Assembly (NCBI GenBank): GCA_029243145.1
Contig: JAQWSQ010000017.1
Coordinates: 1-64,000, forward strand
DNA length: 64,000 nt
Direction: 5' to 3'
From: Planctomycetaceae bacterium
GTDB taxonomy: Bacteria > Planctomycetota > Planctomycetia > Planctomycetales > Planctomycetaceae
Shown here: positions 1 through 64,000 of the stretch, piece by piece
Position numbering within the stretch: the first letter of the stretch is position 1
Layout: each line of letters begins with the position of its first letter
Program-made: the position numbers and the translations under genes
The notes under the pieces: model-generated
The model's input: only the letters and a program-made list of their open reading frames with translations
Told to the model about the DNA's origin: nothing
The model's database searches: none

Positions 1-1
1 T

Positions 2-565
2 AATCTCAAGCATATTGCTCAAGAGTTAGCAAAATTTTCGTGGTATCTGAACGATGGCGAGACGTTGTTGCCACAAGTGATTGATGCCGCGCGAGAATTA
101 AACAGTCTCAAAAAGGGTGAACGCGTTGTTTTATCGATGTCGCAACTTCGGGAGATCGAAGATCTTCTCAACGGTCTTGAAGAAGAGTCGGAAGACGTGA
201 CATCGGAAGCAGCAGTGGAACCCGACGCGCCTTTGGTGGCTGAGAAGCCAACCGAGACCGCCGATGAGGAGGAAGAAGAAATTCGTGTCGAGCCGCCACG
301 AGGGTTTGGTCCAGGGATGTATGAAAAGATTGTCGCCGATATCCAAACAGCCATTGATGACGGGAATGCCGAAGCAGAGAACCTGACCGAGTTTCAGGGA
401 CAACACGACGAAAAAAATCGCCTGAGCTTTACAGAGATTCGGGTGGAATTGTGGAAAGGTGATTTCTCAGGAAAAACTGCGAAATACACGTTCCGACTTT
501 ATAAAACCGCCTTGGCATCAGCCGCCGGTGAGAACTTGGACATTTGCGTGGATTGCCAACCATGA
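2..565 (+). CDS. Hypothetical acidic protein, 5' end outside window
   Basis: The reading frame is open from base 2, so the gene almost certainly begins before the window; a TTG at 65 is an internal candidate start but has no ribosome binding site. What is visible is about 187 codons: a helical N-terminal part, a Glu/Ala/Pro-rich low-complexity linker with a run of five Glu (about positions 200-290), and a C-terminal domain with alternating beta-type segments ending DICVDCQP. I do not recognise the family. Its stop codon overlaps the ATG of the next gene (ATGA at 562-565), so the two are translationally coupled and probably co-transcribed. No function is assigned. Confidence 0.6.
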   Translation, partial: NLKHIAQELAKFSWYLNDGETLLPQVIDAARELNSLKKGERVVLSMSQLREIEDLLNGLEEESEDVTSEAAVEPDAPLVAEKPTETADEEEEEIRVEPPRGFGPGMYEKIVADIQTAIDDGNAEAENLTEFQGQHDEKNRLSFTEIRVELWKGDFSGKTAKYTFRLYKTALASAAGENLDICVDCQP

Positions 566-1434
566 GTAGTACTGAAGCAATGACACCACCGACTCAGCAA
601 GCGGTCCAGAAATCGGGCGTGCTCAGTCGTGTGAAACGAATATTTGCCGACCTGCAAAAGCAGGAAGCCTTCGAGATTGATGGTCTCGGAGCCGTCAGTC
701 GTCTGACGTTTCTAATGCTCATCGCGAGTTCCGGGCTCGACGACATGGTCGAGTATGTGATGATCGGCCTATGCGTGATCGGTTTCGTGATGCCAGCCAT
801 CTATCGTCAACCCTGGCTCTGGTTTGGGATCAGTGGAGCCATGCTTTACGGCCATGTTCCCCACTGGTACGAAATCGATAATCACAAGTACCTGATGATC
901 TACTGGTGTCTGGCGATGTTCTGCAGTACGTTGCTGCCGGAGAAGCTGAAGGCTAAGTCAATTTCATTCAACGCACGTTGGCTGATTGGATTGTGTTTTC
1001 TGTTTGCCACCTTGTGGAAATTAACGGTTCCTAATTATGTCGATAGTTCGTTCTTCACCTTAACGCTTCTCGAAGACCAGCGATTCTATCCGGCGACCAT
1101 GTCGGTTGGTGGATTGACGGAAGATGACATGCGAGGCATCCATGAGAATCTTCGTGAACTGGAAGTTTTGAGTGGTACTGAGAAATCCGTTATGTTGATG
1201 GAATCGGTGCCTCCCAGGATTCGCTATTTCGCCCAGTTTTTGACATGGTTCACGATTGGTTTTGAAGGCTTGATTGCCGTCTGTTTTTTACCTCTTGGTC
1301 TCAGGTCATTAGATAAAATACGACATTTTGCTTTGCTCATTTTTGGCGTGGGGGTTTACGCACTCGCGACCGTTCAGGGGTTCGGTTTGTTACTGATGAC
1401 CATGGGGACCGCACAATGTCCGATGGGGAAGTAG
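562..1434 (+). CDS. Polytopic membrane protein of unknown function (probably truncated by in-frame TAG)
   Basis: A 290-residue integral membrane protein. The ATG at 562 overlaps the upstream stop and is preferred over the TTG at 544. After a soluble N-terminal stretch of about 45 residues, hydrophobic segments suggest six or more membrane helices, with an extracytoplasmic-type loop around residues 155-215. It resembles unclassified membrane proteins with an HTTM-like look, but no signature motif proves a family. The frame stops at a TAG (1432-1434) just after TAQCPMGK, yet the same frame stays open beyond it and encodes another hydrophobic helix before a TGA at 1510. That suggests the original product was about 25 residues longer. 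The gene is coupled to the preceding acidic protein. Confidence 0.7.
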   Translation: MSSTEAMTPPTQQAVQKSGVLSRVKRIFADLQKQEAFEIDGLGAVSRLTFLMLIASSGLDDMVEYVMIGLCVIGFVMPAIYRQPWLWFGISGAMLYGHVPHWYEIDNHKYLMIYWCLAMFCSTLLPEKLKAKSISFNARWLIGLCFLFATLWKLTVPNYVDSSFFTLTLLEDQRFYPATMSVGGLTEDDMRGIHENLRELEVLSGTEKSVMLMESVPPRIRYFAQFLTWFTIGFEGLIAVCFLPLGLRSLDKIRHFALLIFGVGVYALATVQGFGLLLMTMGTAQCPMGK

Positions 1435-1512
1435 AAAACTCGTGTTGGATTTATCATCGTCTTCTCAATCATTTATCTGTATGGCCTTGGGAAAATGCTG
1501 TTCCAGATGTGA
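1432..1512 (+). other. In-frame amber codon followed by an orphan C-terminal membrane helix
   Basis: Directly seen: TAG at 1432-1434, then 25 sense codons in the same frame, including the hydrophobic stretch GFIIVFSIIYLYG, ending with TGA at 1510-1512. A strong hairpin with a T tract follows only 21 bases later. The position of the terminator fits the TGA, not the TAG, as the ancestral gene end. It is either a nonsense mutation (for example CAG or AAG to TAG) or a sequence error; readthrough is the less likely alternative. Confidence 0.65.
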
Positions 1513-1532
1513 TCGACGATATCGTTCGTTTC

Positions 1533-1566
1533 GCCCGGTTGAGTCTTACTTGACCGGGCTTTTTTT
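1533..1566 (+). terminator. Rho-independent terminator
   Basis: Perfect 7-bp stem GCCCGGT / ACCGGGC separated by a 13-base loop, followed directly by seven T residues. It ends the operon of the first two genes. Confidence 0.85.
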
Positions 1567-1677
1567 GTGCTTTCATCACAGTGAGAGCCGGGTGGCAAAA
1601 TTTTCATGGATGGACGCTGAAACAGAGAGCAAACGCTGATAGAATGCAACCTCGAACAATTTATTGAGGGCCTCTCC

Positions 1678-3150
1678 ATGCAAATCCGTTTGATTCTTGT
1701 TCCGTCATTGTCTGTTTTGATGTCCAGTTTTCTACTCGGTTGTGGAGGAAATGAGCCTGCTCCAGTCTCTTCCACAGGCACGGGGGGCGCATCGGCTCCG
1801 ACAGCCCCAACCGCTCCCGGTGGATCATCGGCTGCGGCACCGACGTTTTCCGGGGCTCCTTCATTTTCTGCACCGACGGTCGGCTCCTCATCGAGTGGTT
1901 CTGTTTCAAGTGCAGACACTCCCGACGCAGTCGTCAAGCAATTTTTGGCAGCCGTTGAAAACAACGAGTTCGAGCGAATCTGGGATCTCTTACCCAAAAG
2001 TTATCAGACCCAAATTAACGGGTTGTTTCAGGAATTTGGCGCACAGGTCGATGCAGATCTTTGGAATAAATCTTTCAATATGGCAAATCGGTACATCAGC
2101 ACGATGCTCACCAAAGAGGAAATGGTTTATCAGACGCCCGAAATGCAGGAGCAATTAAATACCATCAAATCCTCTGCTGCCATGATGGGGGCTGGCACCG
2201 TTGACTGGCTCACTGTTGAAAAGCTGCGTAGTCTGTCTGATCCATTCAATAAAATTTCGATTCTCTTAATCAATTCTGAATTCAGCAGTTCACAAAAACT
2301 GAAATCATTTGATGGCCGTGTGTTCTTTGCGAAAACCATCAGCCCAATCGCCGAAAACCTGCGAACACTTGTGGAGTTGATTGTTGAAGAGGCATCGCAG
2401 GTTGAAGAATTGAAATCGAATCCTCAAATTCAAATGTTATTACAACAGGCAGATATCGGCAAGTTCTTTGATGGCATTAAAGTCTCTGTAAAAACTCAGC
2501 AGGAGGAGTCTGCTGTAGTCGTCATTAAGGTCATGGGAACACCCACTGAGTTCAGCATGGTCAAAGTAGAAGGGAAGTGGATTCCGCAGAGTATGGCGGG
2601 AATGTTTTCACTGTCGATGGGAATGGCAAAAGCCCAAATCCCCATGCTGGCTCAACAAGTCAACATGATGAAAGATCGAGTCCTACCCGCGTTAGATGAA
2701 GTCGAACCATTGATTGCAGCCGTACAAAAGGCCAATACACAAGACGAGTTCAATGCAGCCTATACAGAGATGAATTCTCAAGCACCCCAGATTGTCGCGA
2801 ATGCTCTCGGGATGCCGGGTTTGAGCGCGATGCTCGGAGCGGGGGCCGTGAAAGTCAGCCCGGTGACGATTGAGGTGACTTCAGAGGTTTCCGAGGCACA
2901 ACTTGGGGAACTAATTAAGCAATTGGAAGGGCTTACCGATGTCCCTGAAAAAGCCATCTCGCTACCCAAGCGTTCGGGGGCAACTCTTACGATTGAAATG
3001 ACTCCCGTGACTAACCCGCAGAAGTTTGCCGATTTGATCACGTTCGCCAAATCGGTCGAGTACGATGCAACTCGCAGAACAATCGTGTTGCAACTGGAAC
3101 CTCCACCCGAACCCGAAACCTCTGAATCTACTGAGCCAACCAAGGAATGA
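1678..3150 (+). CDS. Predicted lipoprotein, planctomycete type, unknown function
   Basis: A 490-residue exported protein. The N-terminus is a lipoprotein signal with a basic start, a hydrophobic core and the lipobox LLGC (Cys22), followed by a Ser/Thr/Pro/Gly/Ala-rich linker to about residue 78. The next part begins with a DAVVKQFLAAVENN-type helix typical of NTF2/DUF4878-like stress domains that often follow lipoprotein linkers; the remaining 350 residues are mostly helical, and the C-terminus ends with an acidic Pro/Glu-rich tail. The ATG is chosen because it gives a complete signal peptide. It follows a terminator and stands alone, convergent with the kinase gene downstream. Membrane-anchored export is well supported; the biochemical role is unknown. 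Confidence 0.75.
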   Translation: MQIRLILVPSLSVLMSSFLLGCGGNEPAPVSSTGTGGASAPTAPTAPGGSSAAAPTFSGAPSFSAPTVGSSSSGSVSSADTPDAVVKQFLAAVENNEFERIWDLLPKSYQTQINGLFQEFGAQVDADLWNKSFNMANRYISTMLTKEEMVYQTPEMQEQLNTIKSSAAMMGAGTVDWLTVEKLRSLSDPFNKISILLINSEFSSSQKLKSFDGRVFFAKTISPIAENLRTLVELIVEEASQVEELKSNPQIQMLLQQADIGKFFDGIKVSVKTQQEESAVVVIKVMGTPTEFSMVKVEGKWIPQSMAGMFSLSMGMAKAQIPMLAQQVNMMKDRVLPALDEVEPLIAAVQKANTQDEFNAAYTEMNSQAPQIVANALGMPGLSAMLGAGAVKVSPVTIEVTSEVSEAQLGELIKQLEGLTDVPEKAISLPKRSGATLTIEMTPVTNPQKFADLITFAKSVEYDATRRTIVLQLEPPPEPETSESTEPTKE

Positions 3151-3171
3151 TGCTGTGTCGCGATTTGGTCT

Positions 3172-3195
3172 GCTACCGAGTTGGTGAGTGGTAGC
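3172..3195. terminator. Possible bidirectional hairpin between convergent genes
   Basis: Six-base inverted repeat GCTACC / GGTAGC lies in the 66-base gap between the convergent lipoprotein and kinase genes. There is no T tract on either side, so termination is only a guess from position. Confidence 0.3.
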
Positions 3196-3216
3196 GGGAA
3201 AGGCCACTATACTGTT

Positions 3217-4281
3217 CTAATCGATAAACGCAGTTTCCAGTGCTTTGCGACGGAATCCTCGAATTGCGTCGATCAATTCCAACATCGATTGGTAGCGATC
3301 TTCTTTGTCTTTCTGTAACGCTTTCATACAGATCTGGGAAAGCAGCAGTGGCACTTCCCGATCAGGTGCGATTTCGTGCAAGTCCGGAGGGACGACATTG
3401 ACGATATTGTGGAATGTGTCTTTGACGGTCTTCCCTCGCGAGGCATCTTGCAATGACAGCAACTCGTAGAGTACGACCCCCATACTATAAACATCAGTGC
3501 GTTCGTCGATCTCGGCCCCTTCCACTTGTTCGGGCGACATGTACAAAGGAGTTCCCGGGCGTTTTCCGGTGCCCGTCAAGCGATCAACTTCTTCTTCTGA
3601 ATTGATGCTGGGGATGTGTTGCTCTTGCGTGATTCGTTCGTCTTCCGCTTGAGGAATGTCCCAAACTTTGGCGACTCCCCAATCGAGCAACACAACCTCA
3701 CCGAAAAATCCGACCAAAATATTCGCCGGTTTGATGTCGCGGTGGACCACTCCATGCGCGTGGGCATAGGCCAGTGCATTGCAGACCTGGATCAGGACTC
3801 CGAGAACGCGCTCAAGGGTGTATGTCGCCTCGGCGTCCTTGTCTTTCTTTTGCAATAAATTGATGACTTCGCGAAGTGTTTCACCTTCGACTTTTTTCAT
3901 AGTGAAGTATAGTTTGCCTTCGACATCGACGCCGATATCGTAGACCGGCACAGTGTTGGGATGCTGAAGTTGTGCGGTCACGCGTGCTTCACGGACGAAT
4001 CGGCGACGTTCATATTCATCTTCGGCAATCGAGCGATGCAATGTCTTGAACGCGACATGTCGCGCCAGATTCTTGTCCAGACAACTATACAGCTCCGCTT
4101 TACCGCCTTTGGCCATCGGCTTGAAATTGGCGTAACGGGTGAATCCGTTGGAGAAATATTTGGGAAGTTGTTTGTCGGTTTCCGAAAGCGAAATTTTGGG
4201 ATAGTTATCCTGCTTTTGAAGCATGGGTATGTCGTCCGTTGACGGATGTGTGTGGGACTCTTCGTGTGGGCTGTCTGACAT
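3217..4281 (-). CDS. Hanks-type serine/threonine protein kinase
   Basis: A 354-residue eukaryotic-like kinase that transfers phosphate from ATP to Ser/Thr of protein targets. The glycine-rich loop region is around residues 57-62, the ATP-binding lysine is in VAFKT (Lys79), the catalytic loop HRDIKPAN has Asp182, and the activation segment ends at GTPLYMSPEQ (243-252). The usual DFG magnesium motif is DWG (200-202), a substitution common in planctomycete kinases. There is no transmembrane helix and no PASTA, WD40 or TPR extension, so it is predicted to be cytoplasmic. It is monocistronic. Its partners are unknown; FHA-domain proteins, the usual phosphothreonine readers, are encoded in the Tad locus 27 kb away, but no link is shown. 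Confidence 0.93.
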   Translation of the reverse strand: MSDSPHEESHTHPSTDDIPMLQKQDNYPKISLSETDKQLPKYFSNGFTRYANFKPMAKGGKAELYSCLDKNLARHVAFKTLHRSIAEDEYERRRFVREARVTAQLQHPNTVPVYDIGVDVEGKLYFTMKKVEGETLREVINLLQKKDKDAEATYTLERVLGVLIQVCNALAYAHAHGVVHRDIKPANILVGFFGEVVLLDWGVAKVWDIPQAEDERITQEQHIPSINSEEEVDRLTGTGKRPGTPLYMSPEQVEGAEIDERTDVYSMGVVLYELLSLQDASRGKTVKDTFHNIVNVVPPDLHEIAPDREVPLLLSQICMKALQKDKEDRYQSMLELIDAIRGFRRKALETAFID

Positions 4282-4433
4282 CAGTGTAAATCAACTCTGA
4301 CTTTTCGACGAGGTGTATTTACCGAAAAATCGGAATCGGGGCGAATTCGGAAACTCCCGGATTGGCTTTTGATTCCTCCGCTGTGGTCCTTCACAATAGA
4401 TCTAGAAACTAAAACCGTTTAGATGAGGATGGC

Positions 4434-5837
4434 ATGATGGCCGATGTGAAGGATTTTGGAGCAGTGGGTGATGGAGTCGCCGATGATACCGTTGCCATTC
4501 AACATGCCGTCGAGATGGGGGAAGGGATTGTTGAATTCGGACGTGGGAATTATCGAATTACGCAGACAATACAGGTCGATTTGGCACAACACAGCCGCAC
4601 TTCGATTCACGGTTCTGACGGGGTCGCGAAAGTCATTATGGCCGGTCCCGGTCCCGCTTTTTTCTTTCAGGGGACACACGCCAAGACGGCCGACCCCGGC
4701 GGGTTTCGTCCTGAAGAATGGGAACACGAGCGGATGCCGATGGTGAGCGGCATCGAGATTACCGGCGATCATCCTGAAGCAGACGGGATTCGGATTGAGG
4801 GGGTGATGCAACCAACATTGCGCGGTGTCTTGATTCATCAGGTCCGCACGGCCGTCCATCTCACCAGCCGCAACCGAAACGTGATCATCGACCATTGTCA
4901 CTTCTATAATAATACTGGCGTTGGCGTTCATTTTGATGGTGTGAATCTCCATCAAACCAATATCACAGGCAACCACATCAGCTATAACAGGTTGGGTGGA
5001 ATTCGGATCGAAAACAGCGAGATTCGAAATCTGCAGATCACCGGCAACGATATCGAATACAACAATAATCGTGCTCACAAAGTTCCCGATGCCGATGGCG
5101 TCCCGACCGCAGAAATCTATATTCATGTGGGAGAAGAAAGTGTTCGTGAAGTCACAATCGCCAGCAACACAATTCAGGCGACTTATTCTCCCAACGGAGC
5201 CAATATTCATTTGATCGGAACAGGAGGAGGCATCGATCACAAGCTCGGCATGATGACCATCACGGGGAATGTGATTGGCAGTCAAGAGACAAACGTGCAT
5301 TTGGAATCCGTTCGCGGTGTGACGTTGACCGGAAATTACATTTACTCGGGCCATCATCGTAATTTATGGGTACAGGATTCTCGTAACATTGTTGTCGGCA
5401 GCAATGTGATCGGCCACAATCCCGACTATCGAAAGAATGAATTGGCGACGGGAGTCCGATTCGAAAATTCCAAAAACTGTATTTTGCAGGGTACTTTGAT
5501 TCAGGACTCTCAAGCTGGCATGCATACCGTTCCTGATGTTGTCCCCATTCAGCGCGCAGGGTTAGTCGAACTGATTGACTGTCAGGGAATGACATTAAGC
5601 GGAGTCCAAATTCTCGAAGGAGAGCCGTATAGTTTGTATGTCGAGAATTGTGATGATACGATTCTGACCGGCTGCACCATTCTCGATCAGCGTTCACCGA
5701 AGCAGTCGCTTGCTTCGATTCGTTGGAAAGGGGCGGGATCCGGGAATATGATTACTGGTTGCCGCATCGGAACTGGGACGCAGACAGATATCGAATCAGA
5801 TGGAGAACTCTTACATCCTCACCTGATTGGTGATTGA
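4434..5837 (+). CDS. Right-handed parallel beta-helix (pectate-lyase-superfamily) protein
   Basis: A 467-residue protein opening with DFGAVGDGVADDTVAIQHA, the hallmark of the pectate_lyase_3 / GH28-like fold, followed by many rungs of the NxITGNxI type through to the end, which mark a right-handed beta-helix. No signal peptide is visible, which is unusual because most relatives act outside the cell. The ATG at 4434 is preceded by GAGGA at suitable spacing; a second ATG follows immediately. Candidate catalytic residues cannot be assigned from sequence alone, so it could be a glycoside hydrolase, lyase, epimerase or carbohydrate-binding protein. Confidence is high for the fold and low for the reaction. 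Confidence 0.85.
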   Translation: MMADVKDFGAVGDGVADDTVAIQHAVEMGEGIVEFGRGNYRITQTIQVDLAQHSRTSIHGSDGVAKVIMAGPGPAFFFQGTHAKTADPGGFRPEEWEHERMPMVSGIEITGDHPEADGIRIEGVMQPTLRGVLIHQVRTAVHLTSRNRNVIIDHCHFYNNTGVGVHFDGVNLHQTNITGNHISYNRLGGIRIENSEIRNLQITGNDIEYNNNRAHKVPDADGVPTAEIYIHVGEESVREVTIASNTIQATYSPNGANIHLIGTGGGIDHKLGMMTITGNVIGSQETNVHLESVRGVTLTGNYIYSGHHRNLWVQDSRNIVVGSNVIGHNPDYRKNELATGVRFENSKNCILQGTLIQDSQAGMHTVPDVVPIQRAGLVELIDCQGMTLSGVQILEGEPYSLYVENCDDTILTGCTILDQRSPKQSLASIRWKGAGSGNMITGCRIGTGTQTDIESDGELLHPHLIGD

Positions 5838-5883
5838 TTCCGAGTAGAATGATGTCACTCGACTTAATGCTAAGGGGACTACG

Positions 5884-6109
5884 ATGGGAAGCTTGATCTG
5901 GGTAATTCTGCTGGGAATGTTGGCAGGCTGGCAGCTTTGGATTGCTTGGCAATCTGATTGTGGGAGTTGTCGGTAGTGTATTGGGGAGTTTCACTGCTTC
6001 CTTGATTGGTCTGGCGGCAACTGGTTTGTTGGGAGAATTATTGGTCGCCGTGGCGGGGGCGATCCTGTTTCTTTGGCTCGTCAATTACTTCTCAGGCAAG
6101 AAAAATTAA
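5884..6109 (+). pseudogene. GlsB/YeaQ/YmgE-family small membrane protein, frameshifted
   Basis: The ATG at 5884 begins MGSLIWVILLGMLAGW, the typical first helix of the GlsB/YeaQ/YmgE (transglycosylase-associated) family. That frame runs into a TAG after about 30 codons. The remaining family signature, GLLGNLIVGVVGSVLG with two more hydrophobic segments ending in FSGKKN, continues in the neighbouring frame to a TAA at 6107. The switch must lie near 5925-5940. Joined, the product would be about 75-80 residues with three membrane helices, the normal family size. The family is linked to general stress responses, but its mechanism is unclear. It is either a pseudogene or an assembly indel. Confidence 0.7.
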
Positions 6110-6172
6110 CCACACCGTACGGATAGAATGCTCAAATCACAGACTGCGACTGTTGATTTTGCTAAGTCGGTT

Positions 6173-7378
6173 TCAGAACACCGTTCGGTCCGGCTCAGTC
6201 GCGAGTTGTTCAGGAGGCTCTTTGATGTCATACCCCCAAGGTTGACGAGAGAGAAACTCTTGCAACGATTTGGCCGCTTCCTGATGCCCAAACTCACTCA
6301 AATGTCCTGACCGCCTAGGGAAATACTCTTTACTCGCAGGGAATTTTCCCAATTCCAGTCCCGTTCGAAATGTTCGCTCTAGCGAGAGGAATGGAATCTG
6401 TGCCGATGTTGTGATCTGTTCCAGGCGTTCGAGTGGCAGGTCTCGTGAGATCTTTTGAGTAGGGTTTTCACGATGAACCTTGGCCACGAACTCTGCTAAA
6501 ATATCGGGGTAGATTGTGTTCCCATTCGGCATGGTCATGACCAGGAACTTTGCTCCATCGGCTTCGACATCGTCTCGAAACATAGGCAAAATCACATTTA
6601 GCAGTTTCCACGAGTGATCAAATTTGGCAAGTGGCGGGTCGAAGTAAATTTTGTCTCGCAGGTTAATTTGGTCGGTCTTTGAATTCCACGTTTTTCGCAA
6701 GCGATTGAGACGCTGTTTTTGCCAGATATAGAACCGCGAATGTTCGTTGAGCAGATTGTTGGCTTGTTGAGTCGATGGATTTTGTGTGACGAGTTTCAGT
6801 TCGTCATGTTCATTAAAGTCATAGTTTGCCAGAGGATTAGTCGATAATCGTGGGTTCAAGTCCACCAAATCGGTCGACATGCCGAAACATAAAATGACGA
6901 TGTCCGGGTCACACTGCCGAACATGATGCAGATATCGAACATGTTGGTCTGCGGTCCCCGTTCCGGGGACTCCGAAATTCAATACTTCCCACTGCATGCC
7001 GTCACGGTTTTGATTCAGAAGGGTTTCTAACTGTTCCGTGAAAACCTGATCCTGCGGAACTTGTTCTGCGGCAACAAACGAGTCTCCCAGAACGGCAATG
7101 CGTTTGATGTCGGGTGGCTTGGGAATGATGGGTTCATGATCTCGGAACCCGAGAAAGTTGGTTTTAAGTCGGATAAATCTTTGTGTTTCTTTGTTCCAGA
7201 CTTTGTGGTCAACATTCGGTGACAGATGTCGACAATGTTCGCCCCGCACAATCAACTCGAAAGGTGTTTCGATCAGATGCCGGCAACATAACTCCAAAGT
7301 AAAAAGGATGGCGACGATGTTCAGGCATGCCAAGCCGATACGTCGAAGTCGAGTTGTTGCCAATTTAAAGACGGTCAT
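6173..7378 (-). CDS. Membrane-anchored SGNH/GDSL-like protein, polysaccharide acetylation context
   Basis: A 401-residue protein with a single N-terminal signal anchor (about residues 13-30) and an extracytoplasmic domain. Block I of the SGNH fold is seen as AVLGDSF (Ser100 candidate nucleophile), block II as NFGVPGTGTADQ, then a DIVILCFG strand. The C-terminal His block reads RRSGHLSEFGH, where the Asp usually found two residues before the His in DGH-type motifs is Ser. That may mean altered catalysis. It lies downstream of a broken paralogue and an AlgI-like MBOAT gene on the same strand, the arrangement seen in alginate-type O-acetylation systems where SGNH proteins move acetyl groups to sugar polymers. 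That role is inferred from context. Confidence 0.75.
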   Translation of the reverse strand: MTVFKLATTRLRRIGLACLNIVAILFTLELCCRHLIETPFELIVRGEHCRHLSPNVDHKVWNKETQRFIRLKTNFLGFRDHEPIIPKPPDIKRIAVLGDSFVAAEQVPQDQVFTEQLETLLNQNRDGMQWEVLNFGVPGTGTADQHVRYLHHVRQCDPDIVILCFGMSTDLVDLNPRLSTNPLANYDFNEHDELKLVTQNPSTQQANNLLNEHSRFYIWQKQRLNRLRKTWNSKTDQINLRDKIYFDPPLAKFDHSWKLLNVILPMFRDDVEADGAKFLVMTMPNGNTIYPDILAEFVAKVHRENPTQKISRDLPLERLEQITTSAQIPFLSLERTFRTGLELGKFPASKEYFPRRSGHLSEFGHQEAAKSLQEFLSRQPWGYDIKEPPEQLATEPDRTVF

Positions 7379-7433
7379 GTCTGATGTTCAAAACTAAAAA
7401 TGGAAAAATGGATGGTCTGTGTGTGCTTAAGTA

Positions 7434-8656
7434 TCACAATGGCTCATTGGTTGGTTCGACAGCGATATGTTGAGCAGGTTGAAGAGAGTTCTCAGCCGGT
7501 TGATTCCACCAGGGTTGCGATTGTAGAAACTTATAAAGAGAGTCGGCAACAACTTCATGACCGAAAGGTGTCAGGTGCCCTTTGCGGTTGTAGTGAATAT
7601 TTTGTTTGCTATCTAATTCTCCCGACTCATAACCTTTCTGAAATTGTAGTTCCAGTGGCAGTAACGGAATTCCTACTTTCTCGCATATGGAACTCAGTAT
7701 CTCTATTGGTTGATTTCGAGACATCTGTTGTGTATATCCCTGCTCATGAGCGTTATCGACGAGAGCTTGCCAAGTGTCATCGTAAACTGTGATTCCGGTT
7801 GGCATGCCAACAATTAAAAAAATGGCACTATCTGCTACAACATCACTTCGGAACTTGAGTAGCATTTCTGCCAATTGATTGATTGTTCCTGCTCTGTGGT
7901 TAAGGGGTCAAAGTAGTATGTGTCATTATGATGGATTGGTCTTGAGAGAGACCGGTAATTGAAGATAGGTACCAATCGGTGTTTCAGAAAATCGACTCTC
8001 GCTTTCTGCCATTCGTAAAGTTTGATATTTGAATCCAAAAAACTCTTGAACCCAACAAATGCCTGTTCCTGAAGTTCAGTCGGGGACCTCTCTTTAAGAG
8101 TGTTTCTTCTCGTTCTGCTGGTCTGTAAGTCCGACCCTCCGAGGTCTTGTTCCATTCCAAAGCATAGAATGACGATGTCGGGTTCGCATTGCCTGATGTG
8201 GTGAAGATATCGAAGATGTTGGTCGAGAGGACCTGTACTCATTACCCCAAAATTTATTACTTCCCAATCGTTATTCCTGTTTGTTTCATTCTCTAACTGC
8301 TGTTCTAGGATATCCGAGAAACGGTGCTCTGATTCGACCTGTATTGCATCAACGTATGAATCGCCAATAATTGCAATTCGGGAAATGCCTTTTGGTTTGG
8401 GGATTGCGGGTTCATGATCGCGAAAACCGAGCGAATTGGTCTGAATATGAACGAGCTGTCCACTTTCGATATTGATTTTCATCATATCAATATTCGGAAT
8501 TAAAGTGAGGGTCGACCGGTTACGGATAACAATATTATTCTCTTGGTTCGTGAAATATTGGCAACTGATTTCCAGCGTGAGAAGTATAGCGACAACATTC
8601 ATCAGCCACTTGATAGCGAACCGAAGCCGTCTTCGTGTTGATGACTGTAAAATCAT
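7434..8656 (-). pseudogene. Second SGNH-like paralogue, frameshifted at a CAAT repeat
   Basis: Start ATG at 8656 (MILQSSTRRR), signal anchor, then LGFRDHEPAIPKP, AIIGDSY and NFGVMSTGPLDQHLRYLHH, each closely matching the preceding entry's protein. The frame ends prematurely after about 273 codons at TGCTACTCAAG... beyond base 7874, and the remainder (FRSDVVADSAIFLIVG through GHLTPFGHE) continues in another frame to a TGA at 7434. The break coincides with three tandem ATTG units on the plus strand (7874-7885). Adding one unit restores one continuous frame that aligns with the paralogue through the break. It is either a recent frameshift, a slippage-prone switch, or an assembly error. Intact length would be about 408 residues. 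Confidence 0.8.
7874..7885. repeat. (ATTG)3 tetranucleotide repeat at the frameshift
   Basis: Three perfect ATTG units on the plus strand (CAAT in the gene sense). Because the unit length is not a multiple of three, gain or loss of a unit changes the reading frame. Four units, rather than three, would reconnect the two halves of the SGNH-like gene. Confidence 0.85.
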
Positions 8657-8706
8657 AATTTGGCGCTCAGCGCGGGGTTCGGGGTTTAATTCGGTGGTAG
8701 GTCGTT

Positions 8707-10170
8707 TTAGAACTGAAAGTAGATAAACGGGTTGTCGGTGACGCGAGATGCATATTCCATCACAAACCAGGCGACAAGCGTGACTGCCGACCATTGCAGA
8801 GGTTGTGGCAAGGTGGAGTATTCCAGCGGGCAGTCGCGTTCTCTTTGAATCCACTCAAACCCGACAAGCAAACCAATCAACGCCATCGATTGACGCAGTT
8901 CGGAGAGACTCAAGAGTTCTCTCATCTGATGATAATACTCAGCTGTCAGTAGCGAGCTGCTGATTTTTTCGATGATGGTGACGCAATCGGCCATCGAATT
9001 GCCACGAAAGAAAATCCAGCAGAAGCAGACAAAGAGGAAAGTGGAGAAAATGCGAACGGCAACCATCGGAGAAGGTATCAGTCGGTCTCCACCGACATAT
9101 TTCAAGCCTCGCTTTTTTTGCGAGTTGCTCTGATTGTTGGTGAACGCGACGACCGTTCCGTGAAGCCCCCCCCAGGCGACAAACGGCCAAGCGGCTCCGT
9201 GCCAGAATCCACTGATCAAAAATGTGACCAGCAGATTCTGTTTCTGCCTCCATGCGGAAACGCGATTGCCTCCCAAGGGAATGTAGACATAATCACGAAA
9301 CCAGGTGGAGAGTGAGATATGCCAACGAGACCAGAACTCTCGCAAGTTTTGTGAAAAATAGGGATAAGCAAAGTTACGCATCAATTTGATGCCGAACATC
9401 TGAGCGGTCCCAATTGCGATATCGGAGTACCCCGAAAAATCACAGTAAATCTGGAAGGCAAACAGAAAGGTGGCGACTGTTAGTTCTGCACCTGACGCTG
9501 AGCCAACATCGTTGTAAGACGAGTTGACAAAACCGGCGACAGTATCTGCGATGACGACTTTTTTGAACAACCCCCAGAGGATACGGAGCATTCCCAACTG
9601 CATCTGTTTGGTATGAAAGAAGCGTCGTTGTTGAAATTGGGGGAGGAGATTTTTTGCTCGTTCAATCGGGCCAGCCACAAGCTGCGGAAAAAATGAGACG
9701 AAGGTCATGTAATCAACAAGGTTCCGAGTTGGTTTCATGCGCCGGTAATAGACATCGATTGTATAGCTGAGAGTCTGGAAAGTGTAGAAGCTGATACCGA
9801 CCGGCAGGATCAGATTCAATGTTCCGGTATCGAAATTCCAACCGACTGAGTCTCCCAGCGTGATCAGGTTGTCGATGAAGAAGTTGAAGTACTTGAATAC
9901 TCCCAGGAGTCCGAGATTACATACGAGGCTCGTGATGAGTAGCCGTTTACGGTGAACAGGGTTTTCAGATCGATGGATCCCATTGGCGAGGAAATAATCA
10001 ACCAGTGTAGAGGCCAGCATCAGGACACAGAAGCGGTAGTCCCACCAACCATAGAAAAAATAACTTGCGCAAAGCAGCAACAAGTTCTGCCAAGACCGTT
10101 TGACCAACAGCCAATAAGTCAGCCAGACCAAGGGAAGAAAAATGAAGAATGCCAACGAGGCGAAATTCAT
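8707..10170 (-). CDS. MBOAT-family O-acyltransferase, AlgI-like
   Basis: A 487-residue polytopic membrane protein of the membrane-bound O-acyltransferase family. Diagnostic motifs are ILPVGISFYTFQTLSYTID, FFPQLVAGPIERA, YCDFSGYSDIAIG, WSRWHISLSTWFRDYVYIPLGG and FWHGAAW, the last holding the conserved active-site histidine. Relatives such as AlgI, DltB and PatA pass an acyl group across the membrane, where an SGNH-type partner transfers it to a polymer. It is first in a minus-strand run with two SGNH-like proteins downstream (50-base gap to the first), so the three probably form an acetylation unit for a cell-surface or secreted polysaccharide. The polymer cannot be deduced, and no polymerase genes lie nearby. 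Confidence 0.92.
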   Translation of the reverse strand: MNFASLAFFIFLPLVWLTYWLLVKRSWQNLLLLCASYFFYGWWDYRFCVLMLASTLVDYFLANGIHRSENPVHRKRLLITSLVCNLGLLGVFKYFNFFIDNLITLGDSVGWNFDTGTLNLILPVGISFYTFQTLSYTIDVYYRRMKPTRNLVDYMTFVSFFPQLVAGPIERAKNLLPQFQQRRFFHTKQMQLGMLRILWGLFKKVVIADTVAGFVNSSYNDVGSASGAELTVATFLFAFQIYCDFSGYSDIAIGTAQMFGIKLMRNFAYPYFSQNLREFWSRWHISLSTWFRDYVYIPLGGNRVSAWRQKQNLLVTFLISGFWHGAAWPFVAWGGLHGTVVAFTNNQSNSQKKRGLKYVGGDRLIPSPMVAVRIFSTFLFVCFCWIFFRGNSMADCVTIIEKISSSLLTAEYYHQMRELLSLSELRQSMALIGLLVGFEWIQRERDCPLEYSTLPQPLQWSAVTLVAWFVMEYASRVTDNPFIYFQF

Positions 10171-10261
10171 GACGGAATTCCTTTGCCTGTGATGAGGGGT
10201 TTGGGCTCAATAATCGAGCGGAAACCTAATACAGACAGAGGATTGCGTCAAGATAAACCAT

Positions 10262-11164
10262 TCAGAGAACAGTATTGGGGCGTCGTTTTTTTCGCCAATA
10301 AACACCAAAAGCTGCTACGCCTAGCATTGCCAGGCTCCCTGGCTCTGGTACAGAAGTACCGCCAAATGGATTCTCCGTGTTATCATCGGATTGCGGTCGG
10401 ACGGCCCATTCTTCGAATCCACTGTTTGCTCCAGCCGAGCCGGGAGGCGATCCAAACTGAGAAAACATCACTATGTTCGTGAATTCCGGGGCCAAAAAAT
10501 TAAACAGACTGTCTTCGACATAGAAGAGCATGTCGGCTGTTCCACTACCGCTGTTGAGCGAGTAATCCATGAGAATTTCATAGTGAGTGTCGGCATCAAC
10601 AGCCGGACTGTTCAAGCGAAAGAATTCATATGCTTGTGTGAGATCGGTTGATGTCAACGCAGCCGGAGTGGTCGCGGTGGCTTCCGTCACAGTAAAAGAT
10701 TCAACATCTCCTGTCGTGGCAAAAAGTTGAACCTGATTCAGTGAAATGTTCGTGTTGCCACTCTGATTGATATCAAGCGAGAATTCCAAGTATTTCGTGC
10801 CGCCTATGGTTGCGACCGGTACGGTCGTGATATCCAGAGGTGACGTGAAAGAGGGCTTAATGTCGTAATTGGAATTCAAGTCCGTGTTATAGCCTTGTTC
10901 ATCACCATTTGCTTGTACTCTTAAAAAATGAGCATAAGTTCCTGTTCCCGATGATCCATCGGGATCAAAGAATTGGGTGACGAACTGACCACCCACTGCC
11001 GCATTTCTCTGATACGAATCGATCCCATTGATCGGATCAACGGTGGTGGGATTCGTGAGATCGAGGATCTCAAGAGTGATGGCTGCATTAACTGAGACAG
11101 AAGTCACGCAAATCGCCAGTGCCACAATGATCGCGATGGATCGCGAAAGACAAGTTGATTGCAT
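10262..11164 (-). CDS. PEP-CTERM sorting-domain protein
   Basis: A 300-residue exported protein: signal peptide ending near NAAITLEI (about residue 28), a beta-rich Thr/Asp/Asn-rich body, and a C-terminal PEP-CTERM tag consisting of VPEPGSLAMLG, a hydrophobic helix and the basic end YWRKKRRPN. In this class the tag is processed by an exosortase and the protein is released or attached at the surface; no exosortase is in the window. The body has no recognised enzyme motif and resembles the adhesin- or matrix-like PEP-CTERM proteins common in planctomycetes. It is a single gene with a 91-base gap to the MBOAT gene downstream. Confidence 0.85.
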   Translation of the reverse strand: MQSTCLSRSIAIIVALAICVTSVSVNAAITLEILDLTNPTTVDPINGIDSYQRNAAVGGQFVTQFFDPDGSSGTGTYAHFLRVQANGDEQGYNTDLNSNYDIKPSFTSPLDITTVPVATIGGTKYLEFSLDINQSGNTNISLNQVQLFATTGDVESFTVTEATATTPAALTSTDLTQAYEFFRLNSPAVDADTHYEILMDYSLNSGSGTADMLFYVEDSLFNFLAPEFTNIVMFSQFGSPPGSAGANSGFEEWAVRPQSDDNTENPFGGTSVPEPGSLAMLGVAAFGVYWRKKRRPNTVL

Positions 11165-11437
11165 CGTTGGGTCGTTTCTCTTCTTCGATCTTCGTAAAGA
11201 TCAAACGGTCGTAGGAAGCGGGAATGTTGTTGTGGTGGGGGACCGTACGTAAGGCGGGGTGCCTTGAAGAGGGGATAGGCGAACTATATGGGGGGGAATT
11301 CCTACGCGGCAACTCGGGAATTCATGAATCACCAAAATAATGACGAGATAGTGGGTTAAGTCTAGGCGAAGAGTCTATCTTTGCGGGATTAGACTAGGTG
11401 GAATCACTCTATGTCGAGATGTCTGGATGCTGATGTC
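11165..11437. other. Intergenic region, nothing recognised
   Basis: 273 bases between the PEP-CTERM gene and the ACT-domain gene. I see no open frame with coding character, no clear hairpin with a T tract and no RNA gene. The promoter of the PEP-CTERM gene should lie here on the minus strand, but no convincing -35/-10 pair was identified. Confidence 0.5.
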
Positions 11438-11965
11438 CTAAAAGAATTCCCCATCTCCGTCCAAGTCGCCTTCCGTCAACAGAGTGATATCCCGGTCTTG
11501 AAGAATCTGGATACCCGCATCAATATCATCGACATATACGGCAATCGCTTTCCGTCCACCTTTGTGATAGAGCAAGGGATACGCATATTCCAGGTTCACT
11601 TCTCCGCGCAGGAGTGCCGTGCAGATTTCCAGGAAAGGTTGGTCGCTGTCAGGGAGTTCGACACCGATAATGTCGGTTTCGAATATTTTGAACGGGGATT
11701 GTTCCATGATTTCGACGGCCCGCTCATAATCATCAAGGATGAGACGGGTAACAGCATAGTCGATGGAATCAGCCACGCTGATCCCGACGATCCTGAGATC
11801 ATCTTTCTCCAGTGAGCGCAACAGTTCGTGCAGTTGACCAACTCGGTTTTCAAAAAACACACCGAACTGTCGCAGGCAGGGCCAATCTCTGCCTCGCATG
11901 GTCGAGGGAATGATTTGATCCCCATCCTGGAAATCATCGGCATCGTCATCACGTTTATCGGGCAT
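11438..11965 (-). CDS. ACT-domain protein
   Basis: A 175-residue cytoplasmic protein. After an Asp-rich N-terminus of about 25 residues it contains RQFGVFFENRVGQLHELLRSL followed by DLRIVGISVADSIDYAVTRLI, the beta-alpha-beta opening of an ACT domain. A second half (GVELPDSDQPFLEICTALL ... AIAVYVDDIDAGIQIL) looks like a second ACT repeat. Such tandem ACT proteins bind amino acids or act as small-molecule sensors; the ligand cannot be read off. It is monocistronic, with an ATG at 11965 and an end in TAG. The call to the fold is firm and the function open. Confidence 0.8.
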   Translation of the reverse strand: MPDKRDDDADDFQDGDQIIPSTMRGRDWPCLRQFGVFFENRVGQLHELLRSLEKDDLRIVGISVADSIDYAVTRLILDDYERAVEIMEQSPFKIFETDIIGVELPDSDQPFLEICTALLRGEVNLEYAYPLLYHKGGRKAIAVYVDDIDAGIQILQDRDITLLTEGDLDGDGEFF

Positions 11966-12389
11966 CTCTACGCTTTCCAGATGTAATCGGAGTTATCTCT
12001 TCATTCTCGTCCTGAGAAATGAAGGTGGTCGCATTATCGTGAGAGAGTGGCAGTTTGGTCAATGTGAGATTATCAGCCTATTAAAAACTCAGTTTTTCTG
12101 CGAACGGCTCTTTGAGTCGTGGATCAGCGTCATCAATTCGCGATGAATCATCAGATTCACCCACGCATTTCCGCTTTGCCCACTCCTCAATGACTGATCT
12201 TGCAAAATTTACAGACCAGACCTAACTTTTGTAAATGTTACGAACAGCAGCGCGGGGCAAGGATAGCCGCAAGCCACTGTTTTGTAGGAGGTTAAGGTGA
12301 TTGTGTGTTGCAGCCGTCGTTTGGCACACCAACTGCTTAACCTGCTAAGAACTCGGAGACTCTCCCGCAACTCGAGGAAAGAACAGAGC
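11966..12389. other. Intergenic region with a possible structured leader for the downstream protease
   Basis: 424 bases between divergent genes. Near its right end, AGGAGG (12286-12291) precedes a GTG at 12297 that is in frame with the downstream gene, but the 31 codons it would add look unlike a signal peptide. An eight-base inverted repeat AGGTTAAG (12289-12296) / CTTAACCT (12336-12343) would occlude that ribosome site. The remainder shows only a weak AAAAACT-CAG-TTTTT type palindrome and no RNA gene. Confidence 0.35.
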
Positions 12390-13586
12390 ATGGATGCTCA
12401 TAAGACTCGATTCGCCGCTTGGGTAGCGGTGATGACAATTAGCACTCTCGGCACAACCGAGGCTGCGACATATCGAACACCAAATTTTGTGGTGAACGCG
12501 CCGACGAAGGAGTTCGCAGAAGAGGTAGGAAAGGCAGCCGAGTTCTATCGAGAAGAACTGGCTGTCACGTGGTTAGGAAAGAAACTGCCAAAATGGTATC
12601 GCCCCTGTCCAATTTCTGTTCGGGTGGGACAGATTGGAGCAGGAGGGGCCACATCATTTCAGTTTGACCGCGGAGAAGTGTTTGGCTGGAAAATGAATGT
12701 GCAGGGGACCGAGCAACGGATTCTCGACTCGGTCATCCCGCACGAAGTAAGCCATACCATATTTGCCAGTTATTTTCGGCGGCCTCTGCCGCGCTGGGCT
12801 GATGAAGGTGCGGCCACCATCATCGAGCACGAATCCGAACGTATGCGTCAAATGCAGACGCTCAAACAGGTGACGAATAACGGAACACGCTACTCACTCC
12901 GCCAGCTATTGGCGATCAAAGAGTATCCGCAAGACATGCAGCGGGTTTTGACCTTGTACGCTCAAGGTTATTCACTGTCCGATTATCTGATTCAGAAAAA
13001 AGGTCGGACGAACTTTCTGGAGTTTCTGGAAGCGGCCCACCATCACGGTTGGGATAATGCCCTTCGCACTCATTACAAACTGAAAAACATCGAACAGCTC
13101 GAAGGCAAATGGGACAATTGGGTGATGGCTGGTTCACCGAGGCTGGAGTTGCCGAAGGGTGTTATGGTGGCCTCGAATGATTCCAATGTCCCTCAACCCG
13201 ACGTGGTTCGTGGACAGAGTCCTGACGAGGAATCAGATGAGGTTGTGTTGGCGAGTGCAGAGGAAATTCCTTCTGACCCAAAGGTCGAAACGATTAACTC
13301 TGGTCAGGACAAGATTGCTGCAACAGACGAAAATCCTGTTCGCCTGGATCCCGAAGATACAGTCGCCTCCGCCGAAGAGATTCGTTTGCAGGGTCGACTG
13401 AACGTCCTCGAAAGCGGTTGGGAGCCATTGGGTTTGCAAAACAGAGTAGAGCCACGTACGAAGAATGTCTCCAGCGTGTTGAAGCGTCCGCCATTTGCAG
13501 AGAGCTCGGCGTCAGCAAGCCGAGAGCGTCCACCCTTTACGGAAGAGGTTGCGATGAAGCGTGAGTCTCCCCCGTTTTCTCAATAA
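12390..13586 (+). CDS. Secreted zinc metallopeptidase-like protein (HEVSH)
   Basis: A 398-residue protein with a signal peptide (cleavage near TEAATYR, residue 26) and a gluzincin-like zinc site: HEVSH at residues 118-122 with a downstream DEGAA (138-142) whose Glu is a plausible third ligand. This is the peptidase_MA-like arrangement. The C-terminal third is low complexity and acidic and ends in three PPF motifs (RPPFAE, RPPFTE, SPPFSQ). The ATG at 12390 has GAGGAAAG upstream and gives a normal signal peptide, so I prefer it to the upstream GTG at 12297. It probably acts in the periplasm or at the surface. Substrate is unknown. Confidence 0.8.
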   Translation: MDAHKTRFAAWVAVMTISTLGTTEAATYRTPNFVVNAPTKEFAEEVGKAAEFYREELAVTWLGKKLPKWYRPCPISVRVGQIGAGGATSFQFDRGEVFGWKMNVQGTEQRILDSVIPHEVSHTIFASYFRRPLPRWADEGAATIIEHESERMRQMQTLKQVTNNGTRYSLRQLLAIKEYPQDMQRVLTLYAQGYSLSDYLIQKKGRTNFLEFLEAAHHHGWDNALRTHYKLKNIEQLEGKWDNWVMAGSPRLELPKGVMVASNDSNVPQPDVVRGQSPDEESDEVVLASAEEIPSDPKVETINSGQDKIAATDENPVRLDPEDTVASAEEIRLQGRLNVLESGWEPLGLQNRVEPRTKNVSSVLKRPPFAESSASASRERPPFTEEVAMKRESPPFSQ

Positions 13587-13682
13587 ATCTATTTCAAGTG
13601 GAGCCAATTTCGTCAGTCGTGATACATTCTGGTTGTAATATTAGTACGACGGCGGTAAATCAATCGACGGCAAAAAGAGAAC

Positions 13683-14372
13683 TTATGCTGCTGAAACGGC
13701 GGTTGGTCGTTTTCTGAACCGGCGATAAAGCCCCATGAGCATTGGGAGTCCTGCTAATATAATCGTTGATGGTTCCGGGACACTGGCGATCAGTTCGTCA
13801 TTTAACTGGTAGGCAAGTTGTCCTACTGGTCCGTCATTCCAAGCGTTCGCGTGTGATGATCGATTCCATCTAGGGGCAATTTCGTTAAGTTCCGTCCAAC
13901 TCCAGTCCGTGGCGGTGGAGGCCGTGTTGTTGACGATTGAGATCCAATAGTCCTGAGCATTCAAATCGAGTTGGCTGGGAAGATTAAAATCATATTGGAA
14001 CACTGGTCCAACTGAAGTGTGTAAGAAGCCGCTATCCAGACGGGATCCAGATATCCCAGTATACTCTTGGAATGGGGACACTTGGGGATTTCCGGTGCTT
14101 CCGTCTTCTAGAAAGAAGCGAATCGTAAAATCGTCTGCAGATGTCGGAGGAGTCACAGCATTACTATAATTTCCCCACCAGCGGACATTGTTCACTGATT
14201 CCGAACTGCTAAGCGAAAACTGAGACGCCTATTGATTCCTAAATGAGGCGCTGAAATCGCTGGTGCGACTAATAACAGAATCAGAAGTTACCGGAAAATT
14301 GGCATCGGTTATAACTGCCGCTGACGCATCAGCTGCTAATAAACAGATAAATAAGGGAAGATAAAATTTCAT
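13683..14372 (-). pseudogene. PEP-CTERM protein interrupted by an in-frame TAG
   Basis: An ATG at 14372 begins a good signal peptide (MKFYLPLFICLLAADASA). The frame meets a TAG at 14231-14229 (codon 48) and then continues uninterrupted for 182 codons to a TAA at 13683. The downstream part contains NNVRWWGNYSNA, a beta-sandwich-like body, and a complete PEP-CTERM tag (VPEPSTIILAG, hydrophobic helix, RRFRKRP). Without the signal peptide the downstream part could not be exported, so the two halves are one gene. The lesion is a single base from CAG (Gln). A GTG at 14195 could in principle restart translation but has no export signal. Confidence 0.8.
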
Positions 14373-14619
14373 CAGTTTCAGCCTTTTAGTGAGGTGCATG
14401 CATCAAAATAAGTCCAAATTGATGATGCGATCTGAATGGTAGACTCGGTAAATAATTTAGCTTGAGAGCATCAATTTGAAAGAAAATGATCCAGCGTTTC
14501 CGGCCACTACAGGGAGATCACTCATCAAAAGTAACGGCATGTTTTGTATTTAAAACAGGATGATGTGATTTCACGACATCGATTTCGTGATTTTCTTCGT
14601 CGCGCAGCGAGAATCGCGT
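14373..14619. other. Intergenic region, nothing recognised
   Basis: 247 AT-rich bases between two minus-strand genes. It should contain the promoter of the PEP-CTERM gene. No coding signature, terminator or RNA gene was seen. Confidence 0.4.
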
Positions 14620-16104
14620 TCAATTTCGCAAAGCCCTGTTCAGCAAATTTTCCGTGATTTTTTGTACGCGTTCATCGGGGCCGTGGGGACGGCTCCAATG
14701 AGACCATGGCAGGACATGTCCGGGGGGTGAACTAAGCCCCTGTGCCCAGAAGATCGTGGCAGCATTAAACACAAAGTTTCCTTTGGGGCCTGGATAGATG
14801 GTGGCCGTCCATTGCTGAGGATTCACGCCACCTTGCCAGGCGGTTCCTCCCGCCACGACTTCCAGTCCTTTGATGTCGGCAGGTTGCCCATGATACTCCC
14901 AGCCGATCAGGCCGGGGATCTTGTCTCCCTGCTTGATGCCGGTGCCGGCAAACATCCAGTGATCGGGTTTGGTGATGATCCAGTCACCGCCGCCGTTGAC
15001 CGGTTCAACATTGCGAGCACCCATGAGCAACCCTTCATCGGGACCGTGATGTGGAAACGGGCCGTGATCTCGCTCTCGATTGACGGCATACTCGTTGTCG
15101 CCGCCGTAAGGACCGCCTCGGGAGATAATCCGGTTGGGAATCTCCGAAGAACTCATTCGAAATGGCGTGATCCAACAGACGCTGTTGCCTGCAAGAAATA
15201 ACAAATCGACACCCGCATCACGCATTTTAGTGACGCTGTTGAATTGCCGGATGTCCCAGTATTCATCGTGACCGAGACTAACAAAGACTTTGCATTTGAG
15301 ACCTCGATCGGGTGTGAGCATGTCGCTGTTGGAACAATAGGAGACATCGTATCCATGCTTTTCCAGCCAATACGCCATTGGGAATTCAAAAGGCAGAAAC
15401 TCCCCCGAACCGACCGTGAGTGGATCGTTGACCACGCCGTTGTGTTGGGCTTCTCGTCCATAAGGGCGATCAAACGAGACATCGGCCCACGGGCCTTGAT
15501 TGCCTTTGGGGTGTGTATAAATTGAGTAGTTGTTGGGCCAGCGATTGTAGGCTTGCCAGGTATTGTCGGAACATTGAAACAAAATGTCGGCTGGCCGATC
15601 ATCGGTGACAATAAACACCACGTAACTTTGCCAATAGGCTTCTTTCTCTGTCGGGATGGTCGTCATGCGGCCGAGATAAACGCCACTGAGCCACTCTTCG
15701 GGAATGGTCAGTGACAGGCTTGGTTCCCACACGCATTCGTGGAGATTTTTTTCTCCCGGCGTGGGAGTCGATTGGGTCTTTCCTGTGATGCGATTGTCTG
15801 TCTTCATCAGTCGCGCACCACGACCGCCGTAATATCCCATGCGAAAGATTTCCATCTGAAAATCACGTGCAGGAGAGGTAGATACCATGATGTCTAACTT
15901 CTCACCCGCCGAGACACTTTGTCGGGAACAGTAGCCTTCAATCCATGGCGAACGAAAGCCATCATTATCGACTCGGACGCGCGTCAGTTGCCAATCGTTT
16001 GATCCCGGGAGTTTGTTCTCTCGGACGATACGAGAGTCGTCGATAGATTGTGCGTCGGCATTCGTAGGGAGGAAGATCAGCAAAGCGATGAGAAATTTCG
16101 GCAT
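14620..16104 (-). CDS. Secreted protein with N,N-dimethylformamidase beta-subunit-like domain
   Basis: A 494-residue protein with a signal peptide (about residues 1-19). The N-terminal 130 residues form an Ig-like domain with FRMGYYGGRGARLM; the rest carries RMTTIPT, QAYNRWPNNYSIY, FEFPMAYWLEKHGYDVSYCSNSD and SLGHDEYWD, which are typical of the large-subunit-like domain of dimethylformamidase. Close relatives in planctomycetes and actinobacteria are mostly uncharacterised exported proteins, so amidase activity should not be assumed. The YCSNSD/GHDEYW segment belongs to a glutamine-amidotransferase-like fold. It starts 26 bases after the stop of the TIM-barrel gene upstream, so the two are probably co-transcribed. 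Confidence 0.82.
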   Translation of the reverse strand: MPKFLIALLIFLPTNADAQSIDDSRIVRENKLPGSNDWQLTRVRVDNDGFRSPWIEGYCSRQSVSAGEKLDIMVSTSPARDFQMEIFRMGYYGGRGARLMKTDNRITGKTQSTPTPGEKNLHECVWEPSLSLTIPEEWLSGVYLGRMTTIPTEKEAYWQSYVVFIVTDDRPADILFQCSDNTWQAYNRWPNNYSIYTHPKGNQGPWADVSFDRPYGREAQHNGVVNDPLTVGSGEFLPFEFPMAYWLEKHGYDVSYCSNSDMLTPDRGLKCKVFVSLGHDEYWDIRQFNSVTKMRDAGVDLLFLAGNSVCWITPFRMSSSEIPNRIISRGGPYGGDNEYAVNRERDHGPFPHHGPDEGLLMGARNVEPVNGGGDWIITKPDHWMFAGTGIKQGDKIPGLIGWEYHGQPADIKGLEVVAGGTAWQGGVNPQQWTATIYPGPKGNFVFNAATIFWAQGLSSPPGHVLPWSHWSRPHGPDERVQKITENLLNRALRN

Positions 16105-16129
16105 AGTGACTCTCCAGGATACGGTCGAT

Positions 16130-17293
16130 TTATTGAGCTAAGAGCTCCAGTGTTGCCTGCAATTCTTGAGTAAAACCATCCACCAACGAAGGTTGTTCTT
16201 CACCCGGCATCACGCTCCAGGTGTAGGTTTCGACTTCCAAGTGTGGAGTCTGGTCGAGTTCGGAAACGGTCTTGATCGCGATTTTTAATTCATCGCGGGT
16301 GGTCCCCAAGGGACCAAGATCGTCGGCGTTGACCGGGACATGGAAATGGATTCGCCACTTGATCGCGTCAGCCATATGAGCTGGTGGGTTGAGGCACAGG
16401 TCTTCCGTCAGATCAGTAATCGTGCGAATGTTGCCGTCTGCAAAGAGTGCAAACGTCTGATGCAAGTATCGTTGTTCCACAAATCCTGCCAGCATTTTGC
16501 GTCCCGCCTCGTTCTCTGCGGGATGATCGAGATCGATGGCACAAGTGATGTGAACTTTGTTGATCCTTATTCCGGCGGCATCGAGTGATTTCAGCGAGTC
16601 GGCGATATCCTCAAATTCGACCGCTTGATGGCAGACGTCGTAACAGACGCCAAGATATTCGCGGGCGAGTTTTGTCAGATCGCGCTCGATGGCTGCCGCT
16701 TTGAGTTCTTGAAAGAATTCAATGGTTTCAGATGTTGTTTCCAGGACACACAACGGTTCTGGTTCAATGGCAAGACGGATCCGTTTCCCGGTGTCTTGAT
16801 AAAGTTGTTCGAGATGTGAGGCCAGTTGCAGAAGTTGATCAATGCACTTGGCGCGGAAGTCGGCACCGCTGGTAAGTTGTTTGAATCCGAGCGGTACGGT
16901 GGAGATGCTTCCTTCGTCGATGTCGCCCATCAACTCAGCGAGAATTTTGGCGCATTCAAGTGTGTAGGTCAGTCGGTCTTCCTGGCTCCAATCGGGCACA
17001 TAGACCTGTTCTTTGACGCGATCCGAATGAAAGTTGCCGTAAGGGAATGCATTTAACGTATAGCAGATTAAATTTTGATCGGTGAGAGTCTGTTTCAACT
17101 GGCCAATTTTCGTGGTGTCGGCACACAATTCTTCGATTACCGGCTGCGCCAACCAGAGACCGGCTGCCAGAGGGGAAGTCAGTTTTTTCTGCATAGGCCC
17201 GGCGTAATCGACCAATCCTTGGCAGACTTCTTTAACGGTCAGTCCCGGATGGACGTTCGTGCAATAACTGAGTGGAAGAGTGCTGAGTGTCAT
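16130..17293 (-). CDS. EboE-like sugar phosphate isomerase/epimerase-fold protein
   Basis: A 387-residue protein starting PLSYCTNVHPGLTV, the signature opening of the EboE family, a xylose-isomerase-like TIM barrel. Features of the barrel follow: YTLNAFPYGNFH, AIEPEPLCVLET, GVCYDVCHQAVEF with candidate metal ligands, and HFHVPV near the end. EboE is known from ebo clusters in cyanobacteria, algae and other bacteria that move a metabolite precursor out of the cytoplasm, but the enzyme's substrate is not settled. Other ebo genes are absent here. I chose the ATG at 17293 because it has GGAG six bases upstream; a TTG at 17323 would add ten residues. Confidence 0.75.
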   Translation of the reverse strand: MTLSTLPLSYCTNVHPGLTVKEVCQGLVDYAGPMQKKLTSPLAAGLWLAQPVIEELCADTTKIGQLKQTLTDQNLICYTLNAFPYGNFHSDRVKEQVYVPDWSQEDRLTYTLECAKILAELMGDIDEGSISTVPLGFKQLTSGADFRAKCIDQLLQLASHLEQLYQDTGKRIRLAIEPEPLCVLETTSETIEFFQELKAAAIERDLTKLAREYLGVCYDVCHQAVEFEDIADSLKSLDAAGIRINKVHITCAIDLDHPAENEAGRKMLAGFVEQRYLHQTFALFADGNIRTITDLTEDLCLNPPAHMADAIKWRIHFHVPVNADDLGPLGTTRDELKIAIKTVSELDQTPHLEVETYTWSVMPGEEQPSLVDGFTQELQATLELLAQ

Positions 17294-17513
17294 GAAAGCT
17301 CCGATGAGACTGTAAGGACTCAATCAATCATTGTGTTCGGGAGAGTGGGGATATATTCTGTGATACAAGAAAAGGGTGTTCCTCACTTAGTTTAGTGCGT
17401 CTGTGGAAGCGGTTCCAGCAGTCAGCCAAAGACGAGACGAATTCCCCGAAACTTTTTTTGAGGTACGGGGTTTGAATCCTTCAATCAGACAAGCTTCAGA
17501 TAGTTAGTCACCT

Positions 17514-18134
17514 GTGGTAACCAGCGAAATTAAGGCCAAACAGCCAGCCTTCCTCCGTGACCCGGATGTTGCGCTGATGCTGCGCGTCAAAGCTGGGGAC
17601 GATGAGGCTTTTAGTAAATTGGTGGAAGGCTATCAGGATCGGTTGATTGGGCTCTTCTATCATTTGGTTCGAGATCGGTCGGCTGCTGAAGATTTAGCGC
17701 AAGAAACATTTTTGCGAATCTACCGTGCCAGAAATGGCTACGAACCTCGTGCGAAATTTTCCACATGGTTGTTTCACATTGCCAATAATCTTGCCAGTAA
17801 TAAGAGACGCGACAAAGGACGGCGAAAAGAAGTCAAACTCAATCCTTCGGAATCTGGGCCACTTGGGGCTCGACCGGAAGAACAAATACTCAAAGACAAA
17901 TCAGCGTTGATGCCGACTCGTCAAGTGGATAAGTCAGAACTGCAAGCGATCGTGCAGGACGCACTTTCGGAACTCAACGAACGCCAACAAATGGCGGTGC
18001 TGTTGAACAAGTTTGAGGGGATGAGTTATGCCGACATTGCCGACACGATGGAAATGACACCGGCAGCAGTGAAATCGTTGTTGTCTCGCGCGCGTGAAAC
18101 CTTGCGCGAGAAATTGGAATCGTACGTGAAATAG
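17514..18134 (+). CDS. ECF-type RNA polymerase sigma factor
   Basis: A 206-residue sigma-70 family protein of the extracytoplasmic-function group. Region 2 spans about residues 24-95 (FSKLVEGYQDRLIGLFYHLV, AAEDLAQETFLRIYRA, FSTWLFHIANNLASNKRRD), and region 4 about 145-200 (LNERQQMAVLLNKFEGMSYADIADTM, AVKSLLSRARETLREKL). There is no C-terminal extension. The GTG at 17514 is the likely start. It leads a three-gene operon with an anti-sigma-like membrane protein 29 bases downstream, so it is expected to be held at the membrane until a signal. Its regulon cannot be told from sequence. Confidence 0.95.
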   Translation: MVTSEIKAKQPAFLRDPDVALMLRVKAGDDEAFSKLVEGYQDRLIGLFYHLVRDRSAAEDLAQETFLRIYRARNGYEPRAKFSTWLFHIANNLASNKRRDKGRRKEVKLNPSESGPLGARPEEQILKDKSALMPTRQVDKSELQAIVQDALSELNERQQMAVLLNKFEGMSYADIADTMEMTPAAVKSLLSRARETLREKLESYVK

Positions 18135-18163
18135 GTGGCTCCCAATCAAGGTTGGGGAAGATT

Positions 18164-18667
18164 ATGGAAAAAATCAGCCGACTCAAATCTGAACAACGAG
18201 AAGATCTCGTCGCCTATCTCGATGGTGAACTGGATGGCGAGCAATCGCGCGCCATCGATCAGGCGTTGGTGGGTAGCCCGGTGGCCCGTCACGAAGTCGA
18301 AATGTTGACTCGTACCTGGGAAATGCTCGACCTACTCCCTGCAGAAAAATCACCTGAAACGTTTACGCAGACGACGATGCAAACGGTTCTGCTGGAAGAA
18401 AAAACAGAACCAAGTGTCAATCTGGATCAATATTATCCGCAGGTGAGGCTGGTTTGCATGGCCTTTGTTTGGTTGATGGGGGTTTCGGTCGCTTCTTGGC
18501 TGGGCTTCACAATTTCTAACCATTGGGTCGAAAACAAGACCGATCAACTCGTCGAAGATCTTCCCGTCATTCAACACCTGGAGTTGTACGAGTCTCTCGA
18601 TATCGAAGGTGGCACAGGAGTCGAACTGCTCAAAGAGCTTGAACGAACCGGAGCGCTCAATGAATAA
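18164..18667 (+). CDS. Membrane anti-sigma factor, zinc-free type
   Basis: A 167-residue protein. The N-terminal cytoplasmic part (REDLVAYLDGELDGEQSRAIDQAL) has the helix-hairpin look of an anti-sigma domain, but lacks the HxxxCxxC zinc motif. One membrane helix follows at about residues 89-113 (VCMAFVWLMGVSVASWLGF), then a periplasmic segment of about 50 residues. I use the ATG at 18164, preceded by GGGGAAG; a TTG at 18152 would add four residues. Its position directly after the ECF sigma gene supports the role of sigma-factor inhibitor. The last eight bases overlap the next gene. Confidence 0.8.
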   Translation: MEKISRLKSEQREDLVAYLDGELDGEQSRAIDQALVGSPVARHEVEMLTRTWEMLDLLPAEKSPETFTQTTMQTVLLEEKTEPSVNLDQYYPQVRLVCMAFVWLMGVSVASWLGFTISNHWVENKTDQLVEDLPVIQHLELYESLDIEGGTGVELLKELERTGALNE

Positions 18668-19922
18668 TGCCACTCGCAAGAAGTCGCGATTTCTTACTCC
18701 CGCCTGGATGATGTTTGGGTCGGCATTGTTGTGTGTCGTATTGGTCCCGGTGTTACATGCTGCCATGAATCAATCCGGGGTGCGAGCCGAGCGTTTGCAG
18801 GTACTGCGGTTGATGACCGCCAGTGAACGGCTGCGAATCGAACATCAGTTTGAGAAGTTCCAAAAGATGTTGCCCGCCGATCAGCAGCGGTATCGGGATT
18901 TGCATGACCAGTTAGACGGTGAGCAGGTCGCTCTCAAAACAACGCTGGCCGACTATAAAGATTTTCTGGTTTCGTTAAATCCCGTGGAACGTGGAGAGAT
19001 CGAACAGAAGTCAGATTTGAATCAGCGTGTTTTAACCATTAAACGAATTCAGCAAGAACGAGAATATCGACAACAACAACTCGACCTCGGTCTTGCCGAA
19101 TTTGATCAACGTCGATCTTCATTTCAACAGCAGGAAATAAATCGATACGGAGGCAGCCTGAGGCTTAGCGATGATGACATGCAAGCCATTGGTGCTGTGA
19201 TTCAAGCGAATCTACCGACGAATCCTAGTCAAAAAGCCAACTTTGAAAAGTCGGCAGGGGCAACACGGTATGCTCTGGTTCTCACGGCCGCCTTAAAAAC
19301 TTGGGGGGCGAAACCAACCGGTGTGAACCGTCAGCCATTTCCCGAAGACATTGTTGATGACATGGTGGGAGCCATTCAAAATGAACAGCTTCGATCGAAG
19401 TTACAGAAGATTCCCAAAAAAGAGTTTCAAATATTTTCGTTGATCATGATGTCCGAGCGAGCATTACTGACGGAATACATGCTCAATGTTCCAAAGAACT
19501 CAGAACTACAGGAGTTTTTGGAAACGCGAGATCCTGAAGACAAGCAAAAACTCATGCAGCAAGAGCCAGGTCGCATGTATTTTGACTTGATCAAAGCCTA
19601 CCGGGAGACAAATCCTAATGAGCTTTCTCAGGCGATTTCTGGACTGCGGAAAGTGATTCACGAATATCAGGATGTCATGCGTTTGCGAGGAGGACCGGGA
19701 CGTGATGATGAACGTGGTCCCGGTGGGCGTCGTGGCCCCGGAGGATTTGGTGGACCCGGTGGTGAACGCCCGGGAGATCGAGTACCGGGTGGTCGCGAAT
19801 TTAATCCACAAAGGCAAGGAGACAAAGATCGGTCAAAACCACCGGAAGGCCGCGAGTCTGATCGTTCTAAAGACAGGCCACCGCTTGATCGATTGAAATC
19901 GCGAGCAGAACAAAACGAATAA
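18660..19922 (+). CDS. Membrane-anchored coiled-coil protein with Gly/Pro/Arg-rich tail
   Basis: A 420-residue protein that starts at an ATG inside the end of the anti-sigma gene (overlap 18660-18667), so it is translationally coupled. It has an N-terminal signal anchor (about residues 16-36), a long charged helical region with ERLRIEHQFEKFQKM and repeated Gln/Glu/Arg heptads, and from about residue 345 a low-complexity tail rich in GGPGR and GPGG motifs followed by Arg/Asp/Lys. The helical part recalls periplasmic LTXXQ/metal-sensor-type proteins, but no motif proves it. The third position in a sigma/anti-sigma operon suggests a periplasmic sensor or co-regulator; this is inference. Confidence 0.7.
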   Translation: MNNATRKKSRFLTPAWMMFGSALLCVVLVPVLHAAMNQSGVRAERLQVLRLMTASERLRIEHQFEKFQKMLPADQQRYRDLHDQLDGEQVALKTTLADYKDFLVSLNPVERGEIEQKSDLNQRVLTIKRIQQEREYRQQQLDLGLAEFDQRRSSFQQQEINRYGGSLRLSDDDMQAIGAVIQANLPTNPSQKANFEKSAGATRYALVLTAALKTWGAKPTGVNRQPFPEDIVDDMVGAIQNEQLRSKLQKIPKKEFQIFSLIMMSERALLTEYMLNVPKNSELQEFLETRDPEDKQKLMQQEPGRMYFDLIKAYRETNPNELSQAISGLRKVIHEYQDVMRLRGGPGRDDERGPGGRRGPGGFGGPGGERPGDRVPGGREFNPQRQGDKDRSKPPEGRESDRSKDRPPLDRLKSRAEQNE

Positions 19923-20015
19923 AGGTCTGCCGCTGTTCCCGAAGCAGTGTCACGTCGATATGCTGGAAGCATGAAAGACTGAACCGGCTCTTAACTTTCT
20001 TCCCAGGATCAACCG

Positions 20016-20699
20016 ATGTACCGACTTGTGATCATGACTTTATTGCTTCTGTCCACTCATCTTTCTATCGATGTGTTCGCGGAAGATGCAGGCGAAAAAG
20101 AGGCCGCTCCGTTATTCAGCGAAGACTTTTCCGACGGTGCTAAAAAGTGGACGCCGACCGACAAAACCGCCTGGACGCTGAAGACCGAAGGCGACCATCA
20201 AGTTTATGCCTTGATCAAAAAGAAAAGCGATTACGAGCCTCCGGTTCGATCTCCTTACAATCGTGCGATTCTCAACGATGTGGTCGTTTCCGATTTTGTT
20301 CTCGATGTGAAATTTCGTTCCACGATCCCCGACTACAATCACCGGTCACTCTGTTTGTTCTTCGGCTACCAGAACGAATCGCATTTCTACTACGTTCACT
20401 TCGGCAAGAAAACCGACGACCATGCCAACCAAATTTTCATCGTCAATGAGAAGCCCAGGACAAAAATATCGACCAAAACAACTGCCGGCACGCCGTGGGA
20501 TGACGAATGGCATCATGCCCGCATCGAACGATCTGTAAGTACGGGAGAGATCAAGGTTTACTTCGATGATATGAAAACTCCCGTGATGACGGCGACCGAC
20601 AAGACGTTTGCCTGGGGGCAAATCGGCATCGGATCATTCGACGACACGGGAGATTTTGAGACAGTCAAATTATGGGGCCAACAGGTTAAACCTGAGTAA
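20016..20699 (+). CDS. Secreted concanavalin-like (LamG/DUF1080-type) domain protein
   Basis: A 227-residue protein with a signal peptide (about residues 1-22) and a single jelly-roll domain: LFSEDFSDGAKKWTP at the start, FVLDVKFRST, HFYYVHFGK, DEWHHARIERS and GQIGIGSFDDTGDFETVKLWG at the end. This pattern fits the 3-keto-disaccharide hydrolase / DUF1080 fold and LamG-like domains, which are abundant in planctomycetes and linked to polysaccharide turnover. No catalytic residues can be assigned. It is a single gene, convergent with a small lipoprotein gene. Confidence 0.75.
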   Translation: MYRLVIMTLLLLSTHLSIDVFAEDAGEKEAAPLFSEDFSDGAKKWTPTDKTAWTLKTEGDHQVYALIKKKSDYEPPVRSPYNRAILNDVVVSDFVLDVKFRSTIPDYNHRSLCLFFGYQNESHFYYVHFGKKTDDHANQIFIVNEKPRTKISTKTTAGTPWDDEWHHARIERSVSTGEIKVYFDDMKTPVMTATDKTFAWGQIGIGSFDDTGDFETVKLWGQQVKPE

Positions 20700-20712
20700 C
20701 TTTCTGACTCAC

Positions 20713-21156
20713 TTATTTTTCAAGATCGAAAGCAAACTTGTTCTCACCATCCGCAGTGACATCCGCAGTGAGACCACTGGTTGATGCATCACCATATTTG
20801 ACCGGGATTCCATCCTTCTTTGTGGATGGGTCTGGAATGGCGTAAGGATCTTCAGAGTTCATGGTAGATTCGGCTGAAGGATTGAGAATAACGGTGACTT
20901 TGTGTGAGCCAATCATGGCGCCATCACCGGGCTCTTTAGTCATCAGTTCAAAATGACCCTGGTCGTCGGTTCGTCCTGTCGCAGGGCGTCCGTTTTCAGG
21001 GTAAAAAGTCACCAATGCATTTGGGAGAGCAGTTCCATCGAGAGTGACGATTCCTTCCGCAGAAGCCAAGTCGAGTGAAGGGCCAGTTTCGCCACCGCAA
21101 CCCATTAAAATGACAGTGAGTGGTAAAACGCGGAGGATAGATGCGAGACGCAACAT
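20713..21156 (-). CDS. Small lipoprotein with carboxypeptidase-regulatory-like domain
   Basis: A 147-residue lipoprotein: lipobox LMGC (Cys20), then a beta-sandwich with GIVTLDGTALPNALVTFYPENG and GRTDDQGHFELMT, the pattern of transthyretin-like carboxypeptidase-regulatory repeats. Very similar small lipoproteins commonly accompany DUF1559 genes in planctomycetes, as here: the DUF1559 gene lies 63 bases upstream on the same strand. It is probably exported to the periplasm or outer membrane. No enzymatic function is expected. Confidence 0.82.
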   Translation of the reverse strand: MLRLASILRVLPLTVILMGCGGETGPSLDLASAEGIVTLDGTALPNALVTFYPENGRPATGRTDDQGHFELMTKEPGDGAMIGSHKVTVILNPSAESTMNSEDPYAIPDPSTKKDGIPVKYGDASTSGLTADVTADGENKFAFDLEK

Positions 21157-21219
21157 TTGAGATCCTGTATGAAATCAATGGAATGAATACAACAACCGGA
21201 GTGGTACCAAGGGAATTGG

Positions 21220-22227
21220 TTAAGGCAGAGTGGCTGTTTCTCGCCCTATGATGGAAGCCAACCCACGATAGAGATTGAGGTCAATGTTCTCGCTGACAAA
21301 TTTGACCGACCCATCAGCCATTGTAAAATGTCCACCTCCGACGTGCTCACTCATGAACGAGTAGTTATTTGGCCAGTCCGTATAACAGGCCTCCAAAGCC
21401 TGAGCTTTACCGAGACCCGCTCCGGCGGCACACAAGGCGGGTTGATTGAGTGGGACAGCCGTGGTTGCTGTCGAACCATTGAAATGCCACCACCAAGTAT
21501 GGTCACTCCATCGTGGAATTGTTTCGCCGACTGCAAAGGTGTTGCTCGTACCGTCTTTAATGTGCGCAATCGAGTTAGTCCGACACACACCATGAGAGCG
21601 GCACATCATTCCATTGCCAGCATTGAGCCCGTCGCACGTAGTGCCCCAGCGAGTCCCGGTGGTATTTGTGAAAGTACCCCAACACCAGTTTGAGCCAGCA
21701 CAGGCTTTGTAACTGTTGACGCCGAGAAGTAGGCTAGCGTCAGTGTTTGCCCGACCTCCCAATCGGTCATCTCCCGCGTCGGAAGGGCACCGGAAGACAG
21801 TCAGCACCTTGAGCGCGACAGCGAGATTGCTCGGATCAGCCGGGTTATTTGAAGCTGTCATTTCTCGGGGGTCATCCAATAAGCCGTAATTGAAGTCGAT
21901 CTGGTTGTATAACGGTGCCTGATCGATGTAGGGCAGGATCAGTTGAATCCAACTGCGAGAATGTGGATTTGGAACTGCCCACGGACTTCCTGGATATTGC
22001 GAAGCTGGTGCGTCTGCCAATGAAAAATTGACCGGAAAACTGCCAAAGGTATCGTGATAATTGTGAAGCGCCAGACCAATCTGTTTGAGATTGTTTTTGC
22101 AACTGCTACGGCGGGCTGCTTCTCGCGCTTGCTGAACAGCCGGTAACAGAAGAGCAACCAGAACGGCGATGATGGCAATCACCACCAGCAGTTCAATCAG
22201 CGTAAAACCGTTGTTACGGGTTCGCAT
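21220..22227 (-). CDS. DUF1559 (H-X9-DG) type II pseudopilin-like protein
   Basis: A 335-residue protein with a type III (prepilin) signal: MRTRNNG then [33 protein letters not shown], with cleavage expected after Gly7 and Glu at mature position 5. A DUF1559 body follows ([41 protein letters not shown]) and the C-terminus has the H-X9-DG signature at [12 protein letters not shown]. The ATG at 22227 gives this exact prepilin start; an upstream alternative would place 21 unrelated residues before it. Planctomycetes carry many such genes and they are thought to form surface or periplasmic fibres through type II secretion-like machinery. It is paired with the small lipoprotein downstream. Confidence 0.93.
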
Positions 22228-22423
22228 GGGGAGAAACCTTTCATGAAGAACGTAATGAGTCGATGAGACCCAAGGAAAACCTATTTCCAATCCGTATAGA
22301 ATGTTTCTCGTATTCCAGAAATTCTTTTTGGGTTTGTTGGGTCTGAAACATTGAGAAAGCTAAAAATTTCCGAAATGAATCCGAAAACAAGTAGAGTTCT
22401 TGTTGTTTGTATGACTCTGTGCT

Positions 22424-23134
22424 CTATCCCTTGGGTTTCCCTGCTTCGTCCAGTTCACGAATAAACACATTGCGGAAGTAGAGTGTGTTGCCGTGATGTT
22501 GCAGTTCGATTTGACCTGTTTTGTAGATTGGCTTATCTCGTTCCCAGAAGTTTTCCAGAACCACGGCATCCACGACCAATTCTTTATTCAGCCAGACCCA
22601 GACTTTTTCGTCGACCATTTTGATGTGGAACGTGTTCCACTCGCCGATGGGATTGTCGGCAATTTTGCTCGGTTGGCTGGGATTCTTTTTATTGTTGTAC
22701 AGTCCACCGGAGCCGATCTTCCAGTGATTGGGATCCCAAATTTGAATTTGCGGATTGCCACGGACGTAAATGCCGCTGTCCCCTTTTTCAAGAATCTTCC
22801 AGTCCACGTACATCTCGAAGTTTCGATAATCCTTGGCGGTACACAGGCTCTTCCCTTTGCCGTCGTAAATCAGTTCGCCCTCTTTGACAGACCAGTGCGC
22901 TCGCATTTCTTCGTCGGCTTTGGTTTGCTGTTCTTTCAGCTCGTCGGCGGACATCTCGGCCCGAGTTTTCGGATTCCCGACAAGCCCCTTCCAGTTTGTC
23001 AGATCTTTGCCGTTAAACAGTGCTTGAAAGCCTTTGGGGGGGGCATTCATTGGCTCTGCAGCATGGGCAGAGGTGGTAAAGGCGGTACTTACAGCAAGAC
23101 AGACGGCAATGGATAAAACGTGAGTCAACTTCAT
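22424..23134 (-). CDS. DUF1080 / 3-keto-disaccharide hydrolase domain protein
   Basis: A 236-residue secreted protein: signal peptide ending SAHAAEP (about residue 26), then GFQALFNGKDLTNWKG, WSVKEGELIYDGKGKSLCT, FEMYVDWKILEKGDSGIYVRG, IQIWDP, GEWNTFHIKMVDEKVWVWLN and GQIELQHHGNTLYFRNVFIREL. This is the full conserved order of DUF1080 proteins, for which some members hydrolyse 3-keto-glucosides. Length matches the family. It stands alone; substrate and linkage are not deducible. Confidence 0.9.
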   Translation of the reverse strand: MKLTHVLSIAVCLAVSTAFTTSAHAAEPMNAPPKGFQALFNGKDLTNWKGLVGNPKTRAEMSADELKEQQTKADEEMRAHWSVKEGELIYDGKGKSLCTAKDYRNFEMYVDWKILEKGDSGIYVRGNPQIQIWDPNHWKIGSGGLYNNKKNPSQPSKIADNPIGEWNTFHIKMVDEKVWVWLNKELVVDAVVLENFWERDKPIYKTGQIELQHHGNTLYFRNVFIRELDEAGKPKG

Positions 23135-23293
23135 GGTTGGAAATTCTCCAGCAAGGATATTGGCGGGATAGATCGAGGAAGATTTATGTTAATCGTTTTG
23201 TTCCTCGGAATCTTCTCTTTTTTTGAGATTCCACGATCATGATTTCTCATTGAGTTGGACGTCTTGCCGTGACATACTGCTTGCAGGTGAGAT

Positions 23294-23320
23294 TGAGCCG
23301 TGTGCCAATGCATGCAGGAC
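23294..23320 (+). repeat. REP-like hairpin, degenerate copy
   Basis: TGAGCC, then stem GTGTGC, loop CAAT, stem GCATGC, then AGGAC. It matches the REP family near the RAYT remnant (45.4-46.1 kb) with several changes, yet the stem stays paired through G-T wobbles. It forms an inverted pair with the copy at 23340-23368. Confidence 0.65.
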
Positions 23321-23339
23321 GAGTTAACTGATGATCAGA

Positions 23340-23368
23340 GTCCCCTGCCAGCTTGCGCTGGCGGCTCA
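23340..23368 (-). repeat. REP-like hairpin, intact copy
   Basis: On the minus strand: TGAGCC, stem GCCAGC, loop GCAA, stem GCTGGC, foot AGGGGAC. It agrees base for base over its shared 26 positions with the copy at 46011-46036. It sits in the leader of the first cpaF gene, 57 bases before its preferred start. Confidence 0.85.
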
Positions 23369-23425
23369 AATGTGACAACGGGAAGCATGCAGACGAATTT
23401 CGTCAGTAATACAGAATGGTCTCTC

Positions 23426-24535
23426 ATGGCGCGACAGTCGATTTTTGAATCGAGTCTCGATTACTTTCTAGCCCCCATTGGGGAATTTCTGCGAGACGAT
23501 GACGTGACCGAAATCATGGTCAACGGACATCAGGAAATTTATGTCGAGAAAAAAGGCAAGCTCTACGAAACCGACGCGGCATTTCTCAGCGAAGATGCAT
23601 TGCAGACGGCTGTCCACAACATCGCCCAGTATGTCGGGCGAGAGATTGATCGGGAACGTCCTATTATGGATGCTCGATTGCCGGATGGATCGCGCGTCCA
23701 CGCCGTCATTCCTCCCTCGGCTCGCGGCGGTACTTATCTCACCATCCGCAAATTTAAGCGTGATATTTTTGGTCTCGAAGATTATCTGCGATTGGGGAGT
23801 CTTTCCGAAGCGGCTGCCGAGTTTCTCGATATCTGCACCAAACTGAAGAAAAATATTTTGATCTCTGGCGGAACGGGAACGGGTAAAACGACTCTACTAA
23901 ATGCCATCTCGACATGCATTCCGGCTGAAGAACGCTTGGTGGTGATTGAAGACAGTTCCGAATTGAAACTGGGGCAGCCTCACTCTTTGTATCTGGAAGC
24001 GCAACAACGGGATTCCTCCGGTCGCGGGGAATTAACGATTCGGCAGTTGTTCAAAGCCTCCTTGAGAATGAGGCCCGACCGAATCATTGTGGGTGAAGTG
24101 CGGAGTGGTGAAGCGCTCGACATGGTGCAATCGATGATTAGTGGTCACGCCGGTAGTATGACGACCGTGCATGCCAACTCCGCTCACGATGCTCTGATTC
24201 GATTGGAAACACTCTCGTTAATGTCTGATGTGCAATTGCCTGTGTATGTGGCTCGCGCTCAGGTGGCATCGGCAATTCATCTGGTTGTTCAAATCACTCG
24301 CTTCTCAGAAGATGGTTCTCGTCGCATCACACGTATCACCGAGGTGACTGGCCTCGATTCGGACGAGCAATACACGTTTCAGGATCTGTTTGAGAATCAG
24401 ATGACGGGACGTGATGCCAAAGGAAATCTGAAAATGAGCTTGGAAATGACCGGCAATAAACCGTCATTTGCCAAGGAAGTCGTCGGTCATGGACTCGGAC
24501 ATTTGGTCAAAACTTCTGCCGACTTGTGGGGTTAG
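23426..24535 (+). CDS. cpaF: CpaF/TadA-type secretion ATPase (stand-alone)
   Basis: A 369-residue ATPase of the type II/IV secretion family that powers Tad/Flp pilus assembly from the cytoplasmic face. Visible elements: N-terminal EIMVNGHQEIYVEKKGKL, DARLPDGSRVHAVIPP, LTIRKF, Walker A GGTGTGKT (148-155), VVIEDSSELKL (Walker-B/Asp-box region), RMRPDRIIVGEVRSGEALDMVQSM and MTTVHANS (His box). It lacks the long N-terminal region found in many CpaF proteins. The ATG at 23426 is preferred: the open frame continues upstream to 23300 but that part is made of REP hairpins. A 202-base gap separates it from the pilin genes. A second CpaF is encoded at 31.5 kb. Confidence 0.93.
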   Translation: MARQSIFESSLDYFLAPIGEFLRDDDVTEIMVNGHQEIYVEKKGKLYETDAAFLSEDALQTAVHNIAQYVGREIDRERPIMDARLPDGSRVHAVIPPSARGGTYLTIRKFKRDIFGLEDYLRLGSLSEAAAEFLDICTKLKKNILISGGTGTGKTTLLNAISTCIPAEERLVVIEDSSELKLGQPHSLYLEAQQRDSSGRGELTIRQLFKASLRMRPDRIIVGEVRSGEALDMVQSMISGHAGSMTTVHANSAHDALIRLETLSLMSDVQLPVYVARAQVASAIHLVVQITRFSEDGSRRITRITEVTGLDSDEQYTFQDLFENQMTGRDAKGNLKMSLEMTGNKPSFAKEVVGHGLGHLVKTSADLWG

Positions 24536-24552
24536 AGTCTTTATCGAGACTC
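24535..24552 (+). other. Hairpin overlapping the end of cpaF
   Basis: Perfect six-base stem GAGTCT / AGACTC with loop TTATCG, starting on the last base of the stop codon. There is no T tract, so it may stabilise or attenuate the transcript ahead of the pilin genes rather than terminate it. Confidence 0.35.
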
Positions 24553-24737
24553 AACCTCGAGAGAATCGAATATTGGTCGGTGGGTCTGGATGAGATATAA
24601 GTCATAGTCCTGAAAGAGGTTAGGGATAAAATATTTGGGTGATTGATCTCGAAAAATGAAGTGCGAGGAGGGGATTTTTTCGCGTCAAACGCCGATAAAC
24701 TGCTTATACTGGCTGATGCGGGCCCGTAGGAGTCATC

Positions 24738-24926
24738 ATGCAGAAAAGACATCAGCAATGCTCGAAGGAATCAGTCATTCGTCGTCGAGGCGTTGCTTCG
24801 GCGGAGTATATTCTGGTTGTTTCGACACTATGTGTTGGCGGAGGAGCGATCATGCTCTGGAGCATGGATCTCATGCAATCTGCCTACGAGTTGATCGCTG
24901 GTTGGGTCTCTTGGCCTTTCCTGTAA
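24738..24926 (+). CDS. Flp-type (type IVb) pilin
   Basis: A 62-residue protein that fits the Flp pilin pattern: a basic leader MQKRHQQCSKESVIRRRG, then VASAEYILVVSTLCVGGGAIMLW. The Gly before the hydrophobic segment followed by Glu and Tyr at mature positions 5 and 6 is the diagnostic G/XXXXEY site cut by the A24 peptidase encoded 330 bases downstream. The mature pilin would be about 44 residues, typical of Flp subunits that form thin bundled adhesive pili. The ATG is preceded by TAGGAG at good spacing. Confidence 0.85.
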   Translation: MQKRHQQCSKESVIRRRGVASAEYILVVSTLCVGGGAIMLWSMDLMQSAYELIAGWVSWPFL

Positions 24927-24999
24927 CTCACATCAGTCCTATAAATTATCCAAAACAAAACATCCTGCGGTCTCGCCGCATCCAGAGGAGTCAATTGCC

Positions 25000-25221
25000 A
25001 TGACAGGCCTGCAACCTTTGCGAAAGCTACTGAAGCGAATTCACAATGACGAACGAGGAGCCGTGACCCTCGAAACAGTTCTCATCGTTGGTGCAGTCGC
25101 CATTCCGATTCTAATTTTCATCATTAATTATGTGATGCCAAAAATTCAAGAACAGTTCGATGACAATATCGGTGACTTGGATGTTGATGCGGATAATTTT
25201 TCCAATCAACAGGTTCCGTAA
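25000..25221 (+). CDS. Second small Flp/TadE-like prepilin
   Basis: A 73-residue protein with a leader ending in NDERG, then AVTLETVLIVGAVAIPILIFIINYV. Glu lies at mature position 5, with Thr in place of the usual Tyr at 6, and a charged C-terminal tail follows. It is probably a minor or alternative pilin processed by the same peptidase. The ATG at 25000 has GAGGAG ten bases upstream. It lies 73 bases after the first pilin and 35 before the peptidase gene in one transcription unit. Confidence 0.75.
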   Translation: MTGLQPLRKLLKRIHNDERGAVTLETVLIVGAVAIPILIFIINYVMPKIQEQFDDNIGDLDVDADNFSNQQVP

Positions 25222-25256
25222 GTTCACAGACATTCGGATGAGCGGATTTCCGAGAT

Positions 25257-25802
25257 ATGGATTTGTCGCCGCGTGCTGTCTGTTTGCTGGGGCTGTTGCT
25301 CGTGGCAACTTATACGGACCTCAAAGACCAAAAAATTTACAATGAGACCACCTATCCCGGAATGCTGCTGGGATTGATACTTTCCGCGGCGTTTGCGGGC
25401 TGGCCGGGAGTCCAACATTCTCTAGCCGGTTTTTTGGTTTGCGGCACGGTGATGGTAGTTTGTTTCCTGTTGTTTGATGTCGGAGGAGGAGACGTCAAGC
25501 TGATCGCTATGATGGGGGCTTTTTTGGGAGTTCAAGAGGGCATCGAAGCGATGCTGTGGACTTTCATTTTAGGGAGCATCATGGGGATTGCGATTCTGAT
25601 CTGGAAATTTGGAATTGCTCATTTGATGAAAAAAACAATCGAACACCTATGGCTGGTGTTTAGAGCCAAAGGGTGGATCAAGCCGACGGAGGAAGAGAGA
25701 GAGCCGTTACAACGCTGGTTGTTTCTGGCGCCTGCCGCATTAGCAGCGGTGATGATTGTCTTGTCAAAATCGTGGTTAGCCGAACGAGGAATTCTTTATT
25801 AG
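25257..25802 (+). CDS. A24-family prepilin peptidase, TadV/CpaA-like
   Basis: A 181-residue membrane aspartic peptidase with about five or six helices. The two catalytic aspartates of the A24 family are visible in TYTDLKDQKI (Asp in the first cytosolic loop) and in FDVGGGDVKLIAMMGAFLG (the GxGD-type motif). It lacks the N-terminal methylase domain of PilD enzymes, which is normal for CpaA/TadV. It should cleave the leaders of the Flp pilin and of the TadE-like proteins around it. It follows the second pilin by 35 bases. Confidence 0.92.
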   Translation: MDLSPRAVCLLGLLLVATYTDLKDQKIYNETTYPGMLLGLILSAAFAGWPGVQHSLAGFLVCGTVMVVCFLLFDVGGGDVKLIAMMGAFLGVQEGIEAMLWTFILGSIMGIAILIWKFGIAHLMKKTIEHLWLVFRAKGWIKPTEEEREPLQRWLFLAPAALAAVMIVLSKSWLAERGILY

Positions 25803-25836
25803 CCGAAATGTGATTTAGCGATAAGAGCCACTTGTT

Positions 25837-26925
25837 ATGCATCGTCAGATTCTCGAAGCCTGCCTACCGATTGCGATCATTTTGGTCGTTGCGTGCGGGT
25901 TGTTGAATCTGACCATCAAACTGAGTCGGGCCTCGTGGGATTGGAAGCGGTTCAAGAAACTGCACCGTGATCAATCCGGGGGAGTGCAGTCGCTAGCGAT
26001 GGTGCTGACTTTACCGATCTTTATGGCGATCATCTGCATGATCGTGCAACTGAGCCAACTGATGATCGGGATGATGGGCGTGCATTATGCGGCCTATGCG
26101 GGAGCACGTTCTGCATCAGTCTGGTTACCCGCTCATACGTATTCCGCCAGTCCCGGTTACGAAGAAACTCCCAATCATGTCGTCATCGACAACATGTCGT
26201 ATCAGCTCGAACCGGCCACCGATCAGATACGTGGAGTTCTGGGACCGAGTTCGTTGTCTCTCAGTACGAAGTATCGCAAAGTTTGGACGGCCTCAGTGTT
26301 GGGAGTGGCACCGTTCTGTCCTTCGCTGATGACCGAGGACCAGACAGGAGTACAATCGATCTCTTCGGCGTGGTTGACGCCCGAGGCCGAGACCCTCATG
26401 AGTGATATCAATAATATCACTCTACGATTCTGGATGAACCACATCGACAATGTGAATCAGACGACTCTCGATACCAGGGTCAGTCGAAAAATTGAGTGGG
26501 CGAAAGACAACACGCTCGTCTTTGTGGAATGGCGTGATGCTCAGCGGTCCGAAGGACGACGCCATCACGTGATGCAAGGCCCCACTTACAATCCTTGGGA
26601 TTTCTACGACAGGAATGGCATCCTTGTGATCCCTTACGAAGAAAATGAAGTCGGCTGGCAAGATCCTGTCACGGTTCACGTTTATCACCGTTTCGGCTTG
26701 ATGCCGGGACTCGGAGCGCTCTTACGAAAAGTTCAACGCTCTTGGTCGTTTGAAGACCGGCATAATCAATCCTTCTTGATTTCCAATGGGGCTTGGGATG
26801 CATTTATGGACCAAGGGAGTGAAGACAATCGTCGTTTACCGGGCGTCTTCGTCATTCATGCTTCGGCGACCATGAACAATGATGGCTTGATCCCCATCTA
26901 CGGGGAGGTGATCGATGAGTATTGA
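25837..26925 (+). CDS. TadE/TadG-like pseudopilin
   Basis: A 362-residue protein with an N-terminal helix, then a second prepilin-like segment: KLHRDQSG followed by GVQSLAMVLTLPIFMAIICMIVQLSQLMIGM and YAAYAGARSASVW. The latter, a Tyr/Ala-rich helix continuation, is the typical TadE/TadG opening. The Glu at position 5 expected of true pilins is Leu here. The bulk is a periplasmic beta-rich domain of about 250 residues. It overlaps the next gene by 11 bases. Probably a minor pilin-like component of the Tad apparatus. Confidence 0.75.
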   Translation: MHRQILEACLPIAIILVVACGLLNLTIKLSRASWDWKRFKKLHRDQSGGVQSLAMVLTLPIFMAIICMIVQLSQLMIGMMGVHYAAYAGARSASVWLPAHTYSASPGYEETPNHVVIDNMSYQLEPATDQIRGVLGPSSLSLSTKYRKVWTASVLGVAPFCPSLMTEDQTGVQSISSAWLTPEAETLMSDINNITLRFWMNHIDNVNQTTLDTRVSRKIEWAKDNTLVFVEWRDAQRSEGRRHHVMQGPTYNPWDFYDRNGILVIPYEENEVGWQDPVTVHVYHRFGLMPGLGALLRKVQRSWSFEDRHNQSFLISNGAWDAFMDQGSEDNRRLPGVFVIHASATMNNDGLIPIYGEVIDEY

Positions 26926-28615
26926 TCGTTCTTTCCTGTCGCGAGTACATCCTCAACATTTGGCACTGCGTCTGCATCGTGACGAACGTGGCGCGTTGAG
27001 TGTGATGGGAGTCTTTACCATTTTTATGTTGACGGTCTTGCTGGGCATGATCTTCAATATGGGGAAGCAGATTGACGACAAGCTACGCATGCAGAACGCC
27101 GCCGATGCGGTGACGTACAGCGGAACGCGAACCGTCACACGTGGCATGAACGCGATTTCCTATTCCAATCATCTCTTGTGTGAAATTTTTGCACTGACCG
27201 CCTACATGCGCGAAGCGCGGCTCGAACCGAACTCGACGCAGCTTCCCGACTCCACCCTCGTCGCCGAGGATGTGCTCGATGTTTGGGAAGAAATTGCCCA
27301 AGAAGCCTTTATTGCTGAAGGTGGCGCAGCGGGACTCGAAAAGTTTGAAGCCTTGGGACAGGCCATTCTGGCCAAGGTTCCACTGGAGCGTCAGGTGGTG
27401 CGCAGTTTTGAACCGCTGGCGAGAGAGCATTCCCGGTTGACGTTATCGGTCTTCGAGTACATTCTTCGCGGCCCCGATGTCGCGTACTCTGTGCCGGTGG
27501 AAAATGATGCCTATCCGCAAGACGCTCTTGAGGGTGGCCTGATCACCGAATTTCAGCGTAGTGTGGTCATTAACACCCCGCAACTCGCGCAGTGGGTCGT
27601 GGAAGAAGTCGTCGAACGACACGCCACCGGGCACGATCGACTACATGCCGGACATCAACCAGTGGCCGTCATGTATCGGAGCGATGGAGTGCGACTCGAT
27701 TCTTCTCAAGCCTATGAAACAGATCGAGTGACGCGCACCTTGCCCGTCATTGACCCGACGGCAGTGGGGGGCGATGTTCGTGGGATCGATATCGGATTCA
27801 ATCCGCAGTTACCTTACCGACTTGATGACCTCTCGCTCGATCAACGCTATTTCAAACTTTCTTACGACACTCGATCAGCACTTTCACGACAGTATCTACA
27901 GCAATTGATCTTCAACTGGATGGATATTTATTTCACCGAACGTCGTTCAGACGGCACAACGGGTTTGTTTGGTCGCGACCGAGCGAGCCTGTCCCAGTTG
28001 GCAAATTTCTGGCGAATTTTCACTTGTGCCCAACTCAACAAACTGCTGCAGGAAGAATTTCCTCGTTCAAATATGCCGTTCTTGATCCGCAGCGAAAATC
28101 TGGATGGTTGGCGGTACGATCCCAGCTCGGCCAATGCGAATGGGACGATTAGCAACTTTCATAACAATGTCTGGTTCGATCCGAGAAGCACCACCGATCC
28201 TCACAGTCCAGAGTTGCATGACGAGTATCACTTGGTGGGTATTGTTGCTTGGACTCCCATCGAACATTTTGCACCCCAATTTTACGATCATCCGCTCACC
28301 GGGCATTATCCAATCACATTTTCAGAAGCGAAGTTTTTCTTGCCATACCGATTATTGAACTATCCTTGGATTGTCGAAGGAGAAGATCGTTATGGTGTTG
28401 ATTGGTCGTATACCAACACGAACGGTTGGCCTTCGAGTCAGCGGGATTGGTCGATGATGAATCAGAACTGGCGAACCAAATTGGTTCCAGCCTCGGCTGA
28501 CAATCTTGTCGAGATATTGCAGACGCATGTCGGTCCCGGTTATACGGGTAATCTTGAGGCTCCTAATTTGTCCGGAATATCGGTGCAAGACATTCGCAAA
28601 CTCAATTCTCACTAA
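26915..28615 (+). CDS. TadG-like Flp pilus assembly protein
   Basis: A 566-residue protein starting with a cytoplasmic stretch of about 24 residues, DERG, and the helix ALSVMGVFTIFMLTVLLGMIFNMG, followed by KLRMQNAADAVTYSGT. The QNAADAAALAA-like continuation after the first helix is diagnostic of TadG (pilus-assembly Flp-type) proteins. There is no Glu at position 5. A large exported domain follows, ending in a Trp/Tyr/Asn-rich region. It overlaps the preceding TadE-like gene by 11 bases and is translationally coupled. Confidence 0.78.
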   Translation: MSIDRSFLSRVHPQHLALRLHRDERGALSVMGVFTIFMLTVLLGMIFNMGKQIDDKLRMQNAADAVTYSGTRTVTRGMNAISYSNHLLCEIFALTAYMREARLEPNSTQLPDSTLVAEDVLDVWEEIAQEAFIAEGGAAGLEKFEALGQAILAKVPLERQVVRSFEPLAREHSRLTLSVFEYILRGPDVAYSVPVENDAYPQDALEGGLITEFQRSVVINTPQLAQWVVEEVVERHATGHDRLHAGHQPVAVMYRSDGVRLDSSQAYETDRVTRTLPVIDPTAVGGDVRGIDIGFNPQLPYRLDDLSLDQRYFKLSYDTRSALSRQYLQQLIFNWMDIYFTERRSDGTTGLFGRDRASLSQLANFWRIFTCAQLNKLLQEEFPRSNMPFLIRSENLDGWRYDPSSANANGTISNFHNNVWFDPRSTTDPHSPELHDEYHLVGIVAWTPIEHFAPQFYDHPLTGHYPITFSEAKFFLPYRLLNYPWIVEGEDRYGVDWSYTNTNGWPSSQRDWSMMNQNWRTKLVPASADNLVEILQTHVGPGYTGNLEAPNLSGISVQDIRKLNSH

Positions 28616-28655
28616 TTCCCATCCTGTAAGACGACTCTCACTAACCGGTCAATCA

Positions 28656-29759
28656 ATGAAACAATTGATCCAACAAACAACACGACCTGCCAAACACCCA
28701 CGCAACGGATTTGCGCCGATGGAGCTGGTGCTGCTGGCCCCGTTTTTAGTGTTTATGGCAGCGTTGATGATCTGTTTTTCCGATGTATCGTTGTTCAAGA
28801 TTCGCGCACAAGGCAATGTGCATTATGCGGCCACACAAACAGAACCGTTTCGAGCATCGAGCTTTGCTCTCGGCAATCAGCAATTGAACCCTCAACCACA
28901 AAGCTGGCCAACAGCGGGGACCATCGGTTCTAACAACACGCAAGCACTACAGAATGTGAACAACTTCTGGAATCAACCCGGTTTTCCTAGCTCAGATGCC
29001 TTACAAGGAAATTCTGGCTCTGGTCGCATCACGACTTTAACCAATCATTATGAACAGCGGACCGATGTCGGTAAAAGCTTCATGGTTGATCGTGATTTTC
29101 AGCTCGATGAAGGAATGCGGGAAGGGCGAGTGGCGATTCAGCGAACCTATCCAATGTTACAACGGATTTTACCCAACAATGGCCGATACAGTATCGATCA
29201 TGATTATGAATTTCTGGAAGGGGATTGGAATTACGGCAATGTCGGTTTGCAACGAAACTCCCCCACCAACAATGGGAATGTTCGGACCGAACAATGGCGT
29301 GCCAACGATTTGTATCACATTCACCCGACTGAGATGCCACAACTGTTTGGCTATTGGTCCGACTTTATGAATGCGTTTAATGCGCTTCGAGCACTCAATA
29401 ACAAACTCGATACGAGTGTTCCGAATGCCGATGACCTTGATGCGCTCGATGCGGATATCGAATGGACCTGGTATCGCCCCGGTTGGCCTCCCAACTTTCA
29501 CCCGCATCCCTCGGGTTGCGAAATCGATCTCCAAGATTATTTGGCATCGAATGCCTACCCTTCTTATCTGCGAAATGTTCGTCGTGTTCCAGGACGAATG
29601 TGTCGAGCTTGGCAGGGCGTTTATGGTCGGGAACTCAGAAATCGACAAAATATTCCCAACTATGTCCCGATGGGGCCACTCAGTGACCAGCAATTACAGG
29701 ACAAGCTCGATCAACTCGACGTCTTTGAACAGGGTTTGCGCAACAAAGGTTACTGGTGA
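28656..29759 (+). CDS. TadE-like pseudopilin
   Basis: A 367-residue protein with a leader MKQLIQQTTRPAKHPRNG followed by FAPMELVLLAPFLVFMAALMICFSD. Glu sits at mature position 5, so unlike its two upstream relatives it keeps the full prepilin cleavage signature. The periplasmic domain of about 300 residues is rich in Asn, Trp and Pro. The ATG at 28656 defines this leader exactly; upstream in-frame starts lie inside the end of the previous gene. Third pseudopilin-like protein in the operon, probably part of the pilus base or tip. Confidence 0.75.
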   Translation: MKQLIQQTTRPAKHPRNGFAPMELVLLAPFLVFMAALMICFSDVSLFKIRAQGNVHYAATQTEPFRASSFALGNQQLNPQPQSWPTAGTIGSNNTQALQNVNNFWNQPGFPSSDALQGNSGSGRITTLTNHYEQRTDVGKSFMVDRDFQLDEGMREGRVAIQRTYPMLQRILPNNGRYSIDHDYEFLEGDWNYGNVGLQRNSPTNNGNVRTEQWRANDLYHIHPTEMPQLFGYWSDFMNAFNALRALNNKLDTSVPNADDLDALDADIEWTWYRPGWPPNFHPHPSGCEIDLQDYLASNAYPSYLRNVRRVPGRMCRAWQGVYGRELRNRQNIPNYVPMGPLSDQQLQDKLDQLDVFEQGLRNKGYW

Positions 29760-30730
29760 TTTTACCGGTATCGTCCACGATGAGTGAACCGTCTCCCGAA
29801 GAGCCAGAAAAGTCTGCTCCCGAAAAAACGCTCGGTCAGCGTTTGTTCTCACGCATCAATGACCTGATAGCGATCAGTATCATTTTATTTGCCGGCATCA
29901 GCATGGGGGGGGCGGTGATCGACTGGTGGAACACTTCCCCCGAAGACGCTCACACACCCAATTTGCGGGCTGCCGCAGATGATGTCATGCCTCCTGATTT
30001 TCTTTCCGGGGCACCTATCTTGATTGATGCCGGTGATTTGAATGTGCGCATGGAGCGAAGCGAGTTAGAGGGATCGTCGTCCCAAATTCACACGCAAATG
30101 ATTGAGAGACTATCGGGATATGCTGCCAGCGTTTCTTTACCGGCTCAACCACCCGGCGAAGAGGAGTTGAGTATGCTACAAGAACTGGAGAGGCAGCAGC
30201 CGGTTTGGTCGGATGAGAAGGGGGCGGCCGTTTTTCATCAGGACGCTCCATTGGGAGCTTATGTGGCCGTCCAAAAGAATTCTCCAGAACTGCAAAAAGC
30301 GGGTCAATTTTCGGGCAGACGTGTGGTAAGCTGGGGGTTCGTTATTCCATCAGGAGAGTCCCGATGGACGGCTTGGTTGTTTGCTCCTCGTCCGGGAGGA
30401 GATTCGCCCGTTTCAACGGATTGGCGATCTGTCCTTCCTTCCGGAGCGATTTGCAATTTGGGGCTGCACTCGCAGGACGGTCAACTGATGTTGGCGTTCT
30501 CGGGAACGGGGTCACTTGATCAATGGCAGCGGGAATTTGGGCAATTGCTCGAATCGAAAAAATTTCAACAAATGGGAACGTGGATTGATCAGGAGACGCG
30601 CACTTCTGCAGAGTTTGAATTAACACGCGCTGTCTATCGACAACAACTCACACTACACATACAAGACGAAACACGCGGACGATTACGGGGATTGATGCAC
30701 GTAACCCGACCGCGCGAGGAGACTCCATGA
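29756..30730 (+). CDS. Tad-locus membrane protein of unknown function
   Basis: A 324-residue protein with a cytoplasmic N-terminus, one membrane helix at about residues 41-60 (IAISIILFAGISMGGAVI), and a soluble domain of roughly 260 residues outside. I do not recognise a family. The GTG at 29756 overlaps the stop of the preceding gene and has AAAGG upstream; an ATG at 29780 is an equally possible start eight codons later. Its stop overlaps the start of the CpaB gene (ATGA, 30727-30730), so it is firmly embedded in the Tad operon. A structural or regulatory role in pilus assembly is inferred from position only. Confidence 0.65.
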   Translation: MILPVSSTMSEPSPEEPEKSAPEKTLGQRLFSRINDLIAISIILFAGISMGGAVIDWWNTSPEDAHTPNLRAAADDVMPPDFLSGAPILIDAGDLNVRMERSELEGSSSQIHTQMIERLSGYAASVSLPAQPPGEEELSMLQELERQQPVWSDEKGAAVFHQDAPLGAYVAVQKNSPELQKAGQFSGRRVVSWGFVIPSGESRWTAWLFAPRPGGDSPVSTDWRSVLPSGAICNLGLHSQDGQLMLAFSGTGSLDQWQREFGQLLESKKFQQMGTWIDQETRTSAEFELTRAVYRQQLTLHIQDETRGRLRGLMHVTRPREETP

Positions 30731-31467
30731 GAGGACTACCAGGACTGTTAATTGCCGTAGGGCTCGGTATCGTCGGTGCCATTTGCAATTGGTACTACTT
30801 ATCGCGGCAAGCGTCGCAGATGGAAAAAGTCGCCTTCGTGATTTTGAATGGTGATGCCCAACTCAACCTGGGGGATCGATTTCGAGACGACCACCTGACC
30901 AAGGTGGAACTTCCCAGTAATAACCTCGGTAACTTACAAGAGGTTGGCATCTTATGGCGCGAGAAAGCTTCAATCATCGGGTTGGCTGCGACGAAAGCCT
31001 ACCGGGGAAACGAAATTCTGTTGTGGCAAGATCTCCAAACTCCCAGCGAACGGGATTTCAGCGAGCTACTCGCCGTTAATGAAGTCGCACGGTGGGTTCC
31101 AGTGGATAGTAGATCGTTTATCCCGGAACGGGTCAGTCCCGGAAATCTAATCTCGTTCCTCTTCCCCAGAACGTCGGCTACTCCCACGCCGGGGAATTCC
31201 AACAATCCTTCTCTACAAACCGCAGGTTCCACCATTATTGGTCCTTTTCGCATTCTTTCATTGGGAGCTCGAACGGGAGATCGCGATCCACGTCAAGCCT
31301 ATACGCGATCAACAGGGCAGGAGAATTTGATCGGGATCAGCGTCAAAGTGACCGAGGGATCGTTGGATCCTGAAGCCGAAAAACTGTTCCAAATTCTCGG
31401 TAATAACACCGCCCCTCCAGGTGTGATACTGCATTCGGCCGAACTGGAGGATCAACCTCTCCGATGA
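30727..31467 (+). CDS. CpaB/RcpC-like Flp pilus assembly protein
   Basis: A 246-residue protein with an N-terminal membrane helix (GLPGLLIAVGLGIVGAICNWYYL) and a SAF-like domain: LNLGDRFRDDHLTKVELP, AATKAYRGNEILLWQDL and the central RWVPVDSRSFIPERVSPGN, where CpaB proteins usually have AVTVxVDxxxGVAGxVxPGD. CpaB anchors or stabilises the outer-membrane secretin in the periplasm. No secretin gene is in the window. It overlaps both neighbours by four bases, indicating tight translational coupling. Confidence 0.75.
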   Translation: MRGLPGLLIAVGLGIVGAICNWYYLSRQASQMEKVAFVILNGDAQLNLGDRFRDDHLTKVELPSNNLGNLQEVGILWREKASIIGLAATKAYRGNEILLWQDLQTPSERDFSELLAVNEVARWVPVDSRSFIPERVSPGNLISFLFPRTSATPTPGNSNNPSLQTAGSTIIGPFRILSLGARTGDRDPRQAYTRSTGQENLIGISVKVTEGSLDPEAEKLFQILGNNTAPPGVILHSAELEDQPLR

Positions 31468-33413
31468 AGATTTGGTACAACAAAATTCACGAAAGTCGAC
31501 GCGCGCTGTTGGAAACCGAAGAAGAGGTGGTCCATATCGGTCGCGATGCTGCAAACTTGCTGGTGCTCAAGAGCCCGCTGGTTGCGAAACGGCAAGCCAT
31601 CGTCCGCTATGCTGACGGCAAACTTACCATCGAGAATGTCGGCTTGAATAGCTGCATGGTGGGCGAGCGGGAATTGATCGGAGGCGAACAGGCTGAAGTC
31701 CCCGCTGGCGAAACACTACGCATCTGGCCTTACACGTTGACGTTCGAGATGGAGCACGCGGCTCCTATTAGCCGGACCGAGATGGAATCGCATTTGCGGA
31801 CGGTGATGGCCGACCTGGAACTGCGCGTCCATCGCAAATTACTCGAACGCTTTGATGTCTACGAACTCGATGCCAGCCGCATGGGAGACGATGAGAGTAT
31901 TCTCATGCTGGAACGAAATATCGAAGATGTCTGTCGAGAGATGAAACTTTTCGACGAGGGAAATCATGCCTTGCTCGAAGAAGTGATCGGCCTGGTTCTG
32001 CGTGACCTGGTCATCAATCAGATGATCCTCGAGAGTGATCGAGAAGAACGAAGTGCGGTTGCCGGCTTAACCTATAATGAGTTTGATGTCCCGGCAACGC
32101 TTGTTCCCGAACGTGAAACCGAACTCGCGAATTTGCTGATGTTCGCACGAGAGCGTATGGAACTCGACTCACAACCGGATCTCTCCGCACAAATCAATCG
32201 GGTCGAAGCAAAATTCAATCAGATATTCCCGCTGCTGCGACCTCATTTGCACCAAGAACTCAAACGATACATCGTCTTGCGGACCTTGAAAAAGGATCTG
32301 AAAGATACTGTCTTCGGTTACGGTCCACTGCAAGATCTGTTGCGTGCTCCTACGATCTCTGAAATCATGGTGGTGCAGAGTGACCAGATTTATGTCGAAC
32401 GAGCCGGGGTCATCGAACTATCGGGACGACGATTTATCTCTGACAAAGTAACCGAGTCCATTATCGAGCGGATTGTCGCCCAAGTAGGACGCCGTATCGA
32501 TAAGTCACAACCACTGGTTGATGCCCGACTCGCCGATGGCTCCCGTGTGAATGCCATCATTCCACCTTTGGCAGTTCGTGGTCCGTGTTTGACGATTCGA
32601 AAATTCCCCGTTCATCGTTTTTCGATGGACGACCTGATCGAGATGGGTAGCATTACATCTCCCGCGGCAATGTTTTTACGAGCCTGCGTCATCAATCGTC
32701 GCAATTTACTGGTCAGCGGGGGTACTGGGACCGGTAAAACGACGATGTTGAATGTGTTGTCCAGTTTTGTTCCACATCGCGACCGCATCATCACGATTGA
32801 AGACACGACCGAACTGCAACTGCATCAGGAGCATGTCGTCACCCTCGAAACCAAGCCCGCCAATGTCGAAGGGACGGGTGAATACTCCATTCGAGATCTC
32901 GTGAAAAACGCGCTGCGCATGCGACCCGACCGTGTGATCGTCGGGGAATGTCGTGGTGGTGAAGCCCTCGATATGTTACAGGCCATGAATACGGGGCATG
33001 ACGGTTCCATGACCACCATTCATGCCAACAATACAGACGATGTTCTCAAACGGTTGGAAGTGCTCGTGTTGATGGCCGTCGACCTGCCGGTCTCATCGAT
33101 TCAACGTCAGATTGCTTCGGCCATCGATCTCGTCGTGCAGATTACACGCCTTCCCGGCGGGAAACGAACCGTCACTCAAATTTCAGAAGTCCTCGGTTAT
33201 GATGCCGACCGTAAAGAACTGACCATCATTGATATCTTCAATTACCGTGATGGCGTGAGTTTGAGACCAACCGGATATTTGCCGAGTTATATCGACGAGT
33301 TGATGGATAGAGAACTGCTCAAACTCGAGTTCCTGTACGGCAATGAGGAAGAAGAAGATCAGAACGGAAAATCTGCTCCGAAAGAGTCCTCTTCTGAAGT
33401 GGGAGCCGACTAA
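31464..33413 (+). CDS. cpaF: CpaF-type ATPase with N-terminal FHA domain
   Basis: A 649-residue protein. Residues 1-95 form an FHA-like domain (VVHIGRDAANLLVLKSPLVAKRQAIVRY, LNSCMVGEREL), then a helical region to about 290, and a CpaF ATPase domain: EIMVVQSDQIYVER, DARLADGSRVNAIIPP, LTIRKFPV, Walker A GGTGTGKT near residue 420, ITIEDTTELQL, RMRPDRVIVGECRGGEALDMLQAM and MTTIHANN. The C-terminus is acidic and low complexity. It powers pilus polymerisation; the FHA domain suggests recognition of a phosphothreonine partner or docking. It overlaps cpaB by four bases and tadB by one. Confidence 0.93.
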   Translation: MKIWYNKIHESRRALLETEEEVVHIGRDAANLLVLKSPLVAKRQAIVRYADGKLTIENVGLNSCMVGERELIGGEQAEVPAGETLRIWPYTLTFEMEHAAPISRTEMESHLRTVMADLELRVHRKLLERFDVYELDASRMGDDESILMLERNIEDVCREMKLFDEGNHALLEEVIGLVLRDLVINQMILESDREERSAVAGLTYNEFDVPATLVPERETELANLLMFARERMELDSQPDLSAQINRVEAKFNQIFPLLRPHLHQELKRYIVLRTLKKDLKDTVFGYGPLQDLLRAPTISEIMVVQSDQIYVERAGVIELSGRRFISDKVTESIIERIVAQVGRRIDKSQPLVDARLADGSRVNAIIPPLAVRGPCLTIRKFPVHRFSMDDLIEMGSITSPAAMFLRACVINRRNLLVSGGTGTGKTTMLNVLSSFVPHRDRIITIEDTTELQLHQEHVVTLETKPANVEGTGEYSIRDLVKNALRMRPDRVIVGECRGGEALDMLQAMNTGHDGSMTTIHANNTDDVLKRLEVLVLMAVDLPVSSIQRQIASAIDLVVQITRLPGGKRTVTQISEVLGYDADRKELTIIDIFNYRDGVSLRPTGYLPSYIDELMDRELLKLEFLYGNEEEEDQNGKSAPKESSSEVGAD

Positions 33414-34264
33414 TGGTTCCGCTAGAAGTGTTAATGGGTTCGGGATTCATCGGCGCTGGCTTGGCAATCATGGCGTGGGCCGGCGCTGATATTTGGGGGT
33501 CAGGACTAGACTACTTAGAACAAGATTTTCAGGCGAAATTTCGACGATTGCGCGTTCGGGTGAAGCGTCTGCGAACGATTATTCTCTCTTGGCTGGCAAT
33601 GGTGGGCGTGTTTTTTGCCAGTCTGTGGATTTTTCTTAATCTCCCCGTGTTGGGATTTGTGGCGGCGGTGATTGTGTTTTGTCTGCCTTGGTATCTGGTA
33701 CGTCGGATGGCACGGCGACGAAAAGAAAAAATTGAAGATCAACTCGCCGACTCGATGGTCTCGATGGCGAGTGCGATTCAAGCGGGCCTCTCTTTAGCAC
33801 AATCGTTGGAGATCTTGGCAGAGCAATCGCCACACCCGATCTCTCAAGAGTTTCAGCAAATGATGACTGAGTACCAACTCGGGAAAACACTCGATGAAGT
33901 GCTCGAAGAAACCAAAGAGCGATTGGAGAGCGAAAACTTTGCGTTGTTTTCTGCGGCGATGCAAGCCAGTCGCGCCAGCGGAGGACGACTGAATGATGTG
34001 ATCGAGCGAATCGCAGTTTCCATTCGTGAGATGCAAAGACTCGAAAGAAAAGTCGAAGCAGAAACCGCGCAGGCTCGGTCGTCGGCTGTTTATATGGCTT
34101 TGGCGCCGTTTGCGATTCTCGCCATGTATTACTTTTTCGTGGACCCCGTCAGCACCACTCGCTTGTTTACCACGTTGGTGGGCCAGCTCATTTTGAGCAT
34201 GGCGTTGGTGCTCGATGTGGTCGCCTATCTGTGGGCGCGAAGAATTCTCAATCCCGATATTTGA
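33413..34264 (+). CDS. tadB: TadB-like inner membrane platform protein
   Basis: A 283-residue T2SSF-domain protein. Membrane helices lie near residues 6-26, 60-95, 225-245 and 255-280; the cytoplasmic F domain holds MASAIQAGLSLAQSLEILAEQ, YQLGKTLDEVLEETKERL and ASRASGGRLNDVIERIA. TadB with TadC forms the inner-membrane platform on which the ATPase acts. The ATG shares one base with the stop of the ATPase gene (TAATG), indicating coupled translation. Confidence 0.92.
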   Translation: MVPLEVLMGSGFIGAGLAIMAWAGADIWGSGLDYLEQDFQAKFRRLRVRVKRLRTIILSWLAMVGVFFASLWIFLNLPVLGFVAAVIVFCLPWYLVRRMARRRKEKIEDQLADSMVSMASAIQAGLSLAQSLEILAEQSPHPISQEFQQMMTEYQLGKTLDEVLEETKERLESENFALFSAAMQASRASGGRLNDVIERIAVSIREMQRLERKVEAETAQARSSAVYMALAPFAILAMYYFFVDPVSTTRLFTTLVGQLILSMALVLDVVAYLWARRILNPDI

Positions 34265-34288
34265 ACTCAATCACAAAGTCAATATTTG

Positions 34289-35245
34289 ATGTCATTCCTC
34301 CTTTCCAATCATTCCTTGTTGGCAGTCACTCCCGGCGACCAGCTCTGGTTATTGATCGGTTGTTTGTTGATGGGGTTGGGGATCTTCTTGGGGTCGAGAA
34401 CCTTGCTGGTCTCGATGGCCAGTGATGATCTCGAACAGGACGACGATTGGCGATATGATGTCTCGCGGATCAATGAATTGCGTAGAGCCAGTGTCATGTA
34501 TCGTGTGTTTCAGCCTGTCATTCAGCTTCTGGCGACGCCTTGTCGAAACTTGTTTCGTGAGGGATTGCCAGAAATTCATCGTGAAATTCAGTGCTCGGGT
34601 ATGAGTCGGTTCTGGACGGCAGAAGAGTATCTGGCCCGAAACATTGTCATCAGCGTGTTGATGTTTCCTGTTTACTATTATGCCAATACGAACATGATGG
34701 GCTCTCCGGGGATTTTTCTCGCGTTCGTCATGACAATGTTGACGACTGTGGTATTGCGGCGGCAATTGACGATGCGAGCCATTTATCGATTGTTGCTGAT
34801 CAAACGACGGTTACCGTATTTTTTGGACCTGATCACTTTGCTGATGGAAGCGGGTTCCGCGTTTATGCAATCTTTGGAACAAGCAGTCCGTGAGTTTTCG
34901 GAGCATCCGGTGGGTGTGGAATTTTCCCGCGTGATGACCGAAATGCGAATGGGTAAAAACCGGACCGCCGCATTTGAAGCCATGCGCGAGCGTTTACAGG
35001 ATGATGAAATCACCAGTCTGCTGGGATCGATCATTCAAGGGGAAGAACTCGGGACGCCTTTAGCCAAGCTGTTTCGATCCCAAGCCGATGTCTTACGATT
35101 AAAGCGTTCTCAACGTGCTGAAACTTTGGCGAACGAAGCGGGTGTGAAAATGTTGCTGCCAGCCGTTTTGGTGATGATGTCAACGGTATTGATTATTCTC
35201 GGCCCGTTCGTGTTAAACTTCATTTTAGGAACAATGACTCTCTAG
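34289..35245 (+). CDS. tadC: TadC-like inner membrane platform protein
   Basis: A 318-residue T2SSF-domain protein, second half of the Tad platform. The F domain has FLDLITLLMEAGSAFMQSLEQAV, MTEMRMGKNRTAAFEAMRERL and GSIIQGEELGTPLAKLFRSQ; membrane helices flank it, with a C-terminal pair ending FVLNFILG. The ATG at 34289 is preferred over an adjacent TTG at 34286. It starts 24 bases after tadB ends. Confidence 0.92.
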   Translation: MSFLLSNHSLLAVTPGDQLWLLIGCLLMGLGIFLGSRTLLVSMASDDLEQDDDWRYDVSRINELRRASVMYRVFQPVIQLLATPCRNLFREGLPEIHREIQCSGMSRFWTAEEYLARNIVISVLMFPVYYYANTNMMGSPGIFLAFVMTMLTTVVLRRQLTMRAIYRLLLIKRRLPYFLDLITLLMEAGSAFMQSLEQAVREFSEHPVGVEFSRVMTEMRMGKNRTAAFEAMRERLQDDEITSLLGSIIQGEELGTPLAKLFRSQADVLRLKRSQRAETLANEAGVKMLLPAVLVMMSTVLIILGPFVLNFILGTMTL

Positions 35246-35305
35246 CCAACTGTAGCTCTCTCACCAACTGAAGACAGATACGTCATTCCACTAACGGAGT
35301 TCTCA

Positions 35306-36298
35306 GTGTCGGAAGCAAAAACGGCTCCTCAACTTGCCAAACTACATTTTCGAAAAGGCCCCGAAAAAGGGAAGACGTTCGAGGTGCGCGATGAGCTTGT
35401 CCACATCGGTCGGGGAGAAGAATCAAACTTCCGCTTGCGTGCCAAAGATCTTCAGGATTACGAACTGAGTATTGTTCTGCGGAACAATCGGTACGCAATC
35501 TATGCAGCACGTGGCGACATGATCAGCGTCGAGGGGAATTATTTGCCTCCCGAGAAATGGGTCTGGTTACCCGAAGACGCCACCGTATTAATTGGTGACA
35601 AAACCGAATTCCAATTTGAAGTTCAAATGGATGCCGCTGACGCGGAACCACGTTCAGGTCGTCCGGTTGGTAAAGCCGCTCAACCGAAGCAAACCAAAAG
35701 TGTCCAGATGAAAGGGACGCCTCTCCCCGCAAAAGCTCGCAACTCCAAAGGCAATGCGGAGGATCGCAAATCGGGTCAACCAAAAGGGCGGCAACGAAAT
35801 GTCGCGAAGTTCATCACCGATCAAGTCGGAGACCCACTCGTTCAACTCGGTGAAGATGGTCACCTTCCCGAATTGTATCTCGAAGAGATTGATGGTGGTC
35901 CGCAAAAGAAGAAAAACGGCAAACAAAAAGAGCAGAAATCCGAAGCGAATCCGTTGCTGGTCGGGATTGCTCTCGGTTTCAGTGTGCTCTCTTCGTTATT
36001 GTTATTGCTGATGTCTCCCGCCGGTTCAGGGTCTGCTTCTCTCGATAAAACATCGGCCCGCAGCGAAATACGACAGTATTACGGCGGAGAAAATGAAGAC
36101 CTCGAAGCCTATCAATTGTTGTTACGTGAAGCAGCATTGTCACGCTCTCGCGGAGATTATCGAGACGAAAGAGATTATTATCGTCGCGTGCTGCAAATGT
36201 TGGTTTCCGAAGATAATCAGGGTTTGATACGCTTAACGGACACCCGTGAAGGTGACGAGAAATTACGAGATCTACTCTCGGTCTTACTCGCGGATTGA
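35306..36298 (+). CDS. Bitopic FHA-domain protein at the end of the Tad operon
   Basis: A 330-residue protein. Residues 10-110 form an FHA domain (LVHIGRGEESNFRLRAKDLQDYELSIVLRN); the Gly-Arg before the loop is kept, but the usual SRxH motif is replaced by DYELSI, so phosphothreonine binding is uncertain. A basic linker rich in Lys/Gln/Gly follows, then one membrane helix at about 211-234 and a periplasmic helical segment with a TPR-like look. The start is GTG with CGGAG upstream. It lies 60 bases after tadC and its end overlaps the convergent transporter gene by 15 bases. Confidence 0.75.
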   Translation: MSEAKTAPQLAKLHFRKGPEKGKTFEVRDELVHIGRGEESNFRLRAKDLQDYELSIVLRNNRYAIYAARGDMISVEGNYLPPEKWVWLPEDATVLIGDKTEFQFEVQMDAADAEPRSGRPVGKAAQPKQTKSVQMKGTPLPAKARNSKGNAEDRKSGQPKGRQRNVAKFITDQVGDPLVQLGEDGHLPELYLEEIDGGPQKKKNGKQKEQKSEANPLLVGIALGFSVLSSLLLLLMSPAGSGSASLDKTSARSEIRQYYGGENEDLEAYQLLLREAALSRSRGDYRDERDYYRRVLQMLVSEDNQGLIRLTDTREGDEKLRDLLSVLLAD

Positions 36299-37327
36299 CC
36301 TCGCTTCGTCTGCGGGAATCTCCGTGACCGATGAACCATCTGTCGGGGTGTTCTTTTTGCGACGGACCCCCAAAAGTGTTAATCCAGCAATGGTGAGCCC
36401 GATCCCGATGGCTGAAAGGTACGTCATCTTTTCATCGAAAATCAGGATTCCGGCCATCGCACACATGGCGGTCTGAGAAGCATTCAGTAGGTTGGCCCGG
36501 ACAGCGGGAATATATTTGAGTGCCGATGAAACCGCGTAGAACGCGATCGCATTACTGATCCCCGCCCAAGCCATCGAACTCCATTGTGATGTGGAGATAT
36601 TGGCAATGCGTTCCGGTCCCATCACAAAAAATGCAGGGATTCCCAACATGACAATTCCGCTGGTGCTCATGATGAGCAAAATCGAAGAAACCGAGAATTG
36701 ACCGCCGAGAAATTGCCGGATCACAATACTGTTGGCACCGTACGACATGCCTGAAACTCCAGCCAGTAACATGCCGGTCACAATCGTGAAAGTCGTCGCG
36801 TTGGGAAACGAACCGTCTGCCGCCAACGAGAGGGAAACGATGGAGAGTAATAGCAGTCCCATCGAAGCGAGCGTTCGTTTATTGATCGGTTCTCCCAGAA
36901 ACAGTCGTCCCAAAACTGCGCTCACTGAGATTAACGTCGAGAAGACGATGGGAACTGTCAGTATCAAACCCACTTTGTTTAACGCCCAAGTGAAACAGGC
37001 GTTGCCGCCGTATTGCATCATGATGGCTGCGGCCACAAGTGGTAAAAGTTTGTGTCGAGGTGGAAACGCTTGCTTGCCCGTCATCCAGCGAAACGAAACC
37101 AGGAAAACAGAGACCAAAAAACAGGGGATCGCTTTGACGGCTGAAACCCAACAGGCCCAGACAAGTCCGTCGGTTCCCGAGAGATCTCGCAATGCGATGT
37201 TGGCTCCGGTATAAGCGAGGGCCGATATCAGCCCCAACATGGTTCCGCGAATCATCGGATCGTATGCCGCGGCAAGGTCAGCCGGAGCCGACGAAGCGGG
37301 GGAAGTCTGTCGCGGCTGGGAATTCAA
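36284..37327 (-). CDS. EamA-family (DMT) transporter
   Basis: A 347-residue membrane protein with ten predicted helices in two EamA repeats (about residues 28-165 and 175-320). Typical features: GLISALAYTGANIALRDL, MQYGGNACFTWALNKVGL, LGRLFLGEPIN in the first repeat, and AWAGISNAIAFYAVSSALKYIPAVRANLLNASQ with FDEKMTYLSAIGIGLTIAGL in the second. Such drug/metabolite transporters export amino acids or other small solutes; the substrate is not deducible. The chosen start is TTG at 37327; an ATG at 37255 would remove 24 hydrophilic residues. It overlaps the FHA gene end by 15 bases. Confidence 0.88.
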   Translation of the reverse strand: MNSQPRQTSPASSAPADLAAAYDPMIRGTMLGLISALAYTGANIALRDLSGTDGLVWACWVSAVKAIPCFLVSVFLVSFRWMTGKQAFPPRHKLLPLVAAAIMMQYGGNACFTWALNKVGLILTVPIVFSTLISVSAVLGRLFLGEPINKRTLASMGLLLLSIVSLSLAADGSFPNATTFTIVTGMLLAGVSGMSYGANSIVIRQFLGGQFSVSSILLIMSTSGIVMLGIPAFFVMGPERIANISTSQWSSMAWAGISNAIAFYAVSSALKYIPAVRANLLNASQTAMCAMAGILIFDEKMTYLSAIGIGLTIAGLTLLGVRRKKNTPTDGSSVTEIPADEARSIRE

Positions 37328-37566
37328 GGTCTCTATCCTGGTGAAGTCGATGTTTCGGGACTCCTGCCCGAATCGCTGGTGAATCTATTGTCGCAAAATC
37401 GTGTCTCAGGGGAAGGGACGCAGAAATATGGGACGCTTCTTCCGATCGCTTTTGTGGTTTTTTGGCTCACGGCGTTCGATTGAAGCTCTGAACCAGTTAC
37501 AATTCATCTTCAAATTATTATGGCTGAAAAGCCCCTCAGACGACACTTTGAAGAGTCAGGTTGATC

Positions 37567-39714
37567 ATGGCGATGGATCCGTACGATCCCTGCCCTTGTG
37601 GCAGTGGCAAAAAATTGAAATTCTGCTGTACCAATCTCGTAGACGAGATGGATCAGGTCTCTCGATTACAGCAATCGGGACAAATCGATGCCTGTAGCAA
37701 AAAACTGGCGGAACTACATGAGAAGCACTCTGGAAATTTGTGGGTAGCCACTTCTCGGGCCTCCGTATTGATTGGACTGAACGAACCGTCGCAAGCAAAA
37801 GACGAACTTCGCGAACTGCTCAAAAATAATCCCGATCATCCACAGGCACTCATGCTGTATGCAATGGCTGCCTACAACACAGACGGATTTGAAAAATCTC
37901 GTTCGGCCATTCATCGCTGTTTTCAGAAGTGCATCAGCATCGTCCCCGACATGGTGGGATATTTAGCAGTCAGCGTCGCATTGGAGATGGCGTCAAAGCA
38001 GAAATTGATGGCGGCTCGCCAGCATTTGGTTTTTGCTCTCAAATCAGTTTCCGAAGAGAAACGGCAAGAAGTCTTCGTCAAACTTCACGAACTCGATAGC
38101 GATCTTCAAATCCCCTATCAGCTACGAAGTGTCCATGAGCTGATTGAAGTTGAAGTCGATGAGGGCGAACAGAAAACACTCGACAAAGCCAAGCGCCTGA
38201 TCGATATTGGTTGCTATGGCCCCGCCGCGAAAAAGTATCGCGAACTGTCTGAGAAATATTCGGATAATGCAGGCATGTTCCAGAACCTCGGGCTTTGCTT
38301 GGCTTGGGACGGCGATCATGTAGGTGCTGCCGAAGCCCTGCATCAAGCGGGACGATTGGGCGACGACTCCTTTTCTGCAGTGGAGTGTGAGACCGTTGCG
38401 CAGCTTCTTGATTTACAGGAAACGGAAGATCGTGTGGAAGTCGGTTCGACCAAACTCGAACTAACCTCGGTCTCTCAAGCCTTGGGAAAACTGACCGATC
38501 AACCGCTGTTCGTGAAAGTGCCTCTCAGCGAAGAAGACAAACAATCGCAGGGAGCGCCGACTGAATTCTTCCAGATTCTCGACCGATCTCCCGACGACAT
38601 CACCCTGACAGCCGATTCGGATCTCGAAGAAGTTCCTCGGATCGTCGGTCATGTCGCCTTTTATGATCGCTCCGAACCGGAAGAACTTCCCAACCGAGCG
38701 TATGTCACTGGTTTTCCCAGCACACAACTCAAAGAATCATTTGATATCTTACGTGACCTATTAGGCGACACACTCGTTTCGGAAGCACCCGACACAGAAT
38801 CCGGATTCGAAGAATCGGTCGCGGCTGAAGAGTTTGCCCTGTTCTGGCGTTGGCACAATCCCCCCGACACGCCAGTCGTCGTTCGTCGACAACTCGAACA
38901 GCGACAGTGGGACCATTTGGTCAACGAAGTCTGGCCGAGCACCAAACAGCAAGGACTTGGAGACAAAACTCCGCAAGAAGCAGCCACCGCTGGTGACCAA
39001 CAAATTCCCTTGTTGGCGTCCGCTTATGTGTTTGATGCTTATTGCAGTCGCAATCAGTTTGTATTGGATTTTACGAGTCTGTGTGGGTCGTTGAAGCTCG
39101 ATGTCCCTGAGACCATCAGTGTCGATGAAGAAACTCCCATCGCGCATTTCACCTCTTTGCAGCTCAAGCGGATTGATGTGAAATCGTTGGCCGACGATCA
39201 ACTGATCTACGTCACCAATCGAGCCATGATGTTGCATCACGGTGCATTCTTGTATGAGGTTTTGCAGGAAATCCTGGAACGTCCTGAGTGTGGCAAACGT
39301 GTTGATCTGAGTCAGGTTTATCTGGCACTGGTCGATCTCTCGGTTCAGAAATATGACCGGGAGTTGGCGTTCAGTTGGCTCGAAAAAGGACTCGAATGGT
39401 CAAAAGATCAACAAAACTCCTTCGAACTCGAACTCCAATGGAAAATGCGGGCTCTCACATTACGAGTCGAAGATCCCCAGGATCCTGAACTCATTCCCGT
39501 CTTTGAAGAGCTCTGGGATAAGTACGGCAAGAAACTCCCCGAACTGCGACATCATCTTTCGATGCTGGCAGAAGCATACGATCTGCCCGTCAAAGAGAAG
39601 GTGGGAATTGTTACTCCCGATCAGATTGCCGGCGAATCGGGCGGTTTGTTCACAGGAGAAGAATCGACCGAAGCGGATGGTGAGAAAAAACTGTGGCTTC
39701 CCGGTCAGGAGTGA
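37567..39714 (+). CDS. SEC-C motif / TPR protein
   Basis: A 715-residue cytoplasmic protein. Near the N-terminus, CPCGSGKKLKFCC (Cys9, 11, 20, 21) is a SEC-C zinc-binding motif, the same type found at the SecA C-terminus, YchJ and many mixed proteins. TPR-like helices follow (about residues 30-300): MLYAMAAYNTDGFEKSRSAIHRCF, AAKKYRELSEKYSDNAGMFQNLGLCLAWDGDHVGAAEALHQAG. The central and C-terminal parts have no recognised domain. The start is ATG at 37567. It may be a scaffold that binds ribosome-associated or secretion partners, but no partner is indicated. Confidence 0.8.
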   Translation: MAMDPYDPCPCGSGKKLKFCCTNLVDEMDQVSRLQQSGQIDACSKKLAELHEKHSGNLWVATSRASVLIGLNEPSQAKDELRELLKNNPDHPQALMLYAMAAYNTDGFEKSRSAIHRCFQKCISIVPDMVGYLAVSVALEMASKQKLMAARQHLVFALKSVSEEKRQEVFVKLHELDSDLQIPYQLRSVHELIEVEVDEGEQKTLDKAKRLIDIGCYGPAAKKYRELSEKYSDNAGMFQNLGLCLAWDGDHVGAAEALHQAGRLGDDSFSAVECETVAQLLDLQETEDRVEVGSTKLELTSVSQALGKLTDQPLFVKVPLSEEDKQSQGAPTEFFQILDRSPDDITLTADSDLEEVPRIVGHVAFYDRSEPEELPNRAYVTGFPSTQLKESFDILRDLLGDTLVSEAPDTESGFEESVAAEEFALFWRWHNPPDTPVVVRRQLEQRQWDHLVNEVWPSTKQQGLGDKTPQEAATAGDQQIPLLASAYVFDAYCSRNQFVLDFTSLCGSLKLDVPETISVDEETPIAHFTSLQLKRIDVKSLADDQLIYVTNRAMMLHHGAFLYEVLQEILERPECGKRVDLSQVYLALVDLSVQKYDRELAFSWLEKGLEWSKDQQNSFELELQWKMRALTLRVEDPQDPELIPVFEELWDKYGKKLPELRHHLSMLAEAYDLPVKEKVGIVTPDQIAGESGGLFTGEESTEADGEKKLWLPGQE

Positions 39715-39718
39715 GTTT

Positions 39719-39861
39719 TTAGCAATTAGCAGTTAGCTGATCCATTGTCTGAAAGCTACAAGTCACTCGGATGACATCTCTGATGTGATCGAAGATTGAT
39801 TTTGTCTTGCCTCGATGTGAAAGGCAGTCCCCTTCATCATTGACTAAATCCTAATTGCTAA
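39719..39861. repeat. 11-bp inverted repeat bracketing the intergenic region
   Basis: TTAGCAATTAG at 39719-39729 and its exact reverse complement CTAATTGCTAA at 39851-39861 enclose 121 bases between two co-oriented genes; a second near copy TTAGCTGA follows the left arm. The arrangement looks like a small palindromic insertion sequence remnant or a long-range hairpin, but no transposase is present. It ends four bases before the ribD start. Confidence 0.45.
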
Positions 39862-39865
39862 CGAT

Positions 39866-41011
39866 ATGACGCACTTTTCCAACGAACAAAACGTGATGCA
39901 ACGAGCCATCGAATTGGCGCGACAGGGAGTCGGATCCGTTGAGCCGAATCCTCCCGTCGGTGCGGTGATTGTGGATGATGATCTCAATTTGCTCGGGGAA
40001 GGTTGGCATCAGCAGTTTGGTGGTCCCCATGCGGAGGTCCATGCACTCGAACAGGCGGGAGACTCTGCTCGTGGTGCGTCATTGTTTGTCACGTTAGAAC
40101 CATGTTGCCATGCCGGAAAAACACCCGCGTGCAGCAAAGCGGTGATTGCTGCCGGGCTGAAACGAGTGGTTGTGGCGATTGTGGATCCTGCCGGGCATGT
40201 CAACGGTGGAGGGATTCGAGAGCTTCGTGACGCAGGGATTGAAGTCGAGGTTGGCCTTTTGGAGGAAGACTCCACGCTGCTGGCGGCTCCATTCATCAAG
40301 TTAATGACGACGGGAAAGCCGTTTGTACACGCCAAGTGGGCCATGACACTCGATGGGAAAATCGCCTCTCGTTCGCGACATTCACAATGGATTTCTAATG
40401 AGCGGTCGCGCGAGAAAGTACACGAGTTACGTGGCCAAATGGACGGCATACTCGTGGGCTCGATGACCGCAAAACTCGATGACCCCATGCTGACCGCAAG
40501 ACCGAGTGGGCCGCGAATCGCGACCCGCATTGTTCTCGACCGCGACTTGATTCTCTCCACCTCCAGTCACCTGATGCAAACTGCCGACGATATTCCCGTA
40601 CTGATTGTCACGACTCAAGATGCCATCGACGAGCGGGGAAAATTGTACGAGGCGCTGGGAGCCGAATTGCTACCGATTCCTTACCTCGATGAACGACTTC
40701 GACATTTGAATTTGGACCAGTTGTTACAGGAACTCGGTCGACGAGAGATGACGAATATTTTGGTGGAAGGTGGTGGCAGTCTACTCGGAGACTTCTTCGA
40801 TCACGGTTTAATCGACGAGTTGCACGTTTTTCTAGCACCGAAACTCATCGGTGGACATGTAGCAGTCACTCCCATTGGTGGAGCAGGATTGGAACAGGTT
40901 CCCAACGTCGAGCAGTTTGTCACTCAAGAAACCGAACTTCTCGGCAGCGATATCTACTGGCACGGCATGTTAGAGACCGAGTGGTGGCGTGAGCATCGGC
41001 AACAGATCTGA
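39866..41011 (+). CDS. ribD: Bifunctional riboflavin biosynthesis protein RibD
   Basis: A 381-residue cytoplasmic enzyme for two riboflavin steps: deamination of 2,5-diamino-6-ribosylamino-pyrimidinone 5'-phosphate and reduction of its ribosyl chain with NADPH. The N-terminal deaminase has the zinc site GPHAEVHAL and EPCCHAGKTPACSKA; the C-terminal reductase begins at about residue 150 with HAKWAMTLDGKIASRSRHSQWIS, then GSMTAKLDDPMLTAR and NILVEGGGSLLGDF. Both domains are complete and the length is normal. No other rib gene is adjacent. Confidence 0.97.
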   Translation: MTHFSNEQNVMQRAIELARQGVGSVEPNPPVGAVIVDDDLNLLGEGWHQQFGGPHAEVHALEQAGDSARGASLFVTLEPCCHAGKTPACSKAVIAAGLKRVVVAIVDPAGHVNGGGIRELRDAGIEVEVGLLEEDSTLLAAPFIKLMTTGKPFVHAKWAMTLDGKIASRSRHSQWISNERSREKVHELRGQMDGILVGSMTAKLDDPMLTARPSGPRIATRIVLDRDLILSTSSHLMQTADDIPVLIVTTQDAIDERGKLYEALGAELLPIPYLDERLRHLNLDQLLQELGRREMTNILVEGGGSLLGDFFDHGLIDELHVFLAPKLIGGHVAVTPIGGAGLEQVPNVEQFVTQETELLGSDIYWHGMLETEWWREHRQQI

Positions 41012-41035
41012 TGAAAAATCAGTTTTCTCAAAGGG

Positions 41036-42475
41036 CTACTGTTTGGGTTTTCGGATATCGGGACGCTTGGGCTGAGGGTCAAAAAATCTCGCGTTCTTAC
41101 CGATGCGATCTACATCGCCAATGTCATCGCGAGCATGTTCGATAGATCGCATTAACTCGGTTACAACTTCAGGATGTTGGTCCGCGAGATTCTGCTTCTC
41201 CGAGAGATCGGTTTCCAGATCAAAGAGAAGAGGTTCTACGATGGCGGCGGCATCGTTCGGTTTGCTGAAGTTTTTCCAACGCGCATCAGCCCCAGTCGGA
41301 ATATGGAGTTTCCAGCGACCAACGCGGACGGCCCGGAGTTTCGTTCTCGCGTAATAATAAAAGGCGTCCGTTGAACTTTTGGCTCCTTCAATGCCATGAA
41401 TTAAATCAGAAATGTCGTGTCCATCAATCACTCGATCAGTGGGGGCTTTCGTTCCGGCGAGCCTTGCCAACGTGGGGAGGAGATCGAGAGTCGAGGCAAC
41501 TTCATCGCAGACGGTTCCAGCCGGAGTTTTTCCAGGAGCCCAGACAATACACGGGACTCGAAAACCGCCTTCCCAAGTGGATGTTTTCGCACCGCGAAGC
41601 GGTAACGCAGACCCACCATGATCGGCGGCATTCTTTCCAATCCTCTTGAGGTGTCCGGGGCTGTGACCAAGATACCAAGGGCCGTTATCACTGGTGAAAA
41701 TGACATAAGTCTTTTTCGTGAGATTTTCTTCGGTGAGTGTGTCTAGGATTCGACCAACATTCCAGTCGAGTTCCTCAATCACATCTCCGTAGAGACCACG
41801 AGATGACTTTCCTCGAAACTTTGGGGAAGCCGCCAGTTTGATGTGTGGCATTGAATGAGCGAGGTAGACAAAAAAAGGCCGGTCTTTGCTGCGCTTGATA
41901 AAGTCAATCGCTTCGTCGGTGTATCGTTGAGTCGCTAATGACAGATCGGCTCTTTTTTCGATCACTTCCTCATTGCGTAAAATGTAGATGAAAGAATCGT
42001 TGCTCGAGGGAGTGCCAAAGAATTCATCGAAACCTTGTCGAGTGGGAAGGAGTTGAGGCGTGTAAGCGGTTTGAGTGTGACCGGCCAAATCCCATTTCCC
42101 AAATGCGGCGGTCGCATACCCGGCGTCTTTCAAAACATCGGCGATAGTGATTTCTTGAGGATGCAATCGCGGATGGATATCGACTTTATTCTGATGTTGA
42201 GCGACACGTAATGGATAGCAACCGGTCATCAATGCGGCACGGGAGGGGCCACACACGGTCTGTGCATAAAAGCTGGTGAACCGCATTCCTTCTTTGGCCA
42301 TGCGATCAATGTGGGGTGTCAGCAGGTCGGGAGAACCATAACATCCCAAATCCTGATAGCCTTGATCGTCGGCAAAGATAATAATGATGTTCGGTTTCTC
42401 TGCTCGGGTTTTCGAAAGCGAAACCAGCGAACAGCAGATGGTCAAAAAAACGTACAAAGCGCGAGAAAACGTCAT
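41036..42475 (-). CDS. Secreted formylglycine-type sulfatase
   Basis: A 479-residue sulfatase that hydrolyses sulfate esters, likely on sulfated polysaccharides. A signal peptide (about residues 1-25) leads into NIIIIFADDQGYQDLGCYG, with the two Asp that bind calcium; CGPSRAALMTG (Cys75) is the C-X-P-S-R motif whose Cys becomes formylglycine. Further conserved parts are GKWDLAGH, YVIFTSDNGPWYLGH and the C-terminal WKLHIP. Related planctomycete genomes contain dozens of these. It is single and convergent with ribD. Substrate is unknown. Confidence 0.95.
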   Translation of the reverse strand: MTFSRALYVFLTICCSLVSLSKTRAEKPNIIIIFADDQGYQDLGCYGSPDLLTPHIDRMAKEGMRFTSFYAQTVCGPSRAALMTGCYPLRVAQHQNKVDIHPRLHPQEITIADVLKDAGYATAAFGKWDLAGHTQTAYTPQLLPTRQGFDEFFGTPSSNDSFIYILRNEEVIEKRADLSLATQRYTDEAIDFIKRSKDRPFFVYLAHSMPHIKLAASPKFRGKSSRGLYGDVIEELDWNVGRILDTLTEENLTKKTYVIFTSDNGPWYLGHSPGHLKRIGKNAADHGGSALPLRGAKTSTWEGGFRVPCIVWAPGKTPAGTVCDEVASTLDLLPTLARLAGTKAPTDRVIDGHDISDLIHGIEGAKSSTDAFYYYARTKLRAVRVGRWKLHIPTGADARWKNFSKPNDAAAIVEPLLFDLETDLSEKQNLADQHPEVVTELMRSIEHARDDIGDVDRIGKNARFFDPQPKRPDIRKPKQ

Positions 42476-42690
42476 GCGATGATCTGTGATTGAAATACGA
42501 TAATTTTCTATTCTCAGAATCTTACCACAATGAACTCTGAGATCGCAGAGATTTTTGTTGAGAGAAGAGAATCATCGTCTGCCTGGACGATTGATCGAGA
42601 TAATTGATAAGGAAGGCAGGAACGCAGGAAAAGGCAGTCAGCAAACTCAATTCGTCTAATTCGCTTAATTCGTGGTTGAATCAATCCAAC

Positions 42691-42724
42691 AAAAAACGCC
42701 GATCTCGATAAGAGACCGGCGTTT
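42691..42724 (-). terminator. Rho-independent terminator of the GAPDH gene
   Basis: On the minus strand a stem of AACGCCGGTCTC with GAGATCGGCGTT (loop TTATC, one mismatch) is followed by six T residues. It lies about 50 bases past the GAPDH stop. Confidence 0.82.
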
Positions 42725-42742
42725 GGATTCACTCTGTTGTTT

Positions 42743-42763
42743 GTCAGGCACAGCCTGACCTAC
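42743..42763 (-). repeat. REP-like palindrome with GTAG foot
   Basis: On the minus strand: GTAG then stem GTCAGGC, loop TGT, stem GCCTGAC. GTAG before a short perfect hairpin is the known hallmark of bacterial REP elements acted on by RAYT proteins. It sits between the GAPDH stop and its terminator and differs in sequence from the TGAGCC-type hairpins elsewhere in the window. Confidence 0.65.
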
Positions 42764-42771
42764 GCTCAAAA

Positions 42772-43791
42772 TTACAGTTGGGCGACCTTGAAAATCAGGT
42801 CGGCAGTTCGGTTGGAGTAACCGGTTTCGTTGTCGTACCAGCCGAGAACCTTCAGCATCTTCGGTCCCATGGTGGTTGTCCAGCAGGAGTCGAAGATACA
42901 ACTGTGAGTGTTACCCACGATGTCCGAAGAAACGATCGGATCGGTGTTGTATTCCATGATCCCTTTCAGTTCGCCTTCGCTGGCAGCTTTCATGGCGGCG
43001 TTGACAGCTTCGGCAGTCACGTCTTTTTCAAACGTGGCGACGAGGTCGGTCACACTACCAGCAGGAACGGGAACACGCAGCGAAAGTCCGGTCAGTTTAC
43101 CATCAACTTGTGGCAGAACTTTGCCGACGGCTTTGGCAGCACCCGTTGTGGTGGGGATGATGTTGATACCAGCAGCACGGGCACGATAAGGATCGCTGTG
43201 GAATTGGTCCGAAACACGTTGATCGTTCGTGTAAGCGTGAACGGTCGTCATCAAGCCGCTCTCCAAACCGAATTCGCGGTCGAGGACTTTCACCATCGGA
43301 GCGAGACAGTTGGTTGTGCAACTGGCGTTGGAAACACACAAGTGCTCAGCCGTCAGTTGGTCGTCGTTGACACCTTGAACCACCATCAAGTCAGGGGCAT
43401 CTTTGGCAGGAGCCGAGATGATGACTTTCTTGGCACCGGCAGCCAAGTGGCTGTCGTAACCTGGTTTGCCTTCGGACGCACGGTTTGTGAAGAAGCCGGT
43501 TGATTCCAGAGCGACTTCGACACCCAGTTCACCCCAAGGCAATTTGCTGGGATCCCGTTCGGCGATCACTCTGATATGTTTGCCGTTGACGATGAGGCCA
43601 TCTTCAGCCGCTTCGACGGTTCCGGGGAATTTTCCCTGAATACTGTCGTATTTCAGCAGCAGAGATAATGCTTTCGGTGAGCCGAGGTCGTTGATGGCAA
43701 CCACGTCAAATTTTTCTGGCTGAGCAGCCAGCGCGCGAAATGTAATACGTCCGATACGTCCAAAACCGTTAATTCCTACTTTGACAGCCAC
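42772..43791 (-). CDS. gap: Type I glyceraldehyde-3-phosphate dehydrogenase
   Basis: A 339-residue glycolytic enzyme converting glyceraldehyde-3-phosphate and NAD+ to 1,3-bisphosphoglycerate. Visible: [11 protein letters not shown] dinucleotide fold, Asp35 at the end of the second strand favouring NAD+, catalytic Cys158 in [23 protein letters not shown] with the catalytic His region, [12 protein letters not shown] and [11 protein letters not shown]. The GTG at 43791 has GAGGAG seven bases upstream and starts the canonical V-K-V-G-I-N-G-F; the longer in-frame extension does not resemble any GAPDH. It is single, with its own terminator. Confidence 0.96.
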
Positions 43792-44142
43792 AGGGCCACT
43801 CCTCTTTTGTTGAAACCGATAAGTGTGATCGAGACAGTGTCTACCGATCAGAAAGGTCGGCGAATCACGAGCGTACGCCAACCGCAAAAAATGTCTTTAC
43901 TTGTTGAAGGTTCGATTTTATCCGGCAACCGCGGAACTCTCAAGCGACCCGAGGCACACTCCCTGATTCTGATCGGGATTCAGATTATGTATAAATCGCG
44001 AAAATATAGGGTTCTACGGCGTTCTCTTCATCAAGAATTCCTCGAATTCCGGGTGTGAATGATCTGTTAATTCCAGCAGTGCTCAGCTATAACTCCGCCA
44101 CATTTGCGCTCTACTCCCTTTGATTTCAAAGATTATTGATCG
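43792..44142. other. Intergenic region between divergent genes
   Basis: 351 bases carrying, presumably, both promoters for gap and for the nucleotidyltransferase-like gene. Only a small EcoRI-like palindromic stretch (GAATTCCTCGAATTCC near 44035-44050) and AT-rich parts were seen. No RNA gene or coding frame is supported. Confidence 0.45.
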
Positions 44143-45438
44143 ATGCAAGTTTGTTTCTGGGAAGACGAAACCGCGGAACAATTTTATCCGCTCGCCTTGG
44201 CACGTCCCGTTTTTGAACTGGTCTGTGGACGATATTCCGTGCGTGAACGTCTCCAGAGAGCTTGGGATTTGACCGAATGGGGAGCCGTTATTCGACCATA
44301 CTTGGCAGCCGTCTATCGAGAGTCCGAACCAGACACTCGCCTCAATGATGATCAGTGGCTCAATCAGGGTGGGATGCTTTTACTGAATGGTCGTTGGATA
44401 CCGGGAACATTGACGGAATTACCATGTCAGCCTGATCAAGCGGCCTGGATTGAAGACGAACCGGTTGCTGTCTGGTTGGACGAAGGTGAATGGAGTCAAT
44501 CGACTTCTGCCGAAATCAGAGATCGAATCCGACAGATTGCCGAGTCTCGTCGTCGGGTGGATGTGGGTGGTCAATTGCTTGAACGTCCGTGGGATTTGGT
44601 GGATCGCAATTCTCGACAGCTTGTGGAAGATTTTCCGTTGGGAGCATTCCACTCACAAAGGTTTTCCCGGCGGGGCGTGGAAATTCTAGGTTCCGAAAAA
44701 CAATTGTCGATCTCGCCCCTCGCTGATATCGAACCCTTCGTCGTGATCGATACTCGTTCGGGACCAGTGACAATCGAAGACGGAGCCCGCATCAAATCAT
44801 TCACGCGACTGGAAGGTCCATGTCATATCGGTCGCGAGACGCATGTCTTTCGCGGTCAGATCACGGCTGGAAGTACCATCGGTCCGGTCTGTCGAGTTGG
44901 CGGAGAAATTGAGAATTCAATCGTGCACGGTCACGCGAATAAATATCACGCCGGTTTTCTGGGGCACAGTTACATTTGCCCGTGGGTCAATATTGGCGCT
45001 CAATCGGGAACCAGCGATTTGAAGTTTGACTACTCCGATGTGCGCGTGCCGCTGGCTGGTGATCTCGTGGAGACGAACAGAAAAAAAGTGGGCAGCTTTA
45101 TCGGTGATCACACCAAGACCGCCGTGAACAGTCTCTTCGATACCGGTAGTGCCGTGGGTGTGATGGCGATGGTCTTGCCGGACGGTGATGTCATTCCCCG
45201 GCATGTCCCGAGCTACTCCCGCTATTGGCAGGGGGAAATTATCGAAGGTTGGCCATTGGAGAAAATGTTCGATATTGCTCGAACCGCGATGAGTCGTCGT
45301 GGCATGGAATTCAGTTCGACTCAGGAGATGCTGTTTCGGTTGTTGTATGCTCAAACGGAAGATGAACGAACCAAAGCGTTCGAACGTGCCAATCACGAGA
45401 AGCATCTACGGTTGCAACATGATCGAGACGCCGCGTAA
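44143..45438 (+). CDS. Putative sugar nucleotidyltransferase with left-handed beta-helix
   Basis: A 431-residue cytoplasmic protein that starts MQVCFWEDETAEQFYPLALARPVFEL, the opening of the GlmU-like putative sugar nucleotidyltransferase family. The first 200 residues form the nucleotidyltransferase-like part, though no complete GxGTRM motif is seen. Residues about 205-380 hold hexapeptide-type repeats (GARIKSFTRLEGPCHIG, THVFRGQITAGSTIG, GHANKYHAGFLGHSYICPWVNIGA) forming a left-handed beta-helix, typical of acyltransferase halves. It may act on a sugar-1-phosphate for surface glycans; the exact activity is unknown. The end at TAA is two bases before a REP hairpin. Confidence 0.8.
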   Translation: MQVCFWEDETAEQFYPLALARPVFELVCGRYSVRERLQRAWDLTEWGAVIRPYLAAVYRESEPDTRLNDDQWLNQGGMLLLNGRWIPGTLTELPCQPDQAAWIEDEPVAVWLDEGEWSQSTSAEIRDRIRQIAESRRRVDVGGQLLERPWDLVDRNSRQLVEDFPLGAFHSQRFSRRGVEILGSEKQLSISPLADIEPFVVIDTRSGPVTIEDGARIKSFTRLEGPCHIGRETHVFRGQITAGSTIGPVCRVGGEIENSIVHGHANKYHAGFLGHSYICPWVNIGAQSGTSDLKFDYSDVRVPLAGDLVETNRKKVGSFIGDHTKTAVNSLFDTGSAVGVMAMVLPDGDVIPRHVPSYSRYWQGEIIEGWPLEKMFDIARTAMSRRGMEFSSTQEMLFRLLYAQTEDERTKAFERANHEKHLRLQHDRDAA

Positions 45439-45440
45439 GT

Positions 45441-45469
45441 TGAGCCGCGTGCGCAAGCACGCAGGGGAC
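45441..45469 (+). repeat. REP hairpin, right after the nucleotidyltransferase gene
   Basis: TGAGCC, stem GCGTGC, loop GCAA, stem GCACGC, foot AGGGGAC. Together with the copies at 46011-46036 and 46051-46076 it flanks the RAYT remnant. Confidence 0.85.
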
Positions 45470-45488
45470 GTTGAGAGCTGATTTATTA

Positions 45489-45941
45489 TCATTGGCCTTC
45501 CAGCGTGTAGCGGACTGCATTCTCGACCGCCTCTTCCGTGAACAATTGCCGATAATCACCCATTTTTGTCCACCATTGATTTCGTTTAGGATGATCCTTC
45601 TTCAATTTTCGCGTGGTCCACATTTTCATTTGTTGGCGTACAATCTTTGGTGATTCCATTGCTTCAATGACAAGGTGGACGTGATTTTTCCTGACATTCA
45701 ATACAAGTATGTTCCACTAGCGACGAGCCGCATGTTCTCGAATCGTTTGATCCACCAACTCTCGTTGAAGTTGGCTTAGAAGTGCTGGAGTCTCTTTCAG
45801 TAAATCTTGCGAGTGATATCGAATGGCATTTTCAGGTTCTTTGACTCCTGAAGAGTCATGACGTATCCAACCTCTCTCATCACCAGGAAGCCAACTTCCA
45901 TAGGTGGTCCATGTGATGAAATACGCCAGTGGTTCACTCAT
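45489..45941 (-). pseudogene. REP-associated tyrosine transposase (RAYT), interrupted by in-frame TAG
   Basis: Read through the stop, the gene encodes 150 residues of the Y1/HUH RAYT family: AYFITWTTYGSWLPGDERGW at the start, then NVRKNHVHLVIEA with the HUH pair (H-V-H), QMKMWTTRKLK, and YRQLFTEEAVENAVRYTLEGQ with the C-terminal Tyr. A TAG at 45717-45719 replaces a codon in HAARR-X-WNILVLNVR; the frame on both sides is the same. RAYTs cut and join single-strand DNA at REP hairpins. Three REP hairpins of one type lie at its flanks. The ATG at 45941 fits the family start. Confidence 0.88.
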
Positions 45942-46010
45942 TGCTGAAGCCTCTGAGTTGGGAATCATTCAGCGGAAACAAAAGGTGAAAATTTAATAAC
46001 GATCATCGTG

Positions 46011-46036
46011 CCCTGCCAGCTTGCGCTGGCGGCTCA
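46011..46036 (-). repeat. REP hairpin, left arm of the inverted pair
   Basis: On the minus strand TGAGCC, stem GCCAGC, loop GCAA, stem GCTGGC, foot AGGG. Same family as the copies next to the RAYT, with two changed stem pairs that compensate each other. Confidence 0.85.
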
Positions 46037-46050
46037 AGATGATGGATTAT

Positions 46051-46076
46051 GCCGCGTGCGCAAGCACGCAGGGGAC
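46051..46076 (+). repeat. REP hairpin, right arm of the inverted pair
   Basis: GCC, stem GCGTGC, loop GCAA, stem GCACGC, foot AGGGGAC. Identical to the copy at 45441-45469 from GCC onward; the two bases before (TG rather than TGAG) differ. Confidence 0.85.
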
Positions 46077-46106
46077 GTCGAAGACTGATCGACTCTCCGC
46101 GATCCA

Positions 46107-47282
46107 TCATCCGCCCGGTTTCACCTGATGCCATTGATTCATGAGGTATCCCTTATGATTCCAGGGGATGGATTGTGGCTGAGTGTGGCCGTTGCTATCG
46201 GTCGCACGAACAGTGATCGATTGATGCGGTTCGAGGGTAATGACCGGTGATTCCCACAATTGCCAGCAATATTCTTGAGGTTCACTGGTGAGTCGGGCCG
46301 TCATCCACGTGCGTCCGTTGTCGACCGAAAGTTCTATAGTCTTGATGAGGACACCCTTTCGACCGGGTGGGAGAGCATATCCTTTGACTTTGTAATTACC
46401 TGGTGCAAATTTGCTGCCCGGTTTTGGTTCAGCAATGACCGAGTTGAGAATGTATTCGTAAATTGGGCGTGCTTCGGCCCATTCTTTATCCGTGTTGTCG
46501 TAGATCATTTTGTAAGCTTTCGCCACATAATGATTATTTGACGGTCGGTCGCTAACGGTGATACGTCCCAACCATTTGACACTGCGTGCTCCAATAAAGC
46601 CCGGCACAATGGTACGCAGTGGATAGCCATGATCGGGGCTCAGGTCTTCGCCGTTCATTTGGTTGCACAACATGGCACCCGGATAAGTGGGAGAATCGGC
46701 GAATGCTTTCTCGATGGGGATGGAGGCACCAAAAGGAATGATGCCATCATCACGCTGAATTTCGTCGAGTCCTTCAAACCAGACGTGGCTGGCGTTCGGT
46801 TTCACGCCTGCTTTTTTGAGGACATCCGAGAGTCGTACTCCAGACCACTCGGCATTCCCGATGGCAGCCGGTCCCCAAGGGACTCCCTTGATCGGTTTCA
46901 TTGCCATCAATTCGGTGCGACGATTGCCGGCACACGTCAGTGTGCTGGTCATTTCGATGTTGGGGAATTGATCGAACAGATCCGCATAAGAAATCGAAAG
47001 CGGTTTATCGACAAGACCTTCAACCATCAACTTAAATGACTTGGGATCGACTTTCGGAGCAGGGGCATGCGAGCGGGTATAAAATTGTTCAGCAGGAGTG
47101 ATCCAGTGCTTGATCAATTGATCGACGTGTGGCTCGGCATTCGGGACATCCGTGGAAAGCGTTTTGAGCCGATCGCTGATTTGCCCCCAGGCAGATTGAT
47201 GGGTGAGGAGTGAAGTTGCGGGAAGGATCGAAAGGAGTCCCGCTGATTGAAGCAATTCCCGCCGGTTCCAAAATTCTGCCAT
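46107..47282 (-). CDS. Sulfite oxidase-family molybdopterin enzyme
   Basis: A 391-residue exported oxidoreductase. The N-terminus NRRELLQSAGLLS resembles a Tat signal, fitting periplasmic export of a folded molybdenum enzyme. The molybdopterin domain has FYTRSHAPAP, the ligand Cys117 in TSTLTCAGNRR, GDLSPDHG-type GEDLSPDHGYPLRTIVPGFIGARSVKWLG, followed by a C-terminal dimerisation Ig-like domain (KGYALPPGRKGVLIKTIELSVDNGRTW). Relatives oxidise sulfite or similar oxoanions using a cytochrome acceptor, but none is encoded nearby. It is a single gene. Confidence 0.92.
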   Translation of the reverse strand: MAEFWNRRELLQSAGLLSILPATSLLTHQSAWGQISDRLKTLSTDVPNAEPHVDQLIKHWITPAEQFYTRSHAPAPKVDPKSFKLMVEGLVDKPLSISYADLFDQFPNIEMTSTLTCAGNRRTELMAMKPIKGVPWGPAAIGNAEWSGVRLSDVLKKAGVKPNASHVWFEGLDEIQRDDGIIPFGASIPIEKAFADSPTYPGAMLCNQMNGEDLSPDHGYPLRTIVPGFIGARSVKWLGRITVSDRPSNNHYVAKAYKMIYDNTDKEWAEARPIYEYILNSVIAEPKPGSKFAPGNYKVKGYALPPGRKGVLIKTIELSVDNGRTWMTARLTSEPQEYCWQLWESPVITLEPHQSITVRATDSNGHTQPQSIPWNHKGYLMNQWHQVKPGG

Positions 47283-47464
47283 GGTCGTGATCCGTCTTTA
47301 TGAAAGTGTAAGTTCTCGTTCAGGAATAGGCCAAAATGGTGTGAGAATCAATGCGAATTTCATGGTAATGAGGATGGAGTATCCCTCCAATTATATGCGA
47401 GAGACGACTTTACGTTATACTTATCCCCAGATTGTTGAACTATTTCGTCCATCATTCTCTTAAT

Positions 47465-48007
47465 GTGAGTAGGCGATTGAAGAAAAAGAAATCACGACTC
47501 GATTTACCTGTCATCGGCTGGAAGGAACGCGTCGATTTACCCGATTTAGCCATCAAGGATGTACATGTCAAAATTGATACCGGAGCGACCACTTCTGCCA
47601 TCCACGGAGAAGTCGAAAAGGTCTACATTCGCAATGGCATTCAATCGGTTCGATTCGTTGTTCGATATGGAACGACACAATCGCCTCGTTCCAAGACGGT
47701 TGATGCCGAACTTTTGGAGTATCGCCGGGTAAAAAGTTCTAACGGCCATTATTCCCGTCGACCTGTGGTTTTGACGCACGCTTCGATTGGCGGCTTAGTT
47801 TGGGCAATTGAGCTCACATTGGCTAATCGTGAGACCATGGGAATGCCGATGCTGTTAGGGCGAGAGAGCCTCAAAAATCGATTTCTGGTTGATCCCGGCA
47901 AGACATATCTGTTGAGCGAGCGGCCTAGGAAAAAGAAGGTGATCAAAAAGAAGAAAAGCGGGGTCCGCAACAAAACTACGAAGAAACGTACCTCTGATAG
48001 TCAGTGA
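47465..48007 (+). CDS. RimB-like retropepsin-fold protease (ATP-dependent zinc protease family)
   Basis: A 180-residue protein with [18 protein letters not shown] (Asp38-Thr-Gly), the active-site motif of retropepsin-like RimB proteins, and [25 protein letters not shown] near the end. A Lys/Arg-rich C-terminal tail follows. In gamma- and other proteobacteria RimB works with the glutamate ligase RimK to trim poly-glutamate tails on ribosomal protein S6 or related targets; the RimK gene is next, four to six bases away. The GTG at 47465 is the likely start, and a TTG at 47432 would add 11 residues. Confidence 0.85.
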
Positions 48008-48012
48008 TCAAT

Positions 48013-48906
48013 ATGGAAATCGCCATCCTCTCCAGAGGTGAAAATCTCTACTCAACACGTCGTCTTGTCGAAGCGGCTGAAGAACGCGGTCACGAACCCG
48101 AAGTGATCGACTACATTCGTTGTGTGATGGATATTTCGTCTTCTAACCCGACCGTTCGGTATATGGGGAGGACGCTTGATGAGTTTGACGCGGTCATTCC
48201 CAGAATCGGTGTCTCAAAGACATTTTATGGAGCTGCCGTTGTGCGTCAATTCGAGATGATGGGAACTTTCGTGACGAGTCCGGCGCAGGCAATTACCAAC
48301 TCCCGCGACAAATTACGCTCGATGCAAATGTTGGCTCGCGATGGCGTCGATATGCCCGTGACGGGGTTTGCTCACTCGACGAAAGATATTGCCGGCTTGT
48401 TGGAACAGGTTGGTGGAACGCCGGTGGTGATCAAATTGTTGGAAGGAACACAGGGGATCGGTGTCATTCTTGCTGAGAACCGAAAAGCCGCGGAGGCAGT
48501 GATCGAAGCGTTTATGTTGTTAGACGCCAACATTCTGGTGCAGGAGTTTATCAAAGAAGCCGACGCAACAGATATCCGTTGCTTTGTGGTCGGAGACCGT
48601 GTTGTGGCGGCCATGAAACGAGTGGGTGAACCGGGAGAGTATCGTTCAAATCTGCATCGTGGAGGAACGGCGGAATCGGTCAAATTGACGCCAGATATGG
48701 AACGAGTCGCATTGGATGCCACTCGCGCGGTTGGTCTGAATATTGCCGGCGTCGATCTTCTGCCTTCCAAGCGTGGCCCTTTGGTGATGGAGGTGAATTC
48801 GTCACCGGGACTTGAAGGGGTAGAGGAGGCAACCGAGATTGATGTTGCAGGTGAGATCATCGATTTCGTCGAACGGACGACCGGTTCAAATTTTGGGACC
48901 ATGTGA
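48013..48906 (+). CDS. rimK: RimK-family ATP-grasp glutamate ligase
   Basis: A 297-residue ATP-grasp ligase. [26 protein letters not shown] starts the N-domain, then [57 protein letters not shown] (nucleotide clamp), [33 protein letters not shown] and [14 protein letters not shown] with the metal-binding Glu/Asn. RimK adds glutamates to the C-terminus of S6. I use the ATG at 48013; a GTG at 48004 overlapping the previous stop would add three residues. The pair with RimB supports a tail-adding and trimming cycle. Confidence 0.93.
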
Positions 48907-49073
48907 TTTGTCCCAAGCGTCGAGCAAAACGTGACACGACGTAAGTTCTTGTATTGCTTGATGCTATGGCAGAGCTCCCGCTTTGATGTGTCTTTTTTGA
49001 GCTTGGCTCTTACAATGTGTCTGCCGGTTCCGGCGTTCATTCAGGCACATTCCTTCTGAGAGAAAGAATTCCC

Positions 49074-49625
49074 ATGTGGTTTAGCGAAGATGCGTGGACA
49101 CCCATGTTTCTGATCGGCAGTGTGGGAGTGATCCTGGCGTTTGTTTCCGTCGCTCAACAGAAGATGAAATTGCTGGCAGTCGCCGCGTTATTGGGCGTTG
49201 TCTGTGGAGTGATCTATTTCGTTGAGCAGAGAATTGTGACGGACGGTGAAAAGATCGAGATGCAAATCTATGAGCTGGCAGAAGAATTCCACGAAAATGA
49301 TATGGCAGCAGTGATCGCACATTTTTCGCCGCAAGATAAAGTTCTTCAGGCTGTGGTTACTGGCGCAGTCTCCATGGTCGATATTGCTGAGGATTATCGG
49401 ATCACCGACCTCCAAGTCACAACGAAGGCCGAGAACACGCTCGCTGAATCGCACTTTCGTGTTAATGTCACGGCGACGGTCACCGGATACGGGAATGTGG
49501 GACGGCAGCCAACACGTTGGAAAGTCAATTGGCAGAAAATGGCTGGCGAGTGGAAAATTATCGAAGTGAAACGATTGCAGGTGATCGGTGATCAAGAAAT
49601 GGGGATTCTCGAAAAGCAGCAATAA
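49074..49625 (+). CDS. Small membrane protein with NTF2/DUF4440-like domain
   Basis: A 183-residue protein with two membrane helices near the N-terminus (about residues 9-28 and 33-49, FLIGSVGVILAFVSV and LLAVAALLGVVCGVIYFV) and a soluble domain of about 125 residues: IYELAEEFHENDMAAVIAHFSPQD, then strands ESHFRVNVTATVTGYG and PTRWKVNWQKMAGEWKIIEV, which is the SnoaL/NTF2-like arrangement. The ATG at 49074 is preceded by GAGAGAAAG. No ligand is known. Single gene, convergent with the split TPR gene. Confidence 0.7.
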   Translation: MWFSEDAWTPMFLIGSVGVILAFVSVAQQKMKLLAVAALLGVVCGVIYFVEQRIVTDGEKIEMQIYELAEEFHENDMAAVIAHFSPQDKVLQAVVTGAVSMVDIAEDYRITDLQVTTKAENTLAESHFRVNVTATVTGYGNVGRQPTRWKVNWQKMAGEWKIIEVKRLQVIGDQEMGILEKQQ

Positions 49626-49630
49626 GCGTT

Positions 49631-51940
49631 TCATTGATTTTGAGACAATCGTTGCAGCATGTTCGTAATTCTTACTTGTCGTTCCTGAACTTCGGTCAGT
49701 TCCTGAGAGGTCACGGTACGAATTCGATTGTATTCCGCATACTCGGGAACATGTTTTTCGAGTTGATGAATGACTTCTCCGTTGATCTGTTCGGGGTTGC
49801 CCGAACGGGCGAGTTGAATGAGCCGAAGCACCTCTTTCACGTCGGGACTCTCTTCTCCTAATTGCTCTACGAAAATGTTGCCGGCTTTCACGAGAGATTG
49901 TTGTGCAGCTTGCGGATCACCATCCAGCAAATAAGCGCGCCCCATTTCAACGAGAACATTGGCGTAAGGTTGGCCGTCTGCTCCCAATTGTTTTTTGGCG
50001 AGGGCTTCCAAGTCGACCAGTTCTTCCAATGCCTGTCGTGGGTTGCCCAGCAAGCGTTTGACTCGGGCGACTTCAACCATCGCTTCGATTACCTCGGGGT
50101 GTTCCCGTCCCAGATAATCGCAAAGAACTCGCTCACTTTGTTCGACGAGTGCTTTGCCGCGGTCTTTCTCGTCCGTTTCTAACAGCACAACGCCTAGCGC
50201 TGAAATTGCCGTGGCATACTCGGGATGTTTCTGGCCGTACTTGTCTTGCGCCAATCTGACGGCTTCGGTCAATGTCGATTTTGCGAGTCCATGTTCATCC
50301 ATGTTCTGATACACGGTGGCAGCCCGATACAAATACTCTGCGTACTCGGGATGATTTTCCTCCAACGCATCCACAGCAATGCTCCCGGCGACATTGATAA
50401 CCTGTTTCACAAATTATTTTTGCGGATTGTAAGATTCAAGCACGGCGATGTGAGAGAGTGTTTGGGCGAGCCAAATCGAATCTGGACCAAGCTTCTGTTC
50501 AAAAACTTCTGCCGCGTGAATTAACGTCTCTTCGGCTTTTGCCCGTTTTCCGATTTCAAAATAGATCACAGCCAAATCGAGAGAAGCTTTGGCGTATTGC
50601 GGGTGATCCTTTCCAATTTGTTGTTCCAAAAGATGACACGCTTGTTGAATGAGAACGGCGGACTCTTTCTTACGGCCTTCTTCTCGGCGAATCGTCGCTA
50701 ATTGCACCAGATGTTGTGCCGCACGCGGATCATCGCGGCCAATCGTGTTATCGATAATTGCGATTGATTGGTTCATCAATCGCGTCGCCTGCTCTTTTTG
50801 CCCAAGAAGCAGAGCGGCTTGCGCGGTGTTTCCCAGTGCGACAGCGACAGAAGGGTGATTGGCTCCATAGATTGCTGATTGCAGTTTGGCGGCTTTTAGG
50901 AACGCCGCCATCCCTTTTTCATAATCAGATGCGGCCATCGCCACATTCCCGATCAGGTTGGAATTGTCGGCCTCAGCGGCAGTCATTCCTTCCAGGTTTG
51001 CATAAATCTCTCCAGCTTGTAGAGCGTACCTCAGCTCTACCTGGGGATCTCCTGTTTCGGACATGTACAGCGCCAGGTTGTTAATCGCGTTCGCATATTG
51101 CTCATGTTGAAGTCCGTAGACAGTCTCAGAGTCTCGCACAACTTGTGTTTGTAACCGGGTGGCTTCCTTCAGATATCCTGCCAGATAAAATCCCGAAGCA
51201 GAATCTCCCAAAGCTCCCACTACAAGAGGCGAGAGCCCCACTGTCTCGCGTCCGATGCGGGCCGCTTCGTAAAGAATCGATGCCGCCTCGCGACCCCGTT
51301 CGAGTTCAATCAATGTTCGTCCATAAATTCGCATCGCCAGCGCGGTGCTGATGGTCTCACGACCGAGAGTCTCCAGATACAATCGTATGCATTCCTGTTG
51401 TGGCAATGCGGCTGATTCATACGCTCCTGCATCAAACTGTGCTTGTCCTTGCTGGTAGAATTCGCGTGCACGCTTCAATTGTGTTAGTGAGTTGTTGTCC
51501 AATGCGGCGATGGAACGAGCTTCTTGCAGAAACGCTTCCGCCATCCTGATTTCCCAGTGATCCTTCTGGGGATGGAATCCTTTTCGAGCGGCGACCAGTT
51601 CTGTCCGAAACTGGACGCATCGCGCGGGTGCTTCATATTCTGTTTGATCAGCGAGAAACGACAGTAAACCGATATGTTCGTCAAGCAGTTTCTTTTCTAA
51701 CCAATCAGGAATGTCTTGATTGAGAAGAAGTTGCTCGCTCTTGCGAACCGAATCGGCAATCTGAAATCGTTCCGTGACATCTTGTGATTTCAGAAAGGCA
51801 TCAAGCAATCCTTGACGACGATCTAGCTCGGCCTGGATTTGTGTCGGAGCGAGCTTGTCATCCGCTGATAACTGAGCACACAAGCTGACCCATGAGAGGG
51901 TCAGGACCAGACAGGAAACCCATTTGTCGCGGCTGCACAT
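49631..51940 (-). pseudogene. Exported TPR (TPR_12-type) protein split by an in-frame TAA
   Basis: From an ATG at 51940 a signal peptide (CLVLTLSWVSLCAQLSADD) opens a chain of TPR_12-type repeats with a period of about 42 residues (for example AIYGANHPSVAVALGNTAQAALLLG). A TAA at 50416-50414 interrupts after NPQK, and the same frame continues through KQVINVAGSIAVDALEENHP to a TGA at 49631 with further repeats. Counting from the preceding repeat, the stop falls exactly where one residue is needed to keep the repeat period. As two proteins the parts would be 508 and about 260 residues, the second without export signal. It is likely one 769-residue gene with one nonsense change. Confidence 0.8.
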
Positions 51941-52052
51941 TCTGATCGCTCCATGATTCGATAATTCAGGAGCGAATTTATAGAAAAGGGAGCACTTATC
52001 GGTCAATCCCGATGCACTTCCCAAAGCGACAACCCAGCGACAACGCAGCCTG

Positions 52053-53810
52053 TTAAAGAGCTGCGGGAGCCACGACGGGCCAGCCGAGTGCCCATTGCAG
52101 ACGGAACTGAGCTTCGTTGTATTCTGTGACCGCCTTGAGATACGCACGGCTCGCGTCTTCGAGAGCACGCAACGATTGCAGGGCTTCGATGGGAAGTCCT
52201 TGACCATCCCGAATACGGCGAACATTGCGTTCATAGGAATTCTGGGCAGACGCGATGGCTTCTTTTGTGATCGACATTCGATTGCGACGGTGCGTGACTT
52301 GCGAGTGGGCTTCATTCACTTCAGCAGCGACTTGGTCGAGTAGACGAACTTTTTGAAACTTCGCTTGTTCAACGCGGGCTTGAGTTTCCCGGCGGGCTGC
52401 TTTTTCGCCCAATCCCAGATTGCGGACTTCCCACATCATCAAGGCGTCGAAATCGTAGCGACCGCTGAAGTCATCTGTAGTATTACCCAGTCCTCCTCCG
52501 AATCCTCCGGCACTCATTCCTAACATCACGCTGGGCACCAACGGAGCGTACTTCTGACGCTTGTATTGATCGCACGCCGCAGACACCAAATTCTGGGCTT
52601 CTTTCAATTCGGGACGGTTCATCAAGCCAGTGCTGATTAGCGTCCCTTTTTCGTATTCTGTGGTGATGAGTTCAATCGGAACGACCATCGGATCACGGGG
52701 CACGATTCTTTGTCCGGCATCAATGCTGAGGGTTTGTGCCAGGCGAGCCGAAGCAATGTCGGCTTGTTCATTCACTTCAGAAATTCGACTATTCAGGAGA
52801 GACAGCTCGGTCGCCATTCGGTCTGCATCGGCTTGAAGTCCTTGTCCAGAGGCAGCGAAGTCACTCGTGATTTTGGAAAGGTCTCGAGTTCGGTCGCGAG
52901 ATTGTTCGAGAATTCGATGATCTTGTTCAGCGTTTAGCAGTTCGATGTATGCGAGTGCCACGTTGAGTAGTTGTTTGTTTTGTGTGGCATTGGCGGCATG
53001 TCCGCGAGCCCAGGCATTCTTTTGAGCAATTTCGGGTTGGAAGTAGGCATCAGCCATATGGAATTGAGCCACCACCCCCGGTCTGGGTGTTGTTCCGGCT
53101 CCGGTGGCTCCTTCGCCCATCCCCAGTTGAAACGAGTTTCGGTTCACATCGACAATTTGACCATTACTCGACTGATAATTTCCGTCGTGGCGGTGGTAAC
53201 TGAACCCGGCTTGTAACGACGGAAGCCAGAGAACTTCAGCTTGATCGAGTTGTGCGTAGGCTTCCTGAACTCGCCATTGAGCAAACCCGATCACTGGGTG
53301 TTGTCCCCCCACCATGCTGAGAGTTGAGACGAGATCGAGTTCCCGTTGCTCCGGCTCGGCGAATGAGATATCGACCAATTTTACGGGTGTCGATTCGACG
53401 GCGTGATCTTCTGCCGCCGGGAGTGGTAGAAGAGTAGGGCTGTTTCCAGTCTTTGCAGACACAGGCTGTATGTTCCCAACCGTCTCTTCGGGGACCAGTT
53501 GCACTTTGTAAGCCTGTCCATCGATCATCAAGGTTGCCATTTTAGCAGAGCCAACAGAGCGGGACTCATGATTGGCAACGGAGAAATCGGTTCGATCACC
53601 ACGAATCCGGTTGGGAGTCGCCAACTTCGCAGAGAGTCCTGAGTTGGGGATCTCACGATTGTCGGTTTCAGCAAACTCCGAAGCATCATAAGCAATGGCA
53701 CGCTCCGGTTCGTGTGGTCCGTTCTGGCTGAGCCAGTTTCGAGACGATTGACAGCCTGAGACTGAGAGTATCAGACACAGTGGAATGATCGCAGATTGGT
53801 GTAGTCGCAT
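52053..53810 (-). CDS. TolC-family outer membrane efflux lipoprotein
   Basis: A 585-residue outer membrane factor. A lipoprotein signal ends at LSVSGC (Cys20); a Ser/Asn-rich linker of about 150 residues follows; and the OEP part has two repeats: VQEAYAQLDQAEVLWLPSLQAGF and LLNVALAYIELLNAEQDHRIL, then VRLLDQVAAEVNEAHSQVTHRRNRM, SAQNSYERNVRRIRDGQGLP and AVTEYNEAQFRLQWALG. It probably forms the channel of the pump whose adaptor and permease are encoded divergently 289 bases away. Start ATG at 53810. Confidence 0.9.
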   Translation of the reverse strand: MRLHQSAIIPLCLILSVSGCQSSRNWLSQNGPHEPERAIAYDASEFAETDNREIPNSGLSAKLATPNRIRGDRTDFSVANHESRSVGSAKMATLMIDGQAYKVQLVPEETVGNIQPVSAKTGNSPTLLPLPAAEDHAVESTPVKLVDISFAEPEQRELDLVSTLSMVGGQHPVIGFAQWRVQEAYAQLDQAEVLWLPSLQAGFSYHRHDGNYQSSNGQIVDVNRNSFQLGMGEGATGAGTTPRPGVVAQFHMADAYFQPEIAQKNAWARGHAANATQNKQLLNVALAYIELLNAEQDHRILEQSRDRTRDLSKITSDFAASGQGLQADADRMATELSLLNSRISEVNEQADIASARLAQTLSIDAGQRIVPRDPMVVPIELITTEYEKGTLISTGLMNRPELKEAQNLVSAACDQYKRQKYAPLVPSVMLGMSAGGFGGGLGNTTDDFSGRYDFDALMMWEVRNLGLGEKAARRETQARVEQAKFQKVRLLDQVAAEVNEAHSQVTHRRNRMSITKEAIASAQNSYERNVRRIRDGQGLPIEALQSLRALEDASRAYLKAVTEYNEAQFRLQWALGWPVVAPAAL

Positions 53811-54099
53811 AGATAGACCTTCCCTGGTCGGTTTTTCCGGCCAAGCCGGACATTGGGGTCATATCGGTTGTCGCTTCGCAGCAGACGTAGGAATGCTGAC
53901 GATATCGCGGCTTTGTTAGCAGGGTGGCGACAGTTCTGCGGGATGATCCGGTTGTGACGAGCGGTTGGGATGATCGCGTTCTCACCGGCATTGTGAACGG
54001 TGGGAATGCAAATATCAGACTCTGTGTGGTGTTAACTCTCCTACTCGGTGTTATCCTTAAAGTCTTCCAAAAACGCCTGCTTTGAAAGGTCGCTGATCC

Positions 54100-55419
54100 A
54101 TGAAACCATTGGGATTCGTCTTACTCATCATCACCAGCATGGCTCTCTCTGCCTGTACTCCCACGGTTTCCACTTCCGAAATGGAAGTCAACAAAGACAA
54201 ATTGATCCCGGTCAAAACAGTGGCGGTGGAAGAAGTCAAACTCGAACACACGACAACTCAGCCAGCCACCGTGCGTCCTTTTTACCAAGCAGAAATTCAA
54301 GCACGTGTCTCGGGTTACGTGGAAGAAGTGAAAGTCGATATTGGTGATCCGGTCAAGGAAAACCAGGTATTGGCCATCCTCTCCATCCCGGAAATGAAGA
54401 AACAGGTCGCCGTGATGAATTCCAAAATTAAACGATACCAAGCACTCGAAACACAAGCACTCGCTGGTATCGAACTCGCGAAAGCGGATATCGTTTCTTC
54501 TCAGGCACAATTCACACAGGCCAAATCGGAATTGAACCGAGTGGCCGCTTCATTGGCGGCTGCTGAAGCAGAATTCCAACGGACAGAAGATCTCGTCCAA
54601 CGACAATCTTTGGCTCCTCGAGTCCTCGACGAAGTTCGGAAAAAAAGGGATTCGGAAAAAGCGGCTCTCGAAGCCGTTAAGTCCTCCATCCTCTCTGCCG
54701 AAGCCAACGTGACTGTCTCTCAAGCTCGACAAGCGGCCGCAGAGGCCGATTTGAGTGTCGCAAAAGCAGACACTAAGATCGCCCAAAGTGAACTCGAAGA
54801 ACTGAACGTCATGATTGAATACGGTGTTTTGAAAGCTCCGTTTGCTGGTGTCGTCACGGCACGTTCGATTGATCCCGGTGACCTTGTCCGAAATCTGGAA
54901 TCGAGCAAAAGCGGACATTCGTTATTCGTGATTAGCCAGATCAGCACAGTCCGTGTGCAGATTCCTATCCCTGAAATTGATGCCGTGCGAGTGAATCGTG
55001 GTGATCAAGTGACGCTCTCTTTTCCGTTCTATAAGGATGAACCAGAAATCAAAGGTTTGGTCTCACGATTGACGCAAAGTCTCGATTCACATTCTGGCAC
55101 AATGTTGATCGAAGTCGATATTGATAACGCGAAGGGCAAACTATTGCCGGGAATGTTCGGTCAGGCATCGATTAACCTCTCCACGAAAGTTGCCTCCCAC
55201 ACACTTCCCGCTCGGGCAGTTCGTTTCACAGAAGCCGGTGAAGCCTATGTCTATGTTCTCGACAAAGACAAAACTGTCTCCGTGATCGATGTGAAAACTG
55301 GATTCGATGATGGCAACACTATCGAAATTGTCTCGGGTGTTGAGACGGGACAGGATGTTATCGACGCACATCGCGAACGCTTCACTAACGGTCAAAAAGT
55401 CAATGTTCTGCAAGACTGA
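54100..55419 (+). CDS. RND efflux periplasmic adaptor (membrane fusion lipoprotein)
   Basis: A 439-residue adaptor with a lipoprotein signal ending MALSAC (Cys19). The barrel-sandwich half begins RPFYQAEIQARVSGYVEEVKVDIGDPVKENQVLAIL and resumes APFAGVVTARSIDPGDLVRN, with a long coiled coil between (about residues 105-235). A beta-barrel domain (VRVQIPIPEIDAVRVNRGDQV) and a membrane-proximal domain close the protein. It links the RND permease to the TolC channel. It is 57 bases upstream of the permease gene, on the same strand. Confidence 0.93.
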   Translation: MKPLGFVLLIITSMALSACTPTVSTSEMEVNKDKLIPVKTVAVEEVKLEHTTTQPATVRPFYQAEIQARVSGYVEEVKVDIGDPVKENQVLAILSIPEMKKQVAVMNSKIKRYQALETQALAGIELAKADIVSSQAQFTQAKSELNRVAASLAAAEAEFQRTEDLVQRQSLAPRVLDEVRKKRDSEKAALEAVKSSILSAEANVTVSQARQAAAEADLSVAKADTKIAQSELEELNVMIEYGVLKAPFAGVVTARSIDPGDLVRNLESSKSGHSLFVISQISTVRVQIPIPEIDAVRVNRGDQVTLSFPFYKDEPEIKGLVSRLTQSLDSHSGTMLIEVDIDNAKGKLLPGMFGQASINLSTKVASHTLPARAVRFTEAGEAYVYVLDKDKTVSVIDVKTGFDDGNTIEIVSGVETGQDVIDAHRERFTNGQKVNVLQD

Positions 55420-55476
55420 TGATTCCCCGGTTTTAGATTCATGAGATCCTTCGCCGCTTAAAAGAAACGCCAACCC

Positions 55477-58400
55477 ATGGGACTGATCAACTTCTCCCTG
55501 AAAAATCCTTTTGCAGTTCTCTCTGGGGCCATCGCGGCTTGTCTGCTTGGGCTGGCAGTGATCCCCGGTATTACCATTGATATTCTTCCCGACTTCAAAG
55601 AGCCCGTGGTCGTCAGTTATTTTTCCTATCCCGGTTTACCCACGATGGACATGGAAAAGTCGGTGACTTCGCGTGTCGAACGCGCCTTAACGCTAGCTGG
55701 TAAAATCGAGCATCAGGAATCACGGACAGTCCCCGGAGCTACCGTCATCAAGGTGTTCTTCCAGCCGGGCGCTGATCCAAGTTCGGCAATGAACGATATC
55801 GTGAATCTCGAAGCGAGCGACATGTTCCACTTACCACCGGGGATTGAATGGCCGTTCACTCTGCGGAGTGAACCCGCGAACCTGCCCGTTGTGCTAGCTG
55901 CGATATCGGGAGAAGGGATGGGAGAATCGCAGTTGTATCAGATTGGTTATTACGCGGTCCGAAACAAAATGGGGGGGCTCAAAGGAGTTCAGATTCCACA
56001 CCCGTTTGGCGGGAAATTCCGTCAGATGATGGTCTATGTTGATCCTGGAAAGTTACAGGCACATCACATCAGCGCAACCGAAGTCGTGGAAGCGATGCGC
56101 AAATCGAATCTCGTTCTTGCTGCCGGGTCTGCCCGCATCGGAGGGACCGATTATCAGATTCATCCTCGGAATACACTTCCCACAACCGATGAAATTGCCG
56201 CGATCCCGGTGGCTGTCCGGGATGGTCGCCCGATATTTATTCGCGATGTCGGCCGCGTCGTCGATGATGCAGCCCTGCAATACAATGTGGTACGTGTGAA
56301 TGGAAAACGATCCGTTTATTGCCCGTTGCTACGTGAACCGGGAGAAAACACAATTGCCGTCGTTGACCGAATTTATGAAGGAATCGCGACCGAAATTCCG
56401 AATATGAAAGCTCGCGGCGACATTCCTGAAGAGACGGAAGTGACGCTGGTTTCCGATCAGTCGCAGTATATTCGGAAAGCGATGACAAACCTTTACCGTC
56501 AGGTTGGGTTGGGAGCGGCGTTGGTGGCCGTTGTTGTCTTCGTCTTTTTGAGACGCCTGATTCCGACGATTGTGATCGTCTCGACGATCGTACTGGCAAT
56601 CTTGATCGGAGCACTCGGTTTTGCCTTTACCGGACAAACGATTAACGTCATGACGTTGGGGGGGATCGCTCTCGCCATCGGCACGGTTGTGGACGCGGGG
56701 ATTGTGGTGGTCGAAAACATTATCCGTCATCAACGGATGGGGAAATCAGGTCTCGATGCGGCTCGCGAAGGAACCGCTGAAGTTGCTGGTCCAATTTTCG
56801 CTGGAACCATTACAACATTGGCCGTTTTTCTGCCGGCCATATTTCTCACCGGCATGATTAAATACCTGTTCCAACCACTCTCACTCGCTGCGACATTTAC
56901 GATTGGTGCTTCCTACATTCTTGCTTTGACGGTTGTGCCAGCGTTTTGTGCAAGATTCGTACGGGAGCGAGTTCAGCAAAAAAGTGATCCGGCGACGACG
57001 ACTGAAGATGATTCGACCAAGCCGCGCGGTCTCTACGGAAACTTGCTCGCTGGATTCTTGAAAACACCCGCACTCACGGCACTAGTTATTATCGTGGGGG
57101 TGGGATTCTCCTTCACTCTCTGGCCATTTCTTGGCAGCGAACTCTTCCCGAACGTCGATGCCGGAACGTTTGAATTGCGCATCAAAACAACTCCCGGTAC
57201 AGAATTACTGGAAACGGAAAAGTTGGTCGCAAGACTCGAAGACTCCATTCAAGAAGTGATTCCCGCAGAGCAGATCGAAACACTGATCTCGAATATCGGC
57301 CTCCCTGTTGGTAAGGGAGCTGGTTTTTCGACGGTTCTCAGTTCCAACTCTGGCCCCGACACCGCTTACATTATTGTCAACATGAAGCAGGCAGGACGAC
57401 GCACCAGCACTGAAACCTACATCAAACAATTGCGCTCCAAACTCAACGACGAGTACCCCATGGAAAAATTCCTGTTTGTCTCGGGAGGAATTGTGAACAT
57501 GGCTCTCAACAAAGGTGTTCCCGTTCCGATCAGTGTTCAGCTTTCGGCAGGAACTCTGGGGCAGTGTCGAGATGCTGCCGAGCGAGTCGTCGATGTACTC
57601 AAAGAAATTCCCGGAACGGCCGATGTTCAGATTGCCCAATCATTGGATTACCCACAGTTTGATGTCAAAGTCGATCGAACTCGGGCCAAATACCTAGGCC
57701 TCGATCAGGAAGAAGTGGCTCAAACGATCTTAACGGCGCTCGGTTCGAGTGTCGGGTATGCTCCGACAATCTGGATTGACCCCAAGTCGGGTGTCGACTT
57801 CTTCATGGGTGTACAATATGAAGACAACCAGATGGAATCGCTTGACGAAATTCGCAACATTCCGCTTTCACTGGAGACTCCCGACGGTCCTATCACAATC
57901 CCGCTTTCCAACATTGCGAAAATCAATCGGGTGACGATTCCTGGTGAAATTCAGCATTACAATATCTCCCGAGTGAACGATGTGCATGTGAATGTCACCG
58001 GAAGAGATATTGGCTCGGTGGCCCGTGATGTCGAGAATGCATTGGCCGAAATGGAATTTGAAAACGGCGTCGCTGCGACCATTCGTGGTCCCGTTGAAAC
58101 CATGAAGTCGGGCATGTCATTACTGGGAGTAGGTCTTGCGGTTGCCGGTTTGCTGGTTTACCTCGTGTTGATGGCCCAGTTCCGTTCGTTCCTCGATCCC
58201 CTGATCATCATGATCGCCGTACCTTTAGGACTTGGCGGCGTGATTACCGTGTTGTACCTGACAAAGACAAATATCAACATTCAGTCGCTGATGGGGACGT
58301 TGATGATGATCGGCGTGGTGGTGAATAACTCGATCCTGTTGGTGGAATTCGCCAATCGTCGCCGAGAAGAAGGGCTTTCATCTGCGGATGCCGCTTTGTC

Positions 58401-58626
58401 GGCTGCCCAAGTTCGATTGCGTCCGATCCTGATGACCTCACTCACGCTGGTCGCCTCAATGTTACCGCTGGCAATTCAATTTACACCGGGGAATGAAGCG
58501 ATGATCCCACTCGCTCGTGCATTGCTGGGAGGCATGATCGTCTCGACCGTGCTGACTCTCATCTTGGTGCCTTGCATCTATTCTCTCGTGCATCGGGACG
58601 AGAGCGCGAAGCCAGTGACAACTTAA
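55477..58626 (+). CDS. RND-family efflux permease
   Basis: A 1049-residue inner-membrane proton antiporter with 12 predicted helices and two large periplasmic domains. N-terminal FSLKNPFAVLSGAIAACLLG, then PDFKEPVVVSYFSYPGLPTMDMEKSVTSRVERAL, the ALAIGTVVDAGIVVVENI helix 4 (about residues 395-415), and in the second half VYLVLMAQFRSFLDPLIIMIAVPLGLGGV and GVVVNNSILLVEFANRR. The proton-relay site at helix 4 has one Asp followed by Ala, as in metal-exporting CusA-type members, instead of the Asp-Asp of AcrB. Its substrate may be metal, drug or lipid; only the general transport role is certain. Confidence 0.95.
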   Translation: MGLINFSLKNPFAVLSGAIAACLLGLAVIPGITIDILPDFKEPVVVSYFSYPGLPTMDMEKSVTSRVERALTLAGKIEHQESRTVPGATVIKVFFQPGADPSSAMNDIVNLEASDMFHLPPGIEWPFTLRSEPANLPVVLAAISGEGMGESQLYQIGYYAVRNKMGGLKGVQIPHPFGGKFRQMMVYVDPGKLQAHHISATEVVEAMRKSNLVLAAGSARIGGTDYQIHPRNTLPTTDEIAAIPVAVRDGRPIFIRDVGRVVDDAALQYNVVRVNGKRSVYCPLLREPGENTIAVVDRIYEGIATEIPNMKARGDIPEETEVTLVSDQSQYIRKAMTNLYRQVGLGAALVAVVVFVFLRRLIPTIVIVSTIVLAILIGALGFAFTGQTINVMTLGGIALAIGTVVDAGIVVVENIIRHQRMGKSGLDAAREGTAEVAGPIFAGTITTLAVFLPAIFLTGMIKYLFQPLSLAATFTIGASYILALTVVPAFCARFVRERVQQKSDPATTTEDDSTKPRGLYGNLLAGFLKTPALTALVIIVGVGFSFTLWPFLGSELFPNVDAGTFELRIKTTPGTELLETEKLVARLEDSIQEVIPAEQIETLISNIGLPVGKGAGFSTVLSSNSGPDTAYIIVNMKQAGRRTSTETYIKQLRSKLNDEYPMEKFLFVSGGIVNMALNKGVPVPISVQLSAGTLGQCRDAAERVVDVLKEIPGTADVQIAQSLDYPQFDVKVDRTRAKYLGLDQEEVAQTILTALGSSVGYAPTIWIDPKSGVDFFMGVQYEDNQMESLDEIRNIPLSLETPDGPITIPLSNIAKINRVTIPGEIQHYNISRVNDVHVNVTGRDIGSVARDVENALAEMEFENGVAATIRGPVETMKSGMSLLGVGLAVAGLLVYLVLMAQFRSFLDPLIIMIAVPLGLGGVITVLYLTKTNINIQSLMGTLMMIGVVVNNSILLVEFANRRREEGLSSADAALSAAQVRLRPILMTSLTLVASMLPLAIQFTPGNEAMIPLARALLGGMIVSTVLTLILVPCIYSLVHRDESAKPVTT

Positions 58627-58756
58627 TGGACGGCTTTCTCGGTGAGGGACTACAATCTTGCGAGTTTGACAGGCCATGAATGACGGTATTTGACAGTGTG
58701 TCTAGAGTATTAGTAATTAGTCCCCATCAAGTCGTCCCAAGCACGAGGTTTCTGTC

Positions 58757-59329
58757 ATGCGTTTTCTATCAATCGTTGTCGCTAGCGTATTGGGCAGCAT
58801 GGGGGGCGTCTTTGCCGACGAGAACTCCCGCGAATTATTCTCGTTCACCACGCCCACGGACAGCCGACAATGGCAGCCCGTGAATGATGGTGTGATGGGC
58901 GGACGTTCTGTCGGGCAGTTCGAAATCACCAACGATGAGACTATGAAATTCTTTGGAACACTTTCGCTGAAAAATAATGGTGGTTTCGCTTCAGTGCGGA
59001 GCAGAGCGTCAAAATTGAATCTCACAAAAGGTGATCAACTTGTGATGCGAGTTCGAGGTGATGGTCGCAACTATACATTCAATTTGTACGTTCCCACACG
59101 TAGGATCGCGTTTTCATATCGTGAAGAGTTTGAGACCAAAAAGGATGAGTGGGTGGAAGTGGTATTGCCGTTGGAGCAATTCAAAGCGACTTCGTTTGGG
59201 CGAGAGCTACGAAATCAATCACTTGATCCCGCAACCGTTAGTGGTATCGGGATTTTATTGGGAGACAAAAAGGAAGGTCCATTTGTATTAGAAATCGATT
59301 GGATCAAAGTACAATCGGGGTCAGAGTGA
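58757..59329 (+). CDS. CIA30-family exported protein
   Basis: A 190-residue protein with a signal peptide (about residues 1-20), then WQPVNDGVMGGRSVGQFEI, the signature of the CIA30 / NDUFAF1-like fold, and FFGTLSLKNNGGFASVRSR and DGRNYTFNLYVPT. The end SGIGILLGDKKEGPFVLEIDWIKV fits the galactose-binding-like jelly roll of the family. Bacterial members have no established role; they may bind carbohydrates or assist assembly of complexes. It stands alone after the efflux operon. Confidence 0.9.
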   Translation: MRFLSIVVASVLGSMGGVFADENSRELFSFTTPTDSRQWQPVNDGVMGGRSVGQFEITNDETMKFFGTLSLKNNGGFASVRSRASKLNLTKGDQLVMRVRGDGRNYTFNLYVPTRRIAFSYREEFETKKDEWVEVVLPLEQFKATSFGRELRNQSLDPATVSGIGILLGDKKEGPFVLEIDWIKVQSGSE

Positions 59330-59362
59330 GTCTGCTAATATAATTGAGACATCATGCGGAAT

Positions 59363-59390
59363 CTTTCAACAAGAGATATTCTGTTGAAAG
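59363..59390. terminator. Hairpin between convergent genes, possible bidirectional terminator
   Basis: Perfect 9-bp stem CTTTCAACA / TGTTGAAAG with a 10-base loop, lying between the CIA30 stop and the NtrC-type regulator stop. There is no T run, so efficiency is doubtful. Confidence 0.5.
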
Positions 59391-59397
59391 CCAGTAA

Positions 59398-60807
59398 CTA
59401 AAGGTCGTATTCTTTGATCTTACGATAGAGCGTTCGTTCGCCGATGCCGAGAATCTTGGCGGTTTCCTCCCGCTTGCCGTCGGTCAATTCGAGCGCTTTG
59501 CTGATGTAATATTTTTCGACATCATTCAGATTCTTGCCGACCAGTTGATCGACTCCTGAGACACCACTGGCGATCTCTTCTTCGGTCAATTCCCCCGCGA
59601 GTTCTGCGACTTCGTCGGGAAGATCGTCAACATCCAACAGGCCATCAGTATCCAGCACCATCATTCGTTCGACAGCATTGCGAAGTTGGCGGATATTTCC
59701 GGGCCAATCATATTCAAAGAGTGCATGTCGAGCGCGACGTGAGAACCCTTGGACCTCTTTACCATAACGCTCCGAGAGTTCTTTCACAAAATGGTTCATG
59801 AGGAGGTCCAGGTCTCCCTGACGGTCTCGCAATGGTGGTAGCTCAATCCGAACGACACTTAATCGGTAGTAAAGATCTTCGCGAAACCTTTTATCGGCAA
59901 CCATTTGTTTGATATCTGCATTGGTGGCGGCGACCAGTCTCACGTTGACTTCGAGTTCGTCATTCGAACCAAGCCGTGTGATCTTACGATCTTCGAGAAC
60001 GCGCAACAATTTGACCTGGATGTCGAGTGGCATCTCGCCGACTTCGTCCAGAAAGAGCGTCCCGCCGTTTGCATGTTCGAACTTACCAATCCGCTTCCCC
60101 ACGGCACCCGTGAATGCTCCCGCTTCATGACCAAACAATTCGCTTTCCAGAATACTTTCTGGTAAAGCCGCAATATTGAGTGGTACGAATGGCTTATTTT
60201 TGCGAGGAGAGTTTTGATGAATCGCGCGGGCTACCAGCTCTTTGCCCGTTCCGCTTGCTCCCTCAATGAGAACAGTGCTATCAGTCGGCGCGACGTTTTT
60301 GAGGATGTCGATGATCCGTTGCATTTGTGGGCTGTTACCAACGACTCCTTCAAACCCAAATTTCTCATCAAGTCGGCGACTCAATTCTGCATTGCGACGA
60401 ATCAAACGAATGTTCGATGCTGCTTTTTCGACCGCCGACCGAAGCTCGGTGATGTCGAGTGGTTTCGAGAGATACGTGAACGCACCATGTTGCATGGCGG
60501 TGACGGCCGAGCTGATCGATCCATGACCGGTCACGACAATCACGGAAGCTTCAGGGAGTTCTTCGCGTGCTTTCTGCAAGACGGCCAATCCGTCGACTTC
60601 TCCCATGACCATATCTGTGACGACAATGTCGTAGTTCTCAGATTCGATCTGAGAGATTCCACGTTCTCCCGAGTTGGCTATGGTGCAATCGCAGCCGATC
60701 TTCTTGAGGGAATCGGCGACAGCCTGCGCATGCGCTTCATCATCATCAACAACCAAGACATCGATGGGGATTTCTTTGAGTTCGCGAGCGTCTTGCTGAT
60801 CTGCCAT
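59398..60807 (-). CDS. NtrC-family sigma-54-dependent response regulator
   Basis: A 469-residue regulator: receiver domain (residues 15-130; acidic pocket DDDE, phospho-acceptor Asp65 in VVTDMVMG, Lys in YLSKPLD), AAA+ domain (about 155-395; Walker [22 protein letters not shown] for contact with sigma-54, Walker [14 protein letters not shown]) and a Fis-type HTH end ([21 protein letters not shown]). It activates sigma-54 promoters when phosphorylated, presumably by the histidine kinase just upstream. Start ATG at 60807. The regulon is unknown. Confidence 0.95.
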
Positions 60808-60919
60808 GAATCGTCCCTCAATCGGTCATATTTGCAGTTTCTGCCGGATTGGCAGTACTGCCATTTGTGCAGGGATCGTACCTGATTGAAACAAGTGAGG
60901 CCAGCGAGTGGGCCTGAAA

Positions 60920-61645
60920 TCAGGGTTTTGGCACCGGAAAGGTGAGAGTCATGCGGGTTCCGCGATCTGGTTCGCTCTCACAAGAGATTTGCCCGCGGTG
61001 TGCTTCGACGATCTTGCGGACAGTCGAGAGTCCCAGACCGCTGCCGTTGGCCTTCCGGGAGTAAAACGCGCGAAAGATTTTTGCACACGCCTCTTTCGGC
61101 ATCCCCTGACCATTATCGATCACCTCCAGAACGACAGCCTCGTTCTTCAGTGATGTTTGCAGTTCAATGACGCCTCCCTCGGGCATGGCGTCGAGAGAGT
61201 TTCGGGCCAGGTTTTGTAAGACCTGTTTCATGAGAACCGAATCGATGGGGATCTCGGGAAGATCGGCTGCCGGGTGGAAGCTGATTTCGACTTTGACAGA
61301 TTCTGCCTGTGGTTTGAAGAAGTCGAGGAACTGTTTTACGACTTCGTTGAGATCGGTAGGTTCTAGCTCAATCTCGCCCACTCGAACAAACTGCAGATAT
61401 GCTTCCAGGATATTTTCCAGATGATTGCATTCCGTCTGGATCGTGTCCAATTTGGTGTGCAGTCGCCTGCTGTTGGCAGATTCATCATCGGGGAGATCTT
61501 CGGCAACCAGCTTGAGGTTCATGCTGATCGTGGAAAGAGGATTCCGAATTTCGTGAGCAAGAGCACCGGCAAGCTCAGCGATCTCGGCATATTGTTTATG
61601 CCAACGCTCAGCTTCGGAAACAGATTCAGAGGTGATGTCCGACAT
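60920..61645 (-). CDS. Soluble sensor histidine kinase without sensor domain
   Basis: A 241-residue kinase with a phosphoacceptor HisKA segment ELAGALAHEIRNPLST (His31) followed by HATPase_c: LMKQVLQNLARNSLDAM (N box), EVIDNGQGMP (G1), SGLGLSTVRKIVEAH (G2) and GTRMTLTFP. There is no membrane helix, PAS, GAF or other input domain; the part before the His is only about 20 residues. Input must come by protein partner. The ATG at 61645 has no upstream extension that looks real. It precedes the NtrC-type regulator by 112 bases; together they form a two-component pair. Confidence 0.92.
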   Translation of the reverse strand: MSDITSESVSEAERWHKQYAEIAELAGALAHEIRNPLSTISMNLKLVAEDLPDDESANSRRLHTKLDTIQTECNHLENILEAYLQFVRVGEIELEPTDLNEVVKQFLDFFKPQAESVKVEISFHPAADLPEIPIDSVLMKQVLQNLARNSLDAMPEGGVIELQTSLKNEAVVLEVIDNGQGMPKEACAKIFRAFYSRKANGSGLGLSTVRKIVEAHRGQISCESEPDRGTRMTLTFPVPKP

Positions 61646-61680
61646 GAGAGGCCGGTATCCCAAAAAGTCACAGGTGCAAA

Positions 61681-61709
61681 GAAAATCCCCCCTCAATATG
61701 AGGGGGGAT
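61681..61709 (-). terminator. Rho-independent terminator downstream of pnp
   Basis: Perfect 11-bp stem ATCCCCCCTCA / TGAGGGGGGAT with a 3-base loop (61685-61709); on the minus strand it is followed by TTTTCTTT. It separates pnp from the histidine kinase gene. Confidence 0.85.
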
Positions 61710-61743
61710 GGAAATTCTCTGAGCTTTGATCACAAGGATCAAA

Positions 61744-63867
61744 CTACTCTTCCTCGCCGCCATCCCCTTCTTCGCCACTCGCTTCGAGTAGCACTTTGCG
61801 GGACAGCTTCACGCGATTTTGATCGTCGACTGCAATCACTTTCACTTCGAGGTAATCGCCGACTTTACAGATATCGGTCACATTCTTGACGAACCCGTCA
61901 GAGAGTTCGGAGATGTGACAGAGTCCATCTTTACCCGGTGCAATTTCAACAAAGGCACCGAAATCTTTGATCGCGGAAACCTTGCCTTTGTAGACGCGGC
62001 CGACTTTGATCTCTTCGGTCAGTGCTTCCACACGAGCCAATGCGGCTTCTGCGGAAGCGGCATCGATCGACGAGACAAGCACGGTGCCATCTTCTTCGAC
62101 ATCCAGGTTCGCGCCGGTTTCTTCCTGAATGGCACGGATGGTTTTTCCACCAGGACCAATCAGCAAGCCGATCTTTTCAGGATCAATTTTGGTTTTGAGC
62201 AATCGCGGTGCGTTGATCGAAATCTCTTTACGAGGTCGAGCAATCACGCTGAGCATGTTTCGCAATAACTCTTTCCGGGCCTCTTTGGCCTGTTCCAAAG
62301 TTGCGCGAATAATGTCTTCGTTGATGCCATCAATTTTCAGGTCGAGCTGAATTCCGGTGACACCTTTTCCAGTTCCCGCAATTTTGAAGTCCATGTCGCC
62401 GAAGTGATCTTCGTCACCCATGATGTCGGTGAGTAGGACATACTTTTCGTCGCTCTCTTTGACAACACCAATCGAAATTCCTGCGACTGGTTGCGAAATG
62501 GGAACTCCGGCATCCATCAATGCGAGAGTCGCAGAGCAAACGGAAGCCATTGAGGAAGACCCGTTCGATTCCATGATGTCGGAGATCAAGCGAATGGTGT
62601 AAGGGAACTTGTCCTTCGGTGGCAAGACTGATTGGACGGATCGTTCGGCCAACATGCCGTGACCAATCTCACGCCGACCCGGTCCACGAATCGGACGCAC
62701 TTCACCGACCGAGAAGGAAGGGAAGTTATAATCGAGCATGAATCGCTTGGAGTATTCTTCCAGCAAGCCATCGACTCGTTGTTGATCGCGAGATGTTCCG
62801 AGGACCAATGTGGCCAACGATTGTGTTTCACCACGCGTGAACAAGGCAGAGCCGTGAACTTTGGGCAGCAGGTCAACATCGCAAGTGATCTTACGCATGT
62901 CGGTCGGAGCTCGTCCGTCGAGACGTTTGCCTTCGAAGATCAACTCTTTGAACACAATCGCTTCGAGGTCATGAAAAGCCGCTTTGAACTGAGACATTGT
63001 CCAGCCCTGTTCGGTCTCTTCGGCACCATCCGGGAAGTATTGTTCTTTGAGTGAAGTCTTCAGTTCTTTCACTGCACCGGCTCGGTCTTGCTTCATGCCG
63101 GCAACTTTGGCGTCTTTCAGAGCGTCCTTCGATTTTGCAATCAGTTCTGTGAGGAACGGGCATTCTCCGGGTGCTTCGAAAGGTGTTTTCTCGACGCCGA
63201 CTTTTTCAGCCAGCTCGATTTGCAGGGCACACAATTCGACAATGTTCTTGTGAGCGAACATGATCGCATCGGCCATCTCATCTTCGGGAAGCTGTTCAGC
63301 AAACCCTTCGATCATGAGAACCGATTCGCTGCTCCCGGCGACGATCAAGTCGAGTGGGCTTTCTGAAGTTTCTTCCACGGTGGGGAAGAGTGTCAATTCT
63401 CCATCGACCATTCCCACACGAACAGCGGCAATAGGGCCGTCGAAAGGAAGGTCTGAAATCGACAGTGCTGCCGAAGCTCCGTTGATGGAAAGCACATCCG
63501 GGTCGTTGAGGCCATCATAGGCCAAAACATTGGACATGATTTGAACCTCATCCTTGTAACCTTTGGGGAACAAGGGGCGAATTGGCCGGTCGGTCAAACG
63601 ACTGGTCAAAATTTCGCGGGTCGTTGGTCGTCCTTCACGCTTCAAGAAGCCACCAGGGAATTTTCCACCGGCTGCAAATCGCTCGCGATAATCACACGTT
63701 AGCGGAAAGAAATCGAGTCCCGGTCTTCCCGGTCCTCCTTGAGTCGCCACAAAAACGACTGTTTCACCATATTGGACAAGGACGGCGGCGGAGGCCTGTT
63801 TCGCAATTTCGCCAGTTGTCAGTTTTAATGTCCGTCCTGCAATCTCCCGTTCGACTGATACCTTCAC
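61744..63867 (-). CDS. pnp: Polyribonucleotide nucleotidyltransferase (PNPase)
   Basis: A 707-residue phosphorolytic 3'-5' exoribonuclease of the RNA degradosome. Two RNase PH domains (about residues 1-145 and 300-460; FFPLTCDYRERFAAGGKFPGGFLKREGRPT, and in the second SLATLVLGTSRDQQRVDGLLEEYSKRFMLDYNFPSFSVGE), a KH domain (IGLLIGPGGKTIRAI, about 565) and a C-terminal S1 domain (GRVYKGKVSAIKDFGAFVEIAPGKDGLCHISEL). All domains are complete. Start is GTG at 63867 with AGGA upstream. Follows rpsO as in most bacteria. Confidence 0.97.
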   Translation of the reverse strand: MKVSVEREIAGRTLKLTTGEIAKQASAAVLVQYGETVVFVATQGGPGRPGLDFFPLTCDYRERFAAGGKFPGGFLKREGRPTTREILTSRLTDRPIRPLFPKGYKDEVQIMSNVLAYDGLNDPDVLSINGASAALSISDLPFDGPIAAVRVGMVDGELTLFPTVEETSESPLDLIVAGSSESVLMIEGFAEQLPEDEMADAIMFAHKNIVELCALQIELAEKVGVEKTPFEAPGECPFLTELIAKSKDALKDAKVAGMKQDRAGAVKELKTSLKEQYFPDGAEETEQGWTMSQFKAAFHDLEAIVFKELIFEGKRLDGRAPTDMRKITCDVDLLPKVHGSALFTRGETQSLATLVLGTSRDQQRVDGLLEEYSKRFMLDYNFPSFSVGEVRPIRGPGRREIGHGMLAERSVQSVLPPKDKFPYTIRLISDIMESNGSSSMASVCSATLALMDAGVPISQPVAGISIGVVKESDEKYVLLTDIMGDEDHFGDMDFKIAGTGKGVTGIQLDLKIDGINEDIIRATLEQAKEARKELLRNMLSVIARPRKEISINAPRLLKTKIDPEKIGLLIGPGGKTIRAIQEETGANLDVEEDGTVLVSSIDAASAEAALARVEALTEEIKVGRVYKGKVSAIKDFGAFVEIAPGKDGLCHISELSDGFVKNVTDICKVGDYLEVKVIAVDDQNRVKLSRKVLLEASGEEGDGGEEE

Positions 63868-63939
63868 TTATAATTCCTGATTCATTCTTACTTCCGACTC
63901 CGACACAATTGCGTCGAAGGAAGCTCCCCACGGGGATGA
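63868..63939 (-). promoter_or_regulatory. rpsO-pnp intercistronic hairpins
   Basis: The 72 bases between rpsO and pnp hold, in the minus-strand sense, a small CCCC-GT-GGGG hairpin and CGACGC-AATT-GTGTCG (one G-T pair). In E. coli the same position carries an RNase III-cut stem-loop controlling pnp. Structure is seen; regulation here is inferred. Confidence 0.45.
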
Positions 63940-64000
63940 CTACTTCCGGATCGACAAGCGTTCGAGGATTTCCTGATACTTTTCCAGATCTTTGCTTTTC
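63940..64000 (-). CDS. rpsO: Ribosomal protein S15, 3' end only
   Basis: The last 19 codons and TAG stop of a minus-strand gene lie at the window edge. They encode KDLEKYQEILERLSIRK, the well-known C-terminus of S15, which binds 16S rRNA early in 30S assembly. The position upstream of pnp is the conserved rpsO-pnp order. Confidence 0.9.
   Translation of the reverse strand, partial: KSKDLEKYQEILERLSIRK

Follow-up and report, generated by a model that had tools for sequence, protein, structure and literature searches.

An SGNH-like gene of a Planctomycetaceae bacterium changes reading frame at three tandem CAAT units. We regard this gene as probably a young pseudogene, that is, the broken member of a tandem duplicate that lies beside its intact copy and that would have lost its frame by a single slippage loss. 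The locus is a fresh instance of an already known kind, the recently broken tandem duplicate. The analysis covered a stretch of 64,000 nucleotides (here called the window) together with related genomes and a sample of the remaining contigs.

Results

The frame break lies at the CAAT tract

The features of the locus are as follows.

6173..7378, minus strand: intact tandem SGNH paralogue, 401 aa
7359..8705: 1.35 kb that the syntenic locus of G002 lacks (58 bases in that genome)
7387..7421, minus strand: decayed echo of the MBOAT gene 3' end (25/35 bases, ungapped, with a stop inside)
7434..7874, minus strand: rear part of the broken SGNH-like copy, in the other frame, open for 146 codons
7835..8656, minus strand: front part of the broken SGNH-like copy, 273 aa from the ATG at 8656 to the stop at 7835-7837
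7874-7885, minus strand: three perfect CAAT units at the frame break of the SGNH-like gene
8707..10170, minus strand: MBOAT acyltransferase gene, 487 aa, upstream of the broken copy and in the same direction

The SGNH-like gene runs from 8656 to 7434 on the minus strand in two frames, and the change of frame is at the CAAT tract. The upstream frame ends at the stop listed above, and the remainder of the protein continues in another frame to 7434. Both halves are open, with an overlap of about 38 bases. The front part has an N-terminal hydrophobic stretch and block I (GDSY), and its final residues are out of frame; it matches Pfam Lipase_GDSL_2 weakly (E = 3e-5, below the Pfam curated score). 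The rear part carries the block V His (RKGHL). The break sits two thirds into the copy, and the Ser and the His of the SGNH domain lie on different sides of it.

The tract itself (CAATCAATCAAT, 7874-7885, minus strand) occurs once in the window, against 0.03 expected for the exact string. The array comprises exactly 3.0 units, with a partial fourth unit on neither flank. It is the window's sole perfect tetranucleotide array of at least three units. Since a first-order Markov sequence gave an expectation of 1.1 ± 1.06 such arrays (at least three perfect units), the tract as such is ordinary.

The size of the lack was fitted against five homologues of the locus (the intact paralogue and the genes of G002, G030, G010 and G128) in an ungapped block of 42 columns. 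A lack of four bases scored 54.0, a lack of one base 50.4, and four other sizes 42.2 to 45.6. The best places for the four-base lack were 39-50 on a scale on which the CAAT tract occupies 36-47. The overlap agrees with the initial annotation, which had put the tract at the frameshift. Its proposal that a fourth CAAT unit is missing agrees with the best fit, a net lack of four bases, although its lead over a one-base lack was modest and fell short of a strong win. The family's conserved Trp of the break stretch would still be absent under the four-base reading.

By arithmetic from the Markov expectation and the fit, the chance of such a tract landing in the candidate stretch of about 27 bases is about 5 in 10,000, which makes slippage a plausible cause of the break. 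An excerpt of PMC3485313 describes three CTGG units in lacI as a known hotspot in Pseudomonas putida, at which one unit is gained or lost, and cites the same hotspot in E. coli. Because of this precedent, a one-step slippage loss at so short a tract would be an ordinary event.

Three-unit tracts show no excess, and some occur in unbroken frames

CAATx3 occurs twice in the 5.2 Mb genome, the other occurrence being inside a long open frame. We counted tetranucleotide tracts over 570,802 bases, about 11% of the genome, drawn from 41 contigs or contig starts. This sample knowingly took in C116, which has the other CAATx3; the CAAT tract of the broken gene is carried by C231. Five three-unit tracts were found against 8.4 expected, and none of at least four units. 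Two of the other four three-unit tracts lie in long open frames, one lies in a putative 152-codon frame, and the remaining one is in no open frame over 80 codons. Given these counts and the tracts in unbroken frames, nothing in the sample points to repeat-driven switching. For Haemophilus influenzae, Table 2 of PMC2651432, the part of that paper used here, gives three units as the maximum expected by chance; strain Rd has 12 tetranucleotide tracts there, a count that does not change when the cut-off is set above three units.

Two longer runs were noted in the same genome: a C12 run (L108:9015-9026) outside long open frames and, within an open frame of 580 codons, a T10 run (L107:6173-6182; A10 on the coding strand). 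On length alone, both are better slippage candidates than the CAAT tract.

The intact paralogue and its MBOAT partner

The description of an SGNH-like gene with a tandem intact paralogue was borne out. G002 has a single SGNH gene at the corresponding place, with which the intact paralogue shares 80-81% identity. The intact paralogue matches PF13472 (Lipase_GDSL_2) with an E-value of 1.4e-6 and 29.4 bits, below the cut-off of 32.9, and its GDSF and GHLS motifs supply the nucleophile Ser (GDS) and the block V His. The catalytic Asp of block V, three residues before the His, is absent from the intact copy and from four syntenic homologues; it could sit elsewhere in these proteins. No curated subfamily matched the SGNH partner above its cut-off. 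An AlphaFold model made from three rows of the window had a mean pLDDT of 34.6. The SGNH partners of this MBOAT lineage (6173-7378 and L048-L051) keep GDS and the block V His, and are without the block III GxND Asn at its usual place.

The MBOAT protein matches PF03062 (E = 5.4e-29) and the solved DltB chains 8jem and 6bug. It has the His motif WHGAAW, and its C-terminus, FIYFQF (8710-8727), has the pattern FXYXXF, which an excerpt of PMC12148441 gives as the acyl-shuttle motif of MBOAT partners of SGNH proteins. WHGAAW and FIYFQF were present at all five loci looked at (the window and four relatives). Near the locus are a PEP-CTERM protein and a protein with a DMFA2_C domain (dimethylformamidase-like), at 10262-11164 and 14626-16137.

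The broken copy evolves fast and its break appears young

Identity to the intact paralogue was 100/251 in the front half of the broken copy and 56/142 in the rear half, and the branch length of the rear half (0.86) did not exceed that of the front half (1.36). Because the rear half is no more diverged than the front half and contains no stop in 146 codons, the break appears to have come late in the history of the copy. The end branch of the copy was 1.20 and, in a ten-row tree, 1.38, against about 0.46 and 0.49 for the sister path. Its GC content is 0.43-0.44, that of its neighbours 0.48-0.49. A broken frame, the loss of a catalytic block, an adjacent intact paralogue and fast evolution are all found here, as expected of a pseudogene. 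A palindromic stretch lies in the leader of the broken copy (8662-8694) and occurs once in the window.

Matches to the rear half were found in 4 of 59 genomes chosen as relatives, and matches to the front half at 1e-15 in 22 of 397 genomes drawn from the class, the organism's own genome being included in both counts. Among three genomes of the genus, the best match of the front half outside the window was the single SGNH gene of G002; G001 gave only weak matches to the front half. Neither of these two other members of the genus that were compared has a copy of the broken gene. Of seven relatives whose loci were compared, four (G002, G030, G010 and G128) have the MBOAT gene followed directly by one SGNH gene. 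In G001, G059 and G027 we found a distant SGNH gene and no such MBOAT gene in the compared stretch.

Probable traces and timing of a tandem duplication

G002 is the one relative with close synteny (a shared stretch of about 22 kb), and it aligns to the window on both flanks of 7359-8705. Within the interval that it lacks, the echo of the MBOAT gene lies between the two SGNH copies, just before the start of the intact one, and matches the last codons and the stop of the MBOAT gene. This is the place at which a remnant of this kind is expected from a tandem duplication. A search with a degenerate pattern for the MBOAT end gave no match, and the echo was found by alignment instead. None of 4868 windows of the same contig reached its alignment score of 30 (highest 29); the echo is short, and 3 of 2000 composition shuffles did reach it. 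Judged from its sequence and place, the echo is likely to be the scar of a tandem duplication. We also considered a horizontal gain of the broken copy; the echo and the grouping of this copy with the local ones favour tandem duplication.

In the ten-row tree, the broken, intact and G002 copies came together with a support of 100/99, and the broken copy fell outside the pair formed by the other two (96/95). A FastTree tree of 22 rows agreed. A duplication after the split from G002 was rejected weakly, the forced pairing of the broken and intact copies giving a p-AU of 0.027 in the AU test. Because the tree places the broken copy outside this pair, the duplication probably predates the G000-G002 split, with the extra copy then lost in G002; this dating is tentative in view of the long branch.

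Discussion

We propose that the lineage acquired its two SGNH copies when the SGNH gene was duplicated in tandem along with the 3' end of its MBOAT partner. The copy adjoining the MBOAT gene would then have changed at two to three times the rate of its sister. Later, one CAAT unit, or else one nearby base, may have been lost, the former by replication slippage. The shifted frame would yield a product that ends before the catalytic His block and that has presumably lost its function, while the intact gene may still serve MBOAT-SGNH acyl transfer to a surface polymer. The break was seen in one genome only. GDS and the His are preserved in this copy and its frame is otherwise open, so that it may be functional in other individuals, or the break may stem from wrong base calls.

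The last point leads to the main rival, namely that the organism has an unbroken gene and that the apparent break arose as a consensus or assembly error in the draft genome of 232 contigs. In its favour are the single draft genome and a rear half without decay. According to an excerpt of a survey of frame transitions, a lone frameshifted gene that has no counterpart in other genomes is mostly the result of an indel or of a sequence error (PMC3711429). No second frame break was seen in the conserved genes of the roughly 22 kb that the locus and G002 have in common, which speaks against a generally poor assembly and does not clear the break site itself. At the 5' end of the frame 12288-13583, upstream of its conserved part, there is an additional short match in a different frame. 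The T7, T6 and (TC)4 runs of the SGNH-like gene are unbroken, and a tract of 12 bases is easy for accurate short reads. On balance we consider such an error unlikely, if clearly the strongest competitor of a genuine slippage loss. The initial annotation had held an ordinary frameshift or assembly indel to be the simpler reading, and the present data bear this out.

The same annotation had pointed to phase variation; in this reading, slipped-strand events at the CAAT tract would switch surface-sugar acylation. The tract is indeed placed at the frame break, the gene class modifies the surface, and the licA, lic2A and lic3A switches of H. influenzae are built of CAAT units according to the parts of PMC2651432 consulted. 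The tracts tabulated there, however, have 5 to 51 units, three being the chance maximum. Here the tract is no longer than chance allows (1 against 1.1 in the window), the genome sample shows no excess (5 against 8.4 in 570,802 bases), and further tracts of three units are found where the frame is unbroken. Moreover, the gene is a fast-evolving spare copy that is absent from G002 and has an intact sister next to it, and its break comes two thirds of the way along. We therefore set the switch aside as very improbable; the literature matches listed included no title on phase variation in Planctomycetes. Still a little less credible is a slow reversible switch, built on only three units, of a second SGNH partner for one MBOAT protein. 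If true, the cell would alternate between one and two acylation specificities, by a switch below the tract length usually searched for.

Equally hard to credit is the production of the halves as separate or joined products through recoding or translational re-start: the halves overlap and are both open, but inspection of the junction by eye gave no slippery run and, near the first stop, no ribosome site combined with a start codon, an inner stop is found in no homologue among the rows compared, and the break parts the SGNH domain between Ser and His.

A pseudogene broken by one slippage loss thus remains our preferred account. The locus offers a worked case against taking every short repeat at a frame break for a switch. 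The controls that matter are a genome-wide count of tracts and a look at such tracts in unbroken genes.

Comparison with known systems sets the locus closest to the MBOAT-SGNH pairs (PatA/PatB, AlgI with AlgJ/AlgX, DltB/DltD). As in these pairs, an MBOAT gene ending in FXYXXF adjoins an SGNH gene whose product has an N-terminal hydrophobic stretch, and the MBOAT protein resembles solved DltB. Unlike them, the SGNH partner here fits no curated subfamily above cut-off, its block V Asp is not at the usual place, and an extra, broken SGNH copy is present. With the lacI (CTGG)3 hotspot, as excerpted from PMC3485313, the tract shares three tetranucleotide units in a coding frame, where a change of one unit shifts the frame; the unit here is CAAT instead of CTGG. 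With licA, lic2A and lic3A of H. influenzae, in the portions of PMC2651432 cited, it shares the CAAT unit and a setting in surface modification genes; those genes have many units, whereas here there are three, two thirds into a spare copy.

Follow-up and report, generated by a model that had tools for sequence, protein, structure and literature searches.

Tad pili are the model single-motor type IV filaments, and both how a single ATPase reverses the filament and why other systems need two motors are open questions. Only single-motor systems have been described in the CpaF branch of the motor ATPases (PMC12019362, PMC6711533). A second motor is in principle unnecessary, since the CpaF of Caulobacter crescentus drives both directions alone. 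The Kil system, with its FHA-fused CpaF, is likewise described with a single ATPase and a short secretin, KilC, and as confined to predatory deltaproteobacteria (PMC8460266). In planctomycetes, pili-like fibres of 12 nm and 6 nm are found at crateriform structures, their genes being left unnamed (PMC5394234). Our literature search, confined to open-access journal papers, found neither a two-motor Tad system nor a kinase-linked Tad pilus.

The stretch of DNA analyzed here (the window; 64,000 nucleotides, G000:C231:1-64000) comes from a Planctomycetaceae genome of 5.2 Mb that is 97.6% complete in 232 contigs. It encodes a Tad variant that departs from the usual pattern in two ways: it has two motors where Tad systems have one, and it lacks the CpaC secretin.

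Gene content of the locus

The locus consists of 13 genes, all on the + strand (23426-36298), and reads as a single Tad/Flp operon. From the prepilin genes onward the spacing is -11 to +73 nt, and the sole larger gap, 202 nt, lies between F1 and flpA. A scan for promoters and terminators found sites no more frequent than in shuffled sequences. The original prediction listed two ATPases, one of them an FHA fusion, with pilins, TadV, TadB and TadC, and that gene list is right: the genes have the coordinates given and all lie on the + strand.

The first gene encodes F1 (23426-24535; PF00437, E=7e-57), a short stand-alone CpaF-like motor ATPase of 369 aa. Two Flp-type prepilins follow, their motifs read from the sequence: flpA (24738-24926; 62 aa, RRRG^VASAEYILVV), with homologs in relatives, and flpB (25000-25221; 73 aa, ERG^AVTLETVLIV), with 44-62% homologs in relatives. 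The TadV/CpaA prepilin peptidase (25257-25802; PF01478, E=8.5e-17) is next, then a TadE-like pseudopilin (25837-26925) and a TadG-like protein (26915-28615; Tad/TadG PF13400, E=2.8e-5). The TadE-like protein scored 22.8 against a cut-off of 22.9 with PF07811 (E=1e-4) and was over the cut-off in a second scan. F2 (31464-33413) is an FHA-fused CpaF motor ATPase of 649 aa, with PF00498 at its N-terminus (E=4e-6) and PF00437 (E=5e-59). The platform is split into TadB (33413-34264; PF00482, E=7e-22) and TadC (34286-35245; PF00482, E=1e-16), with one T2SSF domain each. This split, like the short Flp prepilins and the TadV-type peptidase, is a Tad/Flp trait. Two CpaF-family motors in one operon are not, as Tad systems usually have a single bifunctional motor, and here a single TadB/TadC pair accompanies both.

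The predicted identities of TadV, TadE, TadG and TadB/TadC held, while those of three other products are tentative. A third TadE/G-like protein (28653-29759) was recognized by a class-III-like N-terminus (NG^FAPMELVLL); it had no Pfam match, and weak homologs occupy the same position in relatives. The CpaB/RcpC-like protein (30727-31467) matches TIGR03177 weakly (28.9 bits, below cut-off), fits in position and size, and has homologs at 24-44% outside the genus. The terminal FHA-like protein (35306-36298), with one TM helix, was assigned from a weak match to Yop-YscD_cpl, which has the FHA fold, and from alignment with relatives, where it is conserved as the last pilus gene. Four-nucleotide overlaps join the third TadE-like gene to X, X to CpaB, and CpaB to F2, and F2 overlaps TadB by 1 nt. 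These overlaps suggest translational coupling of F2 with CpaB and TadB.

X (29756-30730) is the one gene that the original prediction left unnamed. It encodes a conserved unannotated protein with a single TM segment and had no credible Pfam or NCBIfam match. Its profile matches proteins of L092/L093 and L312/L315 as well as one at L159, a two-motor locus from a deltaproteobacterium (E=8e-4). An AlphaFold2 model from a three-sequence input had a pLDDT of 38 and was set aside.

Ancestry and co-occurrence of the two motors

Both F1 and F2 match T2SSE (PF00437), as expected of CpaF/TadA-type ATPases. The best NCBIfam model for each is TadA/CpaF (TIGR03819), at 268 bits for F1 and 324 bits for F2 with a cut-off of 373. 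F1 scored 238 bits with VirB11 (cut-off 249.95) and 227 bits with TrbB (cut-off 305). When 68 ATPases were placed in a maximum-likelihood tree, F1 formed its own clade (97/94) outside every sampled CpaF, with members from Planctomycetota and Myxococcota. F2 formed a clade at 100/100 placed among the CpaFs. A 99/96 split parts F2 and all other CpaFs from F1 and TrbB, and a second tree of 92 rows, including VirB11, agrees. Given this separation, F1 is no recent duplicate of F2.

F1 retains its catalytic residues: K/T of Walker A, E of both the Asp box and Walker B, and those of the His box. In the pore loop, the N and the E that CpaF and F2 keep at 98-100% and 97-100% are replaced in F1, and R206 of loop 8 is mostly replaced. 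In CpaF these positions were modelled as contacting the platform proteins CpaG/CpaH (PMC12019362). F2 retains both the platform contacts and the N-terminal region typical of canonical CpaF. F1 begins at the N-terminal domain and so lacks the three-helix bundle; it has no FHA extension either. An ancient clade with intact catalytic motifs, changed contacts and no N-terminal extension would fit a dedicated second motor.

To determine how the motors are distributed, we surveyed 170 genomes of the order. Full-length F2 orthologs (66-98% identity) are encoded in about 54 genomes; a divergent F2 class (42-51% identity) is found in further genomes, some of which have both classes. F1 orthologs are present in 60 genomes and a canonical CpaF in 153. 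F1 and F2 occur together in 54 genomes, F1 alone in six, F2 alone in four, and 106 have neither (Fisher 2e-32). The Fisher tests ignore shared ancestry, which is softened by counting genera: 33 have both, one only F1, three only F2, and 21 neither. The two also come and go jointly inside six genera (g5, g6, g50, g51, g53 and g54). The unmatched genomes are partly incomplete, yet four of them (G023, G101, G011 and G142) are more than 90% complete. In the finished chromosomes of G005, G088, G089 and G090, F1 and F2 are unlinked by up to megabases (2.08 vs 4.01 Mb in G088; 1.32 vs 5.46 Mb in G089). The co-occurrence therefore exceeds mere linkage, and membership of F1 and F2 in one system is well supported.

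The whole operon has the same make-up, with F1 first, in the genus and in genera g14 and g35. Beyond these genera, F1 also leads a linked operon with F2 in L307-L312, which belong to other families, orders or classes of Planctomycetota, in a Pirellulaceae genome (L155), and at the deltaproteobacterial locus L159. F1 is likewise the first gene in operons of the divergent F2 class. Three Myxococcota loci (L161, L162 and L171) have F1 downstream of an FHA-CpaF. In many other genera the operon has F2 without F1, or F2 is relocated and F1 stands alone elsewhere. Two Arthrobacter loci with two CpaFs (L209 and L214) differ from the window in encoding two complete motor-platform sets rather than one platform pair for two motors. 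The set of two ATPases and two FHA proteins without a secretin recurs across Planctomycetota, usually with a partner kinase.

Secretin content and the partner kinase

A CpaC/RcpA secretin is usual in diderm Tad systems. Our local profile, which recovers known secretins including the Polyangiaceae CpaC of L162, picked up none at the window locus, nor at any of its linked copies in planctomycetes. The lack of a secretin in the operon, as originally described, holds for the system throughout the planctomycetes and is no single-genome quirk; a secretin immediately outside it, originally proposed as a refutation, was looked for at the locus and the linked copies and was absent. A 345-aa protein near an unlinked F1 (L132:9667-10704) was rejected as a hidden secretin, scoring 15.5 bits against a Pfam cut-off of 27.5 and having no counterpart in other F1 loci.

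The genome-wide search suggested in the original prediction returned three secretin-domain proteins, none of CpaC type: one is of T2SS/T4P type, and the others are both very long, with an M56 peptidase domain shown in one of them. The CpaC N-domain is absent from all three in this 97.6%-complete genome. Lack of CpaC in a single MAG is insufficient proof, because both same-genus genomes have CpaC matches, G051 on C84 beside a second canonical CpaF and G052 at the end of contig C46. The argument is instead carried by the survey and by genus g58 and G163. The CpaC N-domain is encoded in 155 of the 170 genomes and tracks canonical CpaF (both 149, CpaC only 6, canonical CpaF only 4, neither 11; P=2e-10), but shows no such association with F2 (P=0.58). 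Four genomes (G163, G167, G168 and G169, covering g58 and G163) encode F1 and F2 while lacking both CpaC and canonical CpaF. Their other secretin-domain proteins include large T2SS/T4P-type proteins and others of 1400-1600 aa. Genomes of this kind, along with CpaC not tracking F2, indicate that the system is independent of the CpaC secretin. The CpaE/TadZ model (PF16968) gave nothing over its cut-off in the 170 genomes; as it overlooked even the Caulobacter control, it is too insensitive to argue for an absence of CpaE.

The terminal FHA gene is directly followed, in seven planctomycete loci, by the gene for a large Ser/Thr kinase. Loci of other classes carry a kinase gene within the operon (L309 and L308, overlapping both neighbours in the latter) or after the FHA gene (L311 and L315), the kinase domain being confirmed by Pfam. 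These other-class kinases differ in their C-terminal parts and may stem from parallel recruitment instead of representing a single ortholog. A caspase-like C-terminal half of the kinase, suspected by eye, had no Pfam support and is not claimed. Among 38 hand-picked genomes, 20 of the 21 with F2 encode a full-length ortholog of the kinase, against none of the 17 without F2 (P=6e-10). The exception, G150, has the divergent F2 class, and directly upstream of its F1 is another kinase-like ORF, recognized by motif only. The source genome encodes its ortholog, with the kinase domain intact, unlinked to the operon (G000:C64:45590-48214). Given the kinase-F2 co-occurrence and the adjacency in relatives, the most economical explanation would be that Ser/Thr phosphorylation controls the pilus and that FHA domains read it. 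The threonine phosphorylation that had been proposed from the FHA domains has thereby gained real support.

Interpretation and comparison with known systems

We think the locus probably encodes a two-motor Tad variant, in which F2 would be a phospho-regulated assembly motor and F1 a second motor, probably for retraction. The products would form a Tad-branch type IV filament machine with two dedicated ATPases sharing one TadB/TadC platform. F2, having retained the canonical platform contacts and N-terminal region, is the candidate assembly motor. Retraction is the most likely role for F1, an ancient lineage with altered platform-contact loops, as PilT is to PilB; the direction suggested for each motor comes by analogy, the short F1 beside the long F2 resembling PilT beside PilB. 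Switching between the motors would most likely be set by Ser/Thr phosphorylation, carried out by the dedicated kinase, whether unlinked as here or in or beside the operon as in relatives, with the FHA domains of F2 and the terminal FHA protein as its readers. The FHA-kinase link is one that we infer. Without its own CpaC, the filament may exit through another outer-membrane structure or a T2SS/T4P secretin, or may stay periplasmic.

It is unlikely, in our estimate, that F1 and F2 instead form mixed hexamers or push in the same direction, with F1 as a PilU-like helper adding force or processivity and no reversal. Heterohexamers of TFF ATPases have been discussed, and retraction by PilU requires PilT (PMC6711533); F1 does keep the catalytic motifs and the NTD core. 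However, the strong divergence between F1 and F2 and the loss from F1 of the three-helix bundle and the pore-loop residues argue for separate homohexamers. We find it quite improbable that F1 is no filament motor at all and is another secretion or regulatory ATPase, VirB11/TrbB-like, beside the pilus. Its VirB11 and TrbB scores nearly match its TadA score, but all lie under their cut-offs and F1 separates from TrbB in the trees (99/96 and 97/94 splits), and a VirB11/TrbB T4SS ATPase was rejected on score and tree. Distant taxa moreover have F1 at the head of the pilus operon, and F1 and F2 occur together.

A second pilus, raised in the original prediction, is disfavored, as the operon has one platform pair and F1 co-occurs with F2 and not with the other CpaF of the genome. 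That F1 works for the genome's other Tad set is very improbable. Such a set does exist, with its own canonical CpaF-TadB-TadC on C158 and TadV/pilin genes on C113, but canonical CpaF is far more widespread than F1, and g58 and G163 have F1 and F2 with no canonical CpaF, a co-occurrence pattern on which we rejected F1 serving the canonical Tad. Regarding only the exit route, a secretin encoded elsewhere (of the T2SS/T4P type on C181), which would make this a diderm Tad that shares its channel, is plausible though we would not bet on it. In its favor, the CpaC-less genomes do encode other secretin-domain proteins, among them large ones of T2SS/T4P type. Against it, no linked planctomycete copy has a secretin, and Tad secretins branch as a clade apart, seldom exchanged between systems (PMC6668835).

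A natural two-motor Tad system with a genomically matched kinase offers named genes, residues in the pore loop and loop 8, and a candidate switch. It would give a lead on possible CpaC-independent export of Tad fibres in diderms, and on the pili-like fibres of planctomycetes, though linking those at crateriform structures to this system is speculation. If the two-motor reading is true, the Tad branch, archaeal-derived and thought to have a single bifunctional ATPase, would contain a separate motor lineage in F1.

The locus shares TadV/CpaA, CpaF, TadB/TadC, Flp-type pilins, TadE/G-like proteins and, tentatively, a CpaB-like protein with the type IVc Tad/Flp system of C. crescentus (CpaA-CpaH). 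It differs from the latter, which has one bifunctional CpaF (PMC12019362), in its two motors, its FHA proteins and its operon without CpaC. With Kil, known from Myxococcus xanthus and its relatives, it has in common an FHA-fused CpaF (KilF), further FHA proteins and a Tad-like platform. Kil has a single ATPase and a KilC-type secretin, whereas the planctomycetal locus adds a second ATPase clade and X and has no secretin. A Ser/Thr kinase and FHA proteins also accompany envelope machines in the kinase-FHA control of T6SS and in kinase-linked T7SS variants (PMC11217815), but the machine here is a type IV filament system. Type IVa pili, with PilB and PilT (and PilU), likewise have a long and a short motor per platform, the short one without the N-terminal extension; F1 and F2 belong to a different ATPase subfamily and split within the CpaF branch. 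It is conceivable, if short of an even chance, that the F1 lineage reaches back as far as the bacterial CpaF radiation and that this kinase-switched two-motor pilus, at work in a diderm with no dedicated secretin, is an independent counterpart of PilB/PilT.

Secretin-domain proteins and a second Tad set in the genome

Two long proteins with a secretin domain (1426-1576 aa) are encoded in the bacterium's own genome, one on contig C54 (L028:5517-10247) and one on C150 (L027:9426-13706). By Pfam, the C54 protein carries an N-terminal BlaR1/M56 peptidase domain. The genome also has a second, canonical Tad set, dispersed over two contigs: CpaF-TadB-TadC on C158 (L025:5775-9080) and TadV, a pilin and two TadE on C113 (L033:3235-5603). 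No CpaC, the Tad-type secretin, was found for this set in the genome.

Ser/Thr kinases

The ortholog of the kinase encoded directly after the terminal FHA gene in related operons is a 900-aa Ser/Thr kinase on C64 (G000:C64:45590-48214; L301:1447-4149, minus strand). Here it is unlinked to the Tad operon. A further Ser/Thr protein kinase, of 354 aa, is encoded at window 3217-4281, 19 kb upstream of the operon, to which it shows no sign of connection.

Two-motor loci and FHA-fused CpaF in other phyla

Protein X (window 29756-30730), the operon's conserved single-TM protein, matched no family. It is conserved, in the corresponding position, in distant loci encoding both F1, the short stand-alone CpaF-like ATPase, and FHA-CpaF, including one deltaproteobacterial locus.

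Burkholderiales, Lentisphaerota, Kiritimatiellae, Verrucomicrobiota and Pseudomonas likewise have CpaF ATPases fused to an FHA domain (L207, L182, L226, L191, L204, L172, L170, L165), with no F1-like second ATPase seen in the retrieved flanks of these loci. Three Tad-like loci of Myxococcota (L161, L162, L171) each encode an F1 relative together with FHA-CpaF. In L162 CpaC is directly 5' of FHA-CpaF, and the two-motor pair is therefore not always secretin-free.
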